From Novosphingobium aquimarinum (GTDB lineage Bacteria > Pseudomonadota > Alphaproteobacteria > Sphingomonadales > Sphingomonadaceae): 64,000 nt of DNA. This document shows, piece after piece, positions 1 to 64,000 of the stretch. The stretch covers positions 277,230 to 341,229 of the forward strand of contig NZ_WRPO01000003.1 in assembly GCF_009746585.1 (NCBI RefSeq), given 5' to 3'. Numbering within the stretch: the first letter of the stretch is position 1; each line of letters starts with the position of its first letter. A model generated the notes under the pieces. The model was not told the DNA's origin. It saw nothing but the letters and a program-made list of their open reading frames with translations, and searched no databases. Position numbers and translations under genes: made by a program.

Positions 1-778
1 CCTGCATCGAAACGCCGTCGAGCAGCGGATTGGCGATCGCTCGCTCCGCCGCTTCGAGCGCGCGGTTCGGGCCGTCGCCCTCACCGGTACCCATCATCGC
101 CTTGCCCATCTCGCCCATCACCGAGCGGACGTCGGCAAAGTCGAGGTTGATCAGGCCCGGCATGACCATGAGGTCGGTGATCGAGCGTACGCCTTGCTGC
201 AGCACTTCGTCGGCCAGCTGGAAGGCTTCCTTGAAGGTCGTCTCGGCCTTCGCGACCAGGAACAGGTTCTGGTTGGGAATGACGATGAGCGTATCGACTT
301 CCTTCTGCAGCTCCTCGATGCCCGATTCCGCCGCACGCATGCGGCGCGTGCCCTCGAACAGGAACGGCTTGGTCACGACGCCCACGGTCAGCACGCCCTT
401 CTCGCGCGCGGCCTTGGCGATGATCGGCGCAGCGCCCGTGCCCGTGCCGCCGCCCATGCCGGCAGCGATGAAGCACATGTGCACACCGTCGAGCAGACGC
501 TCGATTTCGGGCAGCGTTTCCTCGGCGGCGGCTCGGCCGACTTCGGGGCGCGAACCGGCACCCAGCCCTTGCGTGATGTCCGGACCGAGTTGCACGCGAT
601 TTTCCGCGACCGCGTTGTTCAGCGCCTGGGCATCGGTGTTGGCCACGACGAAATCGACGCCTTCGATCTCCGCTTCGATCATGTTGGCGATGGCGTTGCC
701 ACCCGCGCCACCGACGCCGAAGACGACAATCCGCGGGCGCAGTTCGTCGATGGCCGGCGGTCCGATATTAATGCTCAT
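1..778 (-). CDS. ftsZ: Cell division protein FtsZ (C-terminus beyond the window edge)
   Basis: FtsZ is the tubulin-like GTPase that polymerises into the cytokinetic ring under the inner membrane. The 259 visible residues cover the GTP-binding domain: an N-terminal Rossmann strand with [11 protein letters not shown], the tubulin signature [10 protein letters not shown] near residue 105, and the start of the T7/activation region. The start ATG at 778 gives [12 protein letters not shown] and is preceded by GAGGAGA. The C-terminal linker and FtsA-binding tail fall outside the window. A 169-bp gap separates it from ftsA, the largest gap in the cluster, so it may have an extra promoter (inference). 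Identification is secure. Confidence 0.97.
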
Positions 779-947
779 CTTGCTCTCCTCGCACGAACCC
801 GCGCGCAAATTCCTTAACCGCGATTGATTGCACGAGCCGACTCGCCGAACCAAGGCGGGGCTCCTCGTTGTCCACAGCCGACGACTGCTTTTAGCGTCCT
901 GAGAAAGCCGATGTTCCGCCCGGCCATGGTAAAGGATCGCGACACTC

Positions 948-2225
948 TCAGAAATATTCCTTCAACGCTTGGAATACACGGTTCACCACGCTGCGGCCGG
1001 GCCGGATCGCGGTCTGGTGCTTGTAGCCGAGTCGGCGGATATCGACCGGATCCTCAGCCGCATAGAGCATCAGCCCGGCAAGCGTGGCGAAGCCCGGCTT
1101 CACATGCGCCTCGGCGAGACCGGGAAGCTGCGGCGTGCTGCCGATGCGCACCGGACGGCCCAGCGCGGCCTGCGCATAGTCGGCAAGTCCGACGAGTTCC
1201 GAGCCGCCACCGGTAAACACCACTTGCTTGCCGCGCTGGTCCAGCGTGCGCAGTTCCTTCAGCGCCTTGCCCACTTCTTCCATGAGATGGCCCAGCTGAT
1301 GCGTGATGACGCCGATCAGTTCGGCACGCGGGATGCGGTTCTTCTCGTCCGCATGGCGCGCGATGGGGCCCATCCCTTCCTCGCCCGGCGCGTTGACCGG
1401 AATCATTTCGCGGTGATCGTGCGGGCTGGCGATGGCCGAGCCGTTGACGCACTTCAGCCGCTCGGCCTGCGAGGAGCGGATCCCGAAGGCGGAGGTGATG
1501 GCGTCGGTGATGTCGTTCGATCCCATCGGGATCACCGTCATCCCGCGAAGCAGGCCTTGCGAATAGACCGCGACATTGGTGACTTCGGCGCCGAATTCGA
1601 TCAGCGCCACGCCAAGGTCGCGCTCTTCGGGCGAAAGGCAGGCATGGCCTGCCGCGATCGGCGAGGCGACCACGGCTTCGACTTCGAGATGCGCGTTCTG
1701 CACCGCCTCGGTCAGGTTGCGGATCGGTGCGCCGTCGGCGAGCATGACGTGAATGTTCACGCCCAATCGCTCGGCGTGGAGGCCGCAAGGGTTGGCGACG
1801 CCGTGCGCGCCATCGAGCCGGTATTGCGCGGGCTGCGCGTGCAGCACCATGCGCCCGTCGGGCCGGATCGCGTCGCGCGCGGCGACGAGCAACTGATCGA
1901 TGTCGTCCTGCTCGATCCGCCGGCCGTTCATCTCGGTATCGACTTCGACCACCTGGCTGGCGAGGCCCGCGCCCGCACAGCCGACCCAGACGCTTTGCAC
2001 GCTCTGGTTCGCCATGCGTTCGGCGCGATCGATCGCGTCGCGGATCGCGTGCGTCGCGGCCTGCATGTTGGTGACGTAGCCGCGCTTGATGCCTTCGGCG
2101 GCGCGGTGGCTCGATCCGAGCACGACCATGTCGCCCAGTTCGGTGATCCCGGCGACGATCGCCGAGACTCGAAACGAGCCGAGATTGACCGCGCCGATGA
2201 CGCGAACGATACGGGGAGCTCCCAT
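948..2225 (-). CDS. ftsA: Cell division protein FtsA
   Basis: FtsA is an actin-like ATPase that tethers FtsZ filaments to the inner membrane and recruits the later divisome. The protein has 425 residues, the usual family length. It starts [17 protein letters not shown] (phosphate-1 loop region), has the adenosine-motif stretch [13 protein letters not shown] near residue 340, and ends in the short basic/aromatic helix [10 protein letters not shown] expected of the membrane-targeting tail. The open frame continues upstream, but the ATG at 2225 shares one base with the ftsQ stop (TGATG) and fits the family N-terminus, so it is the likely start. It lies between ftsQ and ftsZ in the canonical order. 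Confidence 0.96.
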
Positions 2226-3157
2226 CAGTCCGTTTCCTCCAAGGTCCGTCCCGAACCCGCCGCCAGGGCCGCTTCCAGCTTGGCGCGGTCGGGAATGCGC
2301 AGATAGACGCGGTCCTTGCCGCGCATGTCGACGACTTTGACCGGCCCGCCGAGCAGGCGATTGGTACCATCGAGCCGGGCGAAGGAGACCAGCGCCGAGC
2401 TCGAACGCTCGTCCCCTTCGGGCAGCGCCAGCACTTGCCCTGTCTTGAACGTGAGGTTCCAGCGGCGATTGCCGATCCATTCCGCCTCGCGCACCCGCGG
2501 AGTCAGCGCCGGGGCCGCTGCGAGCAGATGCGCAAGCGCCTTCACCTGCTGGCCGGCGCCCAGCCCCGAGACGATCAAGCGCCCTTCCGCGGCGCGGCGG
2601 CTGATCGGCTCGAGCTCGTGCCCGGTGTCGTCGATCAGCACGAAGTGGTCGGCCTTGCGCAGCACCGCATGCGGCTCGCGCTCGACGATGTCGATCACCA
2701 GGGTATCGGGCAATTGGCGCGAGACTCGCGCGTCCTTCACCCACGACAGCGCCAGCAGTTGCTCCCGCAGCCCTTCGAGATCGACCAGCGGCATCGCCCG
2801 GTTCTGTTCGACCAGCGCCCGCTCGTAGACTTGCAATTCGTTGAGGTGCTCGACGCCCTGCACTTCGATGTGGACGACTTCGAAACCCGCGTCGGAAGCG
2901 ATCGTGGCGATCTGCTTTTCCGCCATGGCGGGAACGCCCGCCATCACTGCCGCGATCCACGCGATCGAGACCATCGCGCCCAGAACCACCGCAAGCACGA
3001 TGCGGTGCAGCGTCTGGTCCGAGAACGGCAGCATCGCCATCACGCTGTCGAGCGCCGAACCCGTTTTCGCCTTGGCGTTGCGGACCTTGCGCTGCTTGCC
3101 TTCCGCCGCGATCGCCTTGCGCGCGGTGGTTGGCTTGCGACGGTTCTTCTGGCTCAT
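2225..3157 (-). CDS. ftsQ: Cell division protein FtsQ (DivIB)
   Basis: FtsQ is a bitopic inner-membrane protein that links FtsA/FtsK to the FtsB-FtsL complex. This 310-residue protein has a basic, lysine/arginine-rich cytoplasmic N-terminus (residues 1-35), one membrane segment near residues 53-73 (IVLAVVLGAMVSIAWIAAVM), a POTRA domain beginning around IATIASDAGFEVVHIEVQGV, and a periplasmic FtsQ domain containing PDTLVIDIVEREPHAVLR. The start overlaps the ddl stop by four bases (ATGA) and the stop overlaps ftsA by one base. The long basic N-terminus is common in alphaproteobacterial FtsQ. Confidence 0.95.
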   Translation of the reverse strand: MSQKNRRKPTTARKAIAAEGKQRKVRNAKAKTGSALDSVMAMLPFSDQTLHRIVLAVVLGAMVSIAWIAAVMAGVPAMAEKQIATIASDAGFEVVHIEVQGVEHLNELQVYERALVEQNRAMPLVDLEGLREQLLALSWVKDARVSRQLPDTLVIDIVEREPHAVLRKADHFVLIDDTGHELEPISRRAAEGRLIVSGLGAGQQVKALAHLLAAAPALTPRVREAEWIGNRRWNLTFKTGQVLALPEGDERSSSALVSFARLDGTNRLLGGPVKVVDMRGKDRVYLRIPDRAKLEAALAAGSGRTLEETD

Positions 3158-4116
3158 CCGGCGCCCTCCCGCTCCTGCTTCGCGGCCGCGTCGGCCAGCG
3201 CTTCGGCGATGATCGCCTCGACAAGGTCGGGATACTCCATGCCACAGGCCTTCGCCTGTTCGGGCACGAGGCTGAGCGGAGTCATGCCCGGCTGGGTGTT
3301 GGTTTCAAGGAGGAACAGGCCCTCGACGCCTTGCGTATCGTCCCAGCGGAAGTCGGAACGACTCGTGCCGCGACAGCCGAGCAGGCGATGCGCCTGCAGC
3401 GCGAGGTCCTTGCAGGCCTGCGCGATCTCGTCGGGGATCTCTGCCGGGCAGACATGCTCGGTCATGCCGTCGGTATATTTGGAATCGAAGTCGTAAAAGC
3501 CGGACTTGGGCCGCAACTCGGTGACCAGCAAGGCGCGGTCACCTATGACCGCCGTCGTCAGCTCGCGCCCGCGAATGTAGGGCTCGGCAAGCAGCCGGTC
3601 GAATTCCTGCCAGGGGCCGGCGGCATCGGGCCGGATCGGATTCCCGTAATTGCTTTCGTCGGTGACGATGGCGACGCCCACCGATGAGCCTTCATTGACG
3701 GGCTTGAGCACATAAGGGCGCGGCAACGGATCGCGCTCGTAGAGTTCGGCACTCTCGACGATGCGGCCGCCCGGCATTGGCACGCCGTGAGGCACGAGCG
3801 CCTGCTTGGTCAGTTCCTTGTCGATCGCGATCACCGAGGTGGCGAGGCCCGAGTGCGTGTAGACGAGGCCCATCAGGTCCATCATCCCCTGCACCGTGCC
3901 ATCCTCGCCCGGCGCGCCATGCAGCGCGTTGAACACGACATCGGGCGCGATCTCGGCCAGTCGCAGCGCGACGTCCCGCTTCATGTCGATGCGCGTGACC
4001 TTGTGGCCCTTGCTCTCCAGCGCCTCGGCCACGCCTTCGCCGCTCATCATCGAGACCGGCCGCTCGTTCGACCACCCGCCCATCAGCACCGCGACGTGAA
4101 GGTTCGGAAGCGTCAT
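3154..4116 (-). CDS. ddl: D-alanine--D-alanine ligase
   Basis: Ddl joins two D-alanines using ATP to give the dipeptide that MurF adds to the peptidoglycan stem. The 320-residue ATP-grasp protein shows the N-terminal VAVLMGGWSNERPVS loop, the ATP-binding KPVNEGSSVGV segment near residue 150, and the Mg-binding LLETNTQPGMT near residue 275. The open frame runs far upstream, but the ATG at 4116 overlaps the murB stop as ATGA and matches the family N-terminus. It is the only Ddl in the window; a second genomic copy elsewhere cannot be excluded. Confidence 0.96.
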   Translation of the reverse strand: MTLPNLHVAVLMGGWSNERPVSMMSGEGVAEALESKGHKVTRIDMKRDVALRLAEIAPDVVFNALHGAPGEDGTVQGMMDLMGLVYTHSGLATSVIAIDKELTKQALVPHGVPMPGGRIVESAELYERDPLPRPYVLKPVNEGSSVGVAIVTDESNYGNPIRPDAAGPWQEFDRLLAEPYIRGRELTTAVIGDRALLVTELRPKSGFYDFDSKYTDGMTEHVCPAEIPDEIAQACKDLALQAHRLLGCRGTSRSDFRWDDTQGVEGLFLLETNTQPGMTPLSLVPEQAKACGMEYPDLVEAIIAEALADAAAKQEREGAG

Positions 4117-5027
4117 GCGCGGCCCACTCTCTTGATTTCCCATTCCAGTTCGACGCCCGAGGTCTCTCGCACCCGGCGGCGGACGTCCTCGCCCAGCGCC
4201 TCGATGTCCGTGCTGGTGGCATCGCCGGTGTTGATGAGGAAGTTGGTGTGCTTCTCGCTCACTTGCGCGCCGCCGAGCGTCAGACCGCGGCAGCCGGCTG
4301 CGTCGACCAGTTGCCAGGCCTTGTGACCATCGGGGTTCTTGAAGGTAGACCCGCCGGTCTTGCTCCGTAACGGCTGCGAGGCTTCGCGGCTCGCGGCGAT
4401 GCGATCCATTTCGGCCTGGATGGCTGCAAGTTCGCCGGGCTCGCCTCGGAACCGCGCGGCGACGACGATCGCGCCCTCGGGCAGCGCGGAGTGGCGGTAG
4501 CGGTATTCGAGATCGGCCGACGCTAAAGTGACGACCTCGCCCGAACGCAGCACGACGTCGCAATCGACGAGCACGTCCTTCACTTCGCGACCGTAAGCGC
4601 CGCCGTTCATCCGTACGAAGCCGCCGACCGTGCCGGGGATCGAGCGCAGGAACTCCACGCCGGCAATCCCAGCGTCGCGCGCGGTCGAGGACACGAGAAT
4701 GCCCGAAGCCCCGCCGCCGCATTCGAGGGTGGTTTCGTCGAGCGCGCTGACTTTGGCGAAGGGCTTGCCCAGCCGCACCACCACGCCCGGCACGCCCCCG
4801 TCGCGGACAATCAGGTTCGAACCGAGGCCCAACGCCATGACCGGCGTGGCGGGGTCGAGATCGCGCAGGAAGGCGGCGAGGTCATCCGCGTCCTTCGGTT
4901 CGAACAGCCAGTCGGCCGCGCCGCCGGACTTGAACCAGACCAGCGGGGCGAGCGGCGCGTCGGGCGTCAGCTTTCCGGCGACCGGCGGCAGCGTATGGGC
5001 TTCGCGAGCTTCGAGCCGCGCCATCAT
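4113..5027 (-). CDS. murB: UDP-N-acetylenolpyruvoylglucosamine reductase MurB
   Basis: MurB reduces UDP-GlcNAc-enolpyruvate to UDP-MurNAc using FAD and NADPH in the cytoplasm. The 304-residue protein has the FAD-binding region with [16 protein letters not shown], the [15 protein letters not shown] segment near residue 125, and the catalytic serine motif GGSTFKNP near residue 230. The shorter C-terminal domain is typical of the type II form. I place the start at the ATG at 5027 because it gives a four-base ATGA overlap with murC; a second ATG follows directly at 5024. It ends in an ATGA overlap with ddl. Confidence 0.96.
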
Positions 5028-6433
5028 GCCGCCACCCGCTCCGCAATCGCGGAGGCAAGGCCGGCCGCCCACTTGGTGATGTCCCCTGCCCCGAGGCAGA
5101 CGATCATGTCGCCGGGGCCGACCGTGTCCGCAAGTGCCTGGGCCAGTTCAGCCGGACCGGCGACCGTGTGCGCCTCGCGATGTCCGCGCGCCTTCAGGCC
5201 ATCGACCAGAGCGGCGGCATCGACACCCGCGATGGGATCTTCCCCCGCCGCATAGACCGGCGCGATGTAGACCGCGTCGGCATCGTTGAACGCGGTCTGG
5301 AACTCGCCCATCAGATCGCGCAGGCGGGTGTAGCGGTGCGGTTGAGCCACCGCGATCACGCGCCCGGTCACGCCTTCGCGCGCTGCGGCCAGCACGGCGC
5401 GGATCTCGACCGGGTGATGGCCGTAATCGTCGATCACGACCGCGCCGTTTACCTCACCGACTCGCGTGAAGCGGCGCTTGACCCCGTCGAATTTGGCAAA
5501 CCCGGTGCACACGATCGTTTCGGGGCAGCCCATCTCGACCGCCACCGCGACGGCTGCCAGCGCGTTCTGCACGTTATGACGGCCCGGCATCGGCATCTCG
5601 ATACCCTCGATCCGGCGCGAGGACCCGTCGCGCTCGCGGATCGCGACATCGAAGCGGTTGCCACCTGGGATCGGCGTCACGTTCTCGCCGCGCACATCGG
5701 CCTGCGCGGAAAAACCATAAGTGATGACCCGGCGGTCGCGCACCTTCGAGATCACCGCCTGCACTTCGGGATGATCGATGCACAGGATGGCTGCGCCGTA
5801 GAACGGCACGTTCTCGATGAACTCGACGAAGGCGTCCTTGACCGCTTCGAAGCTGCCATAATGATCGAGGTGCTCGGGATCGATGTTGGTGACGACCGCG
5901 ATGGTGCCGTCAAGCCGCAAGAATGAACCGTCGCTTTCGTCCGCCTCGACCACCATCCAGTCGCTCTCGCCCAGCCGCGCGTTCGAGCCGTAGGCGTTGA
6001 TGATGCCGCCGTTGATGACCGTGGGATCGACGCCGCCGGCTTCGAGCACGCAGGCGACCATCGAGGTCGTGGTGGTCTTCCCGTGGGTCCCGGCCACCGC
6101 GACAGTGTTCTTGAGCCGCATCAGTTCGGCCAGCATCTCGGCGCGGCGCACCACCGGAATGCGCGCTTCGAGCGCGGCGCGCACTTCGGGGTTGTCGCGC
6201 TTGACCGCCGTCGAGGTTACGACCACGGCACAGCCAGAGACATTGGCCGCATCGTGACCAATCAGCACCTTGATGCCGCGGTCGCGCAGGCCCTCGACGA
6301 CATAGCTTTCGGCAATGTCGGAGCCCTGCACGTCGTATCCGAGATTGTGCATGACTTCGGCGATGCCCGACATGCCGATCCCGCCGATCCCGACGAAATG
6401 CACTTTGCCGATATCGGTGGCAACGCCCTTCAT
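5024..6433 (-). CDS. murC: UDP-N-acetylmuramate--L-alanine ligase MurC
   Basis: MurC adds L-alanine to UDP-MurNAc, the first step in building the stem peptide. The 469-residue protein has the N-terminal Rossmann UDP-binding motif [15 protein letters not shown], the P-loop [12 protein letters not shown] near residue 115, the Mur-ligase [10 protein letters not shown] motif, and the C-terminal domain with [12 protein letters not shown]. The true start ATG at 6433 forms ATGA with the murG stop; the longer upstream reading is the murG region in another frame. All expected catalytic motifs are intact. Confidence 0.97.
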
Positions 6434-7611
6434 TCGGCACTCTCCAGCGCCAGGGCTTCCTTGCCCGCCTTCACCGAAGAGCCCTGCACCCGGATCACGT
6501 CCATCAGCGGCTCGCCACCGAAGCTCTCGACGAGATCGGCGAGGTCGGCGGCGGCATTCGGATAGCCGCAGTTCCATGCGGCGTGCGCGGCGTTGGCGAG
6601 AGTCTCGGGATGTTGCGCCATCGCTTGAATCTGCTTGGCGAGTTCGACTGCAGTGAACTTCTCCTGCCGGATCGATCGTGCACCGCCCGCCGCGACGATC
6701 TCGCGCGTGTTCGCGGCCTGATGGTCGTCGGTCGCGATCGGCAGTGGAATGAGGATCGCGGGGCGACCGACAGCCGTGAGTTCGGCGATGGTCGAAGCGC
6801 CCGCACGACCGATGAACAAGTGCGCGTCGGCCAGGCGTTCCTGCATATCCTCGAAATAGGTCGCGAGTTCGGCCGGGATGCCATGCGTCGCATAGCGTTC
6901 GCGCACCGCGTCGATGTCTTCCGGGCGGCACTGCTGGATGACCTGCAGACGCGAGCGCAGCGCCGGAGGGAGCATTGCCAGCCCGTCGGGCACGACTTGG
7001 CTGAGCACGCGCGCGCCCTGGCTGCCGCCGGTCACCAGAATGCGGAACAGGCTGTCTGCGGTGAAGGCGGGAAACGGCTTGTCGCGCAGATCGAGCACAT
7101 CCGCGCGCACCGGATTGCCGACCAGCGTGACCTTGTCCGCGAGCCGGGGCGACAGGCGATCCACCTCGGCGCAGGATGTCGCGATGGCATCCACGCGCGA
7201 TGCGAAGCGGCGATTGACGCGGCCCAGCACCGCATTCTGTTCGTGCAGCACGGTCGGGATCTTCACGGAACGCGCTGCCAGCATGGTAGGCAGCGCAGGA
7301 TAACCGCCAAAGCCCACGACCGCGGACGGCTCGAAGGTCTCGAACAGGCGCAGCGCCATCGCGCGGCCTTCCCACACACCTTTCGCGCCGCGCAGCCAGC
7401 CGAGCGGGTTCTTGCCGGCAATTCGGCCCTCGGGCAGGATATGGGCCGGCAGGAAATCGGGCTTTCCGGGGATCGCCGCACCGCGCGTATCGGTGATCAG
7501 CGCGACGTGGTGCCCGCGCGCATCGAGCTCGGTCGCAAGCGCGAAAGCGGGAATGAGATGGCCGCCGGTTCCCCCCGCGGCGAGAACGTAGTGGCGGCTG
7601 ACGGCAGTCAT
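6430..7611 (-). CDS. murG: Undecaprenyl-PP-MurNAc-pentapeptide GlcNAc transferase MurG
   Basis: MurG is a GT-B fold glycosyltransferase on the inner face of the membrane that turns lipid I into lipid II. The 393-residue protein begins with the G loop [17 protein letters not shown], has [12 protein letters not shown] for lipid/acceptor binding near residue 125, a second glycine-rich loop [10 protein letters not shown] near residue 190, and the UDP-binding segment [13 protein letters not shown] near residue 270. ATGA overlaps join it to ftsW upstream and murC downstream. Confidence 0.96.
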
Positions 7612-8825
7612 CGGGAGTCTCCCAGTTCGCTGAGCACGAGGCGCTCACCCTGGATAAACGGATTTCTGCGCGTGATGGCCAGTAGCAATCCGATCGTAAT
7701 GCCGGTCGCCAGCGTCGAGGAGCCGCCGTAGCTGATCAGCGGCAGGGTCATGCCCTTGGACGGAAAGAGCTGCAGGTTGACGAGAATGTTGATGAAGGCC
7801 TGCCCGCCGATTTGCGCGGCGAAACCCGTCGCGGCGTAGACGGTGAACAAGTCCTCTTCGCGCATCTGGCGCAGGATGATGCGCAGCACCAGGACGATAT
7901 ACAGCACCACCACCACGGCGCAGGCGAGCAGTCCGAATTCCTCGCCGATCACCGAGAAGATGTAGTCCGTATGCGCTTCGGGCAGCGCCAGCTTGCGCTC
8001 GCCCATCCAGAAGCCACGGCCCATCCAGCCCCCGTTGAGCAAAGTCTTTTTGGCGAGATCGACCTGGTCGAACGCCGAACCGCCGCCCAGGAAGCTGTCG
8101 ATGCGACGCTGTGCGTTCTCATAGAAGAAGTAGGTGACGATCACGCCGATCACGCCGCCCACGCCGGCAATCGTGATACGGCGCATGTCGATGCCCGTCA
8201 GCAACACCAGGACGAACCAGGTTCCGCACAGCAAGATCGTGGTGCCGAAGTCCGGCTGCAGCATGAGCAGCCCGGCGACCAGCGCGAGGATGAGGAAGGT
8301 CACGCCGAGCATCGGCAATTCCTCGTCCCGGACCTTGAGTGACAGCAGCCATCCCAGCAGGATCGGAAACCCGCACTTCAGAAACGAGGAGGGCTGAAGC
8401 GAGAGACCGAGATTCAGCCAGCGCCGCGCACCGTTCACTTCGAAGCCGAGGAACGGCACCAGCGCGAGCGCCAGAATCATGCTGCAGGCCAACAGGATGC
8501 CGAGGCGACGCGCGACGTCCTTGCGCAACGTGGAGGCCGCGAGCATCGCTGCCAGCGCGACGATTTGCCAGCGCAAGTGCAGATAGAAGAAGTGTAGATC
8601 GTCCAGGGACTTGCTGGATGTCGAAAGGCGGCGGGCACTCGCCGGGGAGCCCGCGGCCACGCTCACCGAGCCGATCACCATCAGGATCACCGCGAGCAGC
8701 AGGACGCCGCGATCGATTTCCTGCCACCAGATCTGCAGCGAATTGCGCCGACCGCGCCGATAATGCGCGGGCGGGAGCGATCGGTGGGTGGGCTGAAAGC
8801 CGGATGGGGGGGCTTGCGTTGCCAT
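7608..8825 (-). CDS. ftsW: Peptidoglycan glycosyltransferase FtsW (SEDS family)
   Basis: FtsW is the septal SEDS-family glycan polymerase that works with the transpeptidase FtsI. The 405-residue protein has a basic N-terminus of about 45 residues, then about ten membrane segments. Family motifs include [22 protein letters not shown], the long extracytoplasmic loop with [16 protein letters not shown] (catalytic region) and the C-terminal [11 protein letters not shown] chose the ATG at 8825 because it shares one base with the murD stop (TGATG); the frame is open for 36 more codons upstream inside murD. The stop overlaps murG as ATGA. Confidence 0.96.
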
Positions 8826-10180
8826 CAATCCTGGTCCTCGCCCTTGTCGTCCACCGCCATCAGCGCTTCGACGATTTGCCGGAAGGCATCGCCGCGCGCT
8901 TCGAAATCGCGGAACTGGTCGAAGCTGGCGCAAGCGGGAGACAGCATCACGATCTCGCCCGGTCGCGCGGCAGCCATCGCTTCGCGGATCGCTTCGGCCA
9001 TCATCTCGCTACGGTGAACCTCAGTATAGGGTTCGAGCAGATCGGCAAATGCGGGGCCGGCATCGCCGATCGTGTAGGCCGCCGCGACATTGCCGAAGAA
9101 CGGCTCGCACTCCCCGAGATCCTCGCCCTTGGGCAGTCCGCCGACGATCCAATGGATGCGCGGCTTCGGCCCCTGCGCGCCCTCGACCGGCGGAAAGGCG
9201 GCCAGCGCAGGTGCGGCGGAGGCCGGATTGGTGGCCTTGCTATCGTTGATGTAGAGGACGCCGTCCTTTTCGGCGACCCGCTCCATGCGGTGCGGCAGGC
9301 CGCGAAACGTGGTGAGCGCGCGCTCGTACTGCTGGGGCTTGACCCCCAGCGCCTCGACAATGGCGATCGCCACGGCGGCGTTTTGCAGGTTGTGCGGACC
9401 TTGCAGCGAAGGCCATTGCTTTTGCTGCTCGACCAAGGCCGCGCCGTCGACTTGATGGAAGCGGCCCGGATCATGGCGCGTGCTTTCGCTTGCCGCGATC
9501 GACGCCGTCTCGCTGTCACCCATGCCGAAGATCGCATCGTGCCCGGGCGATTGCATGGTGAACAGCCGGGCCTTCGAAGCGACGTAGCTCTCGAACCCGT
9601 CGTATCGATCGAGGTGATCGGGCGTGATGTTGAGCAGTGCGGCGACATCGCAATCGAGCGAGCGGGTGATGTCGATCTGATAGCTCGACAGTTCGAGCAC
9701 GTAGACGCCGCCCTCGGGCAGCGGTTGCTGCGCCAGAATCGGGATGCCGATATTGCCGCCGATGCACACGGCGACACCTGCCTCGACGAGCAGGTGCTCG
9801 ACCAGCGAGGTCGTGGTCGACTTGCCGTTGGTCCCGGTAATGCCGACGACGCGATGCGGCGGCAGATGGCTTCGGGCCTGCGCGAAAATCTCGATGTCGC
9901 CGATGATCGGAACGCCGGCATTCGCGGCGGCGGCGGCAATCGGATGGCGATTGAGCGGAATGCCCGGCGACACGATCACGCCTTCGCATCCCGAAAGATC
10001 GGCCGAGACCGGATCGGCCAGTTCGATGCGGCCGTCGAACAGCTGGCGCGGCTCCTCGCGATTGTCCCAGGCGATGACTTCGGCCCCGCTCGCCAGCAGC
10101 GTCTCGGCCACGGCCGCGCCCGAGCGGGCGAGACCGAGGACCGCGTAGCGTTTGCCGGCAAAGACGGGAGACGTGATCAT
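8825..10180 (-). CDS. murD: UDP-N-acetylmuramoylalanine--D-glutamate ligase MurD
   Basis: MurD adds D-glutamate to UDP-MurNAc-L-alanine. The 451-residue protein starts MITSPVFAGKRYAVLGLARSG (UDP-binding Rossmann domain), has the P-loop GITGTNGKSTTTSL near residue 115, LLNITPDHLDRYDG near residue 190, and the C-terminal INDSKATN and MLSPACASFDQF motifs. It sits 10 bp downstream of mraY and shares one base with ftsW. All Mur-ligase invariant positions that can be read are present. Confidence 0.97.
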   Translation of the reverse strand: MITSPVFAGKRYAVLGLARSGAAVAETLLASGAEVIAWDNREEPRQLFDGRIELADPVSADLSGCEGVIVSPGIPLNRHPIAAAAANAGVPIIGDIEIFAQARSHLPPHRVVGITGTNGKSTTTSLVEHLLVEAGVAVCIGGNIGIPILAQQPLPEGGVYVLELSSYQIDITRSLDCDVAALLNITPDHLDRYDGFESYVASKARLFTMQSPGHDAIFGMGDSETASIAASESTRHDPGRFHQVDGAALVEQQKQWPSLQGPHNLQNAAVAIAIVEALGVKPQQYERALTTFRGLPHRMERVAEKDGVLYINDSKATNPASAAPALAAFPPVEGAQGPKPRIHWIVGGLPKGEDLGECEPFFGNVAAAYTIGDAGPAFADLLEPYTEVHRSEMMAEAIREAMAAARPGEIVMLSPACASFDQFRDFEARGDAFRQIVEALMAVDDKGEDQD

Positions 10181-10190
10181 CGCCCGCCGC

Positions 10191-11261
10191 TCACCGCAGC
10201 TTGAGCGTGGAAAGGCCGATCACCGCGAGCACGATCGAGATGATCCAGAAGCGGATGACCACGGTCGATTCGGCCCAACCAAGCTGCTCGAAGTGGTGAT
10301 GGATCGGCGCCATGCGGAACACGCGCTTGCCCGTCCGCTTGAAGAAGAACACCTGAATGATGACCGAGGCCGCTTCGAGCACGAACAGCCCCCCGACGAT
10401 GGCCAGCACGATCTCGTGATGGGCCGACACGGCGATGGCGCCCAGCGCGCCGCCGAGGGCCAGGCTGCCGGTATCGCCCATGAAAATCGCGGCGGGGGGC
10501 GCATTGAACCACAGGAACGCGAGCCCTGCCCCGACGATGCCCGCGCACAAGATCGCCAGTTCGCCCGCGCCGGGAACGTGCGGGATCCCGAGATAGCCGG
10601 CATAGTCCACGCGGCCTGCGAGATAGGCGATGATCGCAAAAGTGCCGGCGGCGACGATCACGGGAAAGGTCGCGAGGCCATCGAGCCCGTCGGTCAGGTT
10701 CACCGCATTGCCCGCACCGACGATCACGAACGCCGCGAACACGTAGTAGAACGGGCCCAACGGGATCGCCCGGCCACTCAGGAACGGCACGTAGAGGTTG
10801 GTGTTGAGCTGGCCGACGATGATCCACGCCGCCACGCCCGCAACGGCGAATTCCATCAGCAGCCGCGTCCTCCCCGACACGCCCTTGTGGCTGCCTTTCG
10901 TGACCTTGTCGAAATCGTCGAGGAATCCGATCAGACCGAACCCGACAGTGACGGCCAGACAGGCCAGCACGAACGGGTTCATCAGGTCCATCCACAGCAG
11001 CATCGCGGCGATGAACGAGGTCAGGATCATCAGCCCCCCCATCGTCGGCGTGCCGCGCTTGGCCAGGTGGGTCTTGGGTCCGTCCTCGCGGATCGGCTGG
11101 CCCTTGCCTTGCCGAACCCGGAGCATGTTGATGAAACGCGGGCCGATGAGCAGCCCGATGACGAGCGCCGTCATCAGCGCCCCGCCGGAACGGAACGACT
11201 GGTATCTGAAGAGGTTCGCAAGCCCCCCGTAATTCAGCCAATCTGCGATTAGGTAAAGCAT
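10191..11261 (-). CDS. mraY: Phospho-MurNAc-pentapeptide transferase MraY
   Basis: MraY makes lipid I by transferring phospho-MurNAc-pentapeptide to undecaprenyl phosphate at the inner membrane. The 356-residue protein has about ten membrane segments, the [17 protein letters not shown] cytoplasmic loop near residue 65, the FLDDFDKV aspartate pair, the [10 protein letters not shown] motif near residue 190, and the MAPIHHHFE histidine motif near residue 290, followed by a wholly hydrophobic end. It lies 24 bp after murF and 10 bp before murD. Confidence 0.97.
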
Positions 11262-11285
11262 CGTTCGAGGACGCCGTTGGCCTTC

Positions 11286-12746
11286 CTACTTGGTGAGAAC
11301 CGTGACGAGGCTGGCCAGGCCAACCGAGTTCGATCCCTTGACCAGGATCGCGTCTCCGCGCCTCAGACCGAAGGCCGAGAGGTTGTCCACAGCTTCCTCC
11401 ACCGAGGCGCAATGGGCGAAGGTGACCAGTTTGCCAAGCGGCGAAGGCGCGGCTTTCCCCAATTCACACGCCAGCGCCGCCATTTCCGGCCCGACCAGCA
11501 CGACATGATCGATGCCCGCATCGATGATCGGCGCCGCGAGCGCGGCATGATAGCCGTCCGCGTGCTTGCCCAGTTCCTTCATCGCGCCAAGCACGGCAAT
11601 GCGCCGGGTCGCGTCGGTCCGGCCGAGCTGGGCCAACGTCGCGCGCATCGAGGCGGGATTGGCGTTGTAGCTTTCGTCGATCAGCAGCGCACGCCCGCCG
11701 CCGTTCGCTTCCGGAACGTCGATCTCGACTCTGGCACCGCGACCGGCGAGCCCTTCCATTTCGGCGAGCGCCACGCCCGCGGCCCCCAGATCGCCATTCA
11801 CTGCGCGTACGGCAGCCATGACCGCCAGCGAATTCATCACCCAATGCTCGCCCGGCGCGGCCACGGTGTAGCACAAGCGGCGGTCGCCGAGATCGACAGT
11901 CACCAGCGAGCCGCCGCCGAGCGAGGGCACGGCATCGAGCAGCCGGACATCGGCATGCGCGGATTTGCCGAAAGCGATCACTTGCGCGCCGCAGCGCAGC
12001 GCCGCCTTGCGCAGACGCTCGAAGTGCGGGCTGTCGGCAGGAATGATGGCCGTGCCGCCGCGTTCGAGGCCCTGGAAGATTTCCGCCTTGGCATCGGCGA
12101 TCGCTTCTTCCGAGCCGAGCATTTCGATGTGGGCGGGCGCGATCGTAGTGATCACCGCAACGTTGGGACGCACTTGCCGCGTCAGTGCGGCGATCTCGCC
12201 CGCGTGGTTCATGCCCATTTCGAACACGCCGTAACGCGCGCGCGCGGGCATCCGCGCCAGGCTGAGCGGCACGCCGGTGTGGTTGTTGTAGCTTTTTACC
12301 GAGCGGTGCGCGTCGCCGCGGCTGGCGCGGTCGAGCGCGGTGAAGATCGATTCCTTGACGCCGGTCTTCCCGACCGATCCAGTGACCCCGATGATCGGTG
12401 CGCGGCTGCGCGCGCGAGCGGCGGCGCCGAGCCGGACCAGCGCCTCGGTGGTATCCTTCACGAGCACATGCGGGCCGTCGACGGGGCGGTCTACGACGAC
12501 GGCGGCAGCGCCGCGGGCCAGCGCCATGTCGACGAAGCGATGCCCGTCAGTGGTTTCGCCGCGCAGCGCGAAGAACAGATCGCCGGGTTGGACCTCGCGG
12601 CTGTCGAACTCGATCCCGGTCACGGTGAAATCGGCATTCGCGGTGCCTTTGACGGCACGCGCAATGGCGATCGCATCCCACAAGACAAGCGGGTTCTCGT
12701 CACTGTCCTGAAGGGGCCAATCGAGAATGCGCGTGATGGCGTTCAT
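11286..12746 (-). CDS. murF: UDP-MurNAc-tripeptide--D-Ala-D-Ala ligase MurF
   Basis: MurF adds D-Ala-D-Ala to the UDP-MurNAc tripeptide, completing the cytoplasmic precursor. The 486-residue protein shows the P-loop GVTGSVGKTGVKE near residue 115, FEMGMNHAGEIA, and the C-terminal LLIDESYNANPASMRA motif. The frame is open 70 codons upstream, but the ATG at 12746 begins five bases after murE stops and is preceded by GGAAGGA, so the upstream part is discounted. Length is slightly above the E. coli enzyme (452 residues), as is usual in alphaproteobacteria. Confidence 0.96.
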   Translation of the reverse strand: MNAITRILDWPLQDSDENPLVLWDAIAIARAVKGTANADFTVTGIEFDSREVQPGDLFFALRGETTDGHRFVDMALARGAAAVVVDRPVDGPHVLVKDTTEALVRLGAAARARSRAPIIGVTGSVGKTGVKESIFTALDRASRGDAHRSVKSYNNHTGVPLSLARMPARARYGVFEMGMNHAGEIAALTRQVRPNVAVITTIAPAHIEMLGSEEAIADAKAEIFQGLERGGTAIIPADSPHFERLRKAALRCGAQVIAFGKSAHADVRLLDAVPSLGGGSLVTVDLGDRRLCYTVAAPGEHWVMNSLAVMAAVRAVNGDLGAAGVALAEMEGLAGRGARVEIDVPEANGGGRALLIDESYNANPASMRATLAQLGRTDATRRIAVLGAMKELGKHADGYHAALAAPIIDAGIDHVVLVGPEMAALACELGKAAPSPLGKLVTFAHCASVEEAVDNLSAFGLRRGDAILVKGSNSVGLASLVTVLTK

Positions 12747-12751
12747 GGTAT

Positions 12752-14215
12752 TCAAGTCCTTCCCTTGGCGCCGGCTTCCTGCCTGGCCACCGTGACGTCG
12801 TCGAATGGCAGGACGCGCACCTGAGCGCCGCTGCCGATGATCTGCCCCTGTTCGTGCCCCTTGCCCGCGACGAGGACGATGTCGCCCGCCCCGGCTTCGC
12901 CGACGGCCGCCGCGATCGCTTCGCGCCGGTCGCCGATTTCGCGCGCATCCGGGCATCCTTCGCGCACCATCGCGCGGATCGTGCCCGGATCCTCTCCTCG
13001 CGGATTGTCGTCCGTGACGATGACGACATCCGCTCCCTTTGCCGCGACTTTGCCCATTTCCGCGCGCTTGCCGGTGTCGCGATCCCCGCCCGCGCCGAAC
13101 ACCACGATCAGCCGGGCCTCGGCATGCGGCCTCAGCGCGGCGATCGCCGCTTCGAGCGCATCGGGCGTATGCGCGTAATCGACGTAGATCGGCGCCCCCG
13201 CGCCCGTCAGCCCGGCACGCTCGAGACGGCCGCGCACCGTCTGCAGCCGCTTCATCGCATCGAACGTCAGCGCCGGATCGCCGCCGGTCGCCAGCACCAG
13301 CCCCGCCGCGACCAGCGCGTTGGCCGCCTGATAGGCGCCGATGAGCGGCAGCTCGATCTTGCGCTGCGTCCCGGCGTGTTCGATCTCGAGCACTTGTCCC
13401 AGCAAGCCGGGCGTGCGCGAGATCAGCCGGATCGCGTCGCCCTTCTCGCCCACAGTGAAAGGCTTGACGCCACGCTGCGCGGCATGCTCGGCGGCGCGAA
13501 CGGACCAGGCGTCGTCGGCCCAGATCACTGCCGTGCCATCGGGCGATACGACTTCGTCAAACAGCCGCATCTTGGCCGCGAAGTAGTCTTCCATGTCGGC
13601 GTGGTAGTCGAGATGGTCGCGGCTGAGATTGGTGAAGGCGCCCGCCATTACCGCAGGACCTTCGTTGCGAAACTGCGAGAGGCCGTGGCTGGATGCTTCG
13701 TACGCGACATGGCTCACGCCTTCGCGCGCAAGGCCGGTGAGGTTCGACAGGAAAGTGACGATGTCGGGCGTCGTCAGGCCGGTCGAGACGCTTTCGTCGC
13801 TGGTGGTGACGCCAAGCGTGCCGATCGAGGCCGCGCGCAGACCCGCCATCCGCCACAATTGACGCGTGAGCTCGACCGTCGAGGTCTTGCCGTTGGTCCC
13901 CGTCACCGCGACCAGCGTATCGGGCACTGGCGTGAAGAACTGACCGGCGAGCCGTGCGAACAGCCGGCGCGGCTCGGCATCGGCGAAGTGCACCGCGCCG
14001 TCGACTTGCACTTCGGGCCGCGCGACGATCGCGACCGCACCCGCTTTCACCGCATCGGCGATGAAGTCCTCGCCATTGAAGCGCGCCCCGCGAAACGCGC
14101 CGAACACGGTCCCCGGCGCGATCTTGCGGTGATCGATCGCGAAGCCGGTGACACCGGCATTGGCATCGCCCGACAAGGCTACACCCGCCTTTTCGCAAAG
14201 TGCACCAAGCCGCAT
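12752..14215 (-). CDS. murE: UDP-MurNAc-L-Ala-D-Glu--meso-DAP ligase MurE
   Basis: MurE adds the third stem-peptide residue. The 487-residue protein has the P-loop VTGTNGKTSTVE near residue 112, the NLSRDHLDYH motif, VDYAHTPDALE, and in the C-terminal domain the sequence TDDNPRGEDP. The DNPR motif is the established signature of enzymes that add meso-diaminopimelate rather than lysine. The ATG at 14215 shares one base with the ftsI stop (TGATG). Confidence 0.96.
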   Translation of the reverse strand: MRLGALCEKAGVALSGDANAGVTGFAIDHRKIAPGTVFGAFRGARFNGEDFIADAVKAGAVAIVARPEVQVDGAVHFADAEPRRLFARLAGQFFTPVPDTLVAVTGTNGKTSTVELTRQLWRMAGLRAASIGTLGVTTSDESVSTGLTTPDIVTFLSNLTGLAREGVSHVAYEASSHGLSQFRNEGPAVMAGAFTNLSRDHLDYHADMEDYFAAKMRLFDEVVSPDGTAVIWADDAWSVRAAEHAAQRGVKPFTVGEKGDAIRLISRTPGLLGQVLEIEHAGTQRKIELPLIGAYQAANALVAAGLVLATGGDPALTFDAMKRLQTVRGRLERAGLTGAGAPIYVDYAHTPDALEAAIAALRPHAEARLIVVFGAGGDRDTGKRAEMGKVAAKGADVVIVTDDNPRGEDPGTIRAMVREGCPDAREIGDRREAIAAAVGEAGAGDIVLVAGKGHEQGQIIGSGAQVRVLPFDDVTVARQEAGAKGRT

Positions 14216-15972
14216 CAGTGCGCCTCCCCGGGGATCAGCGGCTTGAGATCGGAAATGTCGATGTCCCGCGTCTCGTCGGGCATGATACCGAGCAGCGGAC
14301 CGATCCGGGGGACCACGCGGCCAACGGCAGGCCCGGCGTTCCAGGCGGCGGTGCGCTGGAACGAAGTGGCCGCCGTGCCTTGCGGCTCGTCCATCATCGC
14401 AATCACGACATAGCGCGGCGCGTCCATCGGGAACGCGGCGGCGAAAGTCGAAACCAGCGAGGACCGGCGATAGCCGCCGGCGCCCGGCTTCTCGGCGCTA
14501 CCAGTCTTGCCACCGACGCGAAAGCCGGGAGCATCGGCCTTGCGGCCCGTGCCGTAGACCACGATCATGCGCAGCATCTGGCGAATGCGCGCGCTGGTCG
14601 AGGCCTTGAACACGCGGCGGCCCTTGGGCACTTCGTTGGCCGAAAGCTTCTTCAAAGTGGCCGGGCGCCAGATCCCGCCGTTCACCAACGCCGCGTAAGC
14701 CGAGGCGAGGTGCAGCGGCGTTACCGCGATGCCGTGGCCATAGGAGACGGTCATCGTGCGCAGGCGCGGCCATTTGCCCGAAGGCCAGATCGGGAAGCCA
14801 CGCGCCGGCAGTTCCACGTAAGGACGCTCGTTCATCCCGAGCGTTTCCATGACCCGCTTCATCCGCGCGCCGCCCACTTCGTCGGCGATCTGCGCGGTGA
14901 CCACGTTCGACGAGTGAATCAGCGTCTGCGGCACGTTGAGTGACGCGCCCATCGAGTGGCTGTCGCGGATAGTGAAGCCCGCCACGCGCAACGGATGCGC
15001 GGGATAGCGGTGACCGAGATCGGTCACAGTGCCGGCATCGAGCGCGGCGGCGACCGTGATCGGCTTGAAGGTCGATCCGAGCTCGTAGACCTGATTGGTG
15101 ACACGGTTGAAGCCCTTGGGCACTTCGCCCAGCTTGGCCTCGTCTTCGGTCACGACCATGTCGTTGGCGCGAACCTTGTTGGGATCGAACGAGGGCAAGG
15201 AGGCCATCGCCAGGATCTCGCCCGTCTCGACGTCGAGGACTATGCCGGCCGCGCCCTTGGCGCGCGATTCGATCATCCCGCGCCCCAGTTCGTCCTCCAG
15301 CGCGCCCTGCACGCGAAAGTCGATCGAGAGCACCGAGGGTTCGGAGCGCCCCTCGGCGGACGTGAGCTTGTCCTGGAAGACTTGCTCCATGCCGATCTTG
15401 CCCTGCCCGTACGAATCGACGTAGCCGAGAACGTGCGCGGCCATCGAACCTTGAGGATAGAAGCGCTCGACCTCGCGCGGGTGCTCCAGCGCGGGTTCGC
15501 CGAGTGCCTCGACCTGGTTCACTTGCTCGGGCAGCACCGACTTGCGCAGATAGCCCTTCTTGCCGGTGGCCAGCAGGCGCTCGGTTCTGGCGACATCGAG
15601 ATCGGGGAAAATCGCGTGGAGCTTGCCCGCGATCTCATGCGGATTGCCCACCAGCGGACTATCACCGTCCTGCATCGCCTCGGGATTGAACCAGAGCGCA
15701 TACGTGCGGAAATCGCGGGCCAGCGGAACGCCGTTGCGATCGACGATCGTGCCGCGCGCGGGCACGAGCTGATCGAACATGTCGCCTTCGCTGCGGTCGG
15801 CGCCCGAGACGCCGAGGAAGAACACCCGCATCAAGGCGCAAAGGCTGACGAGCAGGAAGCCCGCCAGCACCCACAGGCCGCGCCACTTCGCCATGTTCAG
15901 CGAGCGTTGCTTCGCCGCGGACTGGCGATGCCTGCCGGTCGTAACCGTCGTCGAGATGGCGATCCCGCTCAT
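14215..15972 (-). CDS. ftsI: Septal peptidoglycan transpeptidase FtsI (PBP3)
   Basis: FtsI is the class B penicillin-binding protein that cross-links septal peptidoglycan together with FtsW. The 585-residue protein has a basic cytoplasmic start, one membrane anchor near residues 30-50, a pedestal domain, and the transpeptidase motifs in order: SxxK as GSTFKPIT near residue 300, SxN as HSSNVVTA near residue 355, and KTG as GGKTGSAEKPG near residue 495. There is no PASTA domain. The ATG at 15972 overlaps the ftsL stop as ATGA; the open frame runs much further upstream through ftsL and rsmH, but that is a shadow. The stop shares one base with murE. Confidence 0.96.
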   Translation of the reverse strand: MSGIAISTTVTTGRHRQSAAKQRSLNMAKWRGLWVLAGFLLVSLCALMRVFFLGVSGADRSEGDMFDQLVPARGTIVDRNGVPLARDFRTYALWFNPEAMQDGDSPLVGNPHEIAGKLHAIFPDLDVARTERLLATGKKGYLRKSVLPEQVNQVEALGEPALEHPREVERFYPQGSMAAHVLGYVDSYGQGKIGMEQVFQDKLTSAEGRSEPSVLSIDFRVQGALEDELGRGMIESRAKGAAGIVLDVETGEILAMASLPSFDPNKVRANDMVVTEDEAKLGEVPKGFNRVTNQVYELGSTFKPITVAAALDAGTVTDLGHRYPAHPLRVAGFTIRDSHSMGASLNVPQTLIHSSNVVTAQIADEVGGARMKRVMETLGMNERPYVELPARGFPIWPSGKWPRLRTMTVSYGHGIAVTPLHLASAYAALVNGGIWRPATLKKLSANEVPKGRRVFKASTSARIRQMLRMIVVYGTGRKADAPGFRVGGKTGSAEKPGAGGYRRSSLVSTFAAAFPMDAPRYVVIAMMDEPQGTAATSFQRTAAWNAGPAVGRVVPRIGPLLGIMPDETRDIDISDLKPLIPGEAH

Positions 15973-16481
15973 CGGTCGTCGGCGGCTCCCGGAAGATCGA
16001 CCTTGGCGAGGCGTTGACCGAGACGGGCGGCATCCTTGCGCAGCGCCGCGGCATCGTCGTCCTGCACCTGCGTGGAGCCGTCCGGCTTGCCGGTGACGGG
16101 CGAGACCATCTTCGCCGGAGCCTCGGCGCGATCCGTCGTCGTCGCTTCCGCCATCAGGATCGGTTGCGGTGCGTCGGGCGCGCGCGGAATGCCGAGCGAG
16201 GCGAGCTGGCGTTCGCCCTCGATATACTGGTCGGCGAGCGGCGCGGTGTACCCGAACTCGAGGTCGTTGATCGTCTTGAGCTGGTGCTGATTGGAGCGGG
16301 TCGCGAATTCCACTTCGAGCATGTCGATGTCGCGGCTGAGGCTCACCACTTGCTGGCGCGTGCGGTAGACTTCGCTCTTCACCGCATTCACGTGCAGCGC
16401 CAGGCCGAGTGTCAGAGCGCCGCATATCGCGAGAAGCGATACCCAGCCGAGCGATTGCAGGCGATCTCTGGTCAGGTTCAT
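15969..16481 (-). CDS. ftsL: FtsL-like bitopic division protein
   Basis: This 170-residue protein occupies the ftsL position between rsmH and ftsI. It has a short basic start, one membrane segment at about residues 11-31, then a heptad-like stretch ([20 protein letters not shown]) that looks like the FtsL/FtsB periplasmic coiled coil. Beyond residue 75 it carries a Pro/Ala/Asp-rich tail with a second short helical region, longer than E. coli FtsL (121 residues). FtsL recruits FtsB and activates FtsWI; the assignment rests on topology and position because the family is poorly conserved. ATGA overlaps join it to rsmH and ftsI. Confidence 0.85.
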
Positions 16482-17437
16482 GCAGCGATCCTTTCGCGGG
16501 CAGGAGCTCCGGTGCGCACGGCGCTGCGCAGAGTGGCGGAACGGGAACGGGGGTTGGCGTCGATCTCGGCGGAGCCGGGGCGGATGCCCTTCGAAACCTG
16601 GGAGAACGTGGGAGCAGGGCCATCGGTGACCATGGGCATATGCCGCGAGGTCGCGGCCGCAGCGCCGCTCGCATCGCGCAGGAAGTGCTTGACGATGCGG
16701 TCTTCGAGGCTGTGGAAGCTGACCACCGCGAGCCGGCCGCCCTCGCCCAGCAGCGCCTCGGCGGCGGCGAGACCGGCCTCGAGCTCGCCCAGCTCATCAT
16801 TGACCGCGATGCGCAGCGCCTGAAAGGTCCGCGTCGCCGGGTCCTTGGGCATGCCAGGATGATAACCCAGAGCCTTGCGCACCAGCGCCGCCAGCTCGCC
16901 CGTGGTGGAAAGGGGGCGGGCAGCCACGATCGCACGGGCCAGACGCCGTGACTGCCGTTCCTCGCCAAAGCGGTAGAGCACGTCGGCTATCTCCGCTTCG
17001 GCAGCCGTATTGACGAAATCTGCGGCGCTCGGCCCTTCGCGGCCCATGCGCATATCGAGCGGGCCATCGATCTGAAACGCGAAGCCGCGCTCGGCCTGGT
17101 CGATCTGCATCGAGGACACGCCGATATCCATCGCGATCGCATCGACCCGATCCACACCCGCCTCGCGCAGCGCCTCGCGCATTTCGGAAAAGCGCCGCGC
17201 ATGCAGCACGAGGCGCGGCGGGGATCCCTGCGCCTCAGGCCATTTGGCGGGGTCGTCCTGCACAGCCGCGATCGCAGTGGGGTCGCGATCGAAGGCATGC
17301 ACGGTGGCGCCGGCATCGAGAAAACGGCGAGTGTAGCCGCCCGCGCCGAACGTTGCATCGAGCACGCAGGCCTGCCGCAGCGGTTGCAACGCGGCGCACA
17401 CTTCCTCGATCAGGACAGGAACGTGGCCGCCGCTCAC
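16478..17437 (-). CDS. rsmH: 16S rRNA (cytosine-1402-N4)-methyltransferase RsmH
   Basis: RsmH (MraW) methylates the ribosomal P-site base C1402 of 16S rRNA using S-adenosylmethionine. The 319-residue protein begins [13 protein letters not shown], has the SAM-binding [18 protein letters not shown] near residue 28, [11 protein letters not shown] near residue 95, and the C-terminal [15 protein letters not shown] motif near residue 230. The start is a GTG at 17437 that overlaps the mraZ stop as GTGA; no ATG lies at a sensible place, and the frame upstream is antisense-like noise inside mraZ. Confidence 0.95.
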
Positions 17438-17934
17438 TTGCGGTTCCCCTTGGCCAGCTCCGCCGCCATCTCGTCGCGGCAGTTTTCCTTGGCCATGTCC
17501 CACTCGTCGCCCATCGCGTAGAGCTGCTCGGGCGCCCACACGAGAAAGATCTCCCCGGCGCTGAGGAAGAAGGCCTGGTCGTCGATCTTGGCGGCGCGCA
17601 GCAGCGAGGGCGGCATGACGAACCGTCCGCCGTTGTCGAAGGGCACGGTCACATCGTTGTAGAGCTGGGTCTTGCGCAGCATCACGTCGTAAGGAACGCC
17701 GTCCTCGCGGGCTTCGCGCTTTTCCTGCTCGATCATTTCGGCGAACTGATCGGAGTAATCGTCACCATAGCCGATGAGGCAGGTCCACTGCGGGCTCTTG
17801 TTGAAGGAGACCTTGCTTTCGCCGCCGTGGTTCTTGTCTTTGAGGACGGGGCGGAATTTCGCAGGCAGGACAAAGCGGTTCTTGTCGCGCTGGATCGACG
17901 CACCCTGCCCCCTGAAAATTGGCTGCCCAGCCAT
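17434..17934 (-). CDS. mraZ: Transcriptional regulator MraZ
   Basis: MraZ is an AbrB-fold DNA-binding protein that represses its own dcw operon. The 166-residue protein has two swapped-hairpin AbrB-like repeats: the first near residues 10-60 ([16 protein letters not shown]), the second near residues 90-140 ([20 protein letters not shown]). The ATG at 17934 has GAGGAAAA about nine bases upstream; an in-frame GTG two codons earlier is an alternative. It is the first gene of the cluster and lies below a run of TGGGA repeats that may be its operator. Confidence 0.93.
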
Positions 17935-17983
17935 CGACACGCGTTTTCCTCGAGTGGACCCCTGCGGATACAGCTTCGCCAAG

Positions 17984-18009
17984 CCCTGCCACACGCCCGC
18001 GCGGCAGGG
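17984..18009 (-). promoter_or_regulatory. Hairpin in the mraZ leader
   Basis: A perfect 7-bp inverted repeat (CCCTGCC and GGCAGGG, 12-base spacer) lies 50-75 bp upstream of the mraZ start. It would form a stem-loop in the 5' leader if transcription begins further upstream. No function can be assigned from sequence. Confidence 0.35.
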
Positions 18010-18070
18010 TCCGCGCCCGACAAGCGGGAACGGCGCACTTCACCAAATCCGATGAAAGGCAGTCATACCG

Positions 18071-18146
18071 TGGGATAGGATGGGATTAAAGGGAAAACTT
18101 GGACTGAGTTGGGATCCGTTGTGGGAAAAGGCCCCAACCCTTGGGA
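18071..18146. promoter_or_regulatory. Phased TGGGA repeats upstream of mraZ, candidate MraZ operator
   Basis: On the plus strand TGGGA occurs at 18071, 18081, 18110, 18122 and 18142, with weaker copies (AGGGA at 18090, TGGAC at 18100) that keep about a 10-bp period from 18071 to 18110. MraZ of E. coli is known to bind TGGGN direct repeats spaced by five bases in front of mraZ, which fits the first two boxes exactly. Here the G-rich strand is opposite to the mraZ coding strand, and the block is about 135-210 bp from the ATG, so the match is suggestive and not proven. Confidence 0.5.
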
Positions 18147-19034
18147 TCAGGCCACTTTCCGAGCCCGCACTCGTGGCGGATCTGCGCCCCGCGCGGCCAT
18201 TCCCACGAGATCTACGCTGGAGAACAGCCTGTCCCAAGCCATCCCAAATTTGCGCGAAAACGCCGCCGATCCGGGAGCGGATGCGGCTTTCAGCAAGGTT
18301 GCGAGCGCTCCCGCCGCGTCCGAATCGGCCGATTCGGCCGAATCTTCGAGCACGGCCGCATCCGCGACCGCCAGGACCGAGCCCGATCCCACCGTGCAGC
18401 GCGCGATGAGCGCTTTGGCTTCGAGCGCACAGGCCCCACTCGTCGCGTTCCACGCGCCATGCAGATTCACCGGCACTTGCCGGCCACGCCACGCGACTGC
18501 GGATTTGCCGCCCTGCTGATCCTCGTCGAACCGCAATTCCAGTCCCCAGTGCCCGAGAATGGGCGACAGCAAGGCGATATCCTGCGGCCGCCGCGGATCG
18601 CCCAGCGCATAATCCGAGTGCCCCGTGAGCATAGGATCGGCGAACAGCAGAACGTGTCCGCCCTGCCGCACCCAGTCATCGAGCGCCACGTTGTCTTGCG
18701 GCGACAGCGCGCGCGGCTGCGCGAGCACCAGCAGGGAATTTCTGGGAAGCGCCTGCAATCCGCGCGCGCCCGCCAGTGTGTCGAGCGGGACCACCTTGCC
18801 TTCCTCGCGCAGCGCGGCGAGCACCCAGTGCGGCGCCTGGCCACCATCCAGAAGATCGGAAATGGCCCCCGATTCCCGCCATACGATCGGCAGGCTGGTG
18901 TGCAGGGCAACGATGCGCGATTCGCTGCGGCTACCGCTTGCCACCGGCTCAGCCGCTGGCGCGCTTTCGCTCGGGGTGGCATTGCAAGCGGCCAGTAAAG
19001 CCACTGCCAACCCCGTCATGGCCGCCCGCAACAT
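18147..19034 (-). CDS. Putative lipoprotein with a DUF4350/GATase-like fold
   Basis: This 295-residue protein begins with a signal peptide ending in the lipobox LLAAC (cysteine at residue 17), so it is probably anchored as a lipoprotein. The rest resembles the ABC-associated GldG/DUF4350 type of class I glutamine-amidotransferase-like fold: LLVLAQPRALSPQDNVALDD, then GGHVLLFADPML near residue 130 and a Gly/Ala-rich stretch GSGSVLAVADAAVLED. No catalytic triad is evident, so a binding or structural role is more likely. It is the last gene of a minus-strand operon with cysK and a membrane protein (9-bp gap upstream). Its stop lies at the edge of the TGGGA block. Family placement is by pattern only. 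Confidence 0.6.
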   Translation of the reverse strand: MLRAAMTGLAVALLAACNATPSESAPAAEPVASGSRSESRIVALHTSLPIVWRESGAISDLLDGGQAPHWVLAALREEGKVVPLDTLAGARGLQALPRNSLLVLAQPRALSPQDNVALDDWVRQGGHVLLFADPMLTGHSDYALGDPRRPQDIALLSPILGHWGLELRFDEDQQGGKSAVAWRGRQVPVNLHGAWNATSGACALEAKALIARCTVGSGSVLAVADAAVLEDSAESADSDAAGALATLLKAASAPGSAAFSRKFGMAWDRLFSSVDLVGMAARGADPPRVRARKVA

Positions 19035-19043
19035 CCGCGCGGG

Positions 19044-19403
19044 TCAGGGACGCGGTTCGATCCCGAGCGCGTCTTCCCCGCTCGAGTTGGCCGTTTCGCT
19101 CGGCGTGGGATCGGCCGAGGGGACGACACCGATGTCGGCCAGCGGATCCGTCGCCGTCTTCTTGGGCTCCGAATCGACCGCCACCACTTCCTGAATGGGA
19201 TCGGGTTCGGCCGTAAGCTTGGCGCGCTCCATGATGATGTTGGCCAGTCCCACGATCATCAGCATCGTGCACAAGCCGAAGACCCCGACCTGCAGCCGCT
19301 GGATCGACTGCATGCGAAGATCGCGCGCAGTCGGAGGAGCGGGCCTGGTGGGGGCGCGGGGGGAACCGTAAAGTGGCGGCGAAGGGGTTTCTGCCATCGC
19401 CAT
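19044..19403 (-). CDS. Small single-pass membrane protein, function unknown
   Basis: This 119-residue protein has a proline-rich cytoplasmic-looking start (residues 1-30), one strong membrane segment at about residues 38-58 (VGVFGLCTMLMIVGLANIIM), and an acidic, Ser/Pro-rich tail. I recognise no family. Two ATGs six bases apart (19403 and 19397) are possible starts; the first lies 10 bp after the cysK-like stop, and the gene ends 9 bp before the lipoprotein start, so the three are probably one transcript. Confidence 0.6.
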   Translation of the reverse strand: MAMAETPSPPLYGSPRAPTRPAPPTARDLRMQSIQRLQVGVFGLCTMLMIVGLANIIMERAKLTAEPDPIQEVVAVDSEPKKTATDPLADIGVVPSADPTPSETANSSGEDALGIEPRP

Positions 19404-19413
19404 GCCGTTTACC

Positions 19414-20442
19414 TCAGCGTGCGAGCCAAGGGAAGACCGGCAGATTCTTCGCCGCGAGCCACTCCGGATTGTAGAGCGTCGACAAGTAGCGGAAGCCCGT
19501 ATCGCACAGGATCGTCGCAATCCGCTTGCCCGGGCCGAGCTTGCGCCCCAGCGCGACCGCGCCTGCCACGTTGATCCCCGAAGACAGCCCCAGGCACAGC
19601 CCTTCCTCGCGCAGGAGCCGCGCGACCCATTCGAGGCCTTCCTCGTCCGAGATGCGGAACTGATCGTCGATCGGCGCGCCTTCGAGATTGGCGGTGATGC
19701 GGCCCTGCCCGATGCCTTCGGCGACGGACGAGCCTTCGGCCCGCAGTTCGCCGCAGGCATAGTAGTTGTATAAGGCCGCGCCGTGCGGATCGGTCAGCGC
19801 GATGGTGACGGTTTCGTCGAACGACTTGAGCCCCAGCCCGACGCCCGCGATCGTCCCGCCGGTTCCGGCCGCGCAGGTAAAGCCGTCGATGCGCTGTCCC
19901 ATCTGTTCCCAGATTTCGGGCGCAGTGCTCTCAATGTGCGCCTTGCGGTTGGCAACATTGTCGAACTGGTTCGCCCAGACCGCGCCTTCCGTCTCTTCCG
20001 CCATGCGGCGCGAGGTGTGCACGAAATGGCTGGGATCGGCGTACTTGGTCGGCGGAACAGTCACGAGCTCGGCGCCGAGCGCGCGCAAAGTGTCCATCTT
20101 TTCCTTGGACTGGTTGTCGGGCATGACGATCACCGTCTTGTAGCCCAGCGCGTTCGCCACCAGCGCGATGCCGATGCCGGTATTGCCCGCCGTTCCCTCG
20201 ATCACTGTCCCGCCCGGCTTCAGTTCGCCGCGCGCCTCGGCATCGCGCACGATCCACAAAGCGGCCCGGTCCTTCACCGAGGCACCGGGATTGGCGAATT
20301 CGCACTTGCCCCAGATCTCGCAACCGGCCGCCTCGCTCGGCCCCTTGAGGAGCACGAGCGGGGTGTTGCCGATCAGCGAGAGCGTATCGGTGCGAGCGGA
20401 CGGATGCGCAACTGGCGCGGCGGTTTCGTGAGCGGTCTTCAT
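19414..20442 (-). CDS. Cysteine synthase-like PLP enzyme
   Basis: This 342-residue fold-type II PLP enzyme belongs to the O-acetylserine sulfhydrylase/cystathionine beta-synthase family, which makes cysteine from O-acetylserine and sulfide. Visible motifs are the PLP lysine region NPGASVKDRAALW near residue 55, the substrate loop EGTAGNTGIGIA near residue 80, the phosphate-binding GTGGTIAGVG near residue 190, and CLGLSSGINVAGAV. I chose the ATG at 20442 (MKTAHETAAPV); the frame is open 12 codons further. It leads the operon with the membrane protein and lipoprotein, a pairing that does not explain itself. The exact acyl-donor specificity cannot be read from sequence. Confidence 0.85.
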   Translation of the reverse strand: MKTAHETAAPVAHPSARTDTLSLIGNTPLVLLKGPSEAAGCEIWGKCEFANPGASVKDRAALWIVRDAEARGELKPGGTVIEGTAGNTGIGIALVANALGYKTVIVMPDNQSKEKMDTLRALGAELVTVPPTKYADPSHFVHTSRRMAEETEGAVWANQFDNVANRKAHIESTAPEIWEQMGQRIDGFTCAAGTGGTIAGVGLGLKSFDETVTIALTDPHGAALYNYYACGELRAEGSSVAEGIGQGRITANLEGAPIDDQFRISDEEGLEWVARLLREEGLCLGLSSGINVAGAVALGRKLGPGKRIATILCDTGFRYLSTLYNPEWLAAKNLPVFPWLAR

Positions 20443-20515
20443 GACAACGCAGGTAGGAACTGGCAGGGCGCCTCGCAAACGAATTGGCGTGTTGCCCCGC
20501 GAAGCCCAGCTTGCG

Positions 20516-22063
20516 CTATTCCGCCGGAACCGCCCCGCTTTCCAGTTCGCCCTTGCCGCGCACCGTCTCGCCGCGCGACAAGGCGAAGATCACGCCCGAA
20601 AGCGCCACCAGCGCGAGCAGGTTGGGCAGCGCCATCGCCGCGTTCGAAATGTCGCCCAGCCGCCAGATGAAACCGAGCGGCGCGAACGAGCCCACGAAGA
20701 TCACGAAGCACCACAAGACCCGCCAGATCATGTGCAGCACCATCTCGCCCCTGGGATTGGCGCCCGGCACCATGTCGTACAGAAACGTGATCGCCCGTTC
20801 GCCGTAGTAGCTCCAGGTCAGCAGCGTAGTGAAGACGAACAGCAGCAGCGCCACCGAAGCGACCAGAGTGCCGATCGGGATACCGGCGACCTGAAACGGG
20901 AAAGCGGCCGCGAACGCGCCCGATGTCATCGAGAAGCCGGCGAGGTCGGACTGCCAGGCGTGCTTGACCGCGACGCTGGCGCCCGTCGCCGCATCGGTAT
21001 GCGTGAAGTTGCCCTCGACCGTGAGGATCACGAGCGCGGTCATCGTGCAGATCACGATCGTATCGATGAACGTGCCGAGCATGGCGAGCCGGCCCTGCGC
21101 CGCCGGATCGGGGTTCTGCGCCACGGCATGCGCGATCGGGGTCGAGCCCTGCCCTGCCTCGTTCGAGAACAGACCGCGCGCCACGCCGGCACGGATCGCG
21201 ATGATCAGCGCCGCGCCCAGGAAGCCGCCGCTCGCGGACTGGGTGTTGAAGGCGCCGGTGAAGATCCGCGAGAAGGTTTCGGGAATGTCCTGGATGTTCA
21301 GGATCAGCGCGATGATCGCCATCAGGATATAGGCCGCGGCCATCGTCGGCACGACTTTCTCGGCGACGTTGCCGATCGACTTGATGCCGCCGATGATGAC
21401 CACGAACACCGCGACCGCCGCGATCAGGCCGCCGATCCATTCCTCCAGCCCCGTCAATTCCTGCACCGAATCCGCAAAGGAGTTCGCCTGAATGCCGTTG
21501 CCGGTGACCAGCGCGGAAAACAGCGTGCCGATGCAGAACAGCGCTGCGAGCCACCTCCACTTGGGGCCGAGGCCGATCATGATGTAGGCCATCGGCCCGC
21601 CGCGCACATGGCCGTCGGGCGTGGTCTCGCGGAAGCGCACCGCGAGCGCGCCCTCGCCGAAAGCGAGCGCCATGCCGATCAGCGCGGTAATCCACATCCA
21701 GAAGATCGCCCCCGGTCCGCCGAGCGCGAGAGCGGTCGCCACGCCAGCCAGGTTACCCGTGCCGACTTGGCCCGAAAGCGCGGTACTGAGCGCGGCGAAC
21801 GGCGAGATCTCGCCAGCGGAACCCGCATCGCTCTTGCGGAACGCCCCGGCGAAAGCCGAGCCGAGCTTGCGGATCGGGTAGAACTTCAGCCCGATCATCA
21901 TGTAAAGGCCGATGCCCAGCAGGATGAAGACCATCGGCGGGAAAGGCAGCACTTCCTCGCCTTGCCAGGTTCCTCCCCAGATGAAGTCCGAAATGTTGAC
22001 GATCGGATCGATCAGCCGATTGAACGCCGCTTCGAAGGTACTCGTCGGTGTGGTGGCTGTCAT
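20516..22063 (-). CDS. Sodium:alanine/glycine symporter (AGCS family)
   Basis: This 515-residue inner-membrane protein has about eleven hydrophobic segments and the AGCS signature around SGQVGTGNLAGVATALALGG (near residue 95), which lines the substrate/Na+ site in this family. Other family stretches are GGPMAYIMIGLG and SNEAGQGSTPIAHA. Members import small amino acids, typically alanine or glycine, with Na+. The ATG at 22063 gives MTATTPTSTF, a normal N-terminus. It is followed after 73 bp by the cysK-like gene on the same strand, so the two might share a transcript. Confidence 0.92.
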   Translation of the reverse strand: MTATTPTSTFEAAFNRLIDPIVNISDFIWGGTWQGEEVLPFPPMVFILLGIGLYMMIGLKFYPIRKLGSAFAGAFRKSDAGSAGEISPFAALSTALSGQVGTGNLAGVATALALGGPGAIFWMWITALIGMALAFGEGALAVRFRETTPDGHVRGGPMAYIMIGLGPKWRWLAALFCIGTLFSALVTGNGIQANSFADSVQELTGLEEWIGGLIAAVAVFVVIIGGIKSIGNVAEKVVPTMAAAYILMAIIALILNIQDIPETFSRIFTGAFNTQSASGGFLGAALIIAIRAGVARGLFSNEAGQGSTPIAHAVAQNPDPAAQGRLAMLGTFIDTIVICTMTALVILTVEGNFTHTDAATGASVAVKHAWQSDLAGFSMTSGAFAAAFPFQVAGIPIGTLVASVALLLFVFTTLLTWSYYGERAITFLYDMVPGANPRGEMVLHMIWRVLWCFVIFVGSFAPLGFIWRLGDISNAAMALPNLLALVALSGVIFALSRGETVRGKGELESGAVPAE

Positions 22064-22455
22064 GCGTGTCCCTGATGCGGCTTCGAGGCCTGAAGCGCAT
22101 CATGCTTACATTGCATCTGCGAAAAGCCAAGCGGCGAAGGCCGAGACTGAGCCGCAGCCGTTACCGGCAGGCGGTCGCCAGGGAGGACGACGCCACCGTT
22201 CTGACGTCAGACCGACCGGCTTCCAGCCCCTTGTGCCGGCCGCCCGCGCTTGAACGCGTTCGGAAAGCCAAATCGACGCGCAAACGGGAAAACTTCCATT
22301 TGAAAGCGTTACAAGAAGGACCATCTGGTTTAGGACCCCGATTTCGTGCCCGTGTCGGATACGGCCCGGGATGGTTTTGCGAGGCCAGCGCGCGACGGGG
22401 CGCAAAGCTCCGAAAGCGCCGCGGTTGCGCAGTTTGATACGCGAAGGACGCATGC
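22064..22455. other. Divergent intergenic region
   Basis: This 392-bp stretch separates the minus-strand AGCS symporter from the plus-strand small protein and should contain both promoters. It holds a 10-bp palindrome (GAACGCGTTC, 22252-22261) and CTGACGTCAG at 22201-22210. No convincing ORF, tRNA or known riboswitch was seen. Confidence 0.5.
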
Positions 22456-22659
22456 ATGAAGTTGCTACGATGGGCGGTCGGCGGAGCCTCTGCCTATGCC
22501 ATCTACAAGTACTCGATCGGCCGCCAAGCCAAGGGCGAGGACGTGTTCGTTTCGCCTGAGAAGGAGATCGAGAAGCTCACGCAGGGCGATGAGCCGCCGG
22601 TGGCCACTCCGGCTCCCAAGCCGCGCCGCACGCGCCGCACCTCGGCGAAAAAGAGCTAG
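22456..22659 (+). CDS. Small anchored protein, function unknown
   Basis: This 67-residue protein begins MKLLRWAVGGASAYAIYKYS, a short amphipathic or weakly hydrophobic N-terminal segment, then an acidic middle (PEKEIEKLTQGDEPP) and an extremely basic, Pro/Arg/Lys-rich tail (PRRTRRTSAKKS). Small proteins of this layout are common in Sphingomonadales and have no known role. A GAAGGAC sequence eight bases upstream of the ATG supports translation. The basic tail could bind nucleic acid or acidic lipids, which is only inference. Confidence 0.6.
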   Translation: MKLLRWAVGGASAYAIYKYSIGRQAKGEDVFVSPEKEIEKLTQGDEPPVATPAPKPRRTRRTSAKKS

Positions 22660-23168
22660 CCCGAGCCGCGCCGCCAGCCGCCGCGAGGCTCGATCGTGAT
22701 GCAGGACGCGACGACCCGCGTCTGACCTCCGGCTCGGCCGATCATACTTTCGGACGATAGGTCCGCGATCAGCGTTGTGGCACAACGCAACTGCTTGAGG
22801 CGCGGGCATAAAGCTCGTCGTCGCCTGCATTGGTCTGTGCTGCCTCACAGATCTCCCGGTTGGTCACGTCCGCCGATCTGCCGGTTTGTGTCGATGCGCG
22901 TGAGCGCATCCAGGAATCGCGAGATTCGCGACCGCGCGCATCGACGCTTCCTCCCGGAGCAGACCCCGAGGCCGCAAGTCGGCCCGATCGATCACGCCTG
23001 TGGATTCGCGCGCGGACGCACTCTCTCCCCTTCAGCCTCGCGCCATTGATCGCGTAACATACGCAAGTTCCGTAAGGCATCCTAGGTGTCTTAACTTCTT
23101 ATAATTACTTACCAATCTCATCCGATATGGCATCAACAGCCGGCTAAGATCCGTGGCTTGCCTGTTGG
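22660..23168. other. Intergenic region without a recognised gene
   Basis: About 509 bp between the small plus-strand protein and the convergent LuxR-type regulator. It contains a perfect palindrome at 22772-22788 and an AT-richer stretch at about 23050-23140. Several ORFs of 60-100 codons cross it on both strands, but none has a ribosome binding site, a recognisable domain or a sensible composition. Confidence 0.5.
22772..22788. repeat. 17-bp palindrome GCGTTGTG-G-CACAACGC
   Basis: Two perfect 8-bp arms flank a single central G. A dyad of this size is typical of an operator for a dimeric regulator, but no promoter next to it can be assigned and no copy was noticed elsewhere in the window. 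Confidence 0.4.
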
Positions 23169-23852
23169 TCAGGGCAAGGGAATGGCCCGCCTGCCCGACG
23201 GATCGTCATCATCGTCATCCCCGCCCGTTCCATCGCCGTTGCCGAGGCGCGAATACATGGCGATCGCCTGCGCACGATTCTGCACCCGCAGCTTTGCGAA
23301 GACATGGGCGAGATGGCTTTTGACCGTGGATTCCGAAATGCCCAGGGCATGCGCGATCTGCTTGTTCTGCAACCCGAACGAAAGCGACTTCATGATCCGG
23401 TTTTCGGCAGGGCTCAGCAGGCCGGCTTCGATCTCCCGGTTCGCTGTCTCGCGAGGCAGCACGCGCTCCCCTTCCAGCAGGCGATCGATCGCGCGGACAA
23501 GCCCGCGGAACGCCAAGGTCTTCGATATGAAGCCGTGGGCGCCCGTAGCCATGACTTGCCGGATCGTGCCGGCGTCGGCCTGGGCACTGATGATGCAGAT
23601 GGGCACGTCGGGCCAAGCGGCCAGCGCACGCTCCAGCCCCTGCATGCCCACCGCGTCGGGCAACTTGAGGTCCAGCAGCACAAACTTAACGGTGCTGTCG
23701 GGCGCCGCATCCTCGAGCGCGCCAATGCTGTCGAGATATCGCACCGCTATATCCCGGCCAAGCTCCTCGACAACTTGACCGATCGCCGCTGCGCAGAGCG
23801 GATGATCGTCGACGACAAGGATGGCATCTTGCATTTCGGAGCATCCATCCAT
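23169..23852 (-). CDS. LuxR/NarL-family response regulator
   Basis: This 227-residue protein has an N-terminal receiver domain (acidic pair in VVDDHP, phosphoacceptor aspartate at residue 61 in FVLLDLKLP, conserved lysine in GFISKTL) and a C-terminal LuxR helix-turn-helix near residues 155-210 (ENRIMKSLSFGLQNKQIAHALGIS, quoted in part: QNKQIAHALGISESTVKSHL). It should activate or repress transcription once phosphorylated. A run of aspartates (GDDDDDD) closes the C-terminus. Three in-frame ATGs (23879, 23852, 23834) are possible; I chose 23852 because CCAGG lies six bases upstream. It is divergent from the membrane histidine kinase and is its plausible partner; it is the only DNA-binding output in this signalling island. 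Confidence 0.85.
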   Translation of the reverse strand: MDGCSEMQDAILVVDDHPLCAAAIGQVVEELGRDIAVRYLDSIGALEDAAPDSTVKFVLLDLKLPDAVGMQGLERALAAWPDVPICIISAQADAGTIRQVMATGAHGFISKTLAFRGLVRAIDRLLEGERVLPRETANREIEAGLLSPAENRIMKSLSFGLQNKQIAHALGISESTVKSHLAHVFAKLRVQNRAQAIAMYSRLGNGDGTGGDDDDDDPSGRRAIPLP

Positions 23853-24070
23853 CAAGTACCTGGCAAAAGACCCTGCCATTGCTGGTCTGGCTTGGGATCC
23901 CGCCGTTGCGCGCGCCGCATGACCGGCAGCGCATACGGGAAATTCGCGCTGATCGAGCCACTTGGCACGCTTTGCTAACGCTTGGTCGCGGCTGCGTCCG
24001 CCCGGTAAGTCTCCATTGCGGATGCAATAAGGTGCCGCCCGGCCTTACTGACGGGGTACAAGTACGCACA

Positions 24071-26053
<1,983 letters not shown>

Positions 26054-26431
26054 CGCCGATGCCGAACTTATTTGCCGAACACTCGAAAAAGAACATGGTT
26101 TTCTCGATATCACGGTCACGATCGACGGGGTCGAAGCGCTCGAATACCTGCAAACCTGTCTGCCTGGTGGCGAGCGCCCGCGTCCGGATCTGATCCTGCT
26201 CGACCTCAATCTGCCCCGGCTGGATGGCCCGGGCGTGTTGCTCAAGATCAGAGAGATTCCGGAATTCGCCGTAATTCCGGTCGTCATGCTGACTTCGTCG
26301 GATGCGGAGGCCGATGTGCGTCGCTGCTACGAACGTGGCGCGAATTGCTATGTACTGAAGCCGATTGGTCTCAAATCCTATCGCGAAGCGATCCGCGCGA
26401 TCGAGAGGTTCTGGACCCAAACCGTGCTGCT

Positions 26432-26458
26432 GCCCTGATGCGTCTCAGCCATCAGGGC
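26432..26458 (+). terminator. Stem-loop over the receiver gene stop codon
   Basis: A perfect 9-bp inverted repeat (GCCCTGATG and CATCAGGGC, nine-base loop) includes the TGA stop of the receiver gene. There is no T-tract after it on either strand, so it may act as an mRNA 3'-end stabiliser or a weak terminator between convergent genes. The 26459-26587 remainder holds a GGCAGGGGCCTGCC palindrome at 26487-26500. Confidence 0.4.
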
Positions 26459-26587
26459 GCAAGAGCAGGAATGACGTGAGCGCGACGGCAGGGGCCTGCC
26501 GGCCTGACGCGCGAACCTGCCCGAGGCCCGTCCCGGCCCACGCTCAGCACTGGGCGATCGAATTCGCCAACCCTCGGGGCTGATTGC

Positions 26588-26941
26588 CTATCCCGCGCGG
26601 GAGGGCCTCGACTGGTCTCTTGCGCGAAGGCTTAAGACGACCCCGTCGTCGCTGAAGGCCTCGAGCATTTCGCTCAGGATTTCCGGTCGCCGTTCGATCG
26701 ACGCCGTCCGAAGTTTGGCCTGATAATCCTTGGCATGCCTGCCGAGGTTGGTAGCGCCGAACAGGGTAGCGACGCCGGCCAGCTTGTGCAGTTCGGTAAG
26801 GATGGCTTCGACCTTTTCGTCCTCCGTGCCGCCAGAGCGCTTGAAACGGCGCAGAGTGCGCAGGAACTCGGTCCTTCGGGCCTCGAAACGCGCAATCAGT
26901 TGCGGGTTGCGGATCGCATTGGGCATGGTGGCCTGAGGCAT
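26588..26941 (-). CDS. Free-standing histidine phosphotransfer (Hpt) protein
   Basis: This 117-residue, mostly helical protein carries the Hpt core ELHKLAGVATLFGATNLG, where the histidine of HKLAG is the expected phosphoacceptor (HxLKG-type motif with Ala for Gly one step on). Hpt proteins shuttle phosphate between receiver domains in phosphorelays. It lies 106 bp downstream of the hybrid kinase on the same strand, whose own C-terminal Hpt-like region lacks the histidine, so it probably completes that relay in trans (inference). Starts at 26941 or 26926 are both possible. Confidence 0.82.
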   Translation of the reverse strand: MPQATMPNAIRNPQLIARFEARRTEFLRTLRRFKRSGGTEDEKVEAILTELHKLAGVATLFGATNLGRHAKDYQAKLRTASIERRPEILSEMLEAFSDDGVVLSLRARDQSRPSRAG

Positions 26942-27047
26942 GGGTCAAACTCCTTTTGCATAAAATCGCATGGCAAGCATGGGGTGACGTTCGCGCTGGC
27001 GGAGCCGGCCCCGGACATTGCGGGTCCCGGCTCGCACCGAAATTCGC

Positions 27048-29156
27048 TCAGTGCAACGAAGCCGGGATAGCGTCGCGAGGCTGGCGGCGAGAACCAGGCT
27101 CCAGCGTCTGCCGGGCCCTGGAACCTGGGACAGCAAGCCCTTCGAGGAACGTCGCGGATTCCGACTGGAGACGGCTCATCTCGAAGCAGACCGACGCAAG
27201 ATAGCTGGGCTCGCTCGTAAGCTCTCCCCGACTGGCCACTTCGGCGGCTTTCGCCGCAGCTTGCGAAAGCTGCCCCGCCCCGACGAGCGCGGCGCTCGCG
27301 CGCAACAAGTTGAGCCGCTTGCTCTGCTCGGCCTTGTCCTTCATCCCCGAAACCCAGGCGATGTTATGATAATCGTCGATCAACTGGCGCAGAATCGAGC
27401 GGAACAGCTCGACATCGTCGCCCAGCCGCAACCGGACGTCTTGGATCTCGATGCAAGCGATCGCGGGCCACTCGGCCACCGAGCGGCGTTCGGTATGCGT
27501 CCGGCTCACGCCCGGCCCTTCCTCGAGTCTGGCGCGGATGGTCGCCACCAGATTGTCGATGTCGAACGGTTTGGAGATGAGGCCGTCCATCCCGCCAATG
27601 TCGAGCGTGCCGAAATCGCCGGAGGCGACACCAGCGGTCAAGGCGATGACGACCGGCCGCTCGGCACCGAGCGCGGATACGATCCGGCGGAAGGAATCGC
27701 GCCCGTCGAGCACAGGCATCTGCAAGTCCATCAGGATCACATCGATCGCGCCTTGCGCGTCGATCGCGAACTTGACCGCATCCTGTCCATTGACCGATGT
27801 CGCGACCCTGCAGCCTTCCATCTCGAGAATGCGGGTCGCGACTTCGAGATTGATGTCGCAATCGTCGACCACCAGCACGCGCACATCCTTCAGCCGCGGC
27901 TGATTGCCCTTGCCCTTGCCCTTGCGGTTGCGCGGAGCCTTGTCGACAGCTGCGGCATAGCGGTGCAGCGGGATGTCGACCATGAACGTGCATCCCTTGT
28001 CCGGCTCGCTGACCATCGAGATGTCGCCGTTCATCAACCTGACCAGATCGCGCGAGATCGACAGGCCCAGACCGGTCCCGCCGAAGCGGCGCGTGGTCGA
28101 CGTGTCGGCTTGGGCGAACGGCGCGAAGAGTTCGCCCTGGAACTCCGGCTTGATGCCGATGCCGGTATCGCTGATGCTGATGCGGAGCCGCGTTTCGCTC
28201 TCGTCCAGCTCCGCCAGCAGCTTTACGGTGCCCTTGTCGGTGAACTTGATCGCGTTGGTCAGCAGATTGAGCAAGACTCGATGGAGGCGCGAGGGATCCC
28301 CCAGCAGATACGGGGGGATTTCGGGCGCTGCCGCGACGTCGAGCTCGATCGGCTTGGTGCCGATCTGGGGTTCGACCAGGGAATGCAAATCGCGCAACAG
28401 CTCGGTGAGCGAATAGGGGACGTGCTCCAGAACCATCTCCTGGGCATCGAGCTTGGTGCGATCGAGCACGTCGTTCACTGTCGTCAGCAAGCTGCGACCC
28501 GCGACCCGCATCTTGGCGACGATGTCGCTCTGATCGGCGTTCAGATCCGTGCTTTCGAGCAGGTGCGACAAACCGATCAGAGTGTTGAGCGGCGTGCGGA
28601 TCTCGTGACTCATGTTCGCCAGGAACATGGTCTTGCTGTCCGACAAGACCTTGGCGCGGTCCGCGGTCGAGATCAGCAGCTGCTCGTAGCTGCGCTGGAT
28701 CGTGGTGGCGAGCGATCGCAGCCCGACTTCGTCGTTACGGCGCTTTTCTTCGGCCGCCGCACGTGCGAGCGCCTCGTCGATCACGCGGCGCAGGGAATCC
28801 TCGCTAAGGCTCGATTTGGCGATGTAGTCAGAAAAGCCCTGGCGGATCGATTCGACGATAAGCTCGTCCGATTCATGCAGTGTGCTCAGAATTTTCGGAC
28901 ATACTTCCGGTCGGTGAGCCGTGACGTCACTGAGCAGTTCGGCGCCGACGGCATCGCCCAACTGGTAATCTATCAAGACGCAATCGAAAGTCGCGCTGCG
29001 CAGCTTGCGACGTGCGTCCTCGGCGCAATCGGCTTCGACGATCCGCGCCAGAGGATAGATCGTGGAAAGCAAGCGAGTCAGACGTTCGCGATCGACTTCC
29101 TCATCCTCGATGACGAGGAAGCGCAGACGGGCATCGTACATGGGGTGATCCTTCAT
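27048..29156 (-). CDS. Hybrid histidine kinase with degenerate C-terminal Hpt-like domain
   Basis: This 702-residue soluble protein reads receiver (residues 10-130, Asp63 in VLIDYQLGD) - coiled linker - HisKA (His184 in MSHEIRTPLNTL) - HATPase_c (NLLTNAIKF, DTGIGI, FGGTGLGLSIS) - second receiver (about 440-560, VILMDLQMPVLDG) - Hpt-like helical bundle (about 590-690). In the last domain the expected H-x-L-K-G site reads LNLLRASAAL, with asparagine in place of histidine, so it cannot accept phosphate. The ATG at 29156 overlaps the upstream receiver gene as ATGA. With no membrane segment, its input is probably phosphate or protein contact through the N-terminal receiver. Confidence 0.9.
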   Translation of the reverse strand: MKDHPMYDARLRFLVIEDEEVDRERLTRLLSTIYPLARIVEADCAEDARRKLRSATFDCVLIDYQLGDAVGAELLSDVTAHRPEVCPKILSTLHESDELIVESIRQGFSDYIAKSSLSEDSLRRVIDEALARAAAEEKRRNDEVGLRSLATTIQRSYEQLLISTADRAKVLSDSKTMFLANMSHEIRTPLNTLIGLSHLLESTDLNADQSDIVAKMRVAGRSLLTTVNDVLDRTKLDAQEMVLEHVPYSLTELLRDLHSLVEPQIGTKPIELDVAAAPEIPPYLLGDPSRLHRVLLNLLTNAIKFTDKGTVKLLAELDESETRLRISISDTGIGIKPEFQGELFAPFAQADTSTTRRFGGTGLGLSISRDLVRLMNGDISMVSEPDKGCTFMVDIPLHRYAAAVDKAPRNRKGKGKGNQPRLKDVRVLVVDDCDINLEVATRILEMEGCRVATSVNGQDAVKFAIDAQGAIDVILMDLQMPVLDGRDSFRRIVSALGAERPVVIALTAGVASGDFGTLDIGGMDGLISKPFDIDNLVATIRARLEEGPGVSRTHTERRSVAEWPAIACIEIQDVRLRLGDDVELFRSILRQLIDDYHNIAWVSGMKDKAEQSKRLNLLRASAALVGAGQLSQAAAKAAEVASRGELTSEPSYLASVCFEMSRLQSESATFLEGLAVPGSRARQTLEPGSRRQPRDAIPASLH

Positions 29157-29584
29157 GCTGGCAGATATACGGTTTTGCAGTAGGTACTGATGAGATGCGC
29201 GACATCGCGGAAGCCGCGTCCGACATCGGACTTGCGGATGTAGCCGGCGACGCATTCCTCGTAGACGCGGCAGCGATCCTCGTCGGCATCCGACGTCGTC
29301 AAAACGAAAATCACATTTTGGCGCATGGTGGCGTCGGCACGTACGACCCGCAGAAATTCGAGGCCGCTCATGCGCGGCATATTGAGATCGAGCACGACGA
29401 TCATCGGGGGCTGGGCCGATCCGGGCTGAGAGCCACGCAATTGCACGAGACCTTCGAGCCCGTCGTGAGCGGATACGATCCGGAAGCGGCCCCTTTCCTT
29501 ACGCAGAGATCGTTCCAGGAGCTCGGCGGTCAGGTCATCGTCATCGACGACGAGAATGTCCGTGATTTCATCGTGGTCAATCAT
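29153..29584 (-). CDS. Single-domain response regulator
   Basis: This 143-residue receiver has the acidic cluster VVDDDD, phosphoacceptor Asp66 in IVVLDLNMPRMSG, and lysine in YIRKSDV, with no output domain. The start ATG at 29584 lies inside the end of the kinase ATPase gene (8-bp overlap), and its stop overlaps the hybrid kinase start (ATGA). The gene therefore sits physically and translationally between a kinase and a hybrid kinase, which suggests that it carries phosphate from the first to the second. Confidence 0.92.
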   Translation of the reverse strand: MIDHDEITDILVVDDDDLTAELLERSLRKERGRFRIVSAHDGLEGLVQLRGSQPGSAQPPMIVVLDLNMPRMSGLEFLRVVRADATMRQNVIFVLTTSDADEDRCRVYEECVAGYIRKSDVGRGFRDVAHLISTYCKTVYLPA

Positions 29585-30038
29585 CGTGGTCAGCCCTCGC
29601 GAAGCGGGGCCATTCGACCCGAAAGGTCGTCCCGCGTTCGCCATCGACACTGTGCATCGAAATGGTGCCACCAATGCCTTCGACGAGCCGGCGGACGAGG
29701 GACAGGCCGAGGCCGCTGCCCTCGCCCTTGGGGTTCAGCCGCTGGAACAGCCGCCACACGCGATCTTGCGCGACTTCGGGAATACCCGGTCCGTCGTCGG
29801 CGACCTCGATGACGCAGGTATTATGCTCGAACCAGGCGCGCACCGTGATCGTGCCGTCTTCCTTGTCGTGATGCTTGGCCGCGTTGCTGATGAGATTCCG
29901 GATGACCATGGCGATCGCGGTTTCCGATCCGACGAAGGTCTCCTCGGGAACATCGATTTCCATGGTAAAGCCCTCGGGAAGCCCCTCAAGCTCGACGATC
30001 CAGGGGACGAGCTTGGATAGCGAGACGGTGTCCGTCAT
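29577..30038 (-). CDS. Stand-alone histidine kinase ATPase domain (split kinase, 3' half)
   Basis: This 153-residue reading frame is only a HATPase_c domain: N box IRNLISNAAKHH, G1 box DDGPGIP, F box and G2 box GEGSGLGLSLVRRLVEG. Its ATG at 30038 overlaps the stop of the PAS-DHp gene as ATGA. The same frame just upstream of that ATG still encodes GYARAGKSES, the linker that normally joins DHp and ATPase domains. So this was one kinase gene that lost a single base near 30058-30066, or a sequencing error, or it now works as two coupled polypeptides. The domain itself looks intact. Confidence 0.75.
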   Translation of the reverse strand: MTDTVSLSKLVPWIVELEGLPEGFTMEIDVPEETFVGSETAIAMVIRNLISNAAKHHDKEDGTITVRAWFEHNTCVIEVADDGPGIPEVAQDRVWRLFQRLNPKGEGSGLGLSLVRRLVEGIGGTISMHSVDGERGTTFRVEWPRFARADHDD

Positions 30039-30730
30039 CGACTCGCTTTTTCCTGCGCGGGCGTAGCCAGCAAGTCGACGATGAGCTTTTCGGCCGCCTC
30101 GACCCGCTGGGTCATGCGGTCGACATGGCGAAGCAGATCGGGCCGGGCGTCTTCGCCCAGATCCTCGCGCAGAAACTCGATCAGGTTGGCGATGCCGCGT
30201 ATCGGCGATCGCAGATCGTGCGAGGCGACGTACGAGAATTCTTCGAGGCGTGCCTTCGCCTCCCGCAGCTGGATCTCGGCCCGCCTGCGTTCGGTGATGT
30301 CGACCACCGTTGCGATGGCGATCCGTTCGCCGTCGATGTCGATGGCGTTGAGGTCGATCTCGAGCGGAAATTCCATGCCGTCGCTGCGCAGACCGGTCAG
30401 ATCGCGGTCCCGTCCCATCGCGCGAGCGGCGGGCTGGCGCATGAAGCCACTGCGACGCCCGACGTGCCCGGCGCGACCGCGCAACGGCAGCAGCATCTCC
30501 ACCGAGCGGCCGATCAGCTCGTCGTGCGTATAACCGAACATGGCGAGAAGGCGGCGGTTGGCGGCCTGGATGCGACCGTCCTGCGAGACGATAAGCAGGC
30601 CCGAAGGCGCGCTTTCGAACATCGGCCACAACAGCGATTCCGATCGCGAGGCGGCAAAATTGAGCGCACTTCGCTCTCCCGCACCGTTCGCGTCATTCCT
30701 CGTTTGCACGTAGTCGTCTAGTTTCGGCAT
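30035..30730 (-). CDS. PAS and dimerisation (DHp) half of a split histidine kinase
   Basis: This 231-residue protein has a PAS domain at about residues 35-148 (SAPSGLLIVSQDGRIQAANR to VVDITERRRAE) and a HisKA domain with phosphoacceptor His171 in YVASHDLRSPIRGI. It then ends abruptly at LIVDLLATPAQEKASR, where related kinases continue into an ATPase domain; that domain is in the next gene in the -1 frame. The ATG at 30730 has GAGGC seven bases upstream. Without the partner it cannot phosphorylate itself; together, joined by ATGA coupling, they may reconstitute a kinase. It feeds the neighbouring single-domain receiver (inference). Confidence 0.75.
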   Translation of the reverse strand: MPKLDDYVQTRNDANGAGERSALNFAASRSESLLWPMFESAPSGLLIVSQDGRIQAANRRLLAMFGYTHDELIGRSVEMLLPLRGRAGHVGRRSGFMRQPAARAMGRDRDLTGLRSDGMEFPLEIDLNAIDIDGERIAIATVVDITERRRAEIQLREAKARLEEFSYVASHDLRSPIRGIANLIEFLREDLGEDARPDLLRHVDRMTQRVEAAEKLIVDLLATPAQEKASR

Positions 30731-31086
30731 AAGGCAGCCTCGCGTTTGCCGCCGAGAGACCGGGATCGCTGTGTTCCGGCTTCCTACGAATTCACCTTGT
30801 CCAGAGGCGTAACATCGCAGGAAGAAACCGGAGCATTCGCCCCTGGCCCTTCGGCATCGACGGTTTGGCAAACGGACTGCCTTCTGTTTGCCGTGAACAA
30901 TTGTCTGAGCAACGTAGCAACCATGGGGTTAAGCCCTGAATCCGGGGTTTTCCCTAGGAAGGCACGCCTTAAGGTCGATTGCGGTGCCAATTGCTCCGAA
31001 ATGGTGCCTGTAGCGCTTTGCCGGCACCCCTTTGCGCCTCGGAGCCCAGGCCCTATGTTGGGCCCAAGCGATAAAAAGGAGGACCC
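30731..31086. other. Divergent intergenic region
   Basis: 356 bp between the split kinase (minus) and the M20 hydrolase (plus). It contains AAGGC-AC-GCCTT at 30959-30970 and a strong Shine-Dalgarno AAGGAGG at 31077-31083 for the hydrolase. No EcfG-type promoter, ORF or RNA gene could be supported. Confidence 0.5.
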
Positions 31087-32352
31087 GTGGCCCAGGCCCA
31101 GACCCCCGGCATCGACGTAGATCGCGTCGAGCAGGACATCACCGCCATTTCCCGTTTCGGCTTCAACGAGGAGGATCGCGGCGTTTACCGGCAAGGCTTC
31201 AGCGAACCCGACATGGCTGCGCGGGAATGGCTGCGCGCGCAGTTCGAGGCGCTCGGCATGGGTCATGGGATCGACGGCGCCGGAAATGTCTGGGGCCGCT
31301 ACGGTCCGGAGGATCGGCCCGCGGTCGTGATCGGATCGCACCTCGATTCGGTGCCCGCCAGCGGCATTTTCGACGGCGTCCTGGGCGTCGCGGCCGGACT
31401 CGAGGTGGTGCGCACGATGAAGCAGAACGGCGTCGTCCCGCACTACCCGGTCGAAATCATCGCCACCAGCGAGGAGGAAGGCCGCTTCGGCGGAATGCTC
31501 GGAGCTCAGGCGATGACCGGCAACCTCACGCTCGAATGGCTGGAAGGTGCCGCCGACGAACACGGCTACAAGCTCAAGGATGCGATGACCGAGGCGGGCC
31601 TCGATTATACCAAGGCGCTGCATGCCTATCGCCGGCCCGAGACGATCCATGCGTTTCTCGAACTCCACGTCGAGCAAGGCCCGGTTCTCGATCTGGAAAA
31701 AGTCACCATCGGGATCGTCGAAGGGATCTCGGGCGTGTTCAAATGGAAGGTGCGGATGATCGGCAAGGCCGACCACGCCGGCACCGCGCCGATGAACATG
31801 CGCTCCGACGCGCTGATGGGCATGGTCGACTTCGCGCACGAAATTCAGCGCATCATCGATGAAGAAGGCACTGACAAAAGCCGCATCACGATCGGCCACG
31901 TCGCCTGCAAGCCCGGCTTCCCGCACACGGTCCCGGGCGAAGTCGAATTCACCATCGTCGGCCGCGATCTTTCGGAAGAAAAGATGCGCGCGATCGCGAA
32001 CGCTTGCGAACGCGTGCTTTCGTCCATCGCGCGTCGGCACAAGCTGCATTTCGAGTACGAGCGGATGAGCTGGCTCGAACCCGCCTATTGCGATGCCGGT
32101 CTGATGCAGCTGATCGAACGCAAGGCGCAGGACCTGGCCTACAGCTACAAAATCATGCCCTCGGGCGCGGGACACGACGTGCAGTTCTTCTGCAATCATA
32201 CGCGCGCAGCCCTGATCTTCGTGCCCTCGGTGAAGGGCGTGAGCCACGCTCCCGACGAATGGACGCACTGGTCCGACATCGAACGCGGCACGCAGCTGCT
32301 CTACGAATGCGTGCTGGAACTGGCCTGCGAAAAAGTGCCCGCGCAGGCCTGA
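31087..32352 (+). CDS. M20-family Zn amidohydrolase (allantoate / N-carbamoyl-amino-acid hydrolase type)
   Basis: This 421-residue protein belongs to the hydantoinase/carbamylase branch of peptidase family M20, cytoplasmic dizinc enzymes that split allantoate, ureidoglycolate or N-carbamoyl-L-amino acids. Metal and catalytic motifs are GSHLDSVPASGIFDG near residue 82, TSEEEGRFGGMLGAQ near residue 128, LHVEQGPVLD near residue 193, and GAGHDVQFF near residue 360; the insertion used for dimerisation lies between. The start is a GTG at 31087 behind AAGGAGGACCC, a very strong ribosome site. No allantoin or hydantoin genes adjoin it, so the substrate is open. A carbamoyltransferase-like gene lies 7 kb away. 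Confidence 0.88.
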   Translation: MAQAQTPGIDVDRVEQDITAISRFGFNEEDRGVYRQGFSEPDMAAREWLRAQFEALGMGHGIDGAGNVWGRYGPEDRPAVVIGSHLDSVPASGIFDGVLGVAAGLEVVRTMKQNGVVPHYPVEIIATSEEEGRFGGMLGAQAMTGNLTLEWLEGAADEHGYKLKDAMTEAGLDYTKALHAYRRPETIHAFLELHVEQGPVLDLEKVTIGIVEGISGVFKWKVRMIGKADHAGTAPMNMRSDALMGMVDFAHEIQRIIDEEGTDKSRITIGHVACKPGFPHTVPGEVEFTIVGRDLSEEKMRAIANACERVLSSIARRHKLHFEYERMSWLEPAYCDAGLMQLIERKAQDLAYSYKIMPSGAGHDVQFFCNHTRAALIFVPSVKGVSHAPDEWTHWSDIERGTQLLYECVLELACEKVPAQA

Positions 32353-32372
32353 TTCATCCAAAGTCGTCAAGA

Positions 32373-32400
32373 CCGCGCGCCGCCCGTTACTGGCGCGCGG
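32373..32400 (+). terminator. GC-rich stem-loop after the M20 hydrolase
   Basis: A perfect 9-bp stem (CCGCGCGCC and GGCGCGCGG) with a ten-base loop begins 20 bp after the hydrolase stop. No T-run follows, so it is a likely mRNA 3' structure rather than a classic intrinsic terminator. The rest of the 32353-32824 gap becomes AT-rich and holds the promoter described next. Confidence 0.45.
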
Positions 32401-32658
32401 TAGCGGCGCCCTACCCCAGCGTTCCGGTGGCAGTCACTGCGCGGGCACTCGACAGGCTGGCGAGCCTAGGCTTGTGGAATCCTATTAGGATGCAACCTGC
32501 GCGCCTTGGGCCGCCCCCGCCTCCGCACTTTGGGCGCTAAATAATACTGCTTTCCTTTACCTAAAAATCCAAGAAAATACTGCCACTATTCAATAGTAGA
32601 ACCGGCCAAATGCGATTTGTGTCGAAGTGTGAACGCATAATTTTTCGCTAACTATCGG

Positions 32659-32684
32659 GGAACCATTCCTTTCTCAGGATCGTT
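32659..32684 (+). promoter_or_regulatory. EcfG-type general-stress promoter upstream of the CHRD protein
   Basis: GGAAC at 32659-32663 and CGTT at 32681-32684 are separated by exactly 17 bases. GGAAC-N16/17-CGTT is the established consensus for the alphaproteobacterial general stress sigma factor EcfG. The site lies 141 bp before the ATG of the CHRD protein and points toward it, with no other gene between. Expression under stress is therefore a sound prediction, although the 5' leader would be long. Confidence 0.65.
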
Positions 32685-32824
32685 CGCTCCTGGACGATGC
32701 CCAATATACGCTACGTTCACGAGTAGACGTGGGCATCGTATTATATTGGCTGGGGAGAGTTGGCTGCGTTGCTTGGTCAATAGTGTCTACCCATCCGCTT
32801 TTCATTCGAGACAGGGAGACATCG

Positions 32825-35800
32825 ATGAGTGACCAGACGAACAGCGGACCCCAAGCCGCAGTCGCCCCAACCGTCGCGGGCGCCGCGCCGGCACCTCACC
32901 AGGATCAGGCACAACCCGGCGCAGCTGGAAAAGACGGCTCCGCAAGCGCGGCCCCGAACGCTGCGAATGCCGCGCAAGTAGCTGCGAATTCCGACGCCCA
33001 GGCACCTGCCAACTTCGCGGACGTCAAGTGGGCAAAGATCGAGCGCGACACCGAAGAGGACGGCAAGGAGGTTCGCTCCGAAGACGACCGTCAGGTCGCC
33101 GAAGCGCAGGCGCAAGCCCACGGTGAGGCACCGGTGCAACAGATCGCCGCCGACAATTCCGCGCAGCTTTCGACCATGATGGGCGAAGCGGTGGACGTGG
33201 CGTGGAGCGGTGAGGGCGATACGATCACCGCCAATCCCGACAATGGCGCGGCGGAAGGTTACGCGCAATTCGGCGGCAACGGAATGGCCGGCTGGATCCT
33301 GCCCGTCCTTGGCATCGCTGCGGTGGCCGCCGCGGTCATCATCATCACGGACGACGATGACGACAACGAGGCGCCGACGCTGACTGTCGCCGATGCCAGC
33401 GTGGCGGAAAACAGCGCGACCGGAACGGTTGTCGCCGATGCCAACGCCACCGATCCCGAAGGCGATCCGATCACCTTCAGCATTACGGGCACCGATGCCT
33501 CGGCGTTCAACATCAATGCGACCAGCGGCGAGATCACTTTCGTGAATTCGCCTGATTTCGAAACTAAGAGCAGCTACTCGCTCACGGTCACCGCGTCGGA
33601 CGACGAGGGCAATTCCACCGATCAGGACATCACGATCTCGGTGACCGACGTCGCGGAAGCGCCCGTCTTCGGCAACACGACGACCGCCTTTGACTTCGAT
33701 GAGAACAGCCCGGCCGGAACCGTGGTGCTTACGCCCGGTGTCACCGATCCCGAAGGTGGCGACATCACCGTCACGCTGGAAGGCGACGATGCCGACGCGT
33801 TCATGATCGCGGATAACGGCGACATCGTCTTTGCCGGTTCGCCCGATTTCGAGATGCAGGAAAACTACGCCTTCACCGTCGTCGCGACGGACGCGCAGGG
33901 CAACGAGACGCGGCAGGACATTACGGTTGCCGTCAACGACCTCGAAGATGGCGTTGATCAGAACTTCCCGGTCAACTTCGCGAATACCGTGGCCGCGCTC
34001 ACCGGCGAGGACGCCTATGCCGATGACGAGATGTTCTTCACGACCTCGTTCACCACGCTCAACGGTTCGGGCGTAACCGGCACGGCGCTCGTCGGCTTCG
34101 ATGAAGATACGAACGAGCTTACCGTCACCATCTATGCCGATGGTCTCGAGCCGGGCCAGATGCACGCTCAGCATATCCATGGCTTCATGGCCGATGGCAT
34201 GGGCAATGTGCAGGATGCGATGACGCCCACGATGGACGCCGATGACGATGACGATGGCTTCATCGAATTGGCCGAAGCCGCGTCGGACTATGGCCCGATC
34301 CTGCTTCCGCTCACCAACGACGCGGGCAACTTCCCGATGCCCGGCGCGGACGGGATGGTCACATATACCCAAAGCTTCATCCTTCCCGAGGAGGATCTTG
34401 GGGCCGACCCGATGCTCGCCCTTCGCGAGATCGTGCTGCATGGCCTGACGCTTGATGAAGGCGAAGGTTCGGGCGACGGTGAGGCCGACGGCACCGCTGG
34501 CTACAAGGGCAACCTGCCGGTCGCCGCCGGTGAACTCGAAATGGTCACCGCCGACAACGCCGCCGACACGATCGACACGATCAACAACGCCAAGACCGCC
34601 AATTTCCCGATGGGTTTCGGCGCCGACGTGGCCGCGCTGACCGGCGAGGACGCCTATGCCGATGACGAGATGTTCTTCACCACCTCGTTCACCGCGCTCA
34701 ACGATTCTGGCGTGAGTGGAACGGCGCTCGTCGGCTTCGATGAGGACACGAACGAACTGACCGTCACCATCTACGCCGATGGTCTCGAAGCGGGTCAGAT
34801 GCACGCGCAGCACATCCATGGCTTCATGGCCGACGACATGGGCAATGTGCAGGATGCGATGACGCCCACCATGGACGCCGATGACGATGACGATGGTTTC
34901 ATCGAACTGGCCGAAGCTGCGTCGGACTACGGCCCGATCTTGCTTCCGCTCACCAACGACGCAGGCAATTTCCCGATGCCCGGCGCCGATGGTAGGGTCA
35001 CGTACACGCAGAGCTTCACTCTTCCCGAAGAAGACCTTGGCGCCGACCCGATGCTGGCCCTTCGCGAGATTGTGCTGCACGGCATGACGCTTGATGAAGG
35101 CGAAGGTTCTGGCGATGGCGAAGCCGATGGCACGGCTGGCTACAAGGCCGTCCTGCCAGTGGCGGCCGGTGAACTCGAAATGGTCACCGCCGACAACGCG
35201 TCCGACACATTCGAAACGATCAACAACGCCAAAAACGCTAATTTCCCGATGGGTTTCGGCGCCGACGTGGCCGCGTTGACGGGCGAAAATGCGTACGCCG
35301 ATGACGACATGTTCTTCACGACCTCGTTCACCACGCTGAATGGCTCTGGTGTGACCGGCACGGCGCTGGTTGGCTTCGATGAGGATACGAAGGAGCTGAC
35401 CGTCACCATCTACGCCGATGGTCTGGAAGCGGGTCAGATGCATGCCCAGCACATTCACGGTTTCATGGCCGACGATATGGGCATGGTGCAGGATGCGATG
35501 ACGCCCGGCATGGACGCCGACGCGGACGATGACGGCTTCATCGAACTGGCGGAAGCCTCCTCGGATTACGGCCCGATCCTGCTCCCGCTGACCAATGATG
35601 CCGGCAATTTCCCGATGCCGGGTGCCGATGGCATGGTGACGTACACGCAGACGTTCACACTGCCCGAGGAAGACTTGGGCGCGGATCCCATGCTGGCTCT
35701 GCGCGAGATCGTGCTGCACGGCATGACGCTTGATGCGGGCGAAGGTTCGGGCGATGGCGAAGCCGACGGCACCGCCGGATACAAAGCCGTCCTGCCGGTC

Positions 35801-36535
35801 GCGGCCGGTGAGCTCAATCTCGTCACCGCCGAGACCCAGGCCGACGTGTTCGACATGCTCGATACCGCCAGCGACAGCAACTTCCCGATGGGCTTCGGTG
35901 CGGATGTCGCCGCGCTGACCGGTGAAGACGCATTTGCCGATGATGAGATGTTCTTCTCGACCTCGTTCACCGCGCTCAACGATTCGGGCGTCAGCGGCAT
36001 GGCGATCGCTGGCTTTGACGAGGACACCAACGAGCTGACCGTCACGATCTACGCCGAAGGTCTCGAAGAAGGCCAGATGCATGCCCAGCACATCCATGGT
36101 TTCATGGCCGATGCGATGGGCATGGTTCAGGAATCGATGCTCCCGACGATGGACTCCGATGCCGATGGTGACGGGTTCATCGAACTGGCCGAAGCACAGC
36201 CCGACTACGGTCCCGTGCTGCTGCCGCTGACCAACGACATGGGCGATTTCCCCATGCCGAATGACGATGGTGTCGTGAAGTACACGATGTCGTTCACGCT
36301 TCCCGAGGAAGACCTTGGGGCCGATCCGATGCTCGCGCTGCGGGAGATCGTGCTGCATGGCATGACGCTCGAAGCCGGTGAAGGCGCGGGCCCGGGCGAA
36401 GCCGACGGTACCGCCGGCTACAAGGGCAACCTTCCCGTCGCGGCGGGCGAGCTTGAAATGGTGATGTCCGACGACGCGTCGAACATCATCGAGATGCTCA
36501 ACGACTTTTCGTCCGACAGCAGCATGATGATGTAA
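32825..36535 (+). CDS. Large surface protein with cadherin-like and four CHRD domains
   Basis: This 1236-residue acidic protein has an Ala/Gln-rich N-terminal region without a classical signal peptide (1-150), one strongly hydrophobic segment near 153-175 (GWILPVLGIAAVAAAVIIIT) followed by a run of aspartates, two cadherin-like Ca-binding repeats (about 180-275 and 279-375, each with NATDPEG-like or VTDPEGG motifs), and four CHRD domains from residue 380 to the end, each with GQMHAQHIHGFMAD and REIVLHG. CHRD domains come from chordin and are found in bacterial secreted proteins of unclear function. The ATG at 32825 has AGGGAG upstream; the longer upstream frame is not protein-like. The N-terminus resembles the membrane-retained part of large type I adhesins, but no C-terminal secretion signal is visible. 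An EcfG promoter precedes it. Confidence 0.85.
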   Translation: MSDQTNSGPQAAVAPTVAGAAPAPHQDQAQPGAAGKDGSASAAPNAANAAQVAANSDAQAPANFADVKWAKIERDTEEDGKEVRSEDDRQVAEAQAQAHGEAPVQQIAADNSAQLSTMMGEAVDVAWSGEGDTITANPDNGAAEGYAQFGGNGMAGWILPVLGIAAVAAAVIIITDDDDDNEAPTLTVADASVAENSATGTVVADANATDPEGDPITFSITGTDASAFNINATSGEITFVNSPDFETKSSYSLTVTASDDEGNSTDQDITISVTDVAEAPVFGNTTTAFDFDENSPAGTVVLTPGVTDPEGGDITVTLEGDDADAFMIADNGDIVFAGSPDFEMQENYAFTVVATDAQGNETRQDITVAVNDLEDGVDQNFPVNFANTVAALTGEDAYADDEMFFTTSFTTLNGSGVTGTALVGFDEDTNELTVTIYADGLEPGQMHAQHIHGFMADGMGNVQDAMTPTMDADDDDDGFIELAEAASDYGPILLPLTNDAGNFPMPGADGMVTYTQSFILPEEDLGADPMLALREIVLHGLTLDEGEGSGDGEADGTAGYKGNLPVAAGELEMVTADNAADTIDTINNAKTANFPMGFGADVAALTGEDAYADDEMFFTTSFTALNDSGVSGTALVGFDEDTNELTVTIYADGLEAGQMHAQHIHGFMADDMGNVQDAMTPTMDADDDDDGFIELAEAASDYGPILLPLTNDAGNFPMPGADGRVTYTQSFTLPEEDLGADPMLALREIVLHGMTLDEGEGSGDGEADGTAGYKAVLPVAAGELEMVTADNASDTFETINNAKNANFPMGFGADVAALTGENAYADDDMFFTTSFTTLNGSGVTGTALVGFDEDTKELTVTIYADGLEAGQMHAQHIHGFMADDMGMVQDAMTPGMDADADDDGFIELAEASSDYGPILLPLTNDAGNFPMPGADGMVTYTQTFTLPEEDLGADPMLALREIVLHGMTLDAGEGSGDGEADGTAGYKAVLPVAAGELNLVTAETQADVFDMLDTASDSNFPMGFGADVAALTGEDAFADDEMFFSTSFTALNDSGVSGMAIAGFDEDTNELTVTIYAEGLEEGQMHAQHIHGFMADAMGMVQESMLPTMDSDADGDGFIELAEAQPDYGPVLLPLTNDMGDFPMPNDDGVVKYTMSFTLPEEDLGADPMLALREIVLHGMTLEAGEGAGPGEADGTAGYKGNLPVAAGELEMVMSDDASNIIEMLNDFSSDSSMMM
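33962..36517 (+). repeat. Four tandem 639-bp repeats encoding CHRD domains
   Basis: Matching landmarks fall at 33962, 34601, 35240 and 35879, so the period is exactly 639 bp (213 codons) each time. The repeats are highly similar but not identical at both DNA and protein level; the fourth is the most divergent (for example FADDEMFFSTSF and MDSDADGDG). The equal spacing without indels points to duplication by unequal crossing-over with continued exchange between units. Confidence 0.92.
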
Positions 36536-36566
36536 TTCCCGAAGACGACCGAACGTCGATCAAGAG

Positions 36567-36598
36567 CAAGGCGCGCGACTTTCGGGTTGCGCGCCTTG
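36567..36598 (+). terminator. Intrinsic terminator of the CHRD gene
   Basis: A 13-bp stem (CAAGGCGCGCGAC with GTTGCGCGCCTTG, one G-T pair) encloses a six-base loop 32 bp after the stop codon and is followed by TTCTGT. It is the best-formed terminator in the window. Confidence 0.75.
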
Positions 36599-36717
36599 TT
36601 CTGTATGAGACCTGGATTTCGCAGATTAAGGAAAGCGTGCAGTCTCGATCCCAGTTATAGATTGACGGTTGCTGGCACGAGTGAGACTATCTCTTCTTCC
36701 CAAAAGGAGGTCGAAAC

Positions 36718-37260
36718 ATGCGCCTGACATCATCGCTGACCCTGGTAGCAGCACTGATCGCCGCACCGCTTGCCGCACAAAGCACGGGTCCGGTTGTCGG
36801 CCCTGTCATCACGACAGACGCCCGAACCCTGTGGTTCGACAATATGAAGGTCGCACCGCACGTTACGCCCGGACCGCTGCAGCAAGCCAGCGGGCTGCTC
36901 GCGCAAGGCCGTTATGCCGAAGCCGACGACGTTCTCGATAACGTACTCGGTGCCACTCGGACCAACGGCGGCCTGTTGCAGTTACGGCTCCTGAAAGGCG
37001 TCGCCGCATTGGGGCAGGACCATCCCGAGACCGCACGCCGGCTGTTCAAGAAGGCCGCATCGATGCGGCGTTCCGAACATCCCGGCGCGTTGACCGGCCT
37101 GGCCCTCGCCGAAATTCAGCTGGGCGACCAAGCGGCAGCGCAGCGCATTCTCGACCGACTGGAGTCGCGCCGCGATGCCTGCGACGCCGCGTGCCCGGAA
37201 GCCAAGGCCCTCGGTAACGCCGTCGGTGCCGTCCAAAAGGCTCTTTCCCCAAGCGCCTGA
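36718..37260 (+). CDS. Exported TPR-like protein
   Basis: This 180-residue protein starts with a clear signal peptide (MRLTSSLTLVAALIAAPLAA, cleavage after AAQ-type residues near 21). The mature part has helical repeats of TPR type: ASGLLAQGRYAEADDVLDNV near residue 57 and KGVAALGQDHPETARRLFKK near residue 93, then GLALAEIQLGDQAAAQRILD. It is probably periplasmic and binds another protein. AAAGGAGGT precedes the ATG at an ideal distance. Two cysteines (CDAAC) near the end could form a disulfide. Function is unknown. Confidence 0.8.
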   Translation: MRLTSSLTLVAALIAAPLAAQSTGPVVGPVITTDARTLWFDNMKVAPHVTPGPLQQASGLLAQGRYAEADDVLDNVLGATRTNGGLLQLRLLKGVAALGQDHPETARRLFKKAASMRRSEHPGALTGLALAEIQLGDQAAAQRILDRLESRRDACDAACPEAKALGNAVGAVQKALSPSA

Positions 37261-37283
37261 ACGACCCGCCTTTCGTCGGTGCG

Positions 37284-39224
37284 CTAAAGCAAGTCGCCGA
37301 TCGCGTGCAGGCCGATCGCGTGGTTGAGGATGATGTCCTTGCGCGTGTTCTGCGTGTGATCGTCGCTCTTGCGGTAATCTTCGATCGAGGCGGTCAGTTT
37401 CGCCTCGTCGAAGATGCCCACTTCGGCCAGCTTTTCAGACGATAGCCACTTCTCGATCAGCTTGTTGATTTCGGCGGTCTTGGCCTCGTCGGTGTGCGCG
37501 GGCGGGGCCATGAAGGCGAATTTCTCGCGCTTGTAGAGCACTTCGGGAAGCACGTGCTTCATCGCCTCGCGCACGACCCATTTCTCGATGCCGTCGCGGA
37601 TGCGGACGTGCGGCGGGATCCGCATCGCCATTTCGGCGACGTGGTGATCGAGGAAGGCGGGTCGGCTTTCCAGGCTGTTGGCCATGTCGACGCGGTCGCC
37701 GCCCCAATTGAGGATCTGGCCTTCGAGCATGGTCTTGATCCACGAGTACTGGACCTTGTCGAGCACATGGCGCCCGTCGAGCTTCGACCGATCGAGGCTG
37801 TAGGCGATCGCCGCGATCGGATCGTAGTCGCCCAGCTTCGCCTTGAAATCTTCGGACAGAAGCGGCTTCACGCGTTCGAGCACCAGCATCCACGGCTGAA
37901 TCCACGAGGGGGTGAAGCCCATCACTTCCTCGAAGGCCGGGTGGCTGATCGCCTGTTCTGCGAGTACCGAACCGGAGAAGATCGCGTTGCGCTTCTTCAT
38001 GTCATCGCCCGCCGCGGTTTCGGCGTAGGCCGGATCGTGGAGGAAGTAGTCGGCCTTGAATTGCGCGTAGCCGCCGAACAGTTCGTCCGAGCCTTCACCG
38101 GTGATGACGACCTTGTAGCCGACCTCGCGCACATGCTTGCTCATCAGCATCTTGGCGACGCCGAGCGTGTTGTAGAACGTGCGCTCCGAGAAGCGGATCG
38201 CGTCCTCGAAGTTCTGGCCGTAGAGATCGAGCGCCTTCACGTTCAGGATGTCCTGATCCGCCCCCGCCTTCTCAGCCATCTCGGTGGCGATCGCGGCTTC
38301 GTCGTAACGCGTATCGTCGAAGCTGATGGTGAAGGCCTTGACCGGCGACTGCTGGATCGCCGCGGCCATGCCGATGATCGAGCAGGAATCGATTCCGCCC
38401 GATAGATAACAGGCGACCGGAACGTCCGCCTCGAGCCGGAAGGTGATGCTCTCGACCAGCTTGGCGCGCACGTTCTCAATGTGCTCTTCGTCGGTGAGCT
38501 CGTCATGCTCGCCATCGAGCGGGAACACCGCGTCCCAGTATTCGCGCTCCTCCACTTCGAAGCCGTCGCCCTTGCGCGTGACGATCAGCATGTGCCCGGG
38601 CTTCAGCGCGTGGATGCCCTTGAACAGGGTCATCCCGGGGACCTGAACCTGCATCATCTGGTGCAGCTGCGCCTTGGGGCACATTTCGCGCGGCACCGCC
38701 GGGTGCGCCAGCATCGCCTTGAGTTCCGAACCCCAGAAAAAACCCTCATCGCCAAGGTGATAGAACAGCGGGCGGATGCCGAACCGGTCCCGCACCAGGA
38801 TCAGGCGATCCTGCTTCGCGTCATAGAGCGTGAAGGCGAACTCGCCGCGCAAATGCGGCATGAAATCGAGGCCGTGCTTGTCGTAAAGCTTGAGCGCGAT
38901 CTCGCTGTCAGTCTTGGTGTTGAACGCATAACCGTCGGTGCGCAGCAGGCCGCGCAGGCGCTTGTAATCGTAGAACTCGCCGTTGGCGGTAAGGATCAGG
39001 TCCTGCGTGCCATCGTCCTCGCGCCCGTAGATCGGCTGCGTGCCCGCATCGAGGCCGATGATCGAGAGCCGCGTGTGCGCCATCGCCAGCCCCTTGTCGG
39101 CATCGACATGGAAGCCGCGCCCATCAGGACCGCGATGGTAGAGGGTGTCGGCCATCTTCTCGGCCAGTGCCTGGTCGGCGTTCTTGGGAGCGTTGGGGCT
39201 CCAGAGCCCGGCAATGCCGCACAT
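37284..39224 (-). CDS. asnB: Asparagine synthetase B-type amidotransferase
   Basis: This 646-residue enzyme begins MCGIAGLWS, where Cys2 is the catalytic nucleophile of the N-terminal Ntn glutaminase domain (residues 1-210; HRGPDGRG, TANGEFYDY). The C-terminal synthetase domain has the ATP pyrophosphatase loop SGGIDS near residue 262 and GEGSDELFGGYAQF near residue 360. The family makes asparagine from aspartate, ATP and glutamine, and close relatives amidate other carboxylates. It is about 90 residues longer than E. coli AsnB (554). It follows the carbamoyltransferase-like gene by 45 bp on the same strand, so it is the last gene of that operon. Confidence 0.92.
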   Translation of the reverse strand: MCGIAGLWSPNAPKNADQALAEKMADTLYHRGPDGRGFHVDADKGLAMAHTRLSIIGLDAGTQPIYGREDDGTQDLILTANGEFYDYKRLRGLLRTDGYAFNTKTDSEIALKLYDKHGLDFMPHLRGEFAFTLYDAKQDRLILVRDRFGIRPLFYHLGDEGFFWGSELKAMLAHPAVPREMCPKAQLHQMMQVQVPGMTLFKGIHALKPGHMLIVTRKGDGFEVEEREYWDAVFPLDGEHDELTDEEHIENVRAKLVESITFRLEADVPVACYLSGGIDSCSIIGMAAAIQQSPVKAFTISFDDTRYDEAAIATEMAEKAGADQDILNVKALDLYGQNFEDAIRFSERTFYNTLGVAKMLMSKHVREVGYKVVITGEGSDELFGGYAQFKADYFLHDPAYAETAAGDDMKKRNAIFSGSVLAEQAISHPAFEEVMGFTPSWIQPWMLVLERVKPLLSEDFKAKLGDYDPIAAIAYSLDRSKLDGRHVLDKVQYSWIKTMLEGQILNWGGDRVDMANSLESRPAFLDHHVAEMAMRIPPHVRIRDGIEKWVVREAMKHVLPEVLYKREKFAFMAPPAHTDEAKTAEINKLIEKWLSSEKLAEVGIFDEAKLTASIEDYRKSDDHTQNTRKDIILNHAIGLHAIGDLL

Positions 39225-39269
39225 GTCGTCAGGTATCCTTGATCTGGTATTGGTTCGAAAGGGTTCGGG

Positions 39270-40364
39270 TCAGGCGAGGAAGGTGGTCGGCACGACATCG
39301 CGCACACGGCCGAAAATCGCCAGCAGCAGAGCCTGGCGCATCCACACGGCCCCGTCCGCCTGATTGAAATAGAGATTGTGCTGCGTTTCGTCGAGGCCAG
39401 TGCACAATTCCGGTCCGCGCGCGAGCGGGTGGAGGATCACCGTGTCGGACTTCAGGTTGCTCTCGTTATCGAGCGCGAACTCGCTGCCGAAGCTGCGGTA
39501 GCCGTCACCCAGGAACGCGATCGCGTTCATGTAGATCACGTCGAGATATTCGAGGCTCTGCTTGAGGTTGCGCGAGAAATCGATGCCGATCGGGCTCGAC
39601 TTGGTCAGCTCGCGCATTTCGTCGCCCAGCGGATCGGCCATCTCGGAGAAGATCGTGATGTGGTTGATGTTCTCGTGGAACAGCAGCGCCAGCATGAGGA
39701 AGCTCTTCACCGTGCGCATGTTGCCTGGCGTGCCGATGATGCCGATGTTCAGGCGAAACTGCTCGGGGAGCGTTCCGAACGCGATTTCGGGGTTCCACTT
39801 GAGCAGCGCGTACCAGTCGGCCAGCGCCTGGCTTGGGTGTTCATCCGAGCCATTGCCGCCATTGATCAGCGGGATCTTGAGGTATTCGGTCAAGTCCTCG
39901 ATCGCGCGCTGCTCGGTGTGCCGCACCACGACGACGTCGGCGTACGAATTGAACATCTGGCCAATGTCGCGCATCGATTCACCCTTGGCGACGCCGGTGG
40001 TCTTGGCGTCGGCCACGCTGATCGTCTTGCCGCCCACGCGCAGCATCGCGCTTTCGAACGAGAGCCGGGTGCGCGTGCTCGGCTCGAAGAAGGCGGCCGC
40101 CATGATCTTGTCTTCCAGCGCATGCCCCGCCGGAAAGCGGCCAAGCTGGAGATAGGCGGCCAGTTTCGCGAGTTCGGTCAGCAGTTCCTTGTCGAACAGC
40201 GTCGCCGACAGCACCGACTGGTGATGCAACCGATCGAGCACTGTCACTTTCAGCTTGGGCGACCTCTCGAGGAACTTGGCCGGGTCCGGGCGATTGCCCA
40301 AAATACCATCCTTGCGGACCGGATCGGGGCCATGCTCGACTTGCGCGGCGGGAAGGCTCACCAT
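39270..40364 (-). CDS. Aspartate carbamoyltransferase-like enzyme with an altered 240s loop
   Basis: This 364-residue protein belongs to the aspartate/ornithine carbamoyltransferase family. The carbamoyl-phosphate site is intact: FFEPSTRTRLSFESAM near residue 92, RHTEQR, GGNGSDEHPSQALAD near residue 168, and HPLARGPE near residue 310. The region that binds the aspartate side chain in PyrB, normally MTRVQxER, instead reads YMNAIAFLGDGYRSFG. It is also about 50 residues longer than E. coli PyrB (311) because of an N-terminal extension. The natural acceptor may therefore not be aspartate. It overlaps the 40-residue gene by 7 bp and precedes asnB. Calling it pyrB would be unsafe. Confidence 0.8.
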   Translation of the reverse strand: MVSLPAAQVEHGPDPVRKDGILGNRPDPAKFLERSPKLKVTVLDRLHHQSVLSATLFDKELLTELAKLAAYLQLGRFPAGHALEDKIMAAAFFEPSTRTRLSFESAMLRVGGKTISVADAKTTGVAKGESMRDIGQMFNSYADVVVVRHTEQRAIEDLTEYLKIPLINGGNGSDEHPSQALADWYALLKWNPEIAFGTLPEQFRLNIGIIGTPGNMRTVKSFLMLALLFHENINHITIFSEMADPLGDEMRELTKSSPIGIDFSRNLKQSLEYLDVIYMNAIAFLGDGYRSFGSEFALDNESNLKSDTVILHPLARGPELCTGLDETQHNLYFNQADGAVWMRQALLLAIFGRVRDVVPTTFLA

Positions 40365-40480
40365 GTTTCCCCCCGCGCGATGTCGGGCACCAGCGTGACG
40401 CCCAGCCCGATCACGGAGATCGCGCACCACGCGATCGATCCATAGACGAGGACTTCGAGGAAGCCTGCGGAAAAGGTCAT
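40358..40480 (-). CDS. Small symporter accessory membrane protein
   Basis: This 40-residue protein (MTFSAGFLEVLVYGSIAWCA, then a hydrophobic stretch and a polar end DIARGETW) is a single-pass membrane protein. Its ATG at 40480 overlaps the symporter stop as ATGA, and its own stop lies inside the start of the carbamoyltransferase-like gene. Small one-span partners encoded right after SSS-family symporters are known, and this layout fits that type. It is far below usual gene-finder limits but the coupling argues for translation. Confidence 0.75.
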   Translation of the reverse strand: MTFSAGFLEVLVYGSIAWCAISVIGLGVTLVPDIARGETW

Positions 40481-41901
40481 GAAGATTCTTTCAGCTTGGC
40501 CCAATCGAACCGGGCGGCGGAAAAGCGGGCACAGGCAACTACCCATACCATCGAGACGGCGGTGGCGACGAGCGCGCCGGTATACCAGCCGATAAGGAAG
40601 TAACAGGCAAGCCCCGCCGCAGCGCCTAAGAGCATGCCGCCGATCGCGCCAGTGGTCGTGGCGCTGCGCCAGTAAAGGCCGGTCACGATGGGCCAGATCA
40701 TCGCCCCGACCAGCGGCCCGGCGAAGAACAACACGGTCGCCAGCGTGCCGATGCGCGGGAGGCACACCGCCCAGGTGAACACGCCCAGGCCCAGCGTCAC
40801 CCACTGCGCGACCGTCTTCAGCCGGTCAGGCGTAGCGGCAGGCTTGATCATGCGGCGATAGACATCCTCGGTCAGCAAGTCCGACGTCGCGGCGAGCAGG
40901 CTGTCGATGCTGGAGGCGAGTGAGCAGAACACGATCACGAAGATGCCGATCGCGCCCGCCTTGCCCAGCACAGTCGCCACCACCAGCGGTCCGACCATGT
41001 CGGAGGCCGGGACCGGGACATTGAGCGCGCCCGAGGCGAGCGCGATGAAGCCCGCCGCGATCGGCACCGGAAACCAGATCAGCCCGCCCAGCGCAAAGGC
41101 CTTGCCGGCAACGCCCTTGCGGAACGCGAAGGCTCGGCTCCACCACACATTGTTGTGGAACACCTCGCCGAGGCCGAACAGCAGGTTGTTGAAGATCGCC
41201 ATGATCGCGGCCGGGAACAGCACGTCGAGCAGTGCGGGGCGCTCGGCGGTGAGGTTGGCGTGAATCTCCGCGACAGGCACCTGGCTCAGCACCGCGATAC
41301 CGACGATGACGATGCCCGCAAGGATGATCATGCTCTGGATGAAGTCGGTGCCGATCACCGCTGCGAGCCCGCCGCGCATGGTGTACAGCACGCAAACGCC
41401 CAGGATAACGCTCATCCCCCAGGCATAGCTGATGCCTGAAAGCGCGTTGAGCAGGATGCCGCCCGCCATCGCCATAGAGACCAACCAGGTCAGCGAATAG
41501 AACAGCGTGAAGACGAGGAAGATCCCCCAGGCCACTCGTCCGTAGCGCAGCCGGAAGAAATCTCCGCTGGTGTAGCCGTTGGGCATCAAGCTGCGAATGC
41601 GGCCCGCCATCGGCGCGAACAGCAGCAGCCCGAACGAGGCAGTCGAATAGGCAAGCATGCCCCAGATGCCGAGTTGCAGCGCGAATTGCGGCGCCAGCAT
41701 CGTCGTGTTCGACGTGATCCACGTTGCCGCCGCCGTCGCTGAACCCAGCGCGAGGCCGATGTTGCGCCCCGCCAGCGCGTGATCCTCGAAGTTCTTGTTG
41801 CGTCGGCCCCAGTAGATGCCGAGGCCAACCCACAGCACGCTGAAGGCCGCCAACAGCACCCAGCCGAGCGTCGGATCAAGCAGAGCCTGCGTCTTAGTCA
41901 T
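40477..41901 (-). CDS. Sodium:solute symporter (SSS family)
   Basis: This 474-residue inner-membrane protein has about 13 hydrophobic segments with the LeuT-like SSS core: GSATAAATWITSNTTMLAPQF near residue 60 (first half: GSATAAATWITSN), LVSMAMAGGILLNALSG, GGLAAVIGTDFIQSMII near residue 175, and FCSLASSIDSLLAATSDLL near residue 330, which carries Na+-site serines. Substrate cannot be read from sequence; the family takes urea, proline, pantothenate, sugars or carboxylates. The ATG at 41901 lies inside the end of the upstream anchored-protein gene (8-bp overlap), and the stop overlaps the 40-residue partner gene. Confidence 0.9.
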   Translation of the reverse strand: MTKTQALLDPTLGWVLLAAFSVLWVGLGIYWGRRNKNFEDHALAGRNIGLALGSATAAATWITSNTTMLAPQFALQLGIWGMLAYSTASFGLLLFAPMAGRIRSLMPNGYTSGDFFRLRYGRVAWGIFLVFTLFYSLTWLVSMAMAGGILLNALSGISYAWGMSVILGVCVLYTMRGGLAAVIGTDFIQSMIILAGIVIVGIAVLSQVPVAEIHANLTAERPALLDVLFPAAIMAIFNNLLFGLGEVFHNNVWWSRAFAFRKGVAGKAFALGGLIWFPVPIAAGFIALASGALNVPVPASDMVGPLVVATVLGKAGAIGIFVIVFCSLASSIDSLLAATSDLLTEDVYRRMIKPAATPDRLKTVAQWVTLGLGVFTWAVCLPRIGTLATVLFFAGPLVGAMIWPIVTGLYWRSATTTGAIGGMLLGAAAGLACYFLIGWYTGALVATAVSMVWVVACARFSAARFDWAKLKESS

Positions 41902-42313
41902 CGCGCGCACCCCGCAGGATCGCGGCGACGGTCGCCAGGAAGACGATGGCGCCAAGCGCTACCAGCCACAGCGCCTGCGTCACGGATTGGTGCGCGACGC
42001 GCAGTTCCAGCGGCGGTGCCTCTTGGCCTGATGCGTCGCGCAGCGTCAGGCGGTAGGTCCCATCGGCGAGACCGGAAATGAAGAAGGCTTCGTTGCTGCC
42101 GGAATAAAGCTCTCGCGATGGCGCGCCGGGCGGCGCGATCGCGAGGGTCGCCGGGCCGGACGCATCCCATTCGATCAAGCTATATCCGGTATCGCTATCG
42201 ATCGCGCCATCCGAACGGAAGGTTGGCGGGGACGCTGCGTAGAGCATCGCGGGAGCACAAAACACACCCAGCGCCGCAACGAGCACAAATCGCGCAGAAC
42301 AAAGCCGCCGCAC
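41894..42313 (-). CDS. Exported, C-terminally anchored beta-sandwich-like protein
   Basis: This 139-residue protein reads from a GTG at 42313 as a good signal peptide (RRLCSARFVLVAALGVF to APAMLYAA), a compact extracytoplasmic domain of about 75 residues with a fibronectin-III-like pattern (GYSLIEWDASGPATLAI, FFISGLADGTYRLTLRDASG), and a C-terminal membrane segment (TQALWLVALGAIVFLATVAAIL) with a basic cytoplasmic end. No Shine-Dalgarno sequence precedes the GTG, so the start is uncertain. Its stop overlaps the symporter start by 8 bp, so it is the first gene of that operon and may help substrate capture. Confidence 0.7.
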   Translation of the reverse strand: MRRLCSARFVLVAALGVFCAPAMLYAASPPTFRSDGAIDSDTGYSLIEWDASGPATLAIAPPGAPSRELYSGSNEAFFISGLADGTYRLTLRDASGQEAPPLELRVAHQSVTQALWLVALGAIVFLATVAAILRGARDD

Positions 42314-42609
42314 CGCTGAAAGAATGAAGGAAACCGATGACGCGACCGAAGTCCTGCGATGCGAAACGATGTCAAAATTCGAGAACGAGATCTGCCTTTG
42401 ACCATCCTGCCGGCCGCGCTGCCGGTGCTCGTGCTGTTTGTGGGGAGGCGAGCCCCCTAACAAATCGAGACACAAAAGGGAACCGGCGCGGCGTAGAATC
42501 GTCCGCACGGCGCTCGAAGTCCGACACAAGCGCGAGCCAGGACCGCTCGCCCCGATGGAAACCAAAGCTTTCGGGCGACGGCGCCCTTACGCGCGCCTGA
42601 GCCACGCTG
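42314..42609. other. Intergenic region upstream of the symporter operon
   Basis: This 296-bp stretch should hold the promoter of the symporter operon. On the opposite strand GGAAC at 42479 and CGTC at 42500 resemble an EcfG promoter, but they point away from the operon and toward no gene. Nothing else is recognisable. Confidence 0.4.
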
Positions 42610-43206
42610 TTAAGCGATGGCCGCCTCGATGGCGATACGGATCGCCTGAAAGCTGGAGGCGTTCATCTTGCGCAGCATGTTGGTGCGATGTGCCTCGACA
42701 GTGCGATAGCTGATCGAAAGTTCGGCCGCGAGCGACTTGGAACTCTTGCCGTTCGCCATACCGTCGAGCACCTGACGTTCGCGGCTCGTCAGGCTCGCGA
42801 GCAGCCGCCTCGCGCGGTATTGACGATAGCGGACACCCGAAAGGCTGTTCAACGCACTGACCGCATTTGCGATTTGATGCGCAAAATTGTTTTCGGTCCG
42901 CGCCAGATCGATGAAGTCGATTGCGCCCGCGCGCATGCAACTTACCACGTCGCTCGCCGAGGGATTTTCGCCAATCGCGACGAACGGCAACCAGACGTTG
43001 CGGGTGTCCATGGCCAAGGTGAGGCTGTCGATGGACAGCTCTCTGGAATCGAACAGGAGGAGACCGGTCTCTGGCGGTTTGCAGAGCATGTCTTCGAGAT
43101 CTTCGACCGGCATTGCGACGAAATGATCGCCGGTCAGTTCCCGGCAGATTTCAGCCCGCCGGGAGGAAACCCGCAGCAGTACGAAAACGCTCAACCTTTG
43201 TAGCAT
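42610..43206 (-). CDS. LuxR/FixJ-type regulator with a degenerate receiver
   Basis: This 198-residue protein has a C-terminal LuxR helix-turn-helix near residues 138-195 (LTSRERQVLDGMANGKSSKS, YRTVEAHRTNMLRKM). The N-terminal 125 residues are sized like a receiver, and an aspartate is present in LLLFDSREL near residue 53, but the acidic pair is gone: the first strand reads VFVLLRVSSRRAE where VVDDD is expected, and the T/S and K positions are not obvious. It is probably not controlled by ordinary phosphorylation. No kinase adjoins it. Start ATG at 43206. Confidence 0.8.
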   Translation of the reverse strand: MLQRLSVFVLLRVSSRRAEICRELTGDHFVAMPVEDLEDMLCKPPETGLLLFDSRELSIDSLTLAMDTRNVWLPFVAIGENPSASDVVSCMRAGAIDFIDLARTENNFAHQIANAVSALNSLSGVRYRQYRARRLLASLTSRERQVLDGMANGKSSKSLAAELSISYRTVEAHRTNMLRKMNASSFQAIRIAIEAAIA

Positions 43207-43415
43207 TCAGCAGCCCCCCACGTCAGCGCCCCCGCCCACAGGGTCCCGCGCTACCCTTATGGTTAATGGCATGCACATACGTGTAAGTCGATAGATATTA
43301 ACGTTTAGTTGCCACGCCTTGGCCGCCGCTGAGGATGGGATTGCGACGGCGCATGGCGCGCCCTGCGGCGACGGTCACGCCTCCACGACGCGAGCGGTAA
43401 TGCCGGCCCGAACGA

Positions 43416-44324
43416 TCAAGCCCCTTCGAGCAACGTTCTCGCGGCCCCTTGCGTCGACTGCGCGATCACCCGGTAGTATTCGGAATAGGCGGCCCCCGAA
43501 CGCCAGACGGCCGCCATAGAACGCGTTGCCGACCAGTCTTCGACGACCAGACGGCGCACCATGTCTTCCCCTCCCACTTCCGAGCGTAAGTATAGTTCGG
43601 GAAGAATGGCGAGCCCGATGCCCGATCCTGCCATCTGCCGCAGGGCGTCCAGGCTAGTGCCTTCGTAATCTCGCAAGAGCTCCGCGTTCAGATCCTCGCA
43701 GACCCCGGAAACTTGGCGATGGAAGTGGTGACGGCGGTCCAGGCTCAGGATTCCGGAGCCCGCGAGGTCGGCCTTTCGCAGAGAGGACTTTGCGAAAAGC
43801 GGGTGATCGGGCGCCGCCACGAGATGCAGACGCTCACGAAACAGCGGCTCGATCTCCAGATCGGTACCGGCCACGGGCAGCGGCGAAAGCACCATATCGA
43901 GCCCACCCTTGCGCAATTCGGCCAATTGATCGTCGGGTATGCCCTCGCGCATGTGCAGGCGCATCATCGGATGATCGCGGTGCAATTGCGCGACCACCGG
44001 GGGCAGCAGGTAGGGCCCGAGCGTGGGCGTCACGCCGAACCGCACCGTGCCCGCCATCCCCGAATTGCTGCGCTGGGCTAGGCCGCGCAGATCGCTGACC
44101 TCGAGCAGGATCCGGCGTGCGCGCACCGCGATTTCCCGGCCCACAGGAGTGAGTTGCACCGGGGTCTCGCCGCGTTCGATCAGCATGACGCCAAGACGGG
44201 CCTCCAACGCCTTCAATTGCTGGCTGAGCGTCGGTTGCGAGACGTGAACCGCGGCGGCGGCCCTGCCAAAGTGTCGAGCGTCCGCGACGGCGACAAAGTA
44301 TTGTAGTTGCTTGATCGTCGGCAT
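43416..44324 (-). CDS. OxyR-like LysR regulator without the peroxidatic cysteine
   Basis: This 302-residue LysR-type regulator has the winged HTH at residues 1-60 (IKQLQYFVAVADARHFGRAA, VSQPTLSQQLKALE) and an OxyR-like sensor domain with TPTLGPYLLPPVVAQLHRDH and DYEGTSLDALRQMAGSGIGL. Where OxyR has HCLRDQ, this protein has HHFHRQ, so the reactive Cys199 is a histidine, although the second cysteine position (SGVC) is kept. It is unlikely to sense peroxide by disulfide formation. The ATG at 44324 (MPTIKQLQYF) was chosen over one 17 codons upstream. It is divergent from the DUF465/nhaA genes with an OxyR-type site between them. Confidence 0.88.
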   Translation of the reverse strand: MPTIKQLQYFVAVADARHFGRAAAAVHVSQPTLSQQLKALEARLGVMLIERGETPVQLTPVGREIAVRARRILLEVSDLRGLAQRSNSGMAGTVRFGVTPTLGPYLLPPVVAQLHRDHPMMRLHMREGIPDDQLAELRKGGLDMVLSPLPVAGTDLEIEPLFRERLHLVAAPDHPLFAKSSLRKADLAGSGILSLDRRHHFHRQVSGVCEDLNAELLRDYEGTSLDALRQMAGSGIGLAILPELYLRSEVGGEDMVRRLVVEDWSATRSMAAVWRSGAAYSEYYRVIAQSTQGAARTLLEGA

Positions 44325-44338
44325 CAGCCTCACTTCCG

Positions 44339-44353
44339 ATAGGCGCAGGCTAT
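44339..44353. promoter_or_regulatory. OxyR-type ATAG-N7-CTAT element
   Basis: ATAG at 44339-44342 and CTAT at 44350-44353 flank seven bases, and one more base pair on each side extends the dyad to GATAG-N7-CTATC. This is the half-operator of the OxyR consensus. It lies 15 bp before the LysR start and 78 bp before the DUF465 gene, where it could serve autoregulation and control of the divergent genes. Confidence 0.6.
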
Positions 44354-44430
44354 CGAATGGGCCTCCAACTTTCAATTGGCCTAATCAGCGGGATTCCGGT
44401 AATGATCGTCAGCAGAAAGGAGACGATTTC

Positions 44431-44598
44431 ATGGATCGCTTGGACAATCTTAAAAAGCGGCACAGACGCCTCAACCGGCTCATCGACAATTGTCGTGCTC
44501 GCAGCCGGCAGGAAGACATGAAGTTGCTCAAACGCCTGCGGCTCCGGATCAAGGACGAGATCGCGATGCTTCGTCAGCCCTCAAACCTTGCGAGGTAG
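44431..44598 (+). CDS. YdcH-family (DUF465) small protein
   Basis: This 55-residue helical protein (MDRLDNLKKRHRRLNRLIDN, then LKRLRLRIKDEIAMLRQ) matches the DUF465/YdcH pattern of an L-x-x-x-H-x-x-L start and an LKRxRLxIKDEI end, a small coiled-coil protein of unknown role that is widespread in alphaproteobacteria. AGAAAGGAGA precedes the ATG. It is divergent from the OxyR-like regulator and followed by a terminator just before nhaA. Confidence 0.85.
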   Translation: MDRLDNLKKRHRRLNRLIDNCRARSRQEDMKLLKRLRLRIKDEIAMLRQPSNLAR

Positions 44599-44605
44599 CA
44601 CCATA

Positions 44606-44657
44606 GCGGCGCCCGACTGCACCCGCCCCCCGACTGTACAAGGGCGCCGCGCTTTTT
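44606..44657 (+). terminator. Terminator or attenuator before nhaA
   Basis: A 9-bp GC stem (GCGGCGCCC 44606-44614 with GGGCGCCGC 44642-44650) is followed by GCTTTTT. The loop is long (27 bases). It ends three bases before the nhaA ATG, so it would stop transcription from the DUF465 promoter unless relieved. Confidence 0.6.
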
Positions 44658-44660
44658 CTC

Positions 44661-45851
44661 ATGCCACTTAGCAACCCCAAACAGCGCTTACGCGACTTCA
44701 TCGCGAGCGAGAGTGCCGGCGGGATCATCCTGATCATCGCCGCGGCGATCGCCTTGGTGATCGCCAATTCCCCCGCCTTGAGCTTCTACGAAGCGTGGCT
44801 CGGCACACCGGTTTACTTCCGTGCAGGCGACCTGGTGACGATCGACAAGCCCTTGCTCTTGTGGATCAACGACGGGTTGATGGCGCTGTTCTTCTTCCTG
44901 ATCGGCCTGGAAGTGAAGCGCGAGATCGTCGAGGGCGATCTCGGCAGCTGGAAGCAGGCTTCGCTCTCGATTTACGCCGCGCTGGGCGGAATGATCGTTC
45001 CCGCGCTCGTGTTCGCGGCGATCAATTCCGGTTCGCCCGAGAACCTGCGCGGTTGGGCGATCCCTGCCGCGACCGATATCGCCTTCGCACTCGGGCTTTT
45101 GGCGCTCCTGGGCAAGCGCGTCCCGACGGCTCTCAAGGCATTGCTTCTCACGGTCGCGATCATCGACGATATCGGCGCGATCGCGATCATCGCGTTTTTC
45201 TATACCGAAAACCTGAATCTGCAGGCTCTCGGCCTGGCGCTGGTCCCCGCAGCGCTCATGCTGCTGCTCAACCGCGCGGGCGTTGCCAGAACCATTCCCT
45301 ACGTGCTGCTTGGCGCTCTCCTTTGGGTCTGCGTCCTCAAGTCGGGCGTGCACGCGACACTCGCTGGCGTGGCGACCGCGATGTTCATTCCGATCGCCAG
45401 CGGTAAGGAACGTCCGCTCGAACGGCTCGAGCATGCGTTGCACCCCTGGGTCGCGTTCTTCGTGCTGCCCGTCTTCGCTTTCGCCAACGCCGGCGTATCG
45501 TTCGCCGGGGTCGGTATCGACGCGTTCACCTCCACCCTGTCTCTGGGCATTATCGCCGGGCTCGTCATCGGCAAGCAGGTCGGGGTCTTCGGAGCATGCT
45601 GGATCGCGTCCAAGAGCGGGATTACGGCGCTCCCGGCCGGCGTGAGCCTGCGCCACATCTATGGACTGTCGTGCCTCGCAGGCATCGGCTTCACTATGAG
45701 CCTGTTCATCGGCAACCTCGCCTTCGAGGACGAAGGACAAATCGCCGCCGTCAAACTCGGCGTCCTGTGCGCCTCGCTGATCGCCGCGATCGCCGGCATG
45801 ACTATCCTTCGCTTCGCTCCAGGCGCTCGCTCCGGAAGCATGACCGCATGA
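44661..45851 (+). CDS. nhaA: Na+/H+ antiporter NhaA
   Basis: NhaA exports Na+ or Li+ in exchange for protons at the inner membrane. The 396-residue protein has about 12 membrane segments and the family sequences SESAGGIILIIAAAIALVIA near residue 17, the ion-site pair in TVAIIDDIGAIAIIA (two adjacent aspartates near residue 170), and AATDIAFALGLLALLG near residue 138. The ATG follows directly on the T-run of a terminator and has no Shine-Dalgarno sequence, so its translation or its promoter is unusual. Its stop overlaps the next antiporter gene as ATGA. Confidence 0.95.
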   Translation: MPLSNPKQRLRDFIASESAGGIILIIAAAIALVIANSPALSFYEAWLGTPVYFRAGDLVTIDKPLLLWINDGLMALFFFLIGLEVKREIVEGDLGSWKQASLSIYAALGGMIVPALVFAAINSGSPENLRGWAIPAATDIAFALGLLALLGKRVPTALKALLLTVAIIDDIGAIAIIAFFYTENLNLQALGLALVPAALMLLLNRAGVARTIPYVLLGALLWVCVLKSGVHATLAGVATAMFIPIASGKERPLERLEHALHPWVAFFVLPVFAFANAGVSFAGVGIDAFTSTLSLGIIAGLVIGKQVGVFGACWIASKSGITALPAGVSLRHIYGLSCLAGIGFTMSLFIGNLAFEDEGQIAAVKLGVLCASLIAAIAGMTILRFAPGARSGSMTA

Positions 45852-46828
45852 TCGCAGCGTTGTTGGCCGTCGCGGGCGGCCTCATCGCGCTCGTGATCGG
45901 GGGAGAACTGCTGGTCCGCGGCGCCGTCAGGCTGGCGGAGAAGCTCGGGGTCAGTGCCCTCGTCATCGGTCTGGTCATCATCGGCTTCGGAACGTCGCTG
46001 CCCGAACTGGTGACGAGCGCCGAGGCGGCGTTGGCGGGATCGCCCGCCATCGCCTGGGGCAATATCGTCGGCTCCAACAACCTCAACAGTCTGCTGATCC
46101 TGGGCGCCGCAGCGCTCGCCGCGCCGATCACGATAACCGCGCCCAACCGTTATCGCGATCCGGCGGTCGCGCTTGCGGCCGCGGGCGCGTTGACACTGCT
46201 CGCGGTGTTCCAGATTGGCGGCTGGTGGACTGGCGCTGCGCTCCTCGCCTGCCTGATCGCCTATATCGCCTGGTGTTATCGCGAAGAGCGGCTCGTTGCA
46301 CCGGACACCATCCATAACGCCCCGAACGATCGCGGTCGCGCGCTCGAACTGGCAGATACGGCCTTGCACGATGCGCAGGGCTCGTGGGCGAAGCCGGTGG
46401 TGCTTCTTATCGGTGGCTTTGCGCTGCTGGTGTGGGGTGGAGGCCTGCTCGTCGGCGGCGCGATCGACCTTGCCCTGCTTGCGGGTCTGGGAGAAGCGTT
46501 CATCGGGCTTACCATCGTCGCGCTGGGCACGTCGCTGCCCGAACTCGTCACATCCGTCATCGCCGCGCGGAAGGGGGAGCCGGAACTGGCGTTCGGCAAT
46601 GTCGTCGGCTCGAATATCTACAATATCCTCGGGATCGGCGGCGCGACCCTGCTCCTCGCCCCAGCTCCCATTCCGCAGGACTTGCTACCACTCGACATCG
46701 GAGTTGTCCTTGCGAGCGGGCTGGTGATCCTCGCCCTGGCGCTGAGGCGCCGGATCTCGCGCATGGCGGCTCTGGGGCTGCTGGCAGCCTACGCAGTATA
46801 TCTCGGCATCGTCATAGCGAACGCCTGA
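45848..46828 (+). CDS. CaCA-family Ca2+(Na+)/H+ antiporter (YrbG-like)
   Basis: This 326-residue protein has ten membrane segments and the two inverted alpha repeats that define the Ca2+:cation antiporter family: GFGTSLPELVTSAEAALAG near residue 44 with GNIVGSNNLNSLLILGAA, and ALGTSLPELVTSVIAARKG near residue 222 with GNVVGSNIYNILGIGG. The ATG at 45848 overlaps nhaA by four bases, so the two antiporters are co-translated. Its last 144 bp overlap the convergent TolC-like gene. Confidence 0.93.
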   Translation: MIAALLAVAGGLIALVIGGELLVRGAVRLAEKLGVSALVIGLVIIGFGTSLPELVTSAEAALAGSPAIAWGNIVGSNNLNSLLILGAAALAAPITITAPNRYRDPAVALAAAGALTLLAVFQIGGWWTGAALLACLIAYIAWCYREERLVAPDTIHNAPNDRGRALELADTALHDAQGSWAKPVVLLIGGFALLVWGGGLLVGGAIDLALLAGLGEAFIGLTIVALGTSLPELVTSVIAARKGEPELAFGNVVGSNIYNILGIGGATLLLAPAPIPQDLLPLDIGVVLASGLVILALALRRRISRMAALGLLAAYAVYLGIVIANA

Positions 46829-48232
46829 TGGCACGGGCTCCAGGCCGAGCTGCTCGCGGTCCACGGTCGCCGCGATCAGATCCGCGCGGGCCGAAGCGCG
46901 GCGATACTCGGCCTCGATCTGGCGCAAGCGCGCGTCCGCCGCGCTTTCCTCGCGCAGATTGACGACCAGGACTTCGCTCGCGCCGAGCGTGAAGCGACGC
47001 CGTTCGGCCGAGGCCATGCGTTGGGCAAGGCGGGTCTCATCCGCGGCCAGCGCCACGAGCTTGTCGGTCGCGCGCACTTCGATGGCCAGTTCGTTCACTT
47101 CGACCAGGATCCGATCCTCGATCAGTCGCCGCCGCGCCGCGAGCGCGCGCGCTTCGGCCTCTGCTTCGGCAATGCGACCGCGGGCCTTGCGCCGCTGAAG
47201 CGGAAGGCTGAACTGAAAGCCGACATAACCCTCGGTCGGTGTGCGGGTGCTGCCGCCCAGCCCCACCGGGCCGACATCCTTGGACAGCTCGGCCTGGAGA
47301 TCGAGCCTCGGCTTGAGATCGTTCTCGGCCAGACGAAGGCGGGCTTCTGCCTGATTGAGCCTCACCAGAACCGCATTGAATTCGGGGCGCGACAGGCCGT
47401 TGCGCAGCAGCGCATCGATCTGCGGCAGATCAAAACTCGGCAGGCTGGCAGGCAAGCGGTCCGCCGAGGGCACGTAAGGTTCACCGTTCGCGTCCCTCAG
47501 GTAGAACGACAGCGCGTTGGCCGCGGAATCGAGCTCGCGCTGGGCACGGACCAGCAGGGTTTCGCGGCGCACGATGTTCTGCTGGTTCTCGGTGCCGAGG
47601 ATGCCGGGACGCGCACCAAGCTGGATCTGCCGTTCGATCGACGTCTGCCGTTCCGCCGCGAGCCCGAGCAAGTCGCGGTACAAGCCGACGCGCATCCCGG
47701 CCGCGACCCATTCCTGATAGGCGGCGATGGCGCGGCGCTGCACGTCGATCGCCACCAGATCGCGATCGAGCCGCGCCAGTTCGACATCCAGTGCGGCGAG
47801 TCCGACTTGCGTGCGCCGATCGTCGGTCACTCGGTCGCGCAGCAGCGAGAACACAGTGCCGACCCGCGCTTCGCCAAACCGATTGGTATAGGCCTTGCCG
47901 TCGTAGACCGGGAATTCGCCGCGGGAGACGCGATAGCCGCCATAGAGCTTCCCGCCATTGCTGGTCAGCGGGCGGGTGATGTCGCCATCGAGGTAGGTGC
48001 CGTCGTAATAGCCGAGAGCGCGGGACTTCATGTCGATATCGACGACCGTGTCGAAGGCGCCATAGGCCGAAAGCTGCTTTCCCTGCGCGGCCTGTTCCTT
48101 GTTGATCGCCTCGATGATCGCCGGCGAATGGCGCGCCGAAGACTGCAGCACGTCCTCCAGCAGCAACGGCTCCTCGCCGAACGCCGCGTGCGGATAGAGC
48201 ATTGCCAGCAACCCGAAAACGATCCGGATCAC
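46685..48232 (-). CDS. TolC-type outer-membrane efflux protein
   Basis: This 515-residue protein has a signal peptide (MIRIVFGLLAMLYPHAAFG) and two long OEP helical repeats separated near residue 240, typical of the trimeric outer-membrane channel used in type I secretion and efflux (RFGEARVGTVFSLLRDR, GYVGFQFSLPLQRR). About 48 residues past LGLEPVP are low in order (QPQSRHARDPAPQRQGEDHQ) and are encoded antisense to the CaCA antiporter, so the stop may have been displaced. ATGA joins it to the HlyD-like gene. Confidence 0.88.
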   Translation of the reverse strand: MIRIVFGLLAMLYPHAAFGEEPLLLEDVLQSSARHSPAIIEAINKEQAAQGKQLSAYGAFDTVVDIDMKSRALGYYDGTYLDGDITRPLTSNGGKLYGGYRVSRGEFPVYDGKAYTNRFGEARVGTVFSLLRDRVTDDRRTQVGLAALDVELARLDRDLVAIDVQRRAIAAYQEWVAAGMRVGLYRDLLGLAAERQTSIERQIQLGARPGILGTENQQNIVRRETLLVRAQRELDSAANALSFYLRDANGEPYVPSADRLPASLPSFDLPQIDALLRNGLSRPEFNAVLVRLNQAEARLRLAENDLKPRLDLQAELSKDVGPVGLGGSTRTPTEGYVGFQFSLPLQRRKARGRIAEAEAEARALAARRRLIEDRILVEVNELAIEVRATDKLVALAADETRLAQRMASAERRRFTLGASEVLVVNLREESAADARLRQIEAEYRRASARADLIAATVDREQLGLEPVPSGVRYDDAEIYCVGCQQPQSRHARDPAPQRQGEDHQPARKDNSDVEW

Positions 48233-49296
48233 TTGCTGCTCTCCGCCGTGGTGCCACTGCCGCTGCCGGAACCGGTTCCCCCTCCCTCAAGCGCGGGCTG
48301 ACGAAATTCGAGCGGGAAGTCGTTCAATTGACGCCAGAGCTCGTAACCTACGGTCACCGTTTCCATCTGGATCCAGCCGCGCACTTTGGCGCCCAGGCGG
48401 ACATAGTCCCTCGGCGGCCACGGCCTTTTGCCCGGAGCCGGTTCGACCAGGACGCGAAACAGTCCGTTGGGCTGCGCCGAGGGATCGATCGTTCGGACAC
48501 GGCCATCGAACATCCCTTCGGCGACCGACGGCCAGCCGCTGAACTGGATCGCGGGCCATCCCTCGAACGCCAGCCGGACCCGTCGCCCGGGATGGACGAG
48601 CGCGATGTCCCTGCCATCGACCATGAGTTCCGCGACCCGCACCGGCTTTTCGGGCGCGAGCATGGCAAGCACGTCCCCGGCGCTGACCAGGCTGGCCCCG
48701 GCTGAGGCATTGATCGACTGGATGCGCCCCGCGCGCGGCGCCCGCACCGTTTGCGCGGACTGGCGGTTCAGGCTCACATCCAGGCGATTGAGCTTGGCCC
48801 GCGCCTCGGCCAGCTTGGCCCGGTGATCGGCCACCTTGATCTGAGTGGATTCGTAATCCCGCCGGGCGACCAGTCCTTCGGACAGGAGCTGACGCGAACG
48901 ATCGACATCGATCTGCGCGACCGCCATCGCTTGCCGTGCGGCGGCAATCTCCGCTTCGACCTGCGCCCGCTCGGCCGCCAGGCGACTGAGCAGCGACGGA
49001 TCGTTATCCACCAGGCGCGCGATCGGAGCGCCCTTCTCCACGCGGTCGCCATCCTGAACGTACCACTGTTCGACTCGTCCGGGGACGAGCGCGGTTACGG
49101 TCTGCACCCGGTCCTCAGGATTGAGAGCGACGATCTGTCCGGTCCCCGCAGAGGTCTGGACCCACGGAACGGTGAAGAGAATGATGCTGACGATGATGAT
49201 CGTAAGGCCGATCATCCAGGCCAACACTCGCGTCAACCGCGGGGGCTTGAGCTTGGCCAGCGTCCGGAACTGGGCGAAATTTTCCGGGTTAGGCAT
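48229..49296 (-). CDS. HlyD-type periplasmic adaptor
   Basis: This 355-residue membrane-fusion protein has a basic cytoplasmic start, one membrane segment near residues 27-48 (VLAWMIGLTIIIVSIILFTV), a biotinyl-lipoyl half (GRVEQWYVQDGDRVEKGAPI), a coiled-coil hairpin (about 110-200), the second lipoyl half (VRAPRAGRIQSINASAGASL) and a beta-barrel. It bridges an inner-membrane exporter and TolC. The ATG at 49296 lies inside the end of the ABC gene (8-bp overlap) and was chosen over far upstream starts. A Gly/Ser-rich C-terminal tail follows residue 335. Confidence 0.9.
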   Translation of the reverse strand: MPNPENFAQFRTLAKLKPPRLTRVLAWMIGLTIIIVSIILFTVPWVQTSAGTGQIVALNPEDRVQTVTALVPGRVEQWYVQDGDRVEKGAPIARLVDNDPSLLSRLAAERAQVEAEIAAARQAMAVAQIDVDRSRQLLSEGLVARRDYESTQIKVADHRAKLAEARAKLNRLDVSLNRQSAQTVRAPRAGRIQSINASAGASLVSAGDVLAMLAPEKPVRVAELMVDGRDIALVHPGRRVRLAFEGWPAIQFSGWPSVAEGMFDGRVRTIDPSAQPNGLFRVLVEPAPGKRPWPPRDYVRLGAKVRGWIQMETVTVGYELWRQLNDFPLEFRQPALEGGGTGSGSGSGTTAESSK

Positions 49297-50968
49297 CGGA
49301 GCGTCCTTGTTCGCTCGCGACAGCGACCAGTTCGGCGGCGGAGTCGCAGAAGCGCTGTTCGCGCCGCCCCATCCAGAGGTATCTGTCGCGGCGCGAGGCT
49401 TCGGGTCGACGCGTGAATTGCAGCACCGTGGTTCCATGCTCGCGCAAGGCGGCAAGCGAGGCATCGAGGCATTCGGGCGCAAGCAGGTCGTATAATTGCG
49501 TTAGGCACAGAACCCGCGGACGAGCCAGCAACGCGCCCGCCAGCTTGAGCGCCATCAGTTCGCCGACCGACAGCGGCGAGCCAGTCGTGGAAATTACGGC
49601 ATCGAACCCATCCGCCAAGCTGGCGATCGTGTTCGACAGACCGACAATCTCCACCGCCTCGCTGATATCCCCGCCCTTATCGAAGGATGACAGTTCCAAG
49701 AACTCGCGGATCGTCATTTCGACGAAGGAGGCGCGGGCCAGGACCATGACTTCCGAGCGCAGACGGAAAATATCGAAGTGGCCGATATCGCTGCCGCCAA
49801 CGAGCACGAGGCCGCGTTCGGGGGTCTCGTGACGCTTGAGCAGCAACCTGAGGCAGCGCTCCACCCCAGGCGCCGCCACGACCGCCACCTGCTCACCGCT
49901 GGCGAGGCTGAAATCGAGCTTGAACTGGGAGTACTCGGCGTTTCTCAGCTTGATCGTGCCGTCAGCCGGCCCGCGATCGTCGCCGCGCGGCTCGTCCTGC
50001 TGGATGTCCCAGAACAGCGAGAGTTCTTCCAGTCCGGCGGCCAGGTCGTAGAACGCTTCGAGATAGGGCCCGAACTGCGCGATGCCGTAGAACACACTCG
50101 ACAGGATCAGTTCGGCCGCGACCAGTTGCCCGATCGAAAGCTGCCCCTGAATGATCAGCCACCCCCCAAGCGCCAGCAAAGCGGCACTGGCCAGGGCGTA
50201 GATCAGCAGCAGGCAAACGGTTTGGGAAAAGGTGTAGCGAAAGTGCCTTTCGTGCGCCCTGACCCAGCCTTCGGTCATGGCCTCCGAGCGGGTGATCGCG
50301 TAGTCCAGATGCCGCGCCGACTGATAGAAGCCGTTCGATCCGCCAACGCTTTCCAGCCAATGTGCCGTCGCGTGCTTGGCGTGGCTCTTGGCAATGGCCG
50401 TCCTGACCGCACCGTTGGCCCAGATCTGCCAGACCAGATACAGCAGGAGCATCAACAGCGCGTTGAACGCCAGGAAGAACGGGTGGTAGAAACTGGTGAC
50501 GACGAGCCCCACCACACCTTGCAGCAGGATCGTAAAGCTGCCGATCAACAGGCTGGGCAATGCCTTTTGAACCGTCATCAAATCGAAATAGCGGTTGAAC
50601 AGAGCGCCCTGTCGCGCGTCGTTGAAGAACGGATTTTGCGCGTGCACTTCGCGCAAGGTGATCTCGGCCACGATGCGCCCGAACAGCCGGCGTTCGAAAA
50701 GCGCCATGAGGTGGACGCGAAAGGCGCTCAGCACGCCAACGAGCAGCAGCAGCAGCAGCAGCATGGCAGACAGCGTGAACAGTGGCGCGGTCAGAGCCGT
50801 GTTCGCCACCGAGTTGATCAGCAATTGCACCGAGATGGGTGTGGCGAGCGACAGCAAGGAAATCGCCAGGCCATAGACGAGCGCGAGTCTGAGAAATGTG
50901 GCGTCGGGGGCAAGGATCAGTCCGATCCATCGCCCAAGATCCCGTACGCCATAATCTGGTTGTGACAC
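49289..50968 (-). CDS. ABC-exporter-like protein with a degenerate ATPase domain
   Basis: This roughly 559-residue protein has an ABC type I exporter membrane domain (six segments, residues 20-300) and a C-terminal domain laid out like an ATPase. Every catalytic motif is lost: Walker A reads VVAAPGVERCL (no GKS/T), the signature LSGGQ reads LSVGE, Walker B reads VLCLTQLYD (no D-E), and the switch histidine position reads FTRRP. The frame is intact and co-translated with HlyD and TolC genes, so this is not simple decay. I use GTG at 50968, preceded by GGGAAG; GTG at 50989 is the alternative. It may be powered by a second ABC subunit elsewhere or serve a non-ATPase role. Confidence 0.82.
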   Translation of the reverse strand: MSQPDYGVRDLGRWIGLILAPDATFLRLALVYGLAISLLSLATPISVQLLINSVANTALTAPLFTLSAMLLLLLLLVGVLSAFRVHLMALFERRLFGRIVAEITLREVHAQNPFFNDARQGALFNRYFDLMTVQKALPSLLIGSFTILLQGVVGLVVTSFYHPFFLAFNALLMLLLYLVWQIWANGAVRTAIAKSHAKHATAHWLESVGGSNGFYQSARHLDYAITRSEAMTEGWVRAHERHFRYTFSQTVCLLLIYALASAALLALGGWLIIQGQLSIGQLVAAELILSSVFYGIAQFGPYLEAFYDLAAGLEELSLFWDIQQDEPRGDDRGPADGTIKLRNAEYSQFKLDFSLASGEQVAVVAAPGVERCLRLLLKRHETPERGLVLVGGSDIGHFDIFRLRSEVMVLARASFVEMTIREFLELSSFDKGGDISEAVEIVGLSNTIASLADGFDAVISTTGSPLSVGELMALKLAGALLARPRVLCLTQLYDLLAPECLDASLAALREHGTTVLQFTRRPEASRRDRYLWMGRREQRFCDSAAELVAVASEQGRSDA

Positions 50969-51045
50969 GTGCGCTTCCCATTGTTGCACAAGCGAAGGTG
51001 AGAAGGGGACTATATTTGCACAACCGGCCCCGAATTATAACTTCA

Positions 51046-51060
51046 ATAGTTTTTGTCTAT
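51046..51060. promoter_or_regulatory. OxyR-type ATAG-N7-CTAT element before the exporter operon
   Basis: ATAG at 51046-51049 and CTAT at 51057-51060 flank seven bases (TTTTTGT). It overlaps the stop of the second OxyR-like gene and lies about 80 bp before the exporter start, an ideal place for that regulator to control the operon. AT-rich sequence on both sides fits a promoter. Confidence 0.6.
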
Positions 51061-51944
51061 CAGGCGACACACTTCAGCAATTCGGCGAGCGACTGAAAGG
51101 TGGGCGAAAGACCGGCTCCCTTGCGCCACACCAGCCCGACTTCCCGGTAGAAACGCCCGCCCGCGAAGGGTTTGACCACGACATCGTTTCCGCGGACTTC
51201 CTGCCGGGCATAAAGTTGCGGAATGATTGCCAGCCCCATACCGAGACCCGCCATCTGCCGGATCGCATCGAGGCTCGTCCCTTCGTAGTCACGCCGGACA
51301 TGCGCGCCTGCTGCCTGCGCAAGGGTCTGTATCTGTTCGCTGAGGCGATACTGTGGGAGCAGCGTCAGGAGCCCCCGCCCTTCCAGATCGCTGATTTCGA
51401 TCGCCTCTTTCGCAGCGAGCGGGTCTTCAGGCGCCATCGCCACGAGAAGAGGGTCGCGAAACAGTCGCTCGACGTGAAGGCCGGGCTCGCCGATCGGCAA
51501 TTGCACCAGCACGACATCGTGTTCGGCTTCCGTGAGCATCCGGATCAATTCGCTCGGCAAGCCTTCGCGGACGTGAACCCGCAAGTTCGGCTTCGCGCGA
51601 TGCAATTCGGCCACGAGTTTGGGAAGCAGATAGGGACCAAGCGTCGGCGACACCCCGAGCCGGAGCGTTCCCGTCCCTTCCGCCTGATCGCGCTGAGCGA
51701 GCGACATGAAGGCGTCGACTTCGGCCAGCACCATGCGCGCGGCGAGGACGGCTTCGCGCCCCAATGGCGTCATGATCGCTCGCGTGCCGCGCTCTGCCAG
51801 GGGGTAGCCGAGCAGATCCTCGAGATTGCGGATCGCTTGCGAGAAACTGGGCTGCGACACACCCTCCGCCGCAGCGCCTCTGGAGAAACCCTCGTGCTCG
51901 GCAAGCGCCACGAGGTAACGTAACTGGCGTAAGGTCGGCTCCAC
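51060..51944 (-). CDS. Cysteine-free OxyR-like LysR regulator
   Basis: This 294-residue LysR-type regulator has the HTH at residues 1-60 (LRQLRYLVALAEHEGFSRGA, VSQPSFSQAIRNLE) and a sensor domain sharing SPTLGPYLLPKLVAELHRAK and DYEGTSLDAIRQMAGLGMGL with the other OxyR-like regulator in this window. The region of the OxyR cysteines has none (LLPQYRLSEQIQTLAQAAGA); the only cysteine is near the extreme C-terminus. It is thus not a classical peroxide sensor. It lies directly upstream of the exporter operon on the same strand, its stop overlapped by an OxyR-type site. Confidence 0.88.
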   Translation of the reverse strand: MEPTLRQLRYLVALAEHEGFSRGAAAEGVSQPSFSQAIRNLEDLLGYPLAERGTRAIMTPLGREAVLAARMVLAEVDAFMSLAQRDQAEGTGTLRLGVSPTLGPYLLPKLVAELHRAKPNLRVHVREGLPSELIRMLTEAEHDVVLVQLPIGEPGLHVERLFRDPLLVAMAPEDPLAAKEAIEISDLEGRGLLTLLPQYRLSEQIQTLAQAAGAHVRRDYEGTSLDAIRQMAGLGMGLAIIPQLYARQEVRGNDVVVKPFAGGRFYREVGLVWRKGAGLSPTFQSLAELLKCVA

Positions 51945-52126
51945 CGGGCGATTCTATGGCCAAGCGTACGATATACAAGGCTGTCTCGCGGCCACGCGCG
52001 ACAAGGCATCATGGGCGGTCTTCCCACCAGAAAACGGCGTATCCGCCCTCGCCCCGGTCAAATTTGCAGGCGCGTTGGCCGATTGCGCGATTGTCAGCCT
52101 ACCGGGCTCCGCGCTAGGCGCGCACG

Positions 52127-54013
52127 ATGCTCAACCTCAACGACATAGTCGTTCGCCTCGGCGGACGCACGATCCTCGACGGAGCGACCGCCAGCTTGCC
52201 GCCGCGCGGCCGGATTGGCCTGGTCGGACGGAACGGCGCGGGCAAGTCCACGCTCGTGCGCGTGATCGCCGGGATGCTGGAGGCCGATGGCGGCACGGTC
52301 GGAATGCCGCGCGGCAGCCGCCTCGGCTACATCGCGCAGGAAGCACCGGGCGGCGAGGCGACGCCGTTCGAGACCGTGCTTTCGGCCGATGCCGAACGCG
52401 TTACCCTGCTCGAGCAAAGCGAAACCTGCACGGAGCCGCACCGGCTGGCAGAGATTCACGAGCGGCTGATCGCGATCGATGCTTACTCGGCTCCGGCGCG
52501 GGCCGCCCGCATCCTCAACGGGTTGGGTTTCGACGAAGAAGCGCAACATCGCTCGCTCGAGAGCTTTTCGGGCGGATGGCGCATGCGCGTCGCGCTCGCC
52601 TCGCTGCTGTTTTCGGCGCCCGATCTGCTGCTGCTCGACGAACCGTCGAACCACCTCGATCTCGAAGCCGTGCTGTGGCTGGAGGATTTCCTCAAGTCCT
52701 ATCCGGCGACGATCCTGCTGGTCAGCCATGAGCGGGATTTCCTCAACAACGTCGTCGATCACATCCTGCATCTTTCTGGGGGCAAGCTGACGATCTACCC
52801 CGGCGGTTACGACGCCTTCGAGCGCCAGCGCGCCGAGCGACACGCGCAGATCGAGTCCGCCCGCGCCAAGCAGAAGGCGCAGCGCGAACGGCTGCAGGAC
52901 TACGTCGCTCGCAATTCCGCGCGCGCCTCCACGGCCAAACAGGCGCAATCGCGCGCCAAGGCGCTGGCCAAATTGCAGCCGATCGCGGAACAGATCGACG
53001 ATCCGTCGCTCAGCTTCGACTTCCCCAGCCCGGACGAGTTGCGCCCGCCGCTGATCACACTGAACCAGGCCAGCGTGGGTTATGGCGACAAACCCGTCCT
53101 CAGCCGCCTCAACTTCAGAGTCGATGCCGACGAGCGCATCGCGCTGTTGGGGCGCAACGGCAACGGCAAGACCACGCTCGCGCGCCTGCTGGCAGGGCAG
53201 CTCGATGCGATGGACGGCGAAATCAACGCCTCCACCAAGATGCGCGTGGGCTATTTCACGCAGTACCAGGTGGAGGAACTCGATCGGTCGGAAACCCCGC
53301 TCCAGCACATGACGCAGCAGATGGAAGGCGCCAGCCCCGCGCATGTGAGAGCCCAGCTCGGCCGCTTCGGTTTCTCCGGCCCCAAGGCCACCACCGAAGT
53401 CGGCAAGCTGTCCGGCGGTGAGCGAGCCCGGCTGGCACTGGCGCTGATCACGCGCAATGCGCCGCATATCCTGATCCTCGACGAGCCGACCAACCACCTC
53501 GACATCGATGCCCGCGAAGCGCTGATCCACGCGCTGAATGCCTATGCCGGGGCAGTCCTGATCATCAGCCACGACCGGCACATGCTGGAGATGACCGCGG
53601 ACCGGCTCATCCTCGTCGATCAGGGCACGGCAGACGAATTCGACGGTTCGATCGACGACTATATCGCTTTCGTGCTGACGAAAGATCCGGCGAAAAGCAC
53701 GTCCGAGACTGGAGACGGCGGCACCAAAGGCGGCAACCGCAAGGATCAGCGCCGCGCCGCGGCCGCGGCACGCGAACAAAGCACGTCCTTGCGCAAGCGC
53801 GCCAGGAAGGCCGAAAGCGACATCGAAAAGCTCGGCACGGCGATCAGTGCGATCGACCGCGCCATGTTCGATCCGTCTTCCGCGGAGGCATCGCTCGCAA
53901 AGCTGACGATGACCGACTTGATGAAGCGCCGGGCCGACCTGCAAAAGCAACTCGAGACGGCCGAGGCAGTGTGGCTGGAAACCAGCGAGGCGCTTGAGAA
54001 CAGCGGCGTCTGA
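52127..54013 (+). CDS. ABC-F family ATPase (Uup/YheS type)
   Basis: This 628-residue cytoplasmic protein has two ATPase domains and no membrane domain, the ABC-F layout that acts on ribosomes. Domain 1: GRNGAGKST near residue 35, signature FSGGWRMRVALA, LLLLDEPSNHLD. Domain 2: GRNGNGKTT near residue 345, LSGGERARLALA, LILDEPTNHLDID. A linker with a basic arm (RQRAERHAQIESARAKQKAQ) separates them, and a basic C-terminal coiled coil follows residue 530. ABC-F proteins ease stalled translation or protect from antibiotics. It is divergent from the LysR gene. Confidence 0.94.
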   Translation: MLNLNDIVVRLGGRTILDGATASLPPRGRIGLVGRNGAGKSTLVRVIAGMLEADGGTVGMPRGSRLGYIAQEAPGGEATPFETVLSADAERVTLLEQSETCTEPHRLAEIHERLIAIDAYSAPARAARILNGLGFDEEAQHRSLESFSGGWRMRVALASLLFSAPDLLLLDEPSNHLDLEAVLWLEDFLKSYPATILLVSHERDFLNNVVDHILHLSGGKLTIYPGGYDAFERQRAERHAQIESARAKQKAQRERLQDYVARNSARASTAKQAQSRAKALAKLQPIAEQIDDPSLSFDFPSPDELRPPLITLNQASVGYGDKPVLSRLNFRVDADERIALLGRNGNGKTTLARLLAGQLDAMDGEINASTKMRVGYFTQYQVEELDRSETPLQHMTQQMEGASPAHVRAQLGRFGFSGPKATTEVGKLSGGERARLALALITRNAPHILILDEPTNHLDIDAREALIHALNAYAGAVLIISHDRHMLEMTADRLILVDQGTADEFDGSIDDYIAFVLTKDPAKSTSETGDGGTKGGNRKDQRRAAAAAREQSTSLRKRARKAESDIEKLGTAISAIDRAMFDPSSAEASLAKLTMTDLMKRRADLQKQLETAEAVWLETSEALENSGV

Positions 54014-54026
54014 CAGGAGCGAAGTG

Positions 54027-54287
54027 ATGGAACTCGACGATCAGATGCGCCGCTATTTCGGCACCACCGAGCTGGCATCCCTTCCCCAAGGCGCGCTCGA
54101 GGCGGGTCTCGAACGCATGGCGGTCGACTTCGGGCTCGAGACCGACCGCGGCCGCCGCTTCGCGCTGTGGACGCTGATGTTCATGCTGGGCAACGCGCCC
54201 GATCTCGATGTCGCCTTCAAGGACCCGCGCGATCGCGACGCCGCGCGGGATTTCATGGACCTGATGGATCGGGGCCTCGCAGGCTGA
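54027..54287 (+). CDS. Small helical protein, function unknown
   Basis: This 86-residue protein (MELDDQMRRYFGTTELASLP to DFMDLMDRGLAG) is predicted to be mostly helical and acidic, with an aromatic stretch FALWTLMFMLGNAPDLDVAF in the middle. CAGGAG precedes the ATG at 54027, 13 bp after the ABC-F stop, so the two genes are probably one transcript. I recognise no named domain, but the length and intact signals support a real gene. Confidence 0.7.
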   Translation: MELDDQMRRYFGTTELASLPQGALEAGLERMAVDFGLETDRGRRFALWTLMFMLGNAPDLDVAFKDPRDRDAARDFMDLMDRGLAG

Positions 54288-54297
54288 CGCCCCTCCC

Positions 54298-56256
54298 TTA
54301 AGGTGTGCGGTCCAGCGGCAGAATACAGACCACGCCATCGAACCTGCGGCAATTACCTCCCATGCGCGTCCAGATCGGATCGTGGCGAGTGACGACAAGA
54401 TGCGTCGCCCCCGCTCGGGCGACATCCGCGATCGGGCGTTCACCCGCGAACGCTTCGCCGATTCGATTGACGCGCCGCGCGACGTCGTCCCGGCTGCCCC
54501 CGAACAGGTTCGCCTGCCGATCGGCGACGACGATCCTGTGGTTAGAATAGAGCCCGAAGTCATAAGCGCGCATCCCGACCGCGGGATTGTGCTGCAGGAC
54601 CGCATCTGCGGGCAAGGTAGCGTTGGCCCAGTCGTAGGCCTGGCGCATGGCCAGATCGACTTCGGGATCGGGATTGATCTCCGGGTGCGCCGTGCGGAAG
54701 AATGGGGGACGGATGAACCGGGCGGCGGCGAGGTCGTAAAGCGGGACCATCAGGCCGAGTACGGCGGCGACAGTGAGCGTGCGGCGCAAGGCGCGGCCGG
54801 CGGGCAGCTTTTGGACAGCGCAGATCGTCCAGATCATCGCAGGCATTTGCGCGAACCAGGCGACCCGCCAGCCGAAATCGTTGTTGATGATTGTGGAATG
54901 CACGAAGAAATTGAGCACCAGAGCCCCGATGGCTCCGCTCAGCAGCAGCCGGGCCAAGCGACTTTCCCGATCGAAGCCGGGGCTGCGGTGAAACAACCAG
55001 GCGCCCAGCGCGAAAACGCCGAACTCGATCCCCCAGACAAGCGGTGCGAGCGCGAGCGCCAGAAGCGCAACCACCGGCATCGGCAATGCGGACAACAACA
55101 CCGGATACGATCGCGCCGGCTCACGCACGCCTAGACCGAGCGGCGCCTGGTCCACCGCCCGGCCACCAAGCAGATCGTAAAACTGCGGCAGCGACAGCAG
55201 CAGCGCCACGGCCCCGGCCCCGGCCAGCCCGGCAATCCACCGCGCGCTGAGGCGGGACAGCGGCAGCAGGCTGGCAGCCAGGACGAACACCGCGCCGATC
55301 GTCACCCAGATCGATAGGCCGAACGCCGCCGCGAAAGCCACGCCGGCCGCTGCAATCAGGACCAGCCGCTCGCGCCCTTGCGATGCCAGTTCGGCTCGTC
55401 CGAGCATCACGATCGCGAGGTACACGGCAATCACCGCGCTCAGATGGTGCGGCACCCATGCGGCGGTGGTGGGGACGAAGCTGATTTCATCGTCCCACCA
55501 TTCGATGTTTGGCTCGAGGATGCCGAACACCGAAAACCGGAACAGCAGCCCGATGAGATCGAGCCCTCCAAGCATCGCGGCGACCCCGCACAGCAGCCAG
55601 AGCCGCGTATCGCTGACGCGCTGCCAGCCCAATTCGCGGATCAGACCATAGAGAAACAGGGGAAACACTCCTCCGGTCCAGAACGCGCCCGCGACGAACG
55701 CCATGCGCGGATCGACGAGCCCACCGGAAATGCGATACGCCATCGCCGGAGCGTCGTAGAAATAGTGATAGTAACCGGCGGTCCCTTCGCGCAGGAAAAA
55801 GGGATCGTGCATCGGCAAGCCGTGCTGCGCAATCTCACGGACCACGGCGGCATGCTTGACCAGATCGAGGATAGCCAGCGACTGATGGAGCCCGCCCCCG
55901 GCATCGACATCGACGTAGAAGGCGGCGCAGAACAACCACCAACCCGCCATGAAACCCGCCATCAGTCGGTTCGGAAGCCAGAGTTTTCCCTTCGAGCAGA
56001 CCATGGCGGCAATGGCGATGCCGGCCACCACGAAAGATGTCGGCTCGAGACCGATCAGTCGGATCCCCAGGACGATGAGGACGGGCATCGCGATCAGCCC
56101 AAGAATGGGAGACCAGCCCTTCCATGTGCGGTCGTCGGCCGGAGGACAAAACCGGTCGAGCAGATCTGCGATCAGGGTCCCTGGAACGATGAGAATGACA
56201 AAGAGAATGATCGTGCCAAGCGCCAGGCCAGCCAGATCCTGCAACATGTATGTCAT
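54298..56256 (-). CDS. Polytopic membrane protein, GT-C glycosyltransferase-like
   Basis: This 652-residue inner-membrane protein has about a dozen hydrophobic segments and a soluble C-terminal domain from about residue 520 (YDWANATLPADAVLQHNPAV, GATHLVVTRHDPIW), the usual GT-C plan. A large loop after the third segment carries YVDVDAGGGLHQSLA and HDPFFLREGTAGYYHYFYD, where acidic residues could serve sugar transfer. GT-C enzymes use polyprenyl-phosphate sugars on the outer face of the membrane. Exact family is unclear. The gene is convergent with the small protein and divergent from the next GT-C gene. Confidence 0.7.
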   Translation of the reverse strand: MTYMLQDLAGLALGTIILFVILIVPGTLIADLLDRFCPPADDRTWKGWSPILGLIAMPVLIVLGIRLIGLEPTSFVVAGIAIAAMVCSKGKLWLPNRLMAGFMAGWWLFCAAFYVDVDAGGGLHQSLAILDLVKHAAVVREIAQHGLPMHDPFFLREGTAGYYHYFYDAPAMAYRISGGLVDPRMAFVAGAFWTGGVFPLFLYGLIRELGWQRVSDTRLWLLCGVAAMLGGLDLIGLLFRFSVFGILEPNIEWWDDEISFVPTTAAWVPHHLSAVIAVYLAIVMLGRAELASQGRERLVLIAAAGVAFAAAFGLSIWVTIGAVFVLAASLLPLSRLSARWIAGLAGAGAVALLLSLPQFYDLLGGRAVDQAPLGLGVREPARSYPVLLSALPMPVVALLALALAPLVWGIEFGVFALGAWLFHRSPGFDRESRLARLLLSGAIGALVLNFFVHSTIINNDFGWRVAWFAQMPAMIWTICAVQKLPAGRALRRTLTVAAVLGLMVPLYDLAAARFIRPPFFRTAHPEINPDPEVDLAMRQAYDWANATLPADAVLQHNPAVGMRAYDFGLYSNHRIVVADRQANLFGGSRDDVARRVNRIGEAFAGERPIADVARAGATHLVVTRHDPIWTRMGGNCRRFDGVVCILPLDRTP

Positions 56257-56420
56257 CGCGCGCCCCCCTTGACCCCAGGTTCCCTTAGAAGCTGTCGGAA
56301 TTTACTTCGAGAGCGAATAATCGGATTTCCTCCGAGGACTCCTTGAGCTTGTGGGCGCCCGGCACAGTCTGCTCGACACGCGCCCTTGCTGGCGTTAGCC
56401 GAGCGCAAAGGGGGGATTGC

Positions 56421-57917
56421 GTGGGTCTAATGGACGCGAGCAAGAGCAAGCGCTGGACGGGGATGGGCAGCGTTGTCGCACTATTCGCGATCCACGCGCT
56501 CGGCTTCGTCCTCGTTCGCTCCGGCGCTTTCAATCACGACCTCGCCTTCGTCGTCGTGGGCGGGCAGAAGCTGCTCGTGGGCGGCCAGTTCGGCGTGGAC
56601 GTGACCGATCCCAATCCGCCGCTCGCCTGGTGGCTCGCGACAGCCTTCCTCGCTATCGGAAACGCCCTGCGGCTTGCTCCGCAAACATCCGCCACGGTTT
56701 TTACGCTCGCCCTCTCCTTCGGTGCGTGCCTGTTCATTGCCCGTGCCGCCGGGACCAGGCACGCGATCGCGGCAGCGATCGTCCTGCTCGCGTTGCCCGG
56801 CTATGATTTCGGGCAGCGCGAGCACTGGCTGGCGATCCTGGCACTGCCATGGCTTCTGGCCGCCGCCGATTGGCGCGACCGGCGGAAGCTGGGCCGTGGA
56901 ATGCGGACGGTGGCGGTGGCGAGCGGCGCGATCGGTTTCTGTCTGAAACCCTATTTCGTTCTGATACCGATCGCGGTCGAATGCTGGTTCCTCGTGCGCC
57001 GACGATCGCTGGCTGATGCCCTGCGGCCCGGCAACTTCGGTCTGCTCGCGATCGGCGTGCTTTATGGCCTGAGCGTCTGGGCGCTGGCCCCCGAATACTA
57101 CACGCGGGTCCTTCCCGATACGCTCGCGATCTATTGGGCTTTCGACGTATCGTTCGCCGAGATCCTGCGCATTCACGCCTTACCTTCGCTGCTGATCGTC
57201 GCCGGCGGGGCCATGCTCCTTCGCGCGACGACTTCGGTTCCGCCGCGCGCGCAAGCCCTCGCGGCAGCAACGCTCGGCGCATTATTGGCGGCGGTGCTGC
57301 AATTCAAAGGCTGGCAATATCACTTCCTACCGGAACGCGCTTTCGCTGTGATCGGTGCGATCTGGCTGATCATCGACGCGGCTGGGCTCCCCGGCCGCGC
57401 AGTGTTCCGCTTCGTTGCGCTGGCGCCGATCCTTTTCGCCGCGCTCGCTCCGACCGTGCAGCGGCGCGGCGAGAGTGCTGGGGCACTGCGCGACGAGCGC
57501 GCGCTGGCCGCGACGATCCGGCAATGGTCCCGGCCCGGCGAGGGTGTGTTCGGTTTCATCACCACGCCGCGCGCGGTTCTGCCCGCCGTTTTGCGAACCG
57601 ATCGGCGCTGGCGGTCCGGCGCGTGTTGCGTCCAATTCGTTCCCGCGCTTGTCCGCGGCGACGAGCGGGGACCTTCGGGCGCAGGAAGGACGCGAGCCGT
57701 CGCCACTCGCAAGCTGGACGACCTGATCGCGAACCTCGCGCACGACCCGCCGCGCATCCTTCTGGTGGATGACCGGGACTTCAAACTCGGCTTCGACGCA
57801 AAGCCTTTCGACTATGCGCCCTGGCTCCGCAGCGATCCGCGACTGCGCAGACTATTCGCTGCCTATCGCGAGCGGCCGGGCGTTGCGGGGTTCCGGGTTT
57901 TCGTGCGCCAGCGATGA
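56421..57917 (+). CDS. GT-C family membrane glycosyltransferase-like protein
   Basis: This 498-residue protein has about ten membrane segments and, in the first extracytoplasmic loop, VDVTDPNPPLAWWLATAFLA, which resembles the D...PPL motif of the ArnT/PMT_2 family (near residue 65). FGQREHWLAILALPWLLAA follows. Such enzymes move a sugar from a polyprenyl phosphate to a surface acceptor. I chose GTG at 56421, five bases after GGGGG, over ATG at 56430. The last 66 bp overlap the convergent neighbour. Confidence 0.75.
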   Translation: MGLMDASKSKRWTGMGSVVALFAIHALGFVLVRSGAFNHDLAFVVVGGQKLLVGGQFGVDVTDPNPPLAWWLATAFLAIGNALRLAPQTSATVFTLALSFGACLFIARAAGTRHAIAAAIVLLALPGYDFGQREHWLAILALPWLLAAADWRDRRKLGRGMRTVAVASGAIGFCLKPYFVLIPIAVECWFLVRRRSLADALRPGNFGLLAIGVLYGLSVWALAPEYYTRVLPDTLAIYWAFDVSFAEILRIHALPSLLIVAGGAMLLRATTSVPPRAQALAAATLGALLAAVLQFKGWQYHFLPERAFAVIGAIWLIIDAAGLPGRAVFRFVALAPILFAALAPTVQRRGESAGALRDERALAATIRQWSRPGEGVFGFITTPRAVLPAVLRTDRRWRSGACCVQFVPALVRGDERGPSGAGRTRAVATRKLDDLIANLAHDPPRILLVDDRDFKLGFDAKPFDYAPWLRSDPRLRRLFAAYRERPGVAGFRVFVRQR

Positions 57918-59471
57918 CGAGGCATCGGTCCGCACGATCACGACCTCGCTGTTCGCGTAAACGCGGGGATACTGCGCGGACGGAAAGCATTTGAGCGCAA
58001 ATTCTATCCAGATGTAGTCGCGCGCAGGAAAGCGCGATATCGCTCGATGGATGCCATCGCAGCTTGTCGCGGACTTCATCTGCGCGTCGATCGTGACCCA
58101 CTTGTTGAACTGATCCCCGTTGAGCCACTCGCGCCCCTGCACCGTATTCACCCCGGTCGCACCCGTCAGGAGCGGGAACCACTCCGAGGCTCTGTCGAGG
58201 TCCCAGGAATGGGCATTGGCGAGGACGAAGCGCCCGTGGGGCGCGTTGCGAGCGACCCACGCCATCGCTTCCCGCTGCTCGTGTGTCAGCGGCGCGATCG
58301 ACGTGCCATAGCCGAAGTGGTTGGCCCTGAGCGGCAGGATCAAAAGCACGATCAGCGAGGCGACAAGAATTTTGCGATCGACCGGATTGTCCGAGAACCT
58401 TCGCAGCGAGAGCAGCCAGAAGAAGGCCTCGGCGGCCAGAACCGCAAGGATCAAGGCCGCCGGCGTCAGTCCGTGGCGCGGCGTCGCGAGCAGCGTCGCG
58501 ACCAGCAGCGCGGGCCAGAGCCATTCGCGCTTGCGCAAGGCCAGGACGAGTCCCAGCAAGGCCAGAGGGTTGCTGAGGAAGTGCCGCCCGAGTTTGATCA
58601 GAATCTCGAACAGCAGGCCGACTTCGCCTCGGCTCTGCGACGCCGCCCGATAGGGGCCAATCCCATGCACCTCCAGCATCTGGATGACCCAGGGCGCGAT
58701 TCCCAACGCTGCCAGCGCCCCTACGAACGTGACGTTGAGCACCGACTGGCGCAGGCTGGCCCCGCGAAAGGCATGCCAGACGACGACCGCGACCGCACTG
58801 TCCAGCCCGAATTCGGGATGCGACACGATTGCCGCACTCACGGTCAGTCCCGAAGCGGCAAGCAGCAGCAGCCGCCGCATGCGATCGGTTTGGCGCACCG
58901 CGCACTCGCTCAGCAGCAAGGTCAGCGCGAAGAACAGGGCGCCCAGCGAGCGGCTGAGCCCACCCCCCATGACCAGCCATTCGAAGGCGCGCGCGTTCGA
59001 AAGCAGGAAAAGGAGCGTGAGGCCGACCACGGCCGCGGAGCAGCGCATCCGGTGCAACACCGCGGCAAAGACAAGGACGTACAAGGTGCTGAACAGGATC
59101 GGCAGAAACCTGACCACGTCCAGCGGCGCCATCCCCAGCCGCACAAACCCGGCCCCGATCCAGAACGAAAGCGGCGGATACGCGAACGGAATCGCGAGAC
59201 CGTTGAAATCCACGGTCGCAGGCAATGCCGGGAAGGTTTTCCCGATCGAATTGACGAAGGCGAGAAACAGCGCGCCATCGTTGTAAGGAAAGTCCGCAGA
59301 GAACGCGAGCCAGAGCCGGTGGCCCAGCGTCAGCACGATCGCCACTGGCAGGACGTACCGAACCCAGCGCGCAGCACCGGCCTCCGTCTGCTCGATGCTC
59401 CCCATAGCTTCTGAGCCCCCCGAACCACCTTCCGCGCCTAGGGGCCTCTCGCCGATCAATATCTCCGCCAT
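57852..59471 (-). CDS. GT-C family membrane glycosyltransferase-like protein
   Basis: This 539-residue protein has about eleven membrane segments with two expected GT-C landmarks: an acidic first loop (ADFPYNDGALFLAFVNS, near residue 60) and FAYPPLSFWIGAGFVRLG near residue 95. A soluble C-terminal part from about residue 420 (EQREAMAWVARNAPHGRF) follows. The last 20 residues are encoded antisense to the end of the previous gene. Together with its neighbours and the GT2 gene it suggests a membrane glycan module. The acceptor is unknown. Confidence 0.75.
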   Translation of the reverse strand: MAEILIGERPLGAEGGSGGSEAMGSIEQTEAGAARWVRYVLPVAIVLTLGHRLWLAFSADFPYNDGALFLAFVNSIGKTFPALPATVDFNGLAIPFAYPPLSFWIGAGFVRLGMAPLDVVRFLPILFSTLYVLVFAAVLHRMRCSAAVVGLTLLFLLSNARAFEWLVMGGGLSRSLGALFFALTLLLSECAVRQTDRMRRLLLLAASGLTVSAAIVSHPEFGLDSAVAVVVWHAFRGASLRQSVLNVTFVGALAALGIAPWVIQMLEVHGIGPYRAASQSRGEVGLLFEILIKLGRHFLSNPLALLGLVLALRKREWLWPALLVATLLATPRHGLTPAALILAVLAAEAFFWLLSLRRFSDNPVDRKILVASLIVLLILPLRANHFGYGTSIAPLTHEQREAMAWVARNAPHGRFVLANAHSWDLDRASEWFPLLTGATGVNTVQGREWLNGDQFNKWVTIDAQMKSATSCDGIHRAISRFPARDYIWIEFALKCFPSAQYPRVYANSEVVIVRTDASSSLAHENPEPRNARPLAIGSE

Positions 59472-59612
59472 GACGTGGACCCTGCGAGGATTTCTCTCGT
59501 GAAAGTCATGGAGTTAGAGACCTCGTGGGTAAGCATTGGCGTTCGCCAGTGGTGCCTGGGGCCGCGATGGCGCTCAGGCCTGAGCGCGTGCTCGCCCCTA
59601 ACCGGGAAGCTT

Positions 59613-60623
59613 TCAGGCGGCATTGACTCGTTCGGCTATCACCGCGAGCTGATCGGCCACGGGATTTCGCGATGCTTCCGGGTTGTCGAAGCCCAGACGC
59701 TCCATCACGAGGAACATGGGCCGCGCCTTCACCTCACTGTATATGCGTCCGATATATTCGCCCATCACGCCCAGGAACAGAAAGTTAAGGCCGGCGATCA
59801 GCATCGTCGCGATGAAGCTCAGCGTCCAGCCCGGAACCCAGTTGTCGGTCAGGAGGCGCAAGACCAGGGCGTAGCCGATGGCAGCCACCGAGAGCCCGGA
59901 AAAGATGAGCCCTGCGAACGTCACCAGCCGCAGCGGGATCACCGAGAACGAGGTGATGCCGTCCATCGCCAGCGCGAACATCTTGCGCAGGGGATACTTG
60001 GTCTCGCCTGCGGCCCGTTCGGCGCGTTCGTAAGGCACGGACGCCTGGCGAAAGCCGACCCAGCTGGTCATCGCGCGTAGCAGGCGGTGCCGCTCGGGCA
60101 TTGCTTTCATCGCGGCGACGACCCGTCGGTCCATTAGCCGGAAATCGCCGGTATCGAGCGGGATCGGCACTTCCGACAAGCGATTGATGAAGCGATAGAA
60201 GGCGCTCGCGGTCCAACGCTTGAAATGGGATTCTCCAGCGCGCTCGGTGCGCTGCGCGTAGACCACGTCGTAGCCTTCGCGCCATTTGGCGACGAGAGCG
60301 GCAATCGTTTCGGGAGGGTCCTGCAAGTCCGCATCGATAACGACCACGGCGTCCCCACTCGCGCTGTCGAGCCCGGCGCTCACGGCGATCTGATGGCCGA
60401 AATTCCGCGATAGCCGAACGACCCGCACGCTCTCGTCCGCATGGTGTATGTCCGCCAACATCCGTGCGGTGGCGTCGCGGCTCCCGTCATCCACGTAGAG
60501 GATCTCGAAATCCCGAGTGATCTTGCGCAGAGCAGCGCACAAGCGCTCATGCGTCAGTCGGATGACCTCCTGCTCGTTATAGCATGGCACAACCACTGAC
60601 AGCTCTGGTGTTGTATTGGACAT
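59613..60623 (-). CDS. Polyprenyl-phosphate GT2 glycosyltransferase (GtrB/DPM1-like)
   Basis: This 336-residue GT2 enzyme has the nucleotide-sugar half (LSVVVPCYNEQEVIRL, ILYVDDGSRDAT, and the DxD region VVVIDADLQDPPE near residue 95) and a C-terminal pair of membrane segments (residues 225-285). Such proteins move a hexose or aminosugar to undecaprenyl phosphate on the cytoplasmic side; the lipid sugar is then flipped and used by GT-C enzymes. The three GT-C-like proteins next door are its natural partners (inference). The ATG at 60623 is well placed. Confidence 0.88.
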   Translation of the reverse strand: MSNTTPELSVVVPCYNEQEVIRLTHERLCAALRKITRDFEILYVDDGSRDATARMLADIHHADESVRVVRLSRNFGHQIAVSAGLDSASGDAVVVIDADLQDPPETIAALVAKWREGYDVVYAQRTERAGESHFKRWTASAFYRFINRLSEVPIPLDTGDFRLMDRRVVAAMKAMPERHRLLRAMTSWVGFRQASVPYERAERAAGETKYPLRKMFALAMDGITSFSVIPLRLVTFAGLIFSGLSVAAIGYALVLRLLTDNWVPGWTLSFIATMLIAGLNFLFLGVMGEYIGRIYSEVKARPMFLVMERLGFDNPEASRNPVADQLAVIAERVNAA

Positions 60624-60677
60624 CAGGTTCCCCGCGCCAAGTCCTGGCGTTCGCGAGACTGATCAAAGAAGGTTAAT

Positions 60678-60700
60678 TTCCGATTGCCGACCTATCGGAA
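60678..60700. promoter_or_regulatory. Inverted repeat TTCCGAT-N9-ATCGGAA
   Basis: Two perfect 7-bp arms flank nine bases in the 249-bp divergent space between the GT2 gene and the TonB receptor. The size fits a dimeric repressor site. The bound protein cannot be named. Confidence 0.4.
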
Positions 60701-60834
60701 TGCCCGATTTGGCTGAAGAATGGTCCGCGGCGATCGTTTCAATTCCCGCCAGCCCTCGGTGTGTGAACACCTGATCATAGTGGCAGGTCATGTCTGCCCA
60801 AGTTGTCGTGCATGATACGCCCAGAATAAATGCG

Positions 60835-60849
60835 CGGACATAAAGTCCG
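60835..60849 (+). promoter_or_regulatory. Inverted repeat CGGAC-ATAAA-GTCCG before the TonB receptor
   Basis: Perfect 5-bp arms with a five-base AT loop lie 24 bp before the receptor ATG, just ahead of its ribosome site (GGGGGAG). It could be an operator or an mRNA hairpin that affects translation. Confidence 0.35.
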
Positions 60850-60872
60850 TGCGACAAATGGGGGAGTATTCC

Positions 60873-62054
60873 ATGAACTTCGCGTATACTCGCGGTGTGT
60901 TCGCCGTCGCGCTAGCTTCAAGCGCACTGACCTGCGTCGCAGCTCCTGCCATGGCGCAGGATGCGGATAGCGAGGCGGCCGTCGCCGACTCCGGGGACAT
61001 CATCGTCACGGCCCGACGCCGCCAGGAAAGCCTTCAGGACACGCCCGTCGCGGTCACCGCGATCAATGCCGCGATGATCGAGACCAAGGCCGCGGTGAAC
61101 ATCGGCGATCTCGCCGGCACCGCGCCTAACCTCATCATTACCAACCAGAATTCCGGCGCAGCGGCGGCAAACCTCTCGATCCGCGGCCTCACGTATGCCG
61201 ACGTCGAAAAGTCGCAGGAACCCACGGTCGGTGTAGTCGTCGATGGCGTGTTCATCGGCACCAGCACCGGCCAGTTCTTCGACTTCTTCGACATCGAGCA
61301 GATTGAGGTCCTTCGCGGTCCGCAAGGCACGCTGTTCGGTCGCAACACCATCGGCGGCGTCATCAACATTCGCCGCACCCGGCCCACCGGAGAATTCGGC
61401 GTCAAGGCCGAAGTCTCCTACGGCAAGTACGATTCGCTCGCGACGCGCGCCGTCGTCAATATCCCTGTCGTCCCGGACATCATCGCCGCCAAATTGTTCT
61501 ACTTCCACAACGAGACCGACGGCTGGTACAAACAGTTCCAGGATGGACGCAGCCGCGGTTTCGGCAACAACGAGAACTTCGGCGGCAGTATACTCGTCAC
61601 TCCCAATGATTCGCTCGACATCCTGCTCACCGGCGAAAAGCAGGTGCAGAAGGCGGATCCGGTCGTTTCGAACCTGACCAATTCCACCGAACTGTTCTGT
61701 GGGTTCATTCCGGCGATCGAATGCAACCGGAACAATCGCGGCGACCTTTATACCGTCTTCGGCGATCCCAACGTGTCCAAATACTCCGCCCCTGCCGTGA
61801 CCGCAGAAGCCAATCTGCGACTGGGCGGCGTAACGCTGACGTCCGTCACCGGCTACCGCACATCGACGGAATCGCAGACCCAGGATTTCGATGCGTCCTC
61901 GGTCGATCTCTACTACGTGCTGCGCGGCCAGGACTACAAGCAGTTCAGCCAGGAGCTGCGCGCCGCCGGCGATCTTGGCTTCGGACTGGATTACGTGGTC
62001 GGTGCCTATTATTTCAGCTCGTCCTACGACCTGCTGCAATACACCCGACTGTGA
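60873..62054 (+). pseudogene. TonB-dependent receptor, truncated by an IS21-family element
   Basis: The first 392 codons encode a typical outer-membrane TonB-dependent receptor: signal peptide (to AAPAMAQ), a TonB-box-like start DIIVTARRRQESLQDTPVAV, a plug domain with IEVLRGPQGTLFGRNTIGGV, and the first beta-barrel strands up to YYFSSSYDLLQYTR. About half of the usual 700-800 residues are missing because the reading frame runs into the IS left end near 62050 and stops at 62054. A ribosome site GGGGGAG precedes the ATG. The remaining 3' part should lie beyond the IS. The substrate is unknown. Confidence 0.88.
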
Positions 62055-62059
62055 GAACG

Positions 62060-62126
62060 GCGGTGCAAAATTAGACCACGGTAGCGGCGGCGAAGTGCTG
62101 CTGCGGGCGGCGTAAAAGTCGTCCAC
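62060..62126 (+). repeat. IS21 left-end multiple terminal repeats
   Basis: GCGGTGCAAAATTAGACCAC (62060-62079) and GCGGCGTAAAAGTCGTCCAC (62107-62126) match at 15 of 20 positions and are 47 bp apart. Multiple short repeats at the ends that bind IstA are characteristic of this family. Confidence 0.7.
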
Positions 62127-62172
62127 TTTTTCCCTTTCGCGATGGCGGCGAGGGGGATGAGGGATTTACACC

Positions 62173-63669
62173 GTGGAACTTTACCTGAGGGTTCGTCTGG
62201 CGTGTTCTGAAGGGATGAGCCAGCGCGAGGCAGCGAAGCATTTCAACATATCGCGCGACACGGTTCGCAAGATGCTGTCGTATTCGGTGCCGCCCGGTTA
62301 CCGTCGCAGCGCCCCGGTGCGGCGACCTAAGCTGGAAGCGTTCATACCGATCATCGATGGCTGGCTGGAAGGGGACCGGTCGGTTCCGCGCAAGCAGCGC
62401 CATACGGCAAAGCGTGTGTTCGACCGCCTTCGCGAAGAGCATGGCTTCACCGGCGGCTACACGATCATCAAGGATTACATCCGGGAGCGGGATCAGCGCG
62501 GGCGGGAGATGTTCGTGCCGCTTGCGCACGCTCCCGGCCATGCCCAGGCCGATTTTGGCGAGGCGCTGGTCGAGATCGGCGGCGTGGAGCAGAAGGCGCA
62601 CTTCTTCGTGCTCGATCTGCCGCACAGCGATGCCTGCTATGTGCGCGCCTATCCTGCTGCCGTGGCCGAGGCGTGGATGGACGGCCACGTTCATGCCTTC
62701 GCGTTCTTCGGTGCTGTGCCGCTCTCGATCGTCTACGACAATGACCGCTGCCTGGTCTCGAAGATCCTGCCCGACGGCACGAGGCTGCGCGCGAGGTTGT
62801 TCAGCGCCTTCCTGTCGCACTACCTGATCCGCGACCGGTATGGTCGCCCCGGCAAGGGGAACGACAAGGGCAGCGTGGAAGGTCTGGTCGGCTATGCCCG
62901 CCGCAACTTCATGGTCCCGATCCCGCGGTTCGCGACATGGGACGCGTTCAACCTGTGGCTCGAGGAGCAATGCCGCAAACGGCAGAACGACCGGCTGCGC
63001 GGCGAGAGCGAGACGATCGGCGAGAGGCTGCGGCGCGATCTGGCGGCGATGCAGGAGCTGCCGGCGTCGCCGTTCGAGGCCTGTGACCAGACCAGCGGCC
63101 AGGTCTCGTCGCAGGCGCTGGTGCGCTACCGGACCAACGATTACTCGGTGCCGGTACGCTTCGGCCATCAGGAGGTGTGGATCCGGGGCTATGTCGGCGA
63201 GGTGGTGATCGGCTGCCGGGGCGAGGTCATTGCCCGCCATCCCCGCAGCTACGAGCGCGAGGATGTGATCTTCGATCCTGTCCATTACCTTTCCCTGATC
63301 GAACAGAAGATCAATGCCCTCGATCAGGCCGCACCCTTGCAGGGCTGGAACCTGCCCGAGGTGTTTGTGACGCTGCGCCGGTTGATGGAAGCGCGGATGG
63401 GCAAGCATGGACGGCGCGAGTATGTGCAGGTGCTGCGCCTGCTGGAAAGCTTCACGCTTGCCGATCTGCATGGCGCAGTGAAGCAGGCCCTCGACATGGG
63501 GGCAATCGGCTTCGATGCGGTGAAGCACCTTGTATTGTGCCGGGTTGAACGCCGCCCACCCAGACTGGACATGGCGATCTATCCCTACCTGCCCAGGGCG
63601 AGGGTGGAGACGACATCGGCGCGCTCGTACATGCGGCTGTTGTCGAGCGATGCGAAGGATGCGGCATGA
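62173..63669 (+). CDS. istA: IS21 transposase IstA
   Basis: IstA is the DDE-type transposase that cuts and joins IS21 ends. The 498-residue protein has an N-terminal helix-turn-helix (GMSQREAAKHFNISRDTVRK, residues 14-33) and the catalytic triad D127 (AQADFGEA), D189 (IVYDNDR) and E236 (DKGSVEG). The start is a GTG at 62173. It overlaps istB as ATGA. The length and all motifs are normal, so it is probably active. Confidence 0.95.
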   Translation: MELYLRVRLACSEGMSQREAAKHFNISRDTVRKMLSYSVPPGYRRSAPVRRPKLEAFIPIIDGWLEGDRSVPRKQRHTAKRVFDRLREEHGFTGGYTIIKDYIRERDQRGREMFVPLAHAPGHAQADFGEALVEIGGVEQKAHFFVLDLPHSDACYVRAYPAAVAEAWMDGHVHAFAFFGAVPLSIVYDNDRCLVSKILPDGTRLRARLFSAFLSHYLIRDRYGRPGKGNDKGSVEGLVGYARRNFMVPIPRFATWDAFNLWLEEQCRKRQNDRLRGESETIGERLRRDLAAMQELPASPFEACDQTSGQVSSQALVRYRTNDYSVPVRFGHQEVWIRGYVGEVVIGCRGEVIARHPRSYEREDVIFDPVHYLSLIEQKINALDQAAPLQGWNLPEVFVTLRRLMEARMGKHGRREYVQVLRLLESFTLADLHGAVKQALDMGAIGFDAVKHLVLCRVERRPPRLDMAIYPYLPRARVETTSARSYMRLLSSDAKDAA

Positions 63670-64000
63670 GCAGCCCGGCTCCCGAACTGCTGCTCACCAA
63701 TCACCTCAAGACGCTCAAGCTGCCGACGTTCCTGCGTGAGCATGACAAGCTGGCCCGGCAATGCGCGGCAGAGGGCGTGGATCATGTCCGCTATCTTGCC
63801 CGGCTTGTCGAACTGGAACTGATCGACCGGGAACGGCGGATGGTCGAGCGCCGGATCAAGGCCGCGCGGTTCCCGGCGGCCAAGAGCCTCGACAGCTTCG
63901 ATTTTACCGCCATCCCGAAGCTCAACAAGATGCAGGTGCTCGAACTGGCGCGCTGCCAATGGATCATCCGGCGCGAGAACGTCATCGCCCTTGGTCCCTC
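63666..64000 (+). CDS. istB: IS21 helper ATPase IstB (5' part)
   Basis: IstB is the AAA+ (DnaA-like) ATPase that selects targets and regulates IstA. The visible 111 residues are the N-terminal helical region (LLLTNHLKTLKLPTFLREHD, LVELELIDRERRMVERRIKA, FPAAKSLDSFDFTAIPKLNK) that precedes the Walker A motif, which is beyond the window edge. The ATG overlaps the istA stop by four bases. Confidence 0.92.
   Translation, partial: MSSPAPELLLTNHLKTLKLPTFLREHDKLARQCAAEGVDHVRYLARLVELELIDRERRMVERRIKAARFPAAKSLDSFDFTAIPKLNKMQVLELARCQWIIRRENVIALGP

What the first reader, a model, noticed from the sequence alone, without database searches (positions are those of the whole stretch)
49289..50968. Type I secretion operon built around a pseudo-ATPase ABC protein
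The ABC-exporter-like protein keeps its six-helix membrane domain and full length but has lost Walker A (VVAAPGVERCL), the signature (LSVGE), Walker B (VLCLTQLYD) and the switch histidine (FTRRP). The gene has no frameshift and is translationally linked to intact HlyD-like and TolC-like genes. Known type I exporters need ATP hydrolysis, so this may be a new kind of exporter, one that borrows a partner ATPase, or a membrane anchor with another energy source.
Basis: partly seen in the sequence, partly recalled or inferred. Interest (0 to 1): 0.72.

Follow-up and report, generated by a model that had tools for sequence, protein, structure and literature searches.

The report
Exporter with a dead ATP engine
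This bacterium carries an unbroken ABC-transporter gene that has lost its ATP-burning residues, and relatives in distant bacterial groups share that loss and the two export-pipe genes beside it, so it is likely an export pump predicted to run on something other than its own ATP, perhaps a flow of protons.

Summary
The ABC gene (49289-50968, minus strand) is intact and overlaps its HlyD gene, which overlaps TolC. It lacks the Walker A lysine, Q-loop Gln, first signature Gly, Walker B Asp/Glu and switch His. This is not strain decay: the 120 nearest proteins (own included) all lack these, other residues are conserved in their place, and dN/dS is 0.01-0.18 in four Sphingomonadales pairs (0.43 for the NBD of the pair holding the window's gene). 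Relatives with the same three genes occur in Bacteroidota and elsewhere in Pseudomonadota. Of 360 homologues examined, 346 keep none of four key catalytic-site residues; most Bacteroidota and Betaproteobacteria still have a P-loop, so hydrolysis was apparently lost before ATP binding. What unites them is the membrane domain: Glu replaces the usual TM6 Asn in 360/360, and this domain is more conserved than the NBD, the reverse of 37 intact exporters. The model keeps the full ABC exporter fold. Best mechanism, inferred: a tripartite exporter powered by ion (proton) flow past TM6 acids, as in SbmA, with the NBD left as scaffold. A borrowed ATPase partner or a gated conduit remain possible. Seven searches of open-licence papers showed no description that I recognised.

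The parts
49289..50968 (-). ABC exporter-type protein without catalytic residues (559 aa): six-TM domain plus degenerate NBD
   Evidence: ORF; Pfam; model; motif counts
50000..50968 (-). Membrane domain (residues 1-323): the part shared across the family, more conserved than the NBD
50111..50113 (-). E286 in TM6 (Asn in 26 of 37 intact exporters; Glu in 360 of 360 family proteins examined)
50057..50059 (-). E304 in TM6 (acidic in 359 of 360 family proteins, 0 of 37 intact exporters)
50045..50047 (-). D308 in TM6 (acidic in 338 of 360 family proteins, 1 of 37 intact exporters)
49292..49963 (-). Degenerate nucleotide-binding domain (residues 336-559), ABC fold retained in the model
49853..49876 (-). 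Former Walker A (residues 365-372, AAPGVERC); Lys replaced by Arg371
49736..49738 (-). Former Q-loop Gln (A411 here; Gln in 0 of 360 family proteins)
49559..49573 (-). Former signature (residues 466-470, LSVGE)
49496..49513 (-). Former Walker B (residues 486-491, VLCLTQ); Asp and catalytic Glu lost
49409..49411 (-). Former switch His (R520)
48229..49296 (-). HlyD-like periplasmic adaptor (355 aa), start overlaps the ABC stop by 8 bases
46685..48232 (-). TolC-like outer-membrane channel (515 aa), start overlaps the HlyD stop by 4 bases
51060..51944 (-). LysR-type regulator, 91 bases upstream on the same strand; a LysR gene also adjoins the operon in some relatives, so it may regulate it

Best explanation
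The window encodes an unbroken ABC-exporter-type protein that has lost its ATPase residues, in a conserved ABC-HlyD-TolC operon, and it likely forms the inner-membrane pump of a tripartite exporter that is predicted to be driven by proton (or other ion) flow past acidic residues in its sixth membrane helix instead of by its own ATP hydrolysis. Shown by calls: the loss of the catalytic residues, its sharing by the homologues examined, purifying selection in the pairs tested, operon conservation, the ABC fold in the model, and the TM6 glutamate. Inferred: that the protein pairs with itself, that HlyD and TolC dock to it as in known tripartite pumps, that the dead NBD serves as a dimer scaffold or gate, and that E286 (with E304 and D308) carries the coupling ion as the glutamate ladder does in SbmA. 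The substrate is unknown; a small molecule or peptide is my guess.
For: Catalytic residues lost in the 120 nearest proteins (own included); of 360 examined in three branches, 346 keep none of Q-loop Gln, first signature Gly, catalytic Glu and switch His, and no protein keeps more than two. Other residues conserved in their place. dN/dS 0.01-0.08 (TMD) and 0.06-0.18 (NBD) in four pairs. Order ABC-HlyD-TolC in 30 of 31 loci, own included; the 31st ends at a contig edge. TM6 Glu286 in 360/360 proteins and 31/31 loci, 0/37 intact exporters; acid at 304 in 359/360 and at 308 in 338/360, against 0/37 and 1/37. Eighteen residues shared by the Sphingomonadales and Bacteroidota branches but present in at most 10% of intact exporters all lie in the membrane domain. 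NBD more conserved than TMD in 642/666 pairs of intact exporters but 0/78 and 0/91 pairs of the two dead branches. TMD-only tree: 33 dead members on one side of a branch against 30 intact ones, 100/99. Precedent: SbmA, an ABC-derived TMD driven by protons through conserved glutamates (PMC13316013, passages).
Against: No proton coupling, transport or substrate has been measured. E286 could bind a cationic substrate instead. E304 and D308 may lie in the cytoplasmic half of TM6, outside the membrane core; among the 13 divergent Sphingomonadales rows position 304 is not acidic in 3 and 308 not in 1, and 308 is Gly in 22 of 120 Betaproteobacteria-branch proteins. Two branches mostly keep a P-loop (110/120 and 116/120), so ATP binding may still matter to them, which a purely ion-driven pump would not need. 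H162, conserved in two branches, is Ser in 119/120 of the third. The family keeps the NBD, unlike SbmA. Long branches in the trees. The NBD of the pair with the window's gene has dN/dS 0.43.
Confidence: 0.4

Rival explanations
1. Heterodimer: the dead protein pairs with an ATP-competent ABC exporter encoded elsewhere and supplies one half of the pump, as in TM287/288 or TmrAB.
For: One-sided degenerate sites are common in heterodimeric exporters (PMC7756269, passages); the NBD fold is retained and residues at the former motif positions are conserved. Seventeen other carrier genomes show 3-7 further PF00664 matches each, the own genome three.
Against: No second ABC exporter hit beside it in the 31 loci that had a hit (BLAST with the window's protein at 1e-4, which can miss distant exporters). 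In the own genome the other three are, by my reading of sequence and neighbours, a T1SS transporter with its own HlyD and TolC, an MsbA-like and an Atm1-like protein. That T1SS transporter has a match at E <= 1e-60 in 9 of 17 other carriers, at 27-35% identity.
Confidence: 0.2
2. Gated passive conduit: the membrane domain is a channel or facilitator opened by substrate, or by ATP binding without hydrolysis in the branches with a P-loop, and HlyD-TolC lead the substrate out down its gradient; CFTR-like in spirit.
For: P-loop mostly kept but catalysis lost in the Bacteroidota and Betaproteobacteria branches; the TMD is the conserved part.
Against: The P-loop is lost in the window's branch, in the four f195 members and in a few Bacteroidota, so nucleotide gating cannot be the common mechanism.
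Confidence: 0.2
3. A residual or unconventional ATPase: substituted residues still bind and split ATP slowly.
For: The NBD is conserved and folds confidently; Bacteroidota carry Asp at the catalytic Glu position in 105/120.
Against: In the window's branch no Walker A Lys, Q-loop Gln, Walker B Asp, catalytic Glu or switch His in 120/120; in HlyB the Glu and His form the catalytic dyad (PMC8277102 section 38).
Confidence: 0.08
4. Decaying gene in this strain.
For: The loss of motifs itself, and the looser constraint on the NBD than on the TMD.
Against: The 120 nearest proteins share the loss, dN/dS is below 1 in all six pairs, and the operon is intact.
Confidence: 0.02

Closest known systems
HlyB and other type I secretion ABC transporters (T1SS) with HlyD and TolC
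   Different: No catalytic residues; TM1 starts near residue 8, so no room for a C39-like N-terminal domain; all three proteins far below curated T1SS cut-offs; TM6 Asn replaced by Glu.
SbmA / SLiPT peptide transporters
   Same: ABC-type six-TM domain that does not use ATP; conserved membrane glutamates (PMC13316013, passages).
   Different: SbmA has no NBD and imports; this family keeps a folded dead NBD and sits with HlyD and TolC. Proton coupling here is inferred only.
Heterodimeric exporters with one degenerate site (TM287/288, TmrAB, BmrCD)
   Same: Same fold (TM-scores up to 0.84, 0.86 and 0.82); degenerate NBD motifs.
   Different: There one of two sites keeps catalysis and a partner subunit exists; here no partner gene was found adjacent and all the motifs are degenerate.
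MacAB-TolC and other tripartite pumps
   Same: The adaptor scores best with the RND-type adaptor model (TIGR01730 89.5 bits, just below its cut-off of 94.9, against 69.3 for the T1SS HlyD model), and there is a TolC-type channel.
   Different: MacB has a distinct ABC fold (PMC5985334, start of abstract in the listing) and is an ATPase.
CFTR and SUR proteins (recalled)
   Same: ABC-fold proteins that do not work as ATP-driven pumps.
   Different: Animal proteins with at least one ATP site; no tripartite partners.

Membership tests
Type I secretion permease/ATPase (TIGR01846, TIGR03375, TIGR01842) | Score above the curated cut-off | tested here: not met
   97.3 vs 725.55, 95.3 vs 693.1, 51.7 vs 510.15 bits
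Type I secretion permease/ATPase (TIGR01846, TIGR03375, TIGR01842) | Catalytic ATPase motifs (Walker A, Walker B Asp-Glu, signature, switch His) | tested here: not met
   0/120 for Walker A Lys, first signature Gly, Walker B Asp, catalytic Glu and switch His in the window's branch
Type I secretion system | Adjacent HlyD-type adaptor and TolC-type channel genes | tested here: met
   Pfam HlyD_3 and OEP; order kept in 30 of 31 loci, the other cut by a contig end
Type I secretion system | Adaptor and channel of the T1SS subfamilies (TIGR01843, TIGR01844) | tested here: not met
   69.3 vs 208.65 and 17 vs 225.15 bits
Type I secretion system | Cognate secreted protein substrate in or near the operon | tested here: inconclusive
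   No shared substrate-like gene noticed in the seven annotated neighbourhoods read; not searched systematically
Type IV ABC exporter fold | Six long TM helices fused to an NBD with the ABC fold | tested here: met
   AlphaFold2 mean pLDDT 84.8; PCAT1, HlyB and TmrAB among the top folds
Heterodimeric ABC exporter with one degenerate site | Adjacent gene for an ATP-competent partner subunit | tested here: not met
   One ABC hit per locus in the 31 loci with a hit, BLAST at 1e-4; distant exporters could be missed
Heterodimeric ABC exporter with one degenerate site | Physical pairing with an ATP-competent subunit encoded elsewhere | not testable with these tools
   Needs co-purification
SbmA-like peptide transporter (SLiPT) | No NBD and extra TM0 helices | tested here: not met
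   NBD fold present; six TM helices only
SbmA-like peptide transporter (SLiPT) | Sequence kinship to SbmA | tested here: inconclusive
   TMD profile against PDB sequences up to E 10 lists 48 sequences, none named SbmA
SbmA-like peptide transporter (SLiPT) | Proton-coupled transport through conserved membrane glutamates | not testable with these tools
   E286 in 360/360 is suggestive only

The most novel reading that the evidence does not exclude
A widespread family of tripartite exporters in which a full-length ABC exporter has become a secondary, proton-driven pump: the TM6 asparagine-to-glutamate change gave it an ion pathway, hydrolysis was lost first and ATP binding later, and the NBD survives as a structural fossil that holds the dimer.
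Probability: 0.33. Interest if true: 0.9.

Novelty: new variant of a known kind. Interest (0 to 1): 0.72.

Why it matters
ABC exporters are textbook primary pumps. A family in two phyla that keeps the whole fold and the HlyD-TolC partners while discarding hydrolysis, and in some branches ATP binding, makes the question 'can an ABC exporter change its energy source?' testable with natural intermediates. SbmA shows an end point without an NBD; this family could show the road there. The conserved TM6 glutamate gives a single residue to test. It also means that dead NBDs are being labelled 'ABC transporter ATP-binding protein' in public records.

Tried and rejected
Decay in this strain: rejected. 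An adjacent second ABC exporter gene: none found in the 31 loci with a hit. A constant companion exporter: the own T1SS transporter has no match at E <= 1e-60 in 8 of 17 carriers; other exporters were not followed one by one, and the PF00664 search at E <= 1e-5 did not list the family member itself in four of the 17 (G015, G026, G028, G040), so it misses divergent ones. A conserved substrate or processing gene beside the operon: none noticed in the seven annotated loci read. SbmA as nearest relative in the PDB sequences: not listed. Papers on this family: none recognised in the listings of searches, which cover open-licence full text only. Papers seen: PMC13316013 and PMC7756269 as passages, PMC8277102 as passages and section 38; the others as listings.

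Rows left out: L009 (frame broken in a metagenome assembly); L077 (Caballeronia; no match to the window's ABC protein at 1e-4). The 37 intact exporters were those among the fetched relative loci with recognisable Walker A and LSGGQ-like strings, so they are intact by choice. In the second tree two long-branch intact exporters and five more were left out and the Bacteroidota and Betaproteobacteria branches thinned to 8 each. Only the best 120 of 1931, 6417 and 1176 proteins were examined; P0001 is the window's own protein, P0121 the query, and P0241 is identical to the query over 97% of it. The 37 further genomes (E 1e-41 to 1e-48) match from residue 145 or later, mostly the TM6 and NBD part, and were not counted as members. 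Some loci are near copies (L006/L007, L085/L086). The first ORF picks were wrong for several loci and were redone. In one search a string search flagged LSGGQ-like strings in two proteins (P0263, P0322); their signature columns read PLSTIQ and PLSHAQ, and the counts used are those. In the Walker A Lys count the Bacteroidota 119 include proteins without a full P-loop.
Full report
WHAT IS THERE. The finding's ORF is real: 49289-50968 on the minus strand, GTG start, 559 aa, no frameshift. Pfam sees the ABC membrane domain above its cut-off (34.9 against 28 bits) and the ABC ATPase domain only below its cut-off (20.5 against 25). Its stop overlaps the start of the HlyD-like gene by 8 bases and that gene's stop overlaps the TolC-like start by 4 bases. 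A LysR-type regulator lies 91 bases upstream on the same strand. Residue numbers below are for the 559-aa protein.

WHAT IS LOST. Against 37 exporters chosen for recognisable motifs, the window's branch (the 120 nearest proteins, own included, 61-100% identical) has the canonical residue in 0 of 120 at the A-loop Tyr, Walker A Lys, Q-loop Gln, first signature Gly, Walker B Asp, catalytic Glu, D-loop Asp and switch His. The second signature Gly is kept in 116. In HlyB the Glu and His form the catalytic dyad (PMC8277102, section 38 read). The region has not gone random: P465, L489 and D494 are 120/120, K475 and T519 119/120, R521 and P522 118/120.

IT IS SELECTED, NOT DECAYING. By Nei-Gojobori counts on six pairs, four pairs of other Sphingomonadales give dN/dS 0.01-0.08 for the membrane domain and 0.06-0.18 for the NBD. 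The pair that holds the window's gene (L001-L005) gives 0.13 and 0.43, and the last pair 0.16 and 0.18. Only two pairs have dS below 0.35; in the others dS is 0.7-1.1, so their values are rough. The NBD is under looser constraint than the TMD in every pair. The operon order ABC-HlyD-TolC holds in 19 of 20 Sphingomonadales loci (own included; the 20th is cut by a contig end), 4 of 4 Bacteroidota loci and in all 7 loci (one TolC seen by Pfam only). A LysR gene adjoins in 7 of the 20 (L079, L013, L014, L085-L088) and in L109, in varying orientation.

HOW WIDE THE FAMILY IS. The gene is patchy: 9 of 41 related genomes, own included, at E <= 1e-137; 11 of 398 Pseudomonadota genomes, own included, with a membrane-domain profile at E <= 1e-22, five of them outside the class; and 15 Sphingomonadales records among 49 plasmid records matched. 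More distant relatives with the same three genes are in Bacteroidota. A further branch is named from Methylobacillus, Methylotenera and Nitrosomonas (Methylobacillus and Nitrosomonas are Betaproteobacteria); its operon was read in one locus, L112.

A GRADED LOSS. Over 120 examined proteins each (Sphingomonadales / Bacteroidota / Betaproteobacteria branch), the canonical residue is kept as follows: Walker A Lys 0 / 119 / 120; Walker B Asp 0 / 1 / 113; catalytic Glu 0 / 2 / 6; first signature Gly 0 / 4 / 0; switch His 0 / 3 / 0; Q-loop Gln 0 / 0 / 0. A full P-loop string is present in 0 / 110 / 116. Counting Q-loop Gln, signature Gly, catalytic Glu and switch His together, 346 of 360 proteins keep none, 13 keep one and one keeps two. 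So the catalytic set is gone or nearly gone in all three branches, while the P-loop survives in most of two. Walker A is also lost in the four members of a further Pseudomonadota family (f195) and in the Bacteroidota member Aureibacter, the latter apparently a separate loss, since Aureibacter lies inside the Bacteroidota branch.

WHAT UNITES IT IS THE MEMBRANE DOMAIN. Eighteen residues are near-invariant in both the Sphingomonadales (13 rows) and Bacteroidota (14 rows) branches and present in at most 10% of 37 intact exporters; all eighteen lie in the membrane domain. Not all of them extend to the Betaproteobacteria branch, where for example H162 is Ser and S159 mostly Ile. E286 is Glu in 360 of 360 proteins and 31 of 31 loci, against Asn in 26 of 37 and Glu in 0 of 37 intact exporters. 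Two more TM6 positions are acidic: 304 in 359 of 360 and 308 in 338 of 360, against 0 and 1 of 37; the most divergent Sphingomonadales show exceptions. Domain conservation is inverted: the NBD is the more conserved domain in 642 of 666 pairs of intact exporters, but in 0 of 78 and 0 of 91 pairs of the two dead branches (50 of 7140 and 9 of 7021 in the larger sets); pairs are not independent. A tree of the membrane domain alone puts all 33 dead members on one side of a branch against 30 intact ones (100/99), with long branches as a caution.

STRUCTURE. The AlphaFold2 model (113-sequence alignment) has mean pLDDT 84.8, six TM helices, and an NBD with block means mostly 88-96. Among the best solved folds are PCAT1, TM287/288, HlyB (TM-score 0.87) and TmrAB. 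So the predicted protein keeps the whole exporter shape.

MECHANISM. Shown: loss of catalytic residues, selection in the pairs tested, operon, predicted fold, TM6 glutamate. Inferred: a homodimer docked to HlyD and TolC, with energy from ion flow. The argument is that the family conserves its membrane domain above all, has an acid there in place of an amide, and shed hydrolysis; SbmA shows that an ABC-type membrane domain can be proton-driven through glutamates (PMC13316013, passages read). Against it stand the retained P-loop in two branches and the absence of any measurement. Partner-ATPase and gated-conduit readings therefore keep real probability. The own genome shows three other PF00664 proteins, which I read from sequence and neighbours, without a family scan, as a T1SS transporter with its own adaptor, channel and a candidate repeat-rich substrate, an MsbA-like and an Atm1-like protein.

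WHERE IT BELONGS. It may work like a tripartite exporter but is not a member of T1SS by curated models, not a heterodimeric exporter by gene layout and not an SLiPT, since it keeps an NBD. I recognised no description of the family in the listings of seven literature searches of open-licence papers; subscription papers were not searched.

Noticed in passing
46685-46828: The TolC ORF runs 144 bases into the convergent ORF that ends at 46828 (exchanger-like by my reading, not scanned); related Sphingomonadales TolC proteins align over about 420-475 of its 515 residues, so its C-terminal tail looks unusual.
   Followed up: no
43416-44375 and 51060-51944: Two LysR regulators, 45% identical, flank the segment. 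The one at 51060-51944 scores best with OxyR below its cut-off and has a single cysteine, at its very C-terminus; OxyR's redox pair is recalled.
   Followed up: partly
G000 contig C12, locus L094:3335-10011: The same genome seems to hold a separate type I secretion cluster: TolC-like, ABC with intact motifs, HlyD-like and a 452-aa repeat-rich candidate substrate (read from the ORFs, no family scan).
   Followed up: partly
L015 (Aureibacter) and P0125 (Fulvitalea): Within Bacteroidota, where the P-loop is mostly kept, these two sister proteins have lost it: apparently a separate loss of ATP binding.
   Followed up: partly
e.g. P0130, P0132, P0270, P0312: Several family members carry the source name 'bacteriocin/lantibiotic exporter with double-glycine peptidase domain' although at about 550-610 aa they have little room for a peptidase domain.
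   Followed up: no
L009:459-1601: One metagenome-assembled homologue is broken in frame after about residue 345, either an assembly error or a pseudogene.
   Followed up: no
L010-L014: The operon sits on plasmids of 57 to 762 kb in several Sphingomonadales, which fits its patchy distribution.
   Followed up: partly
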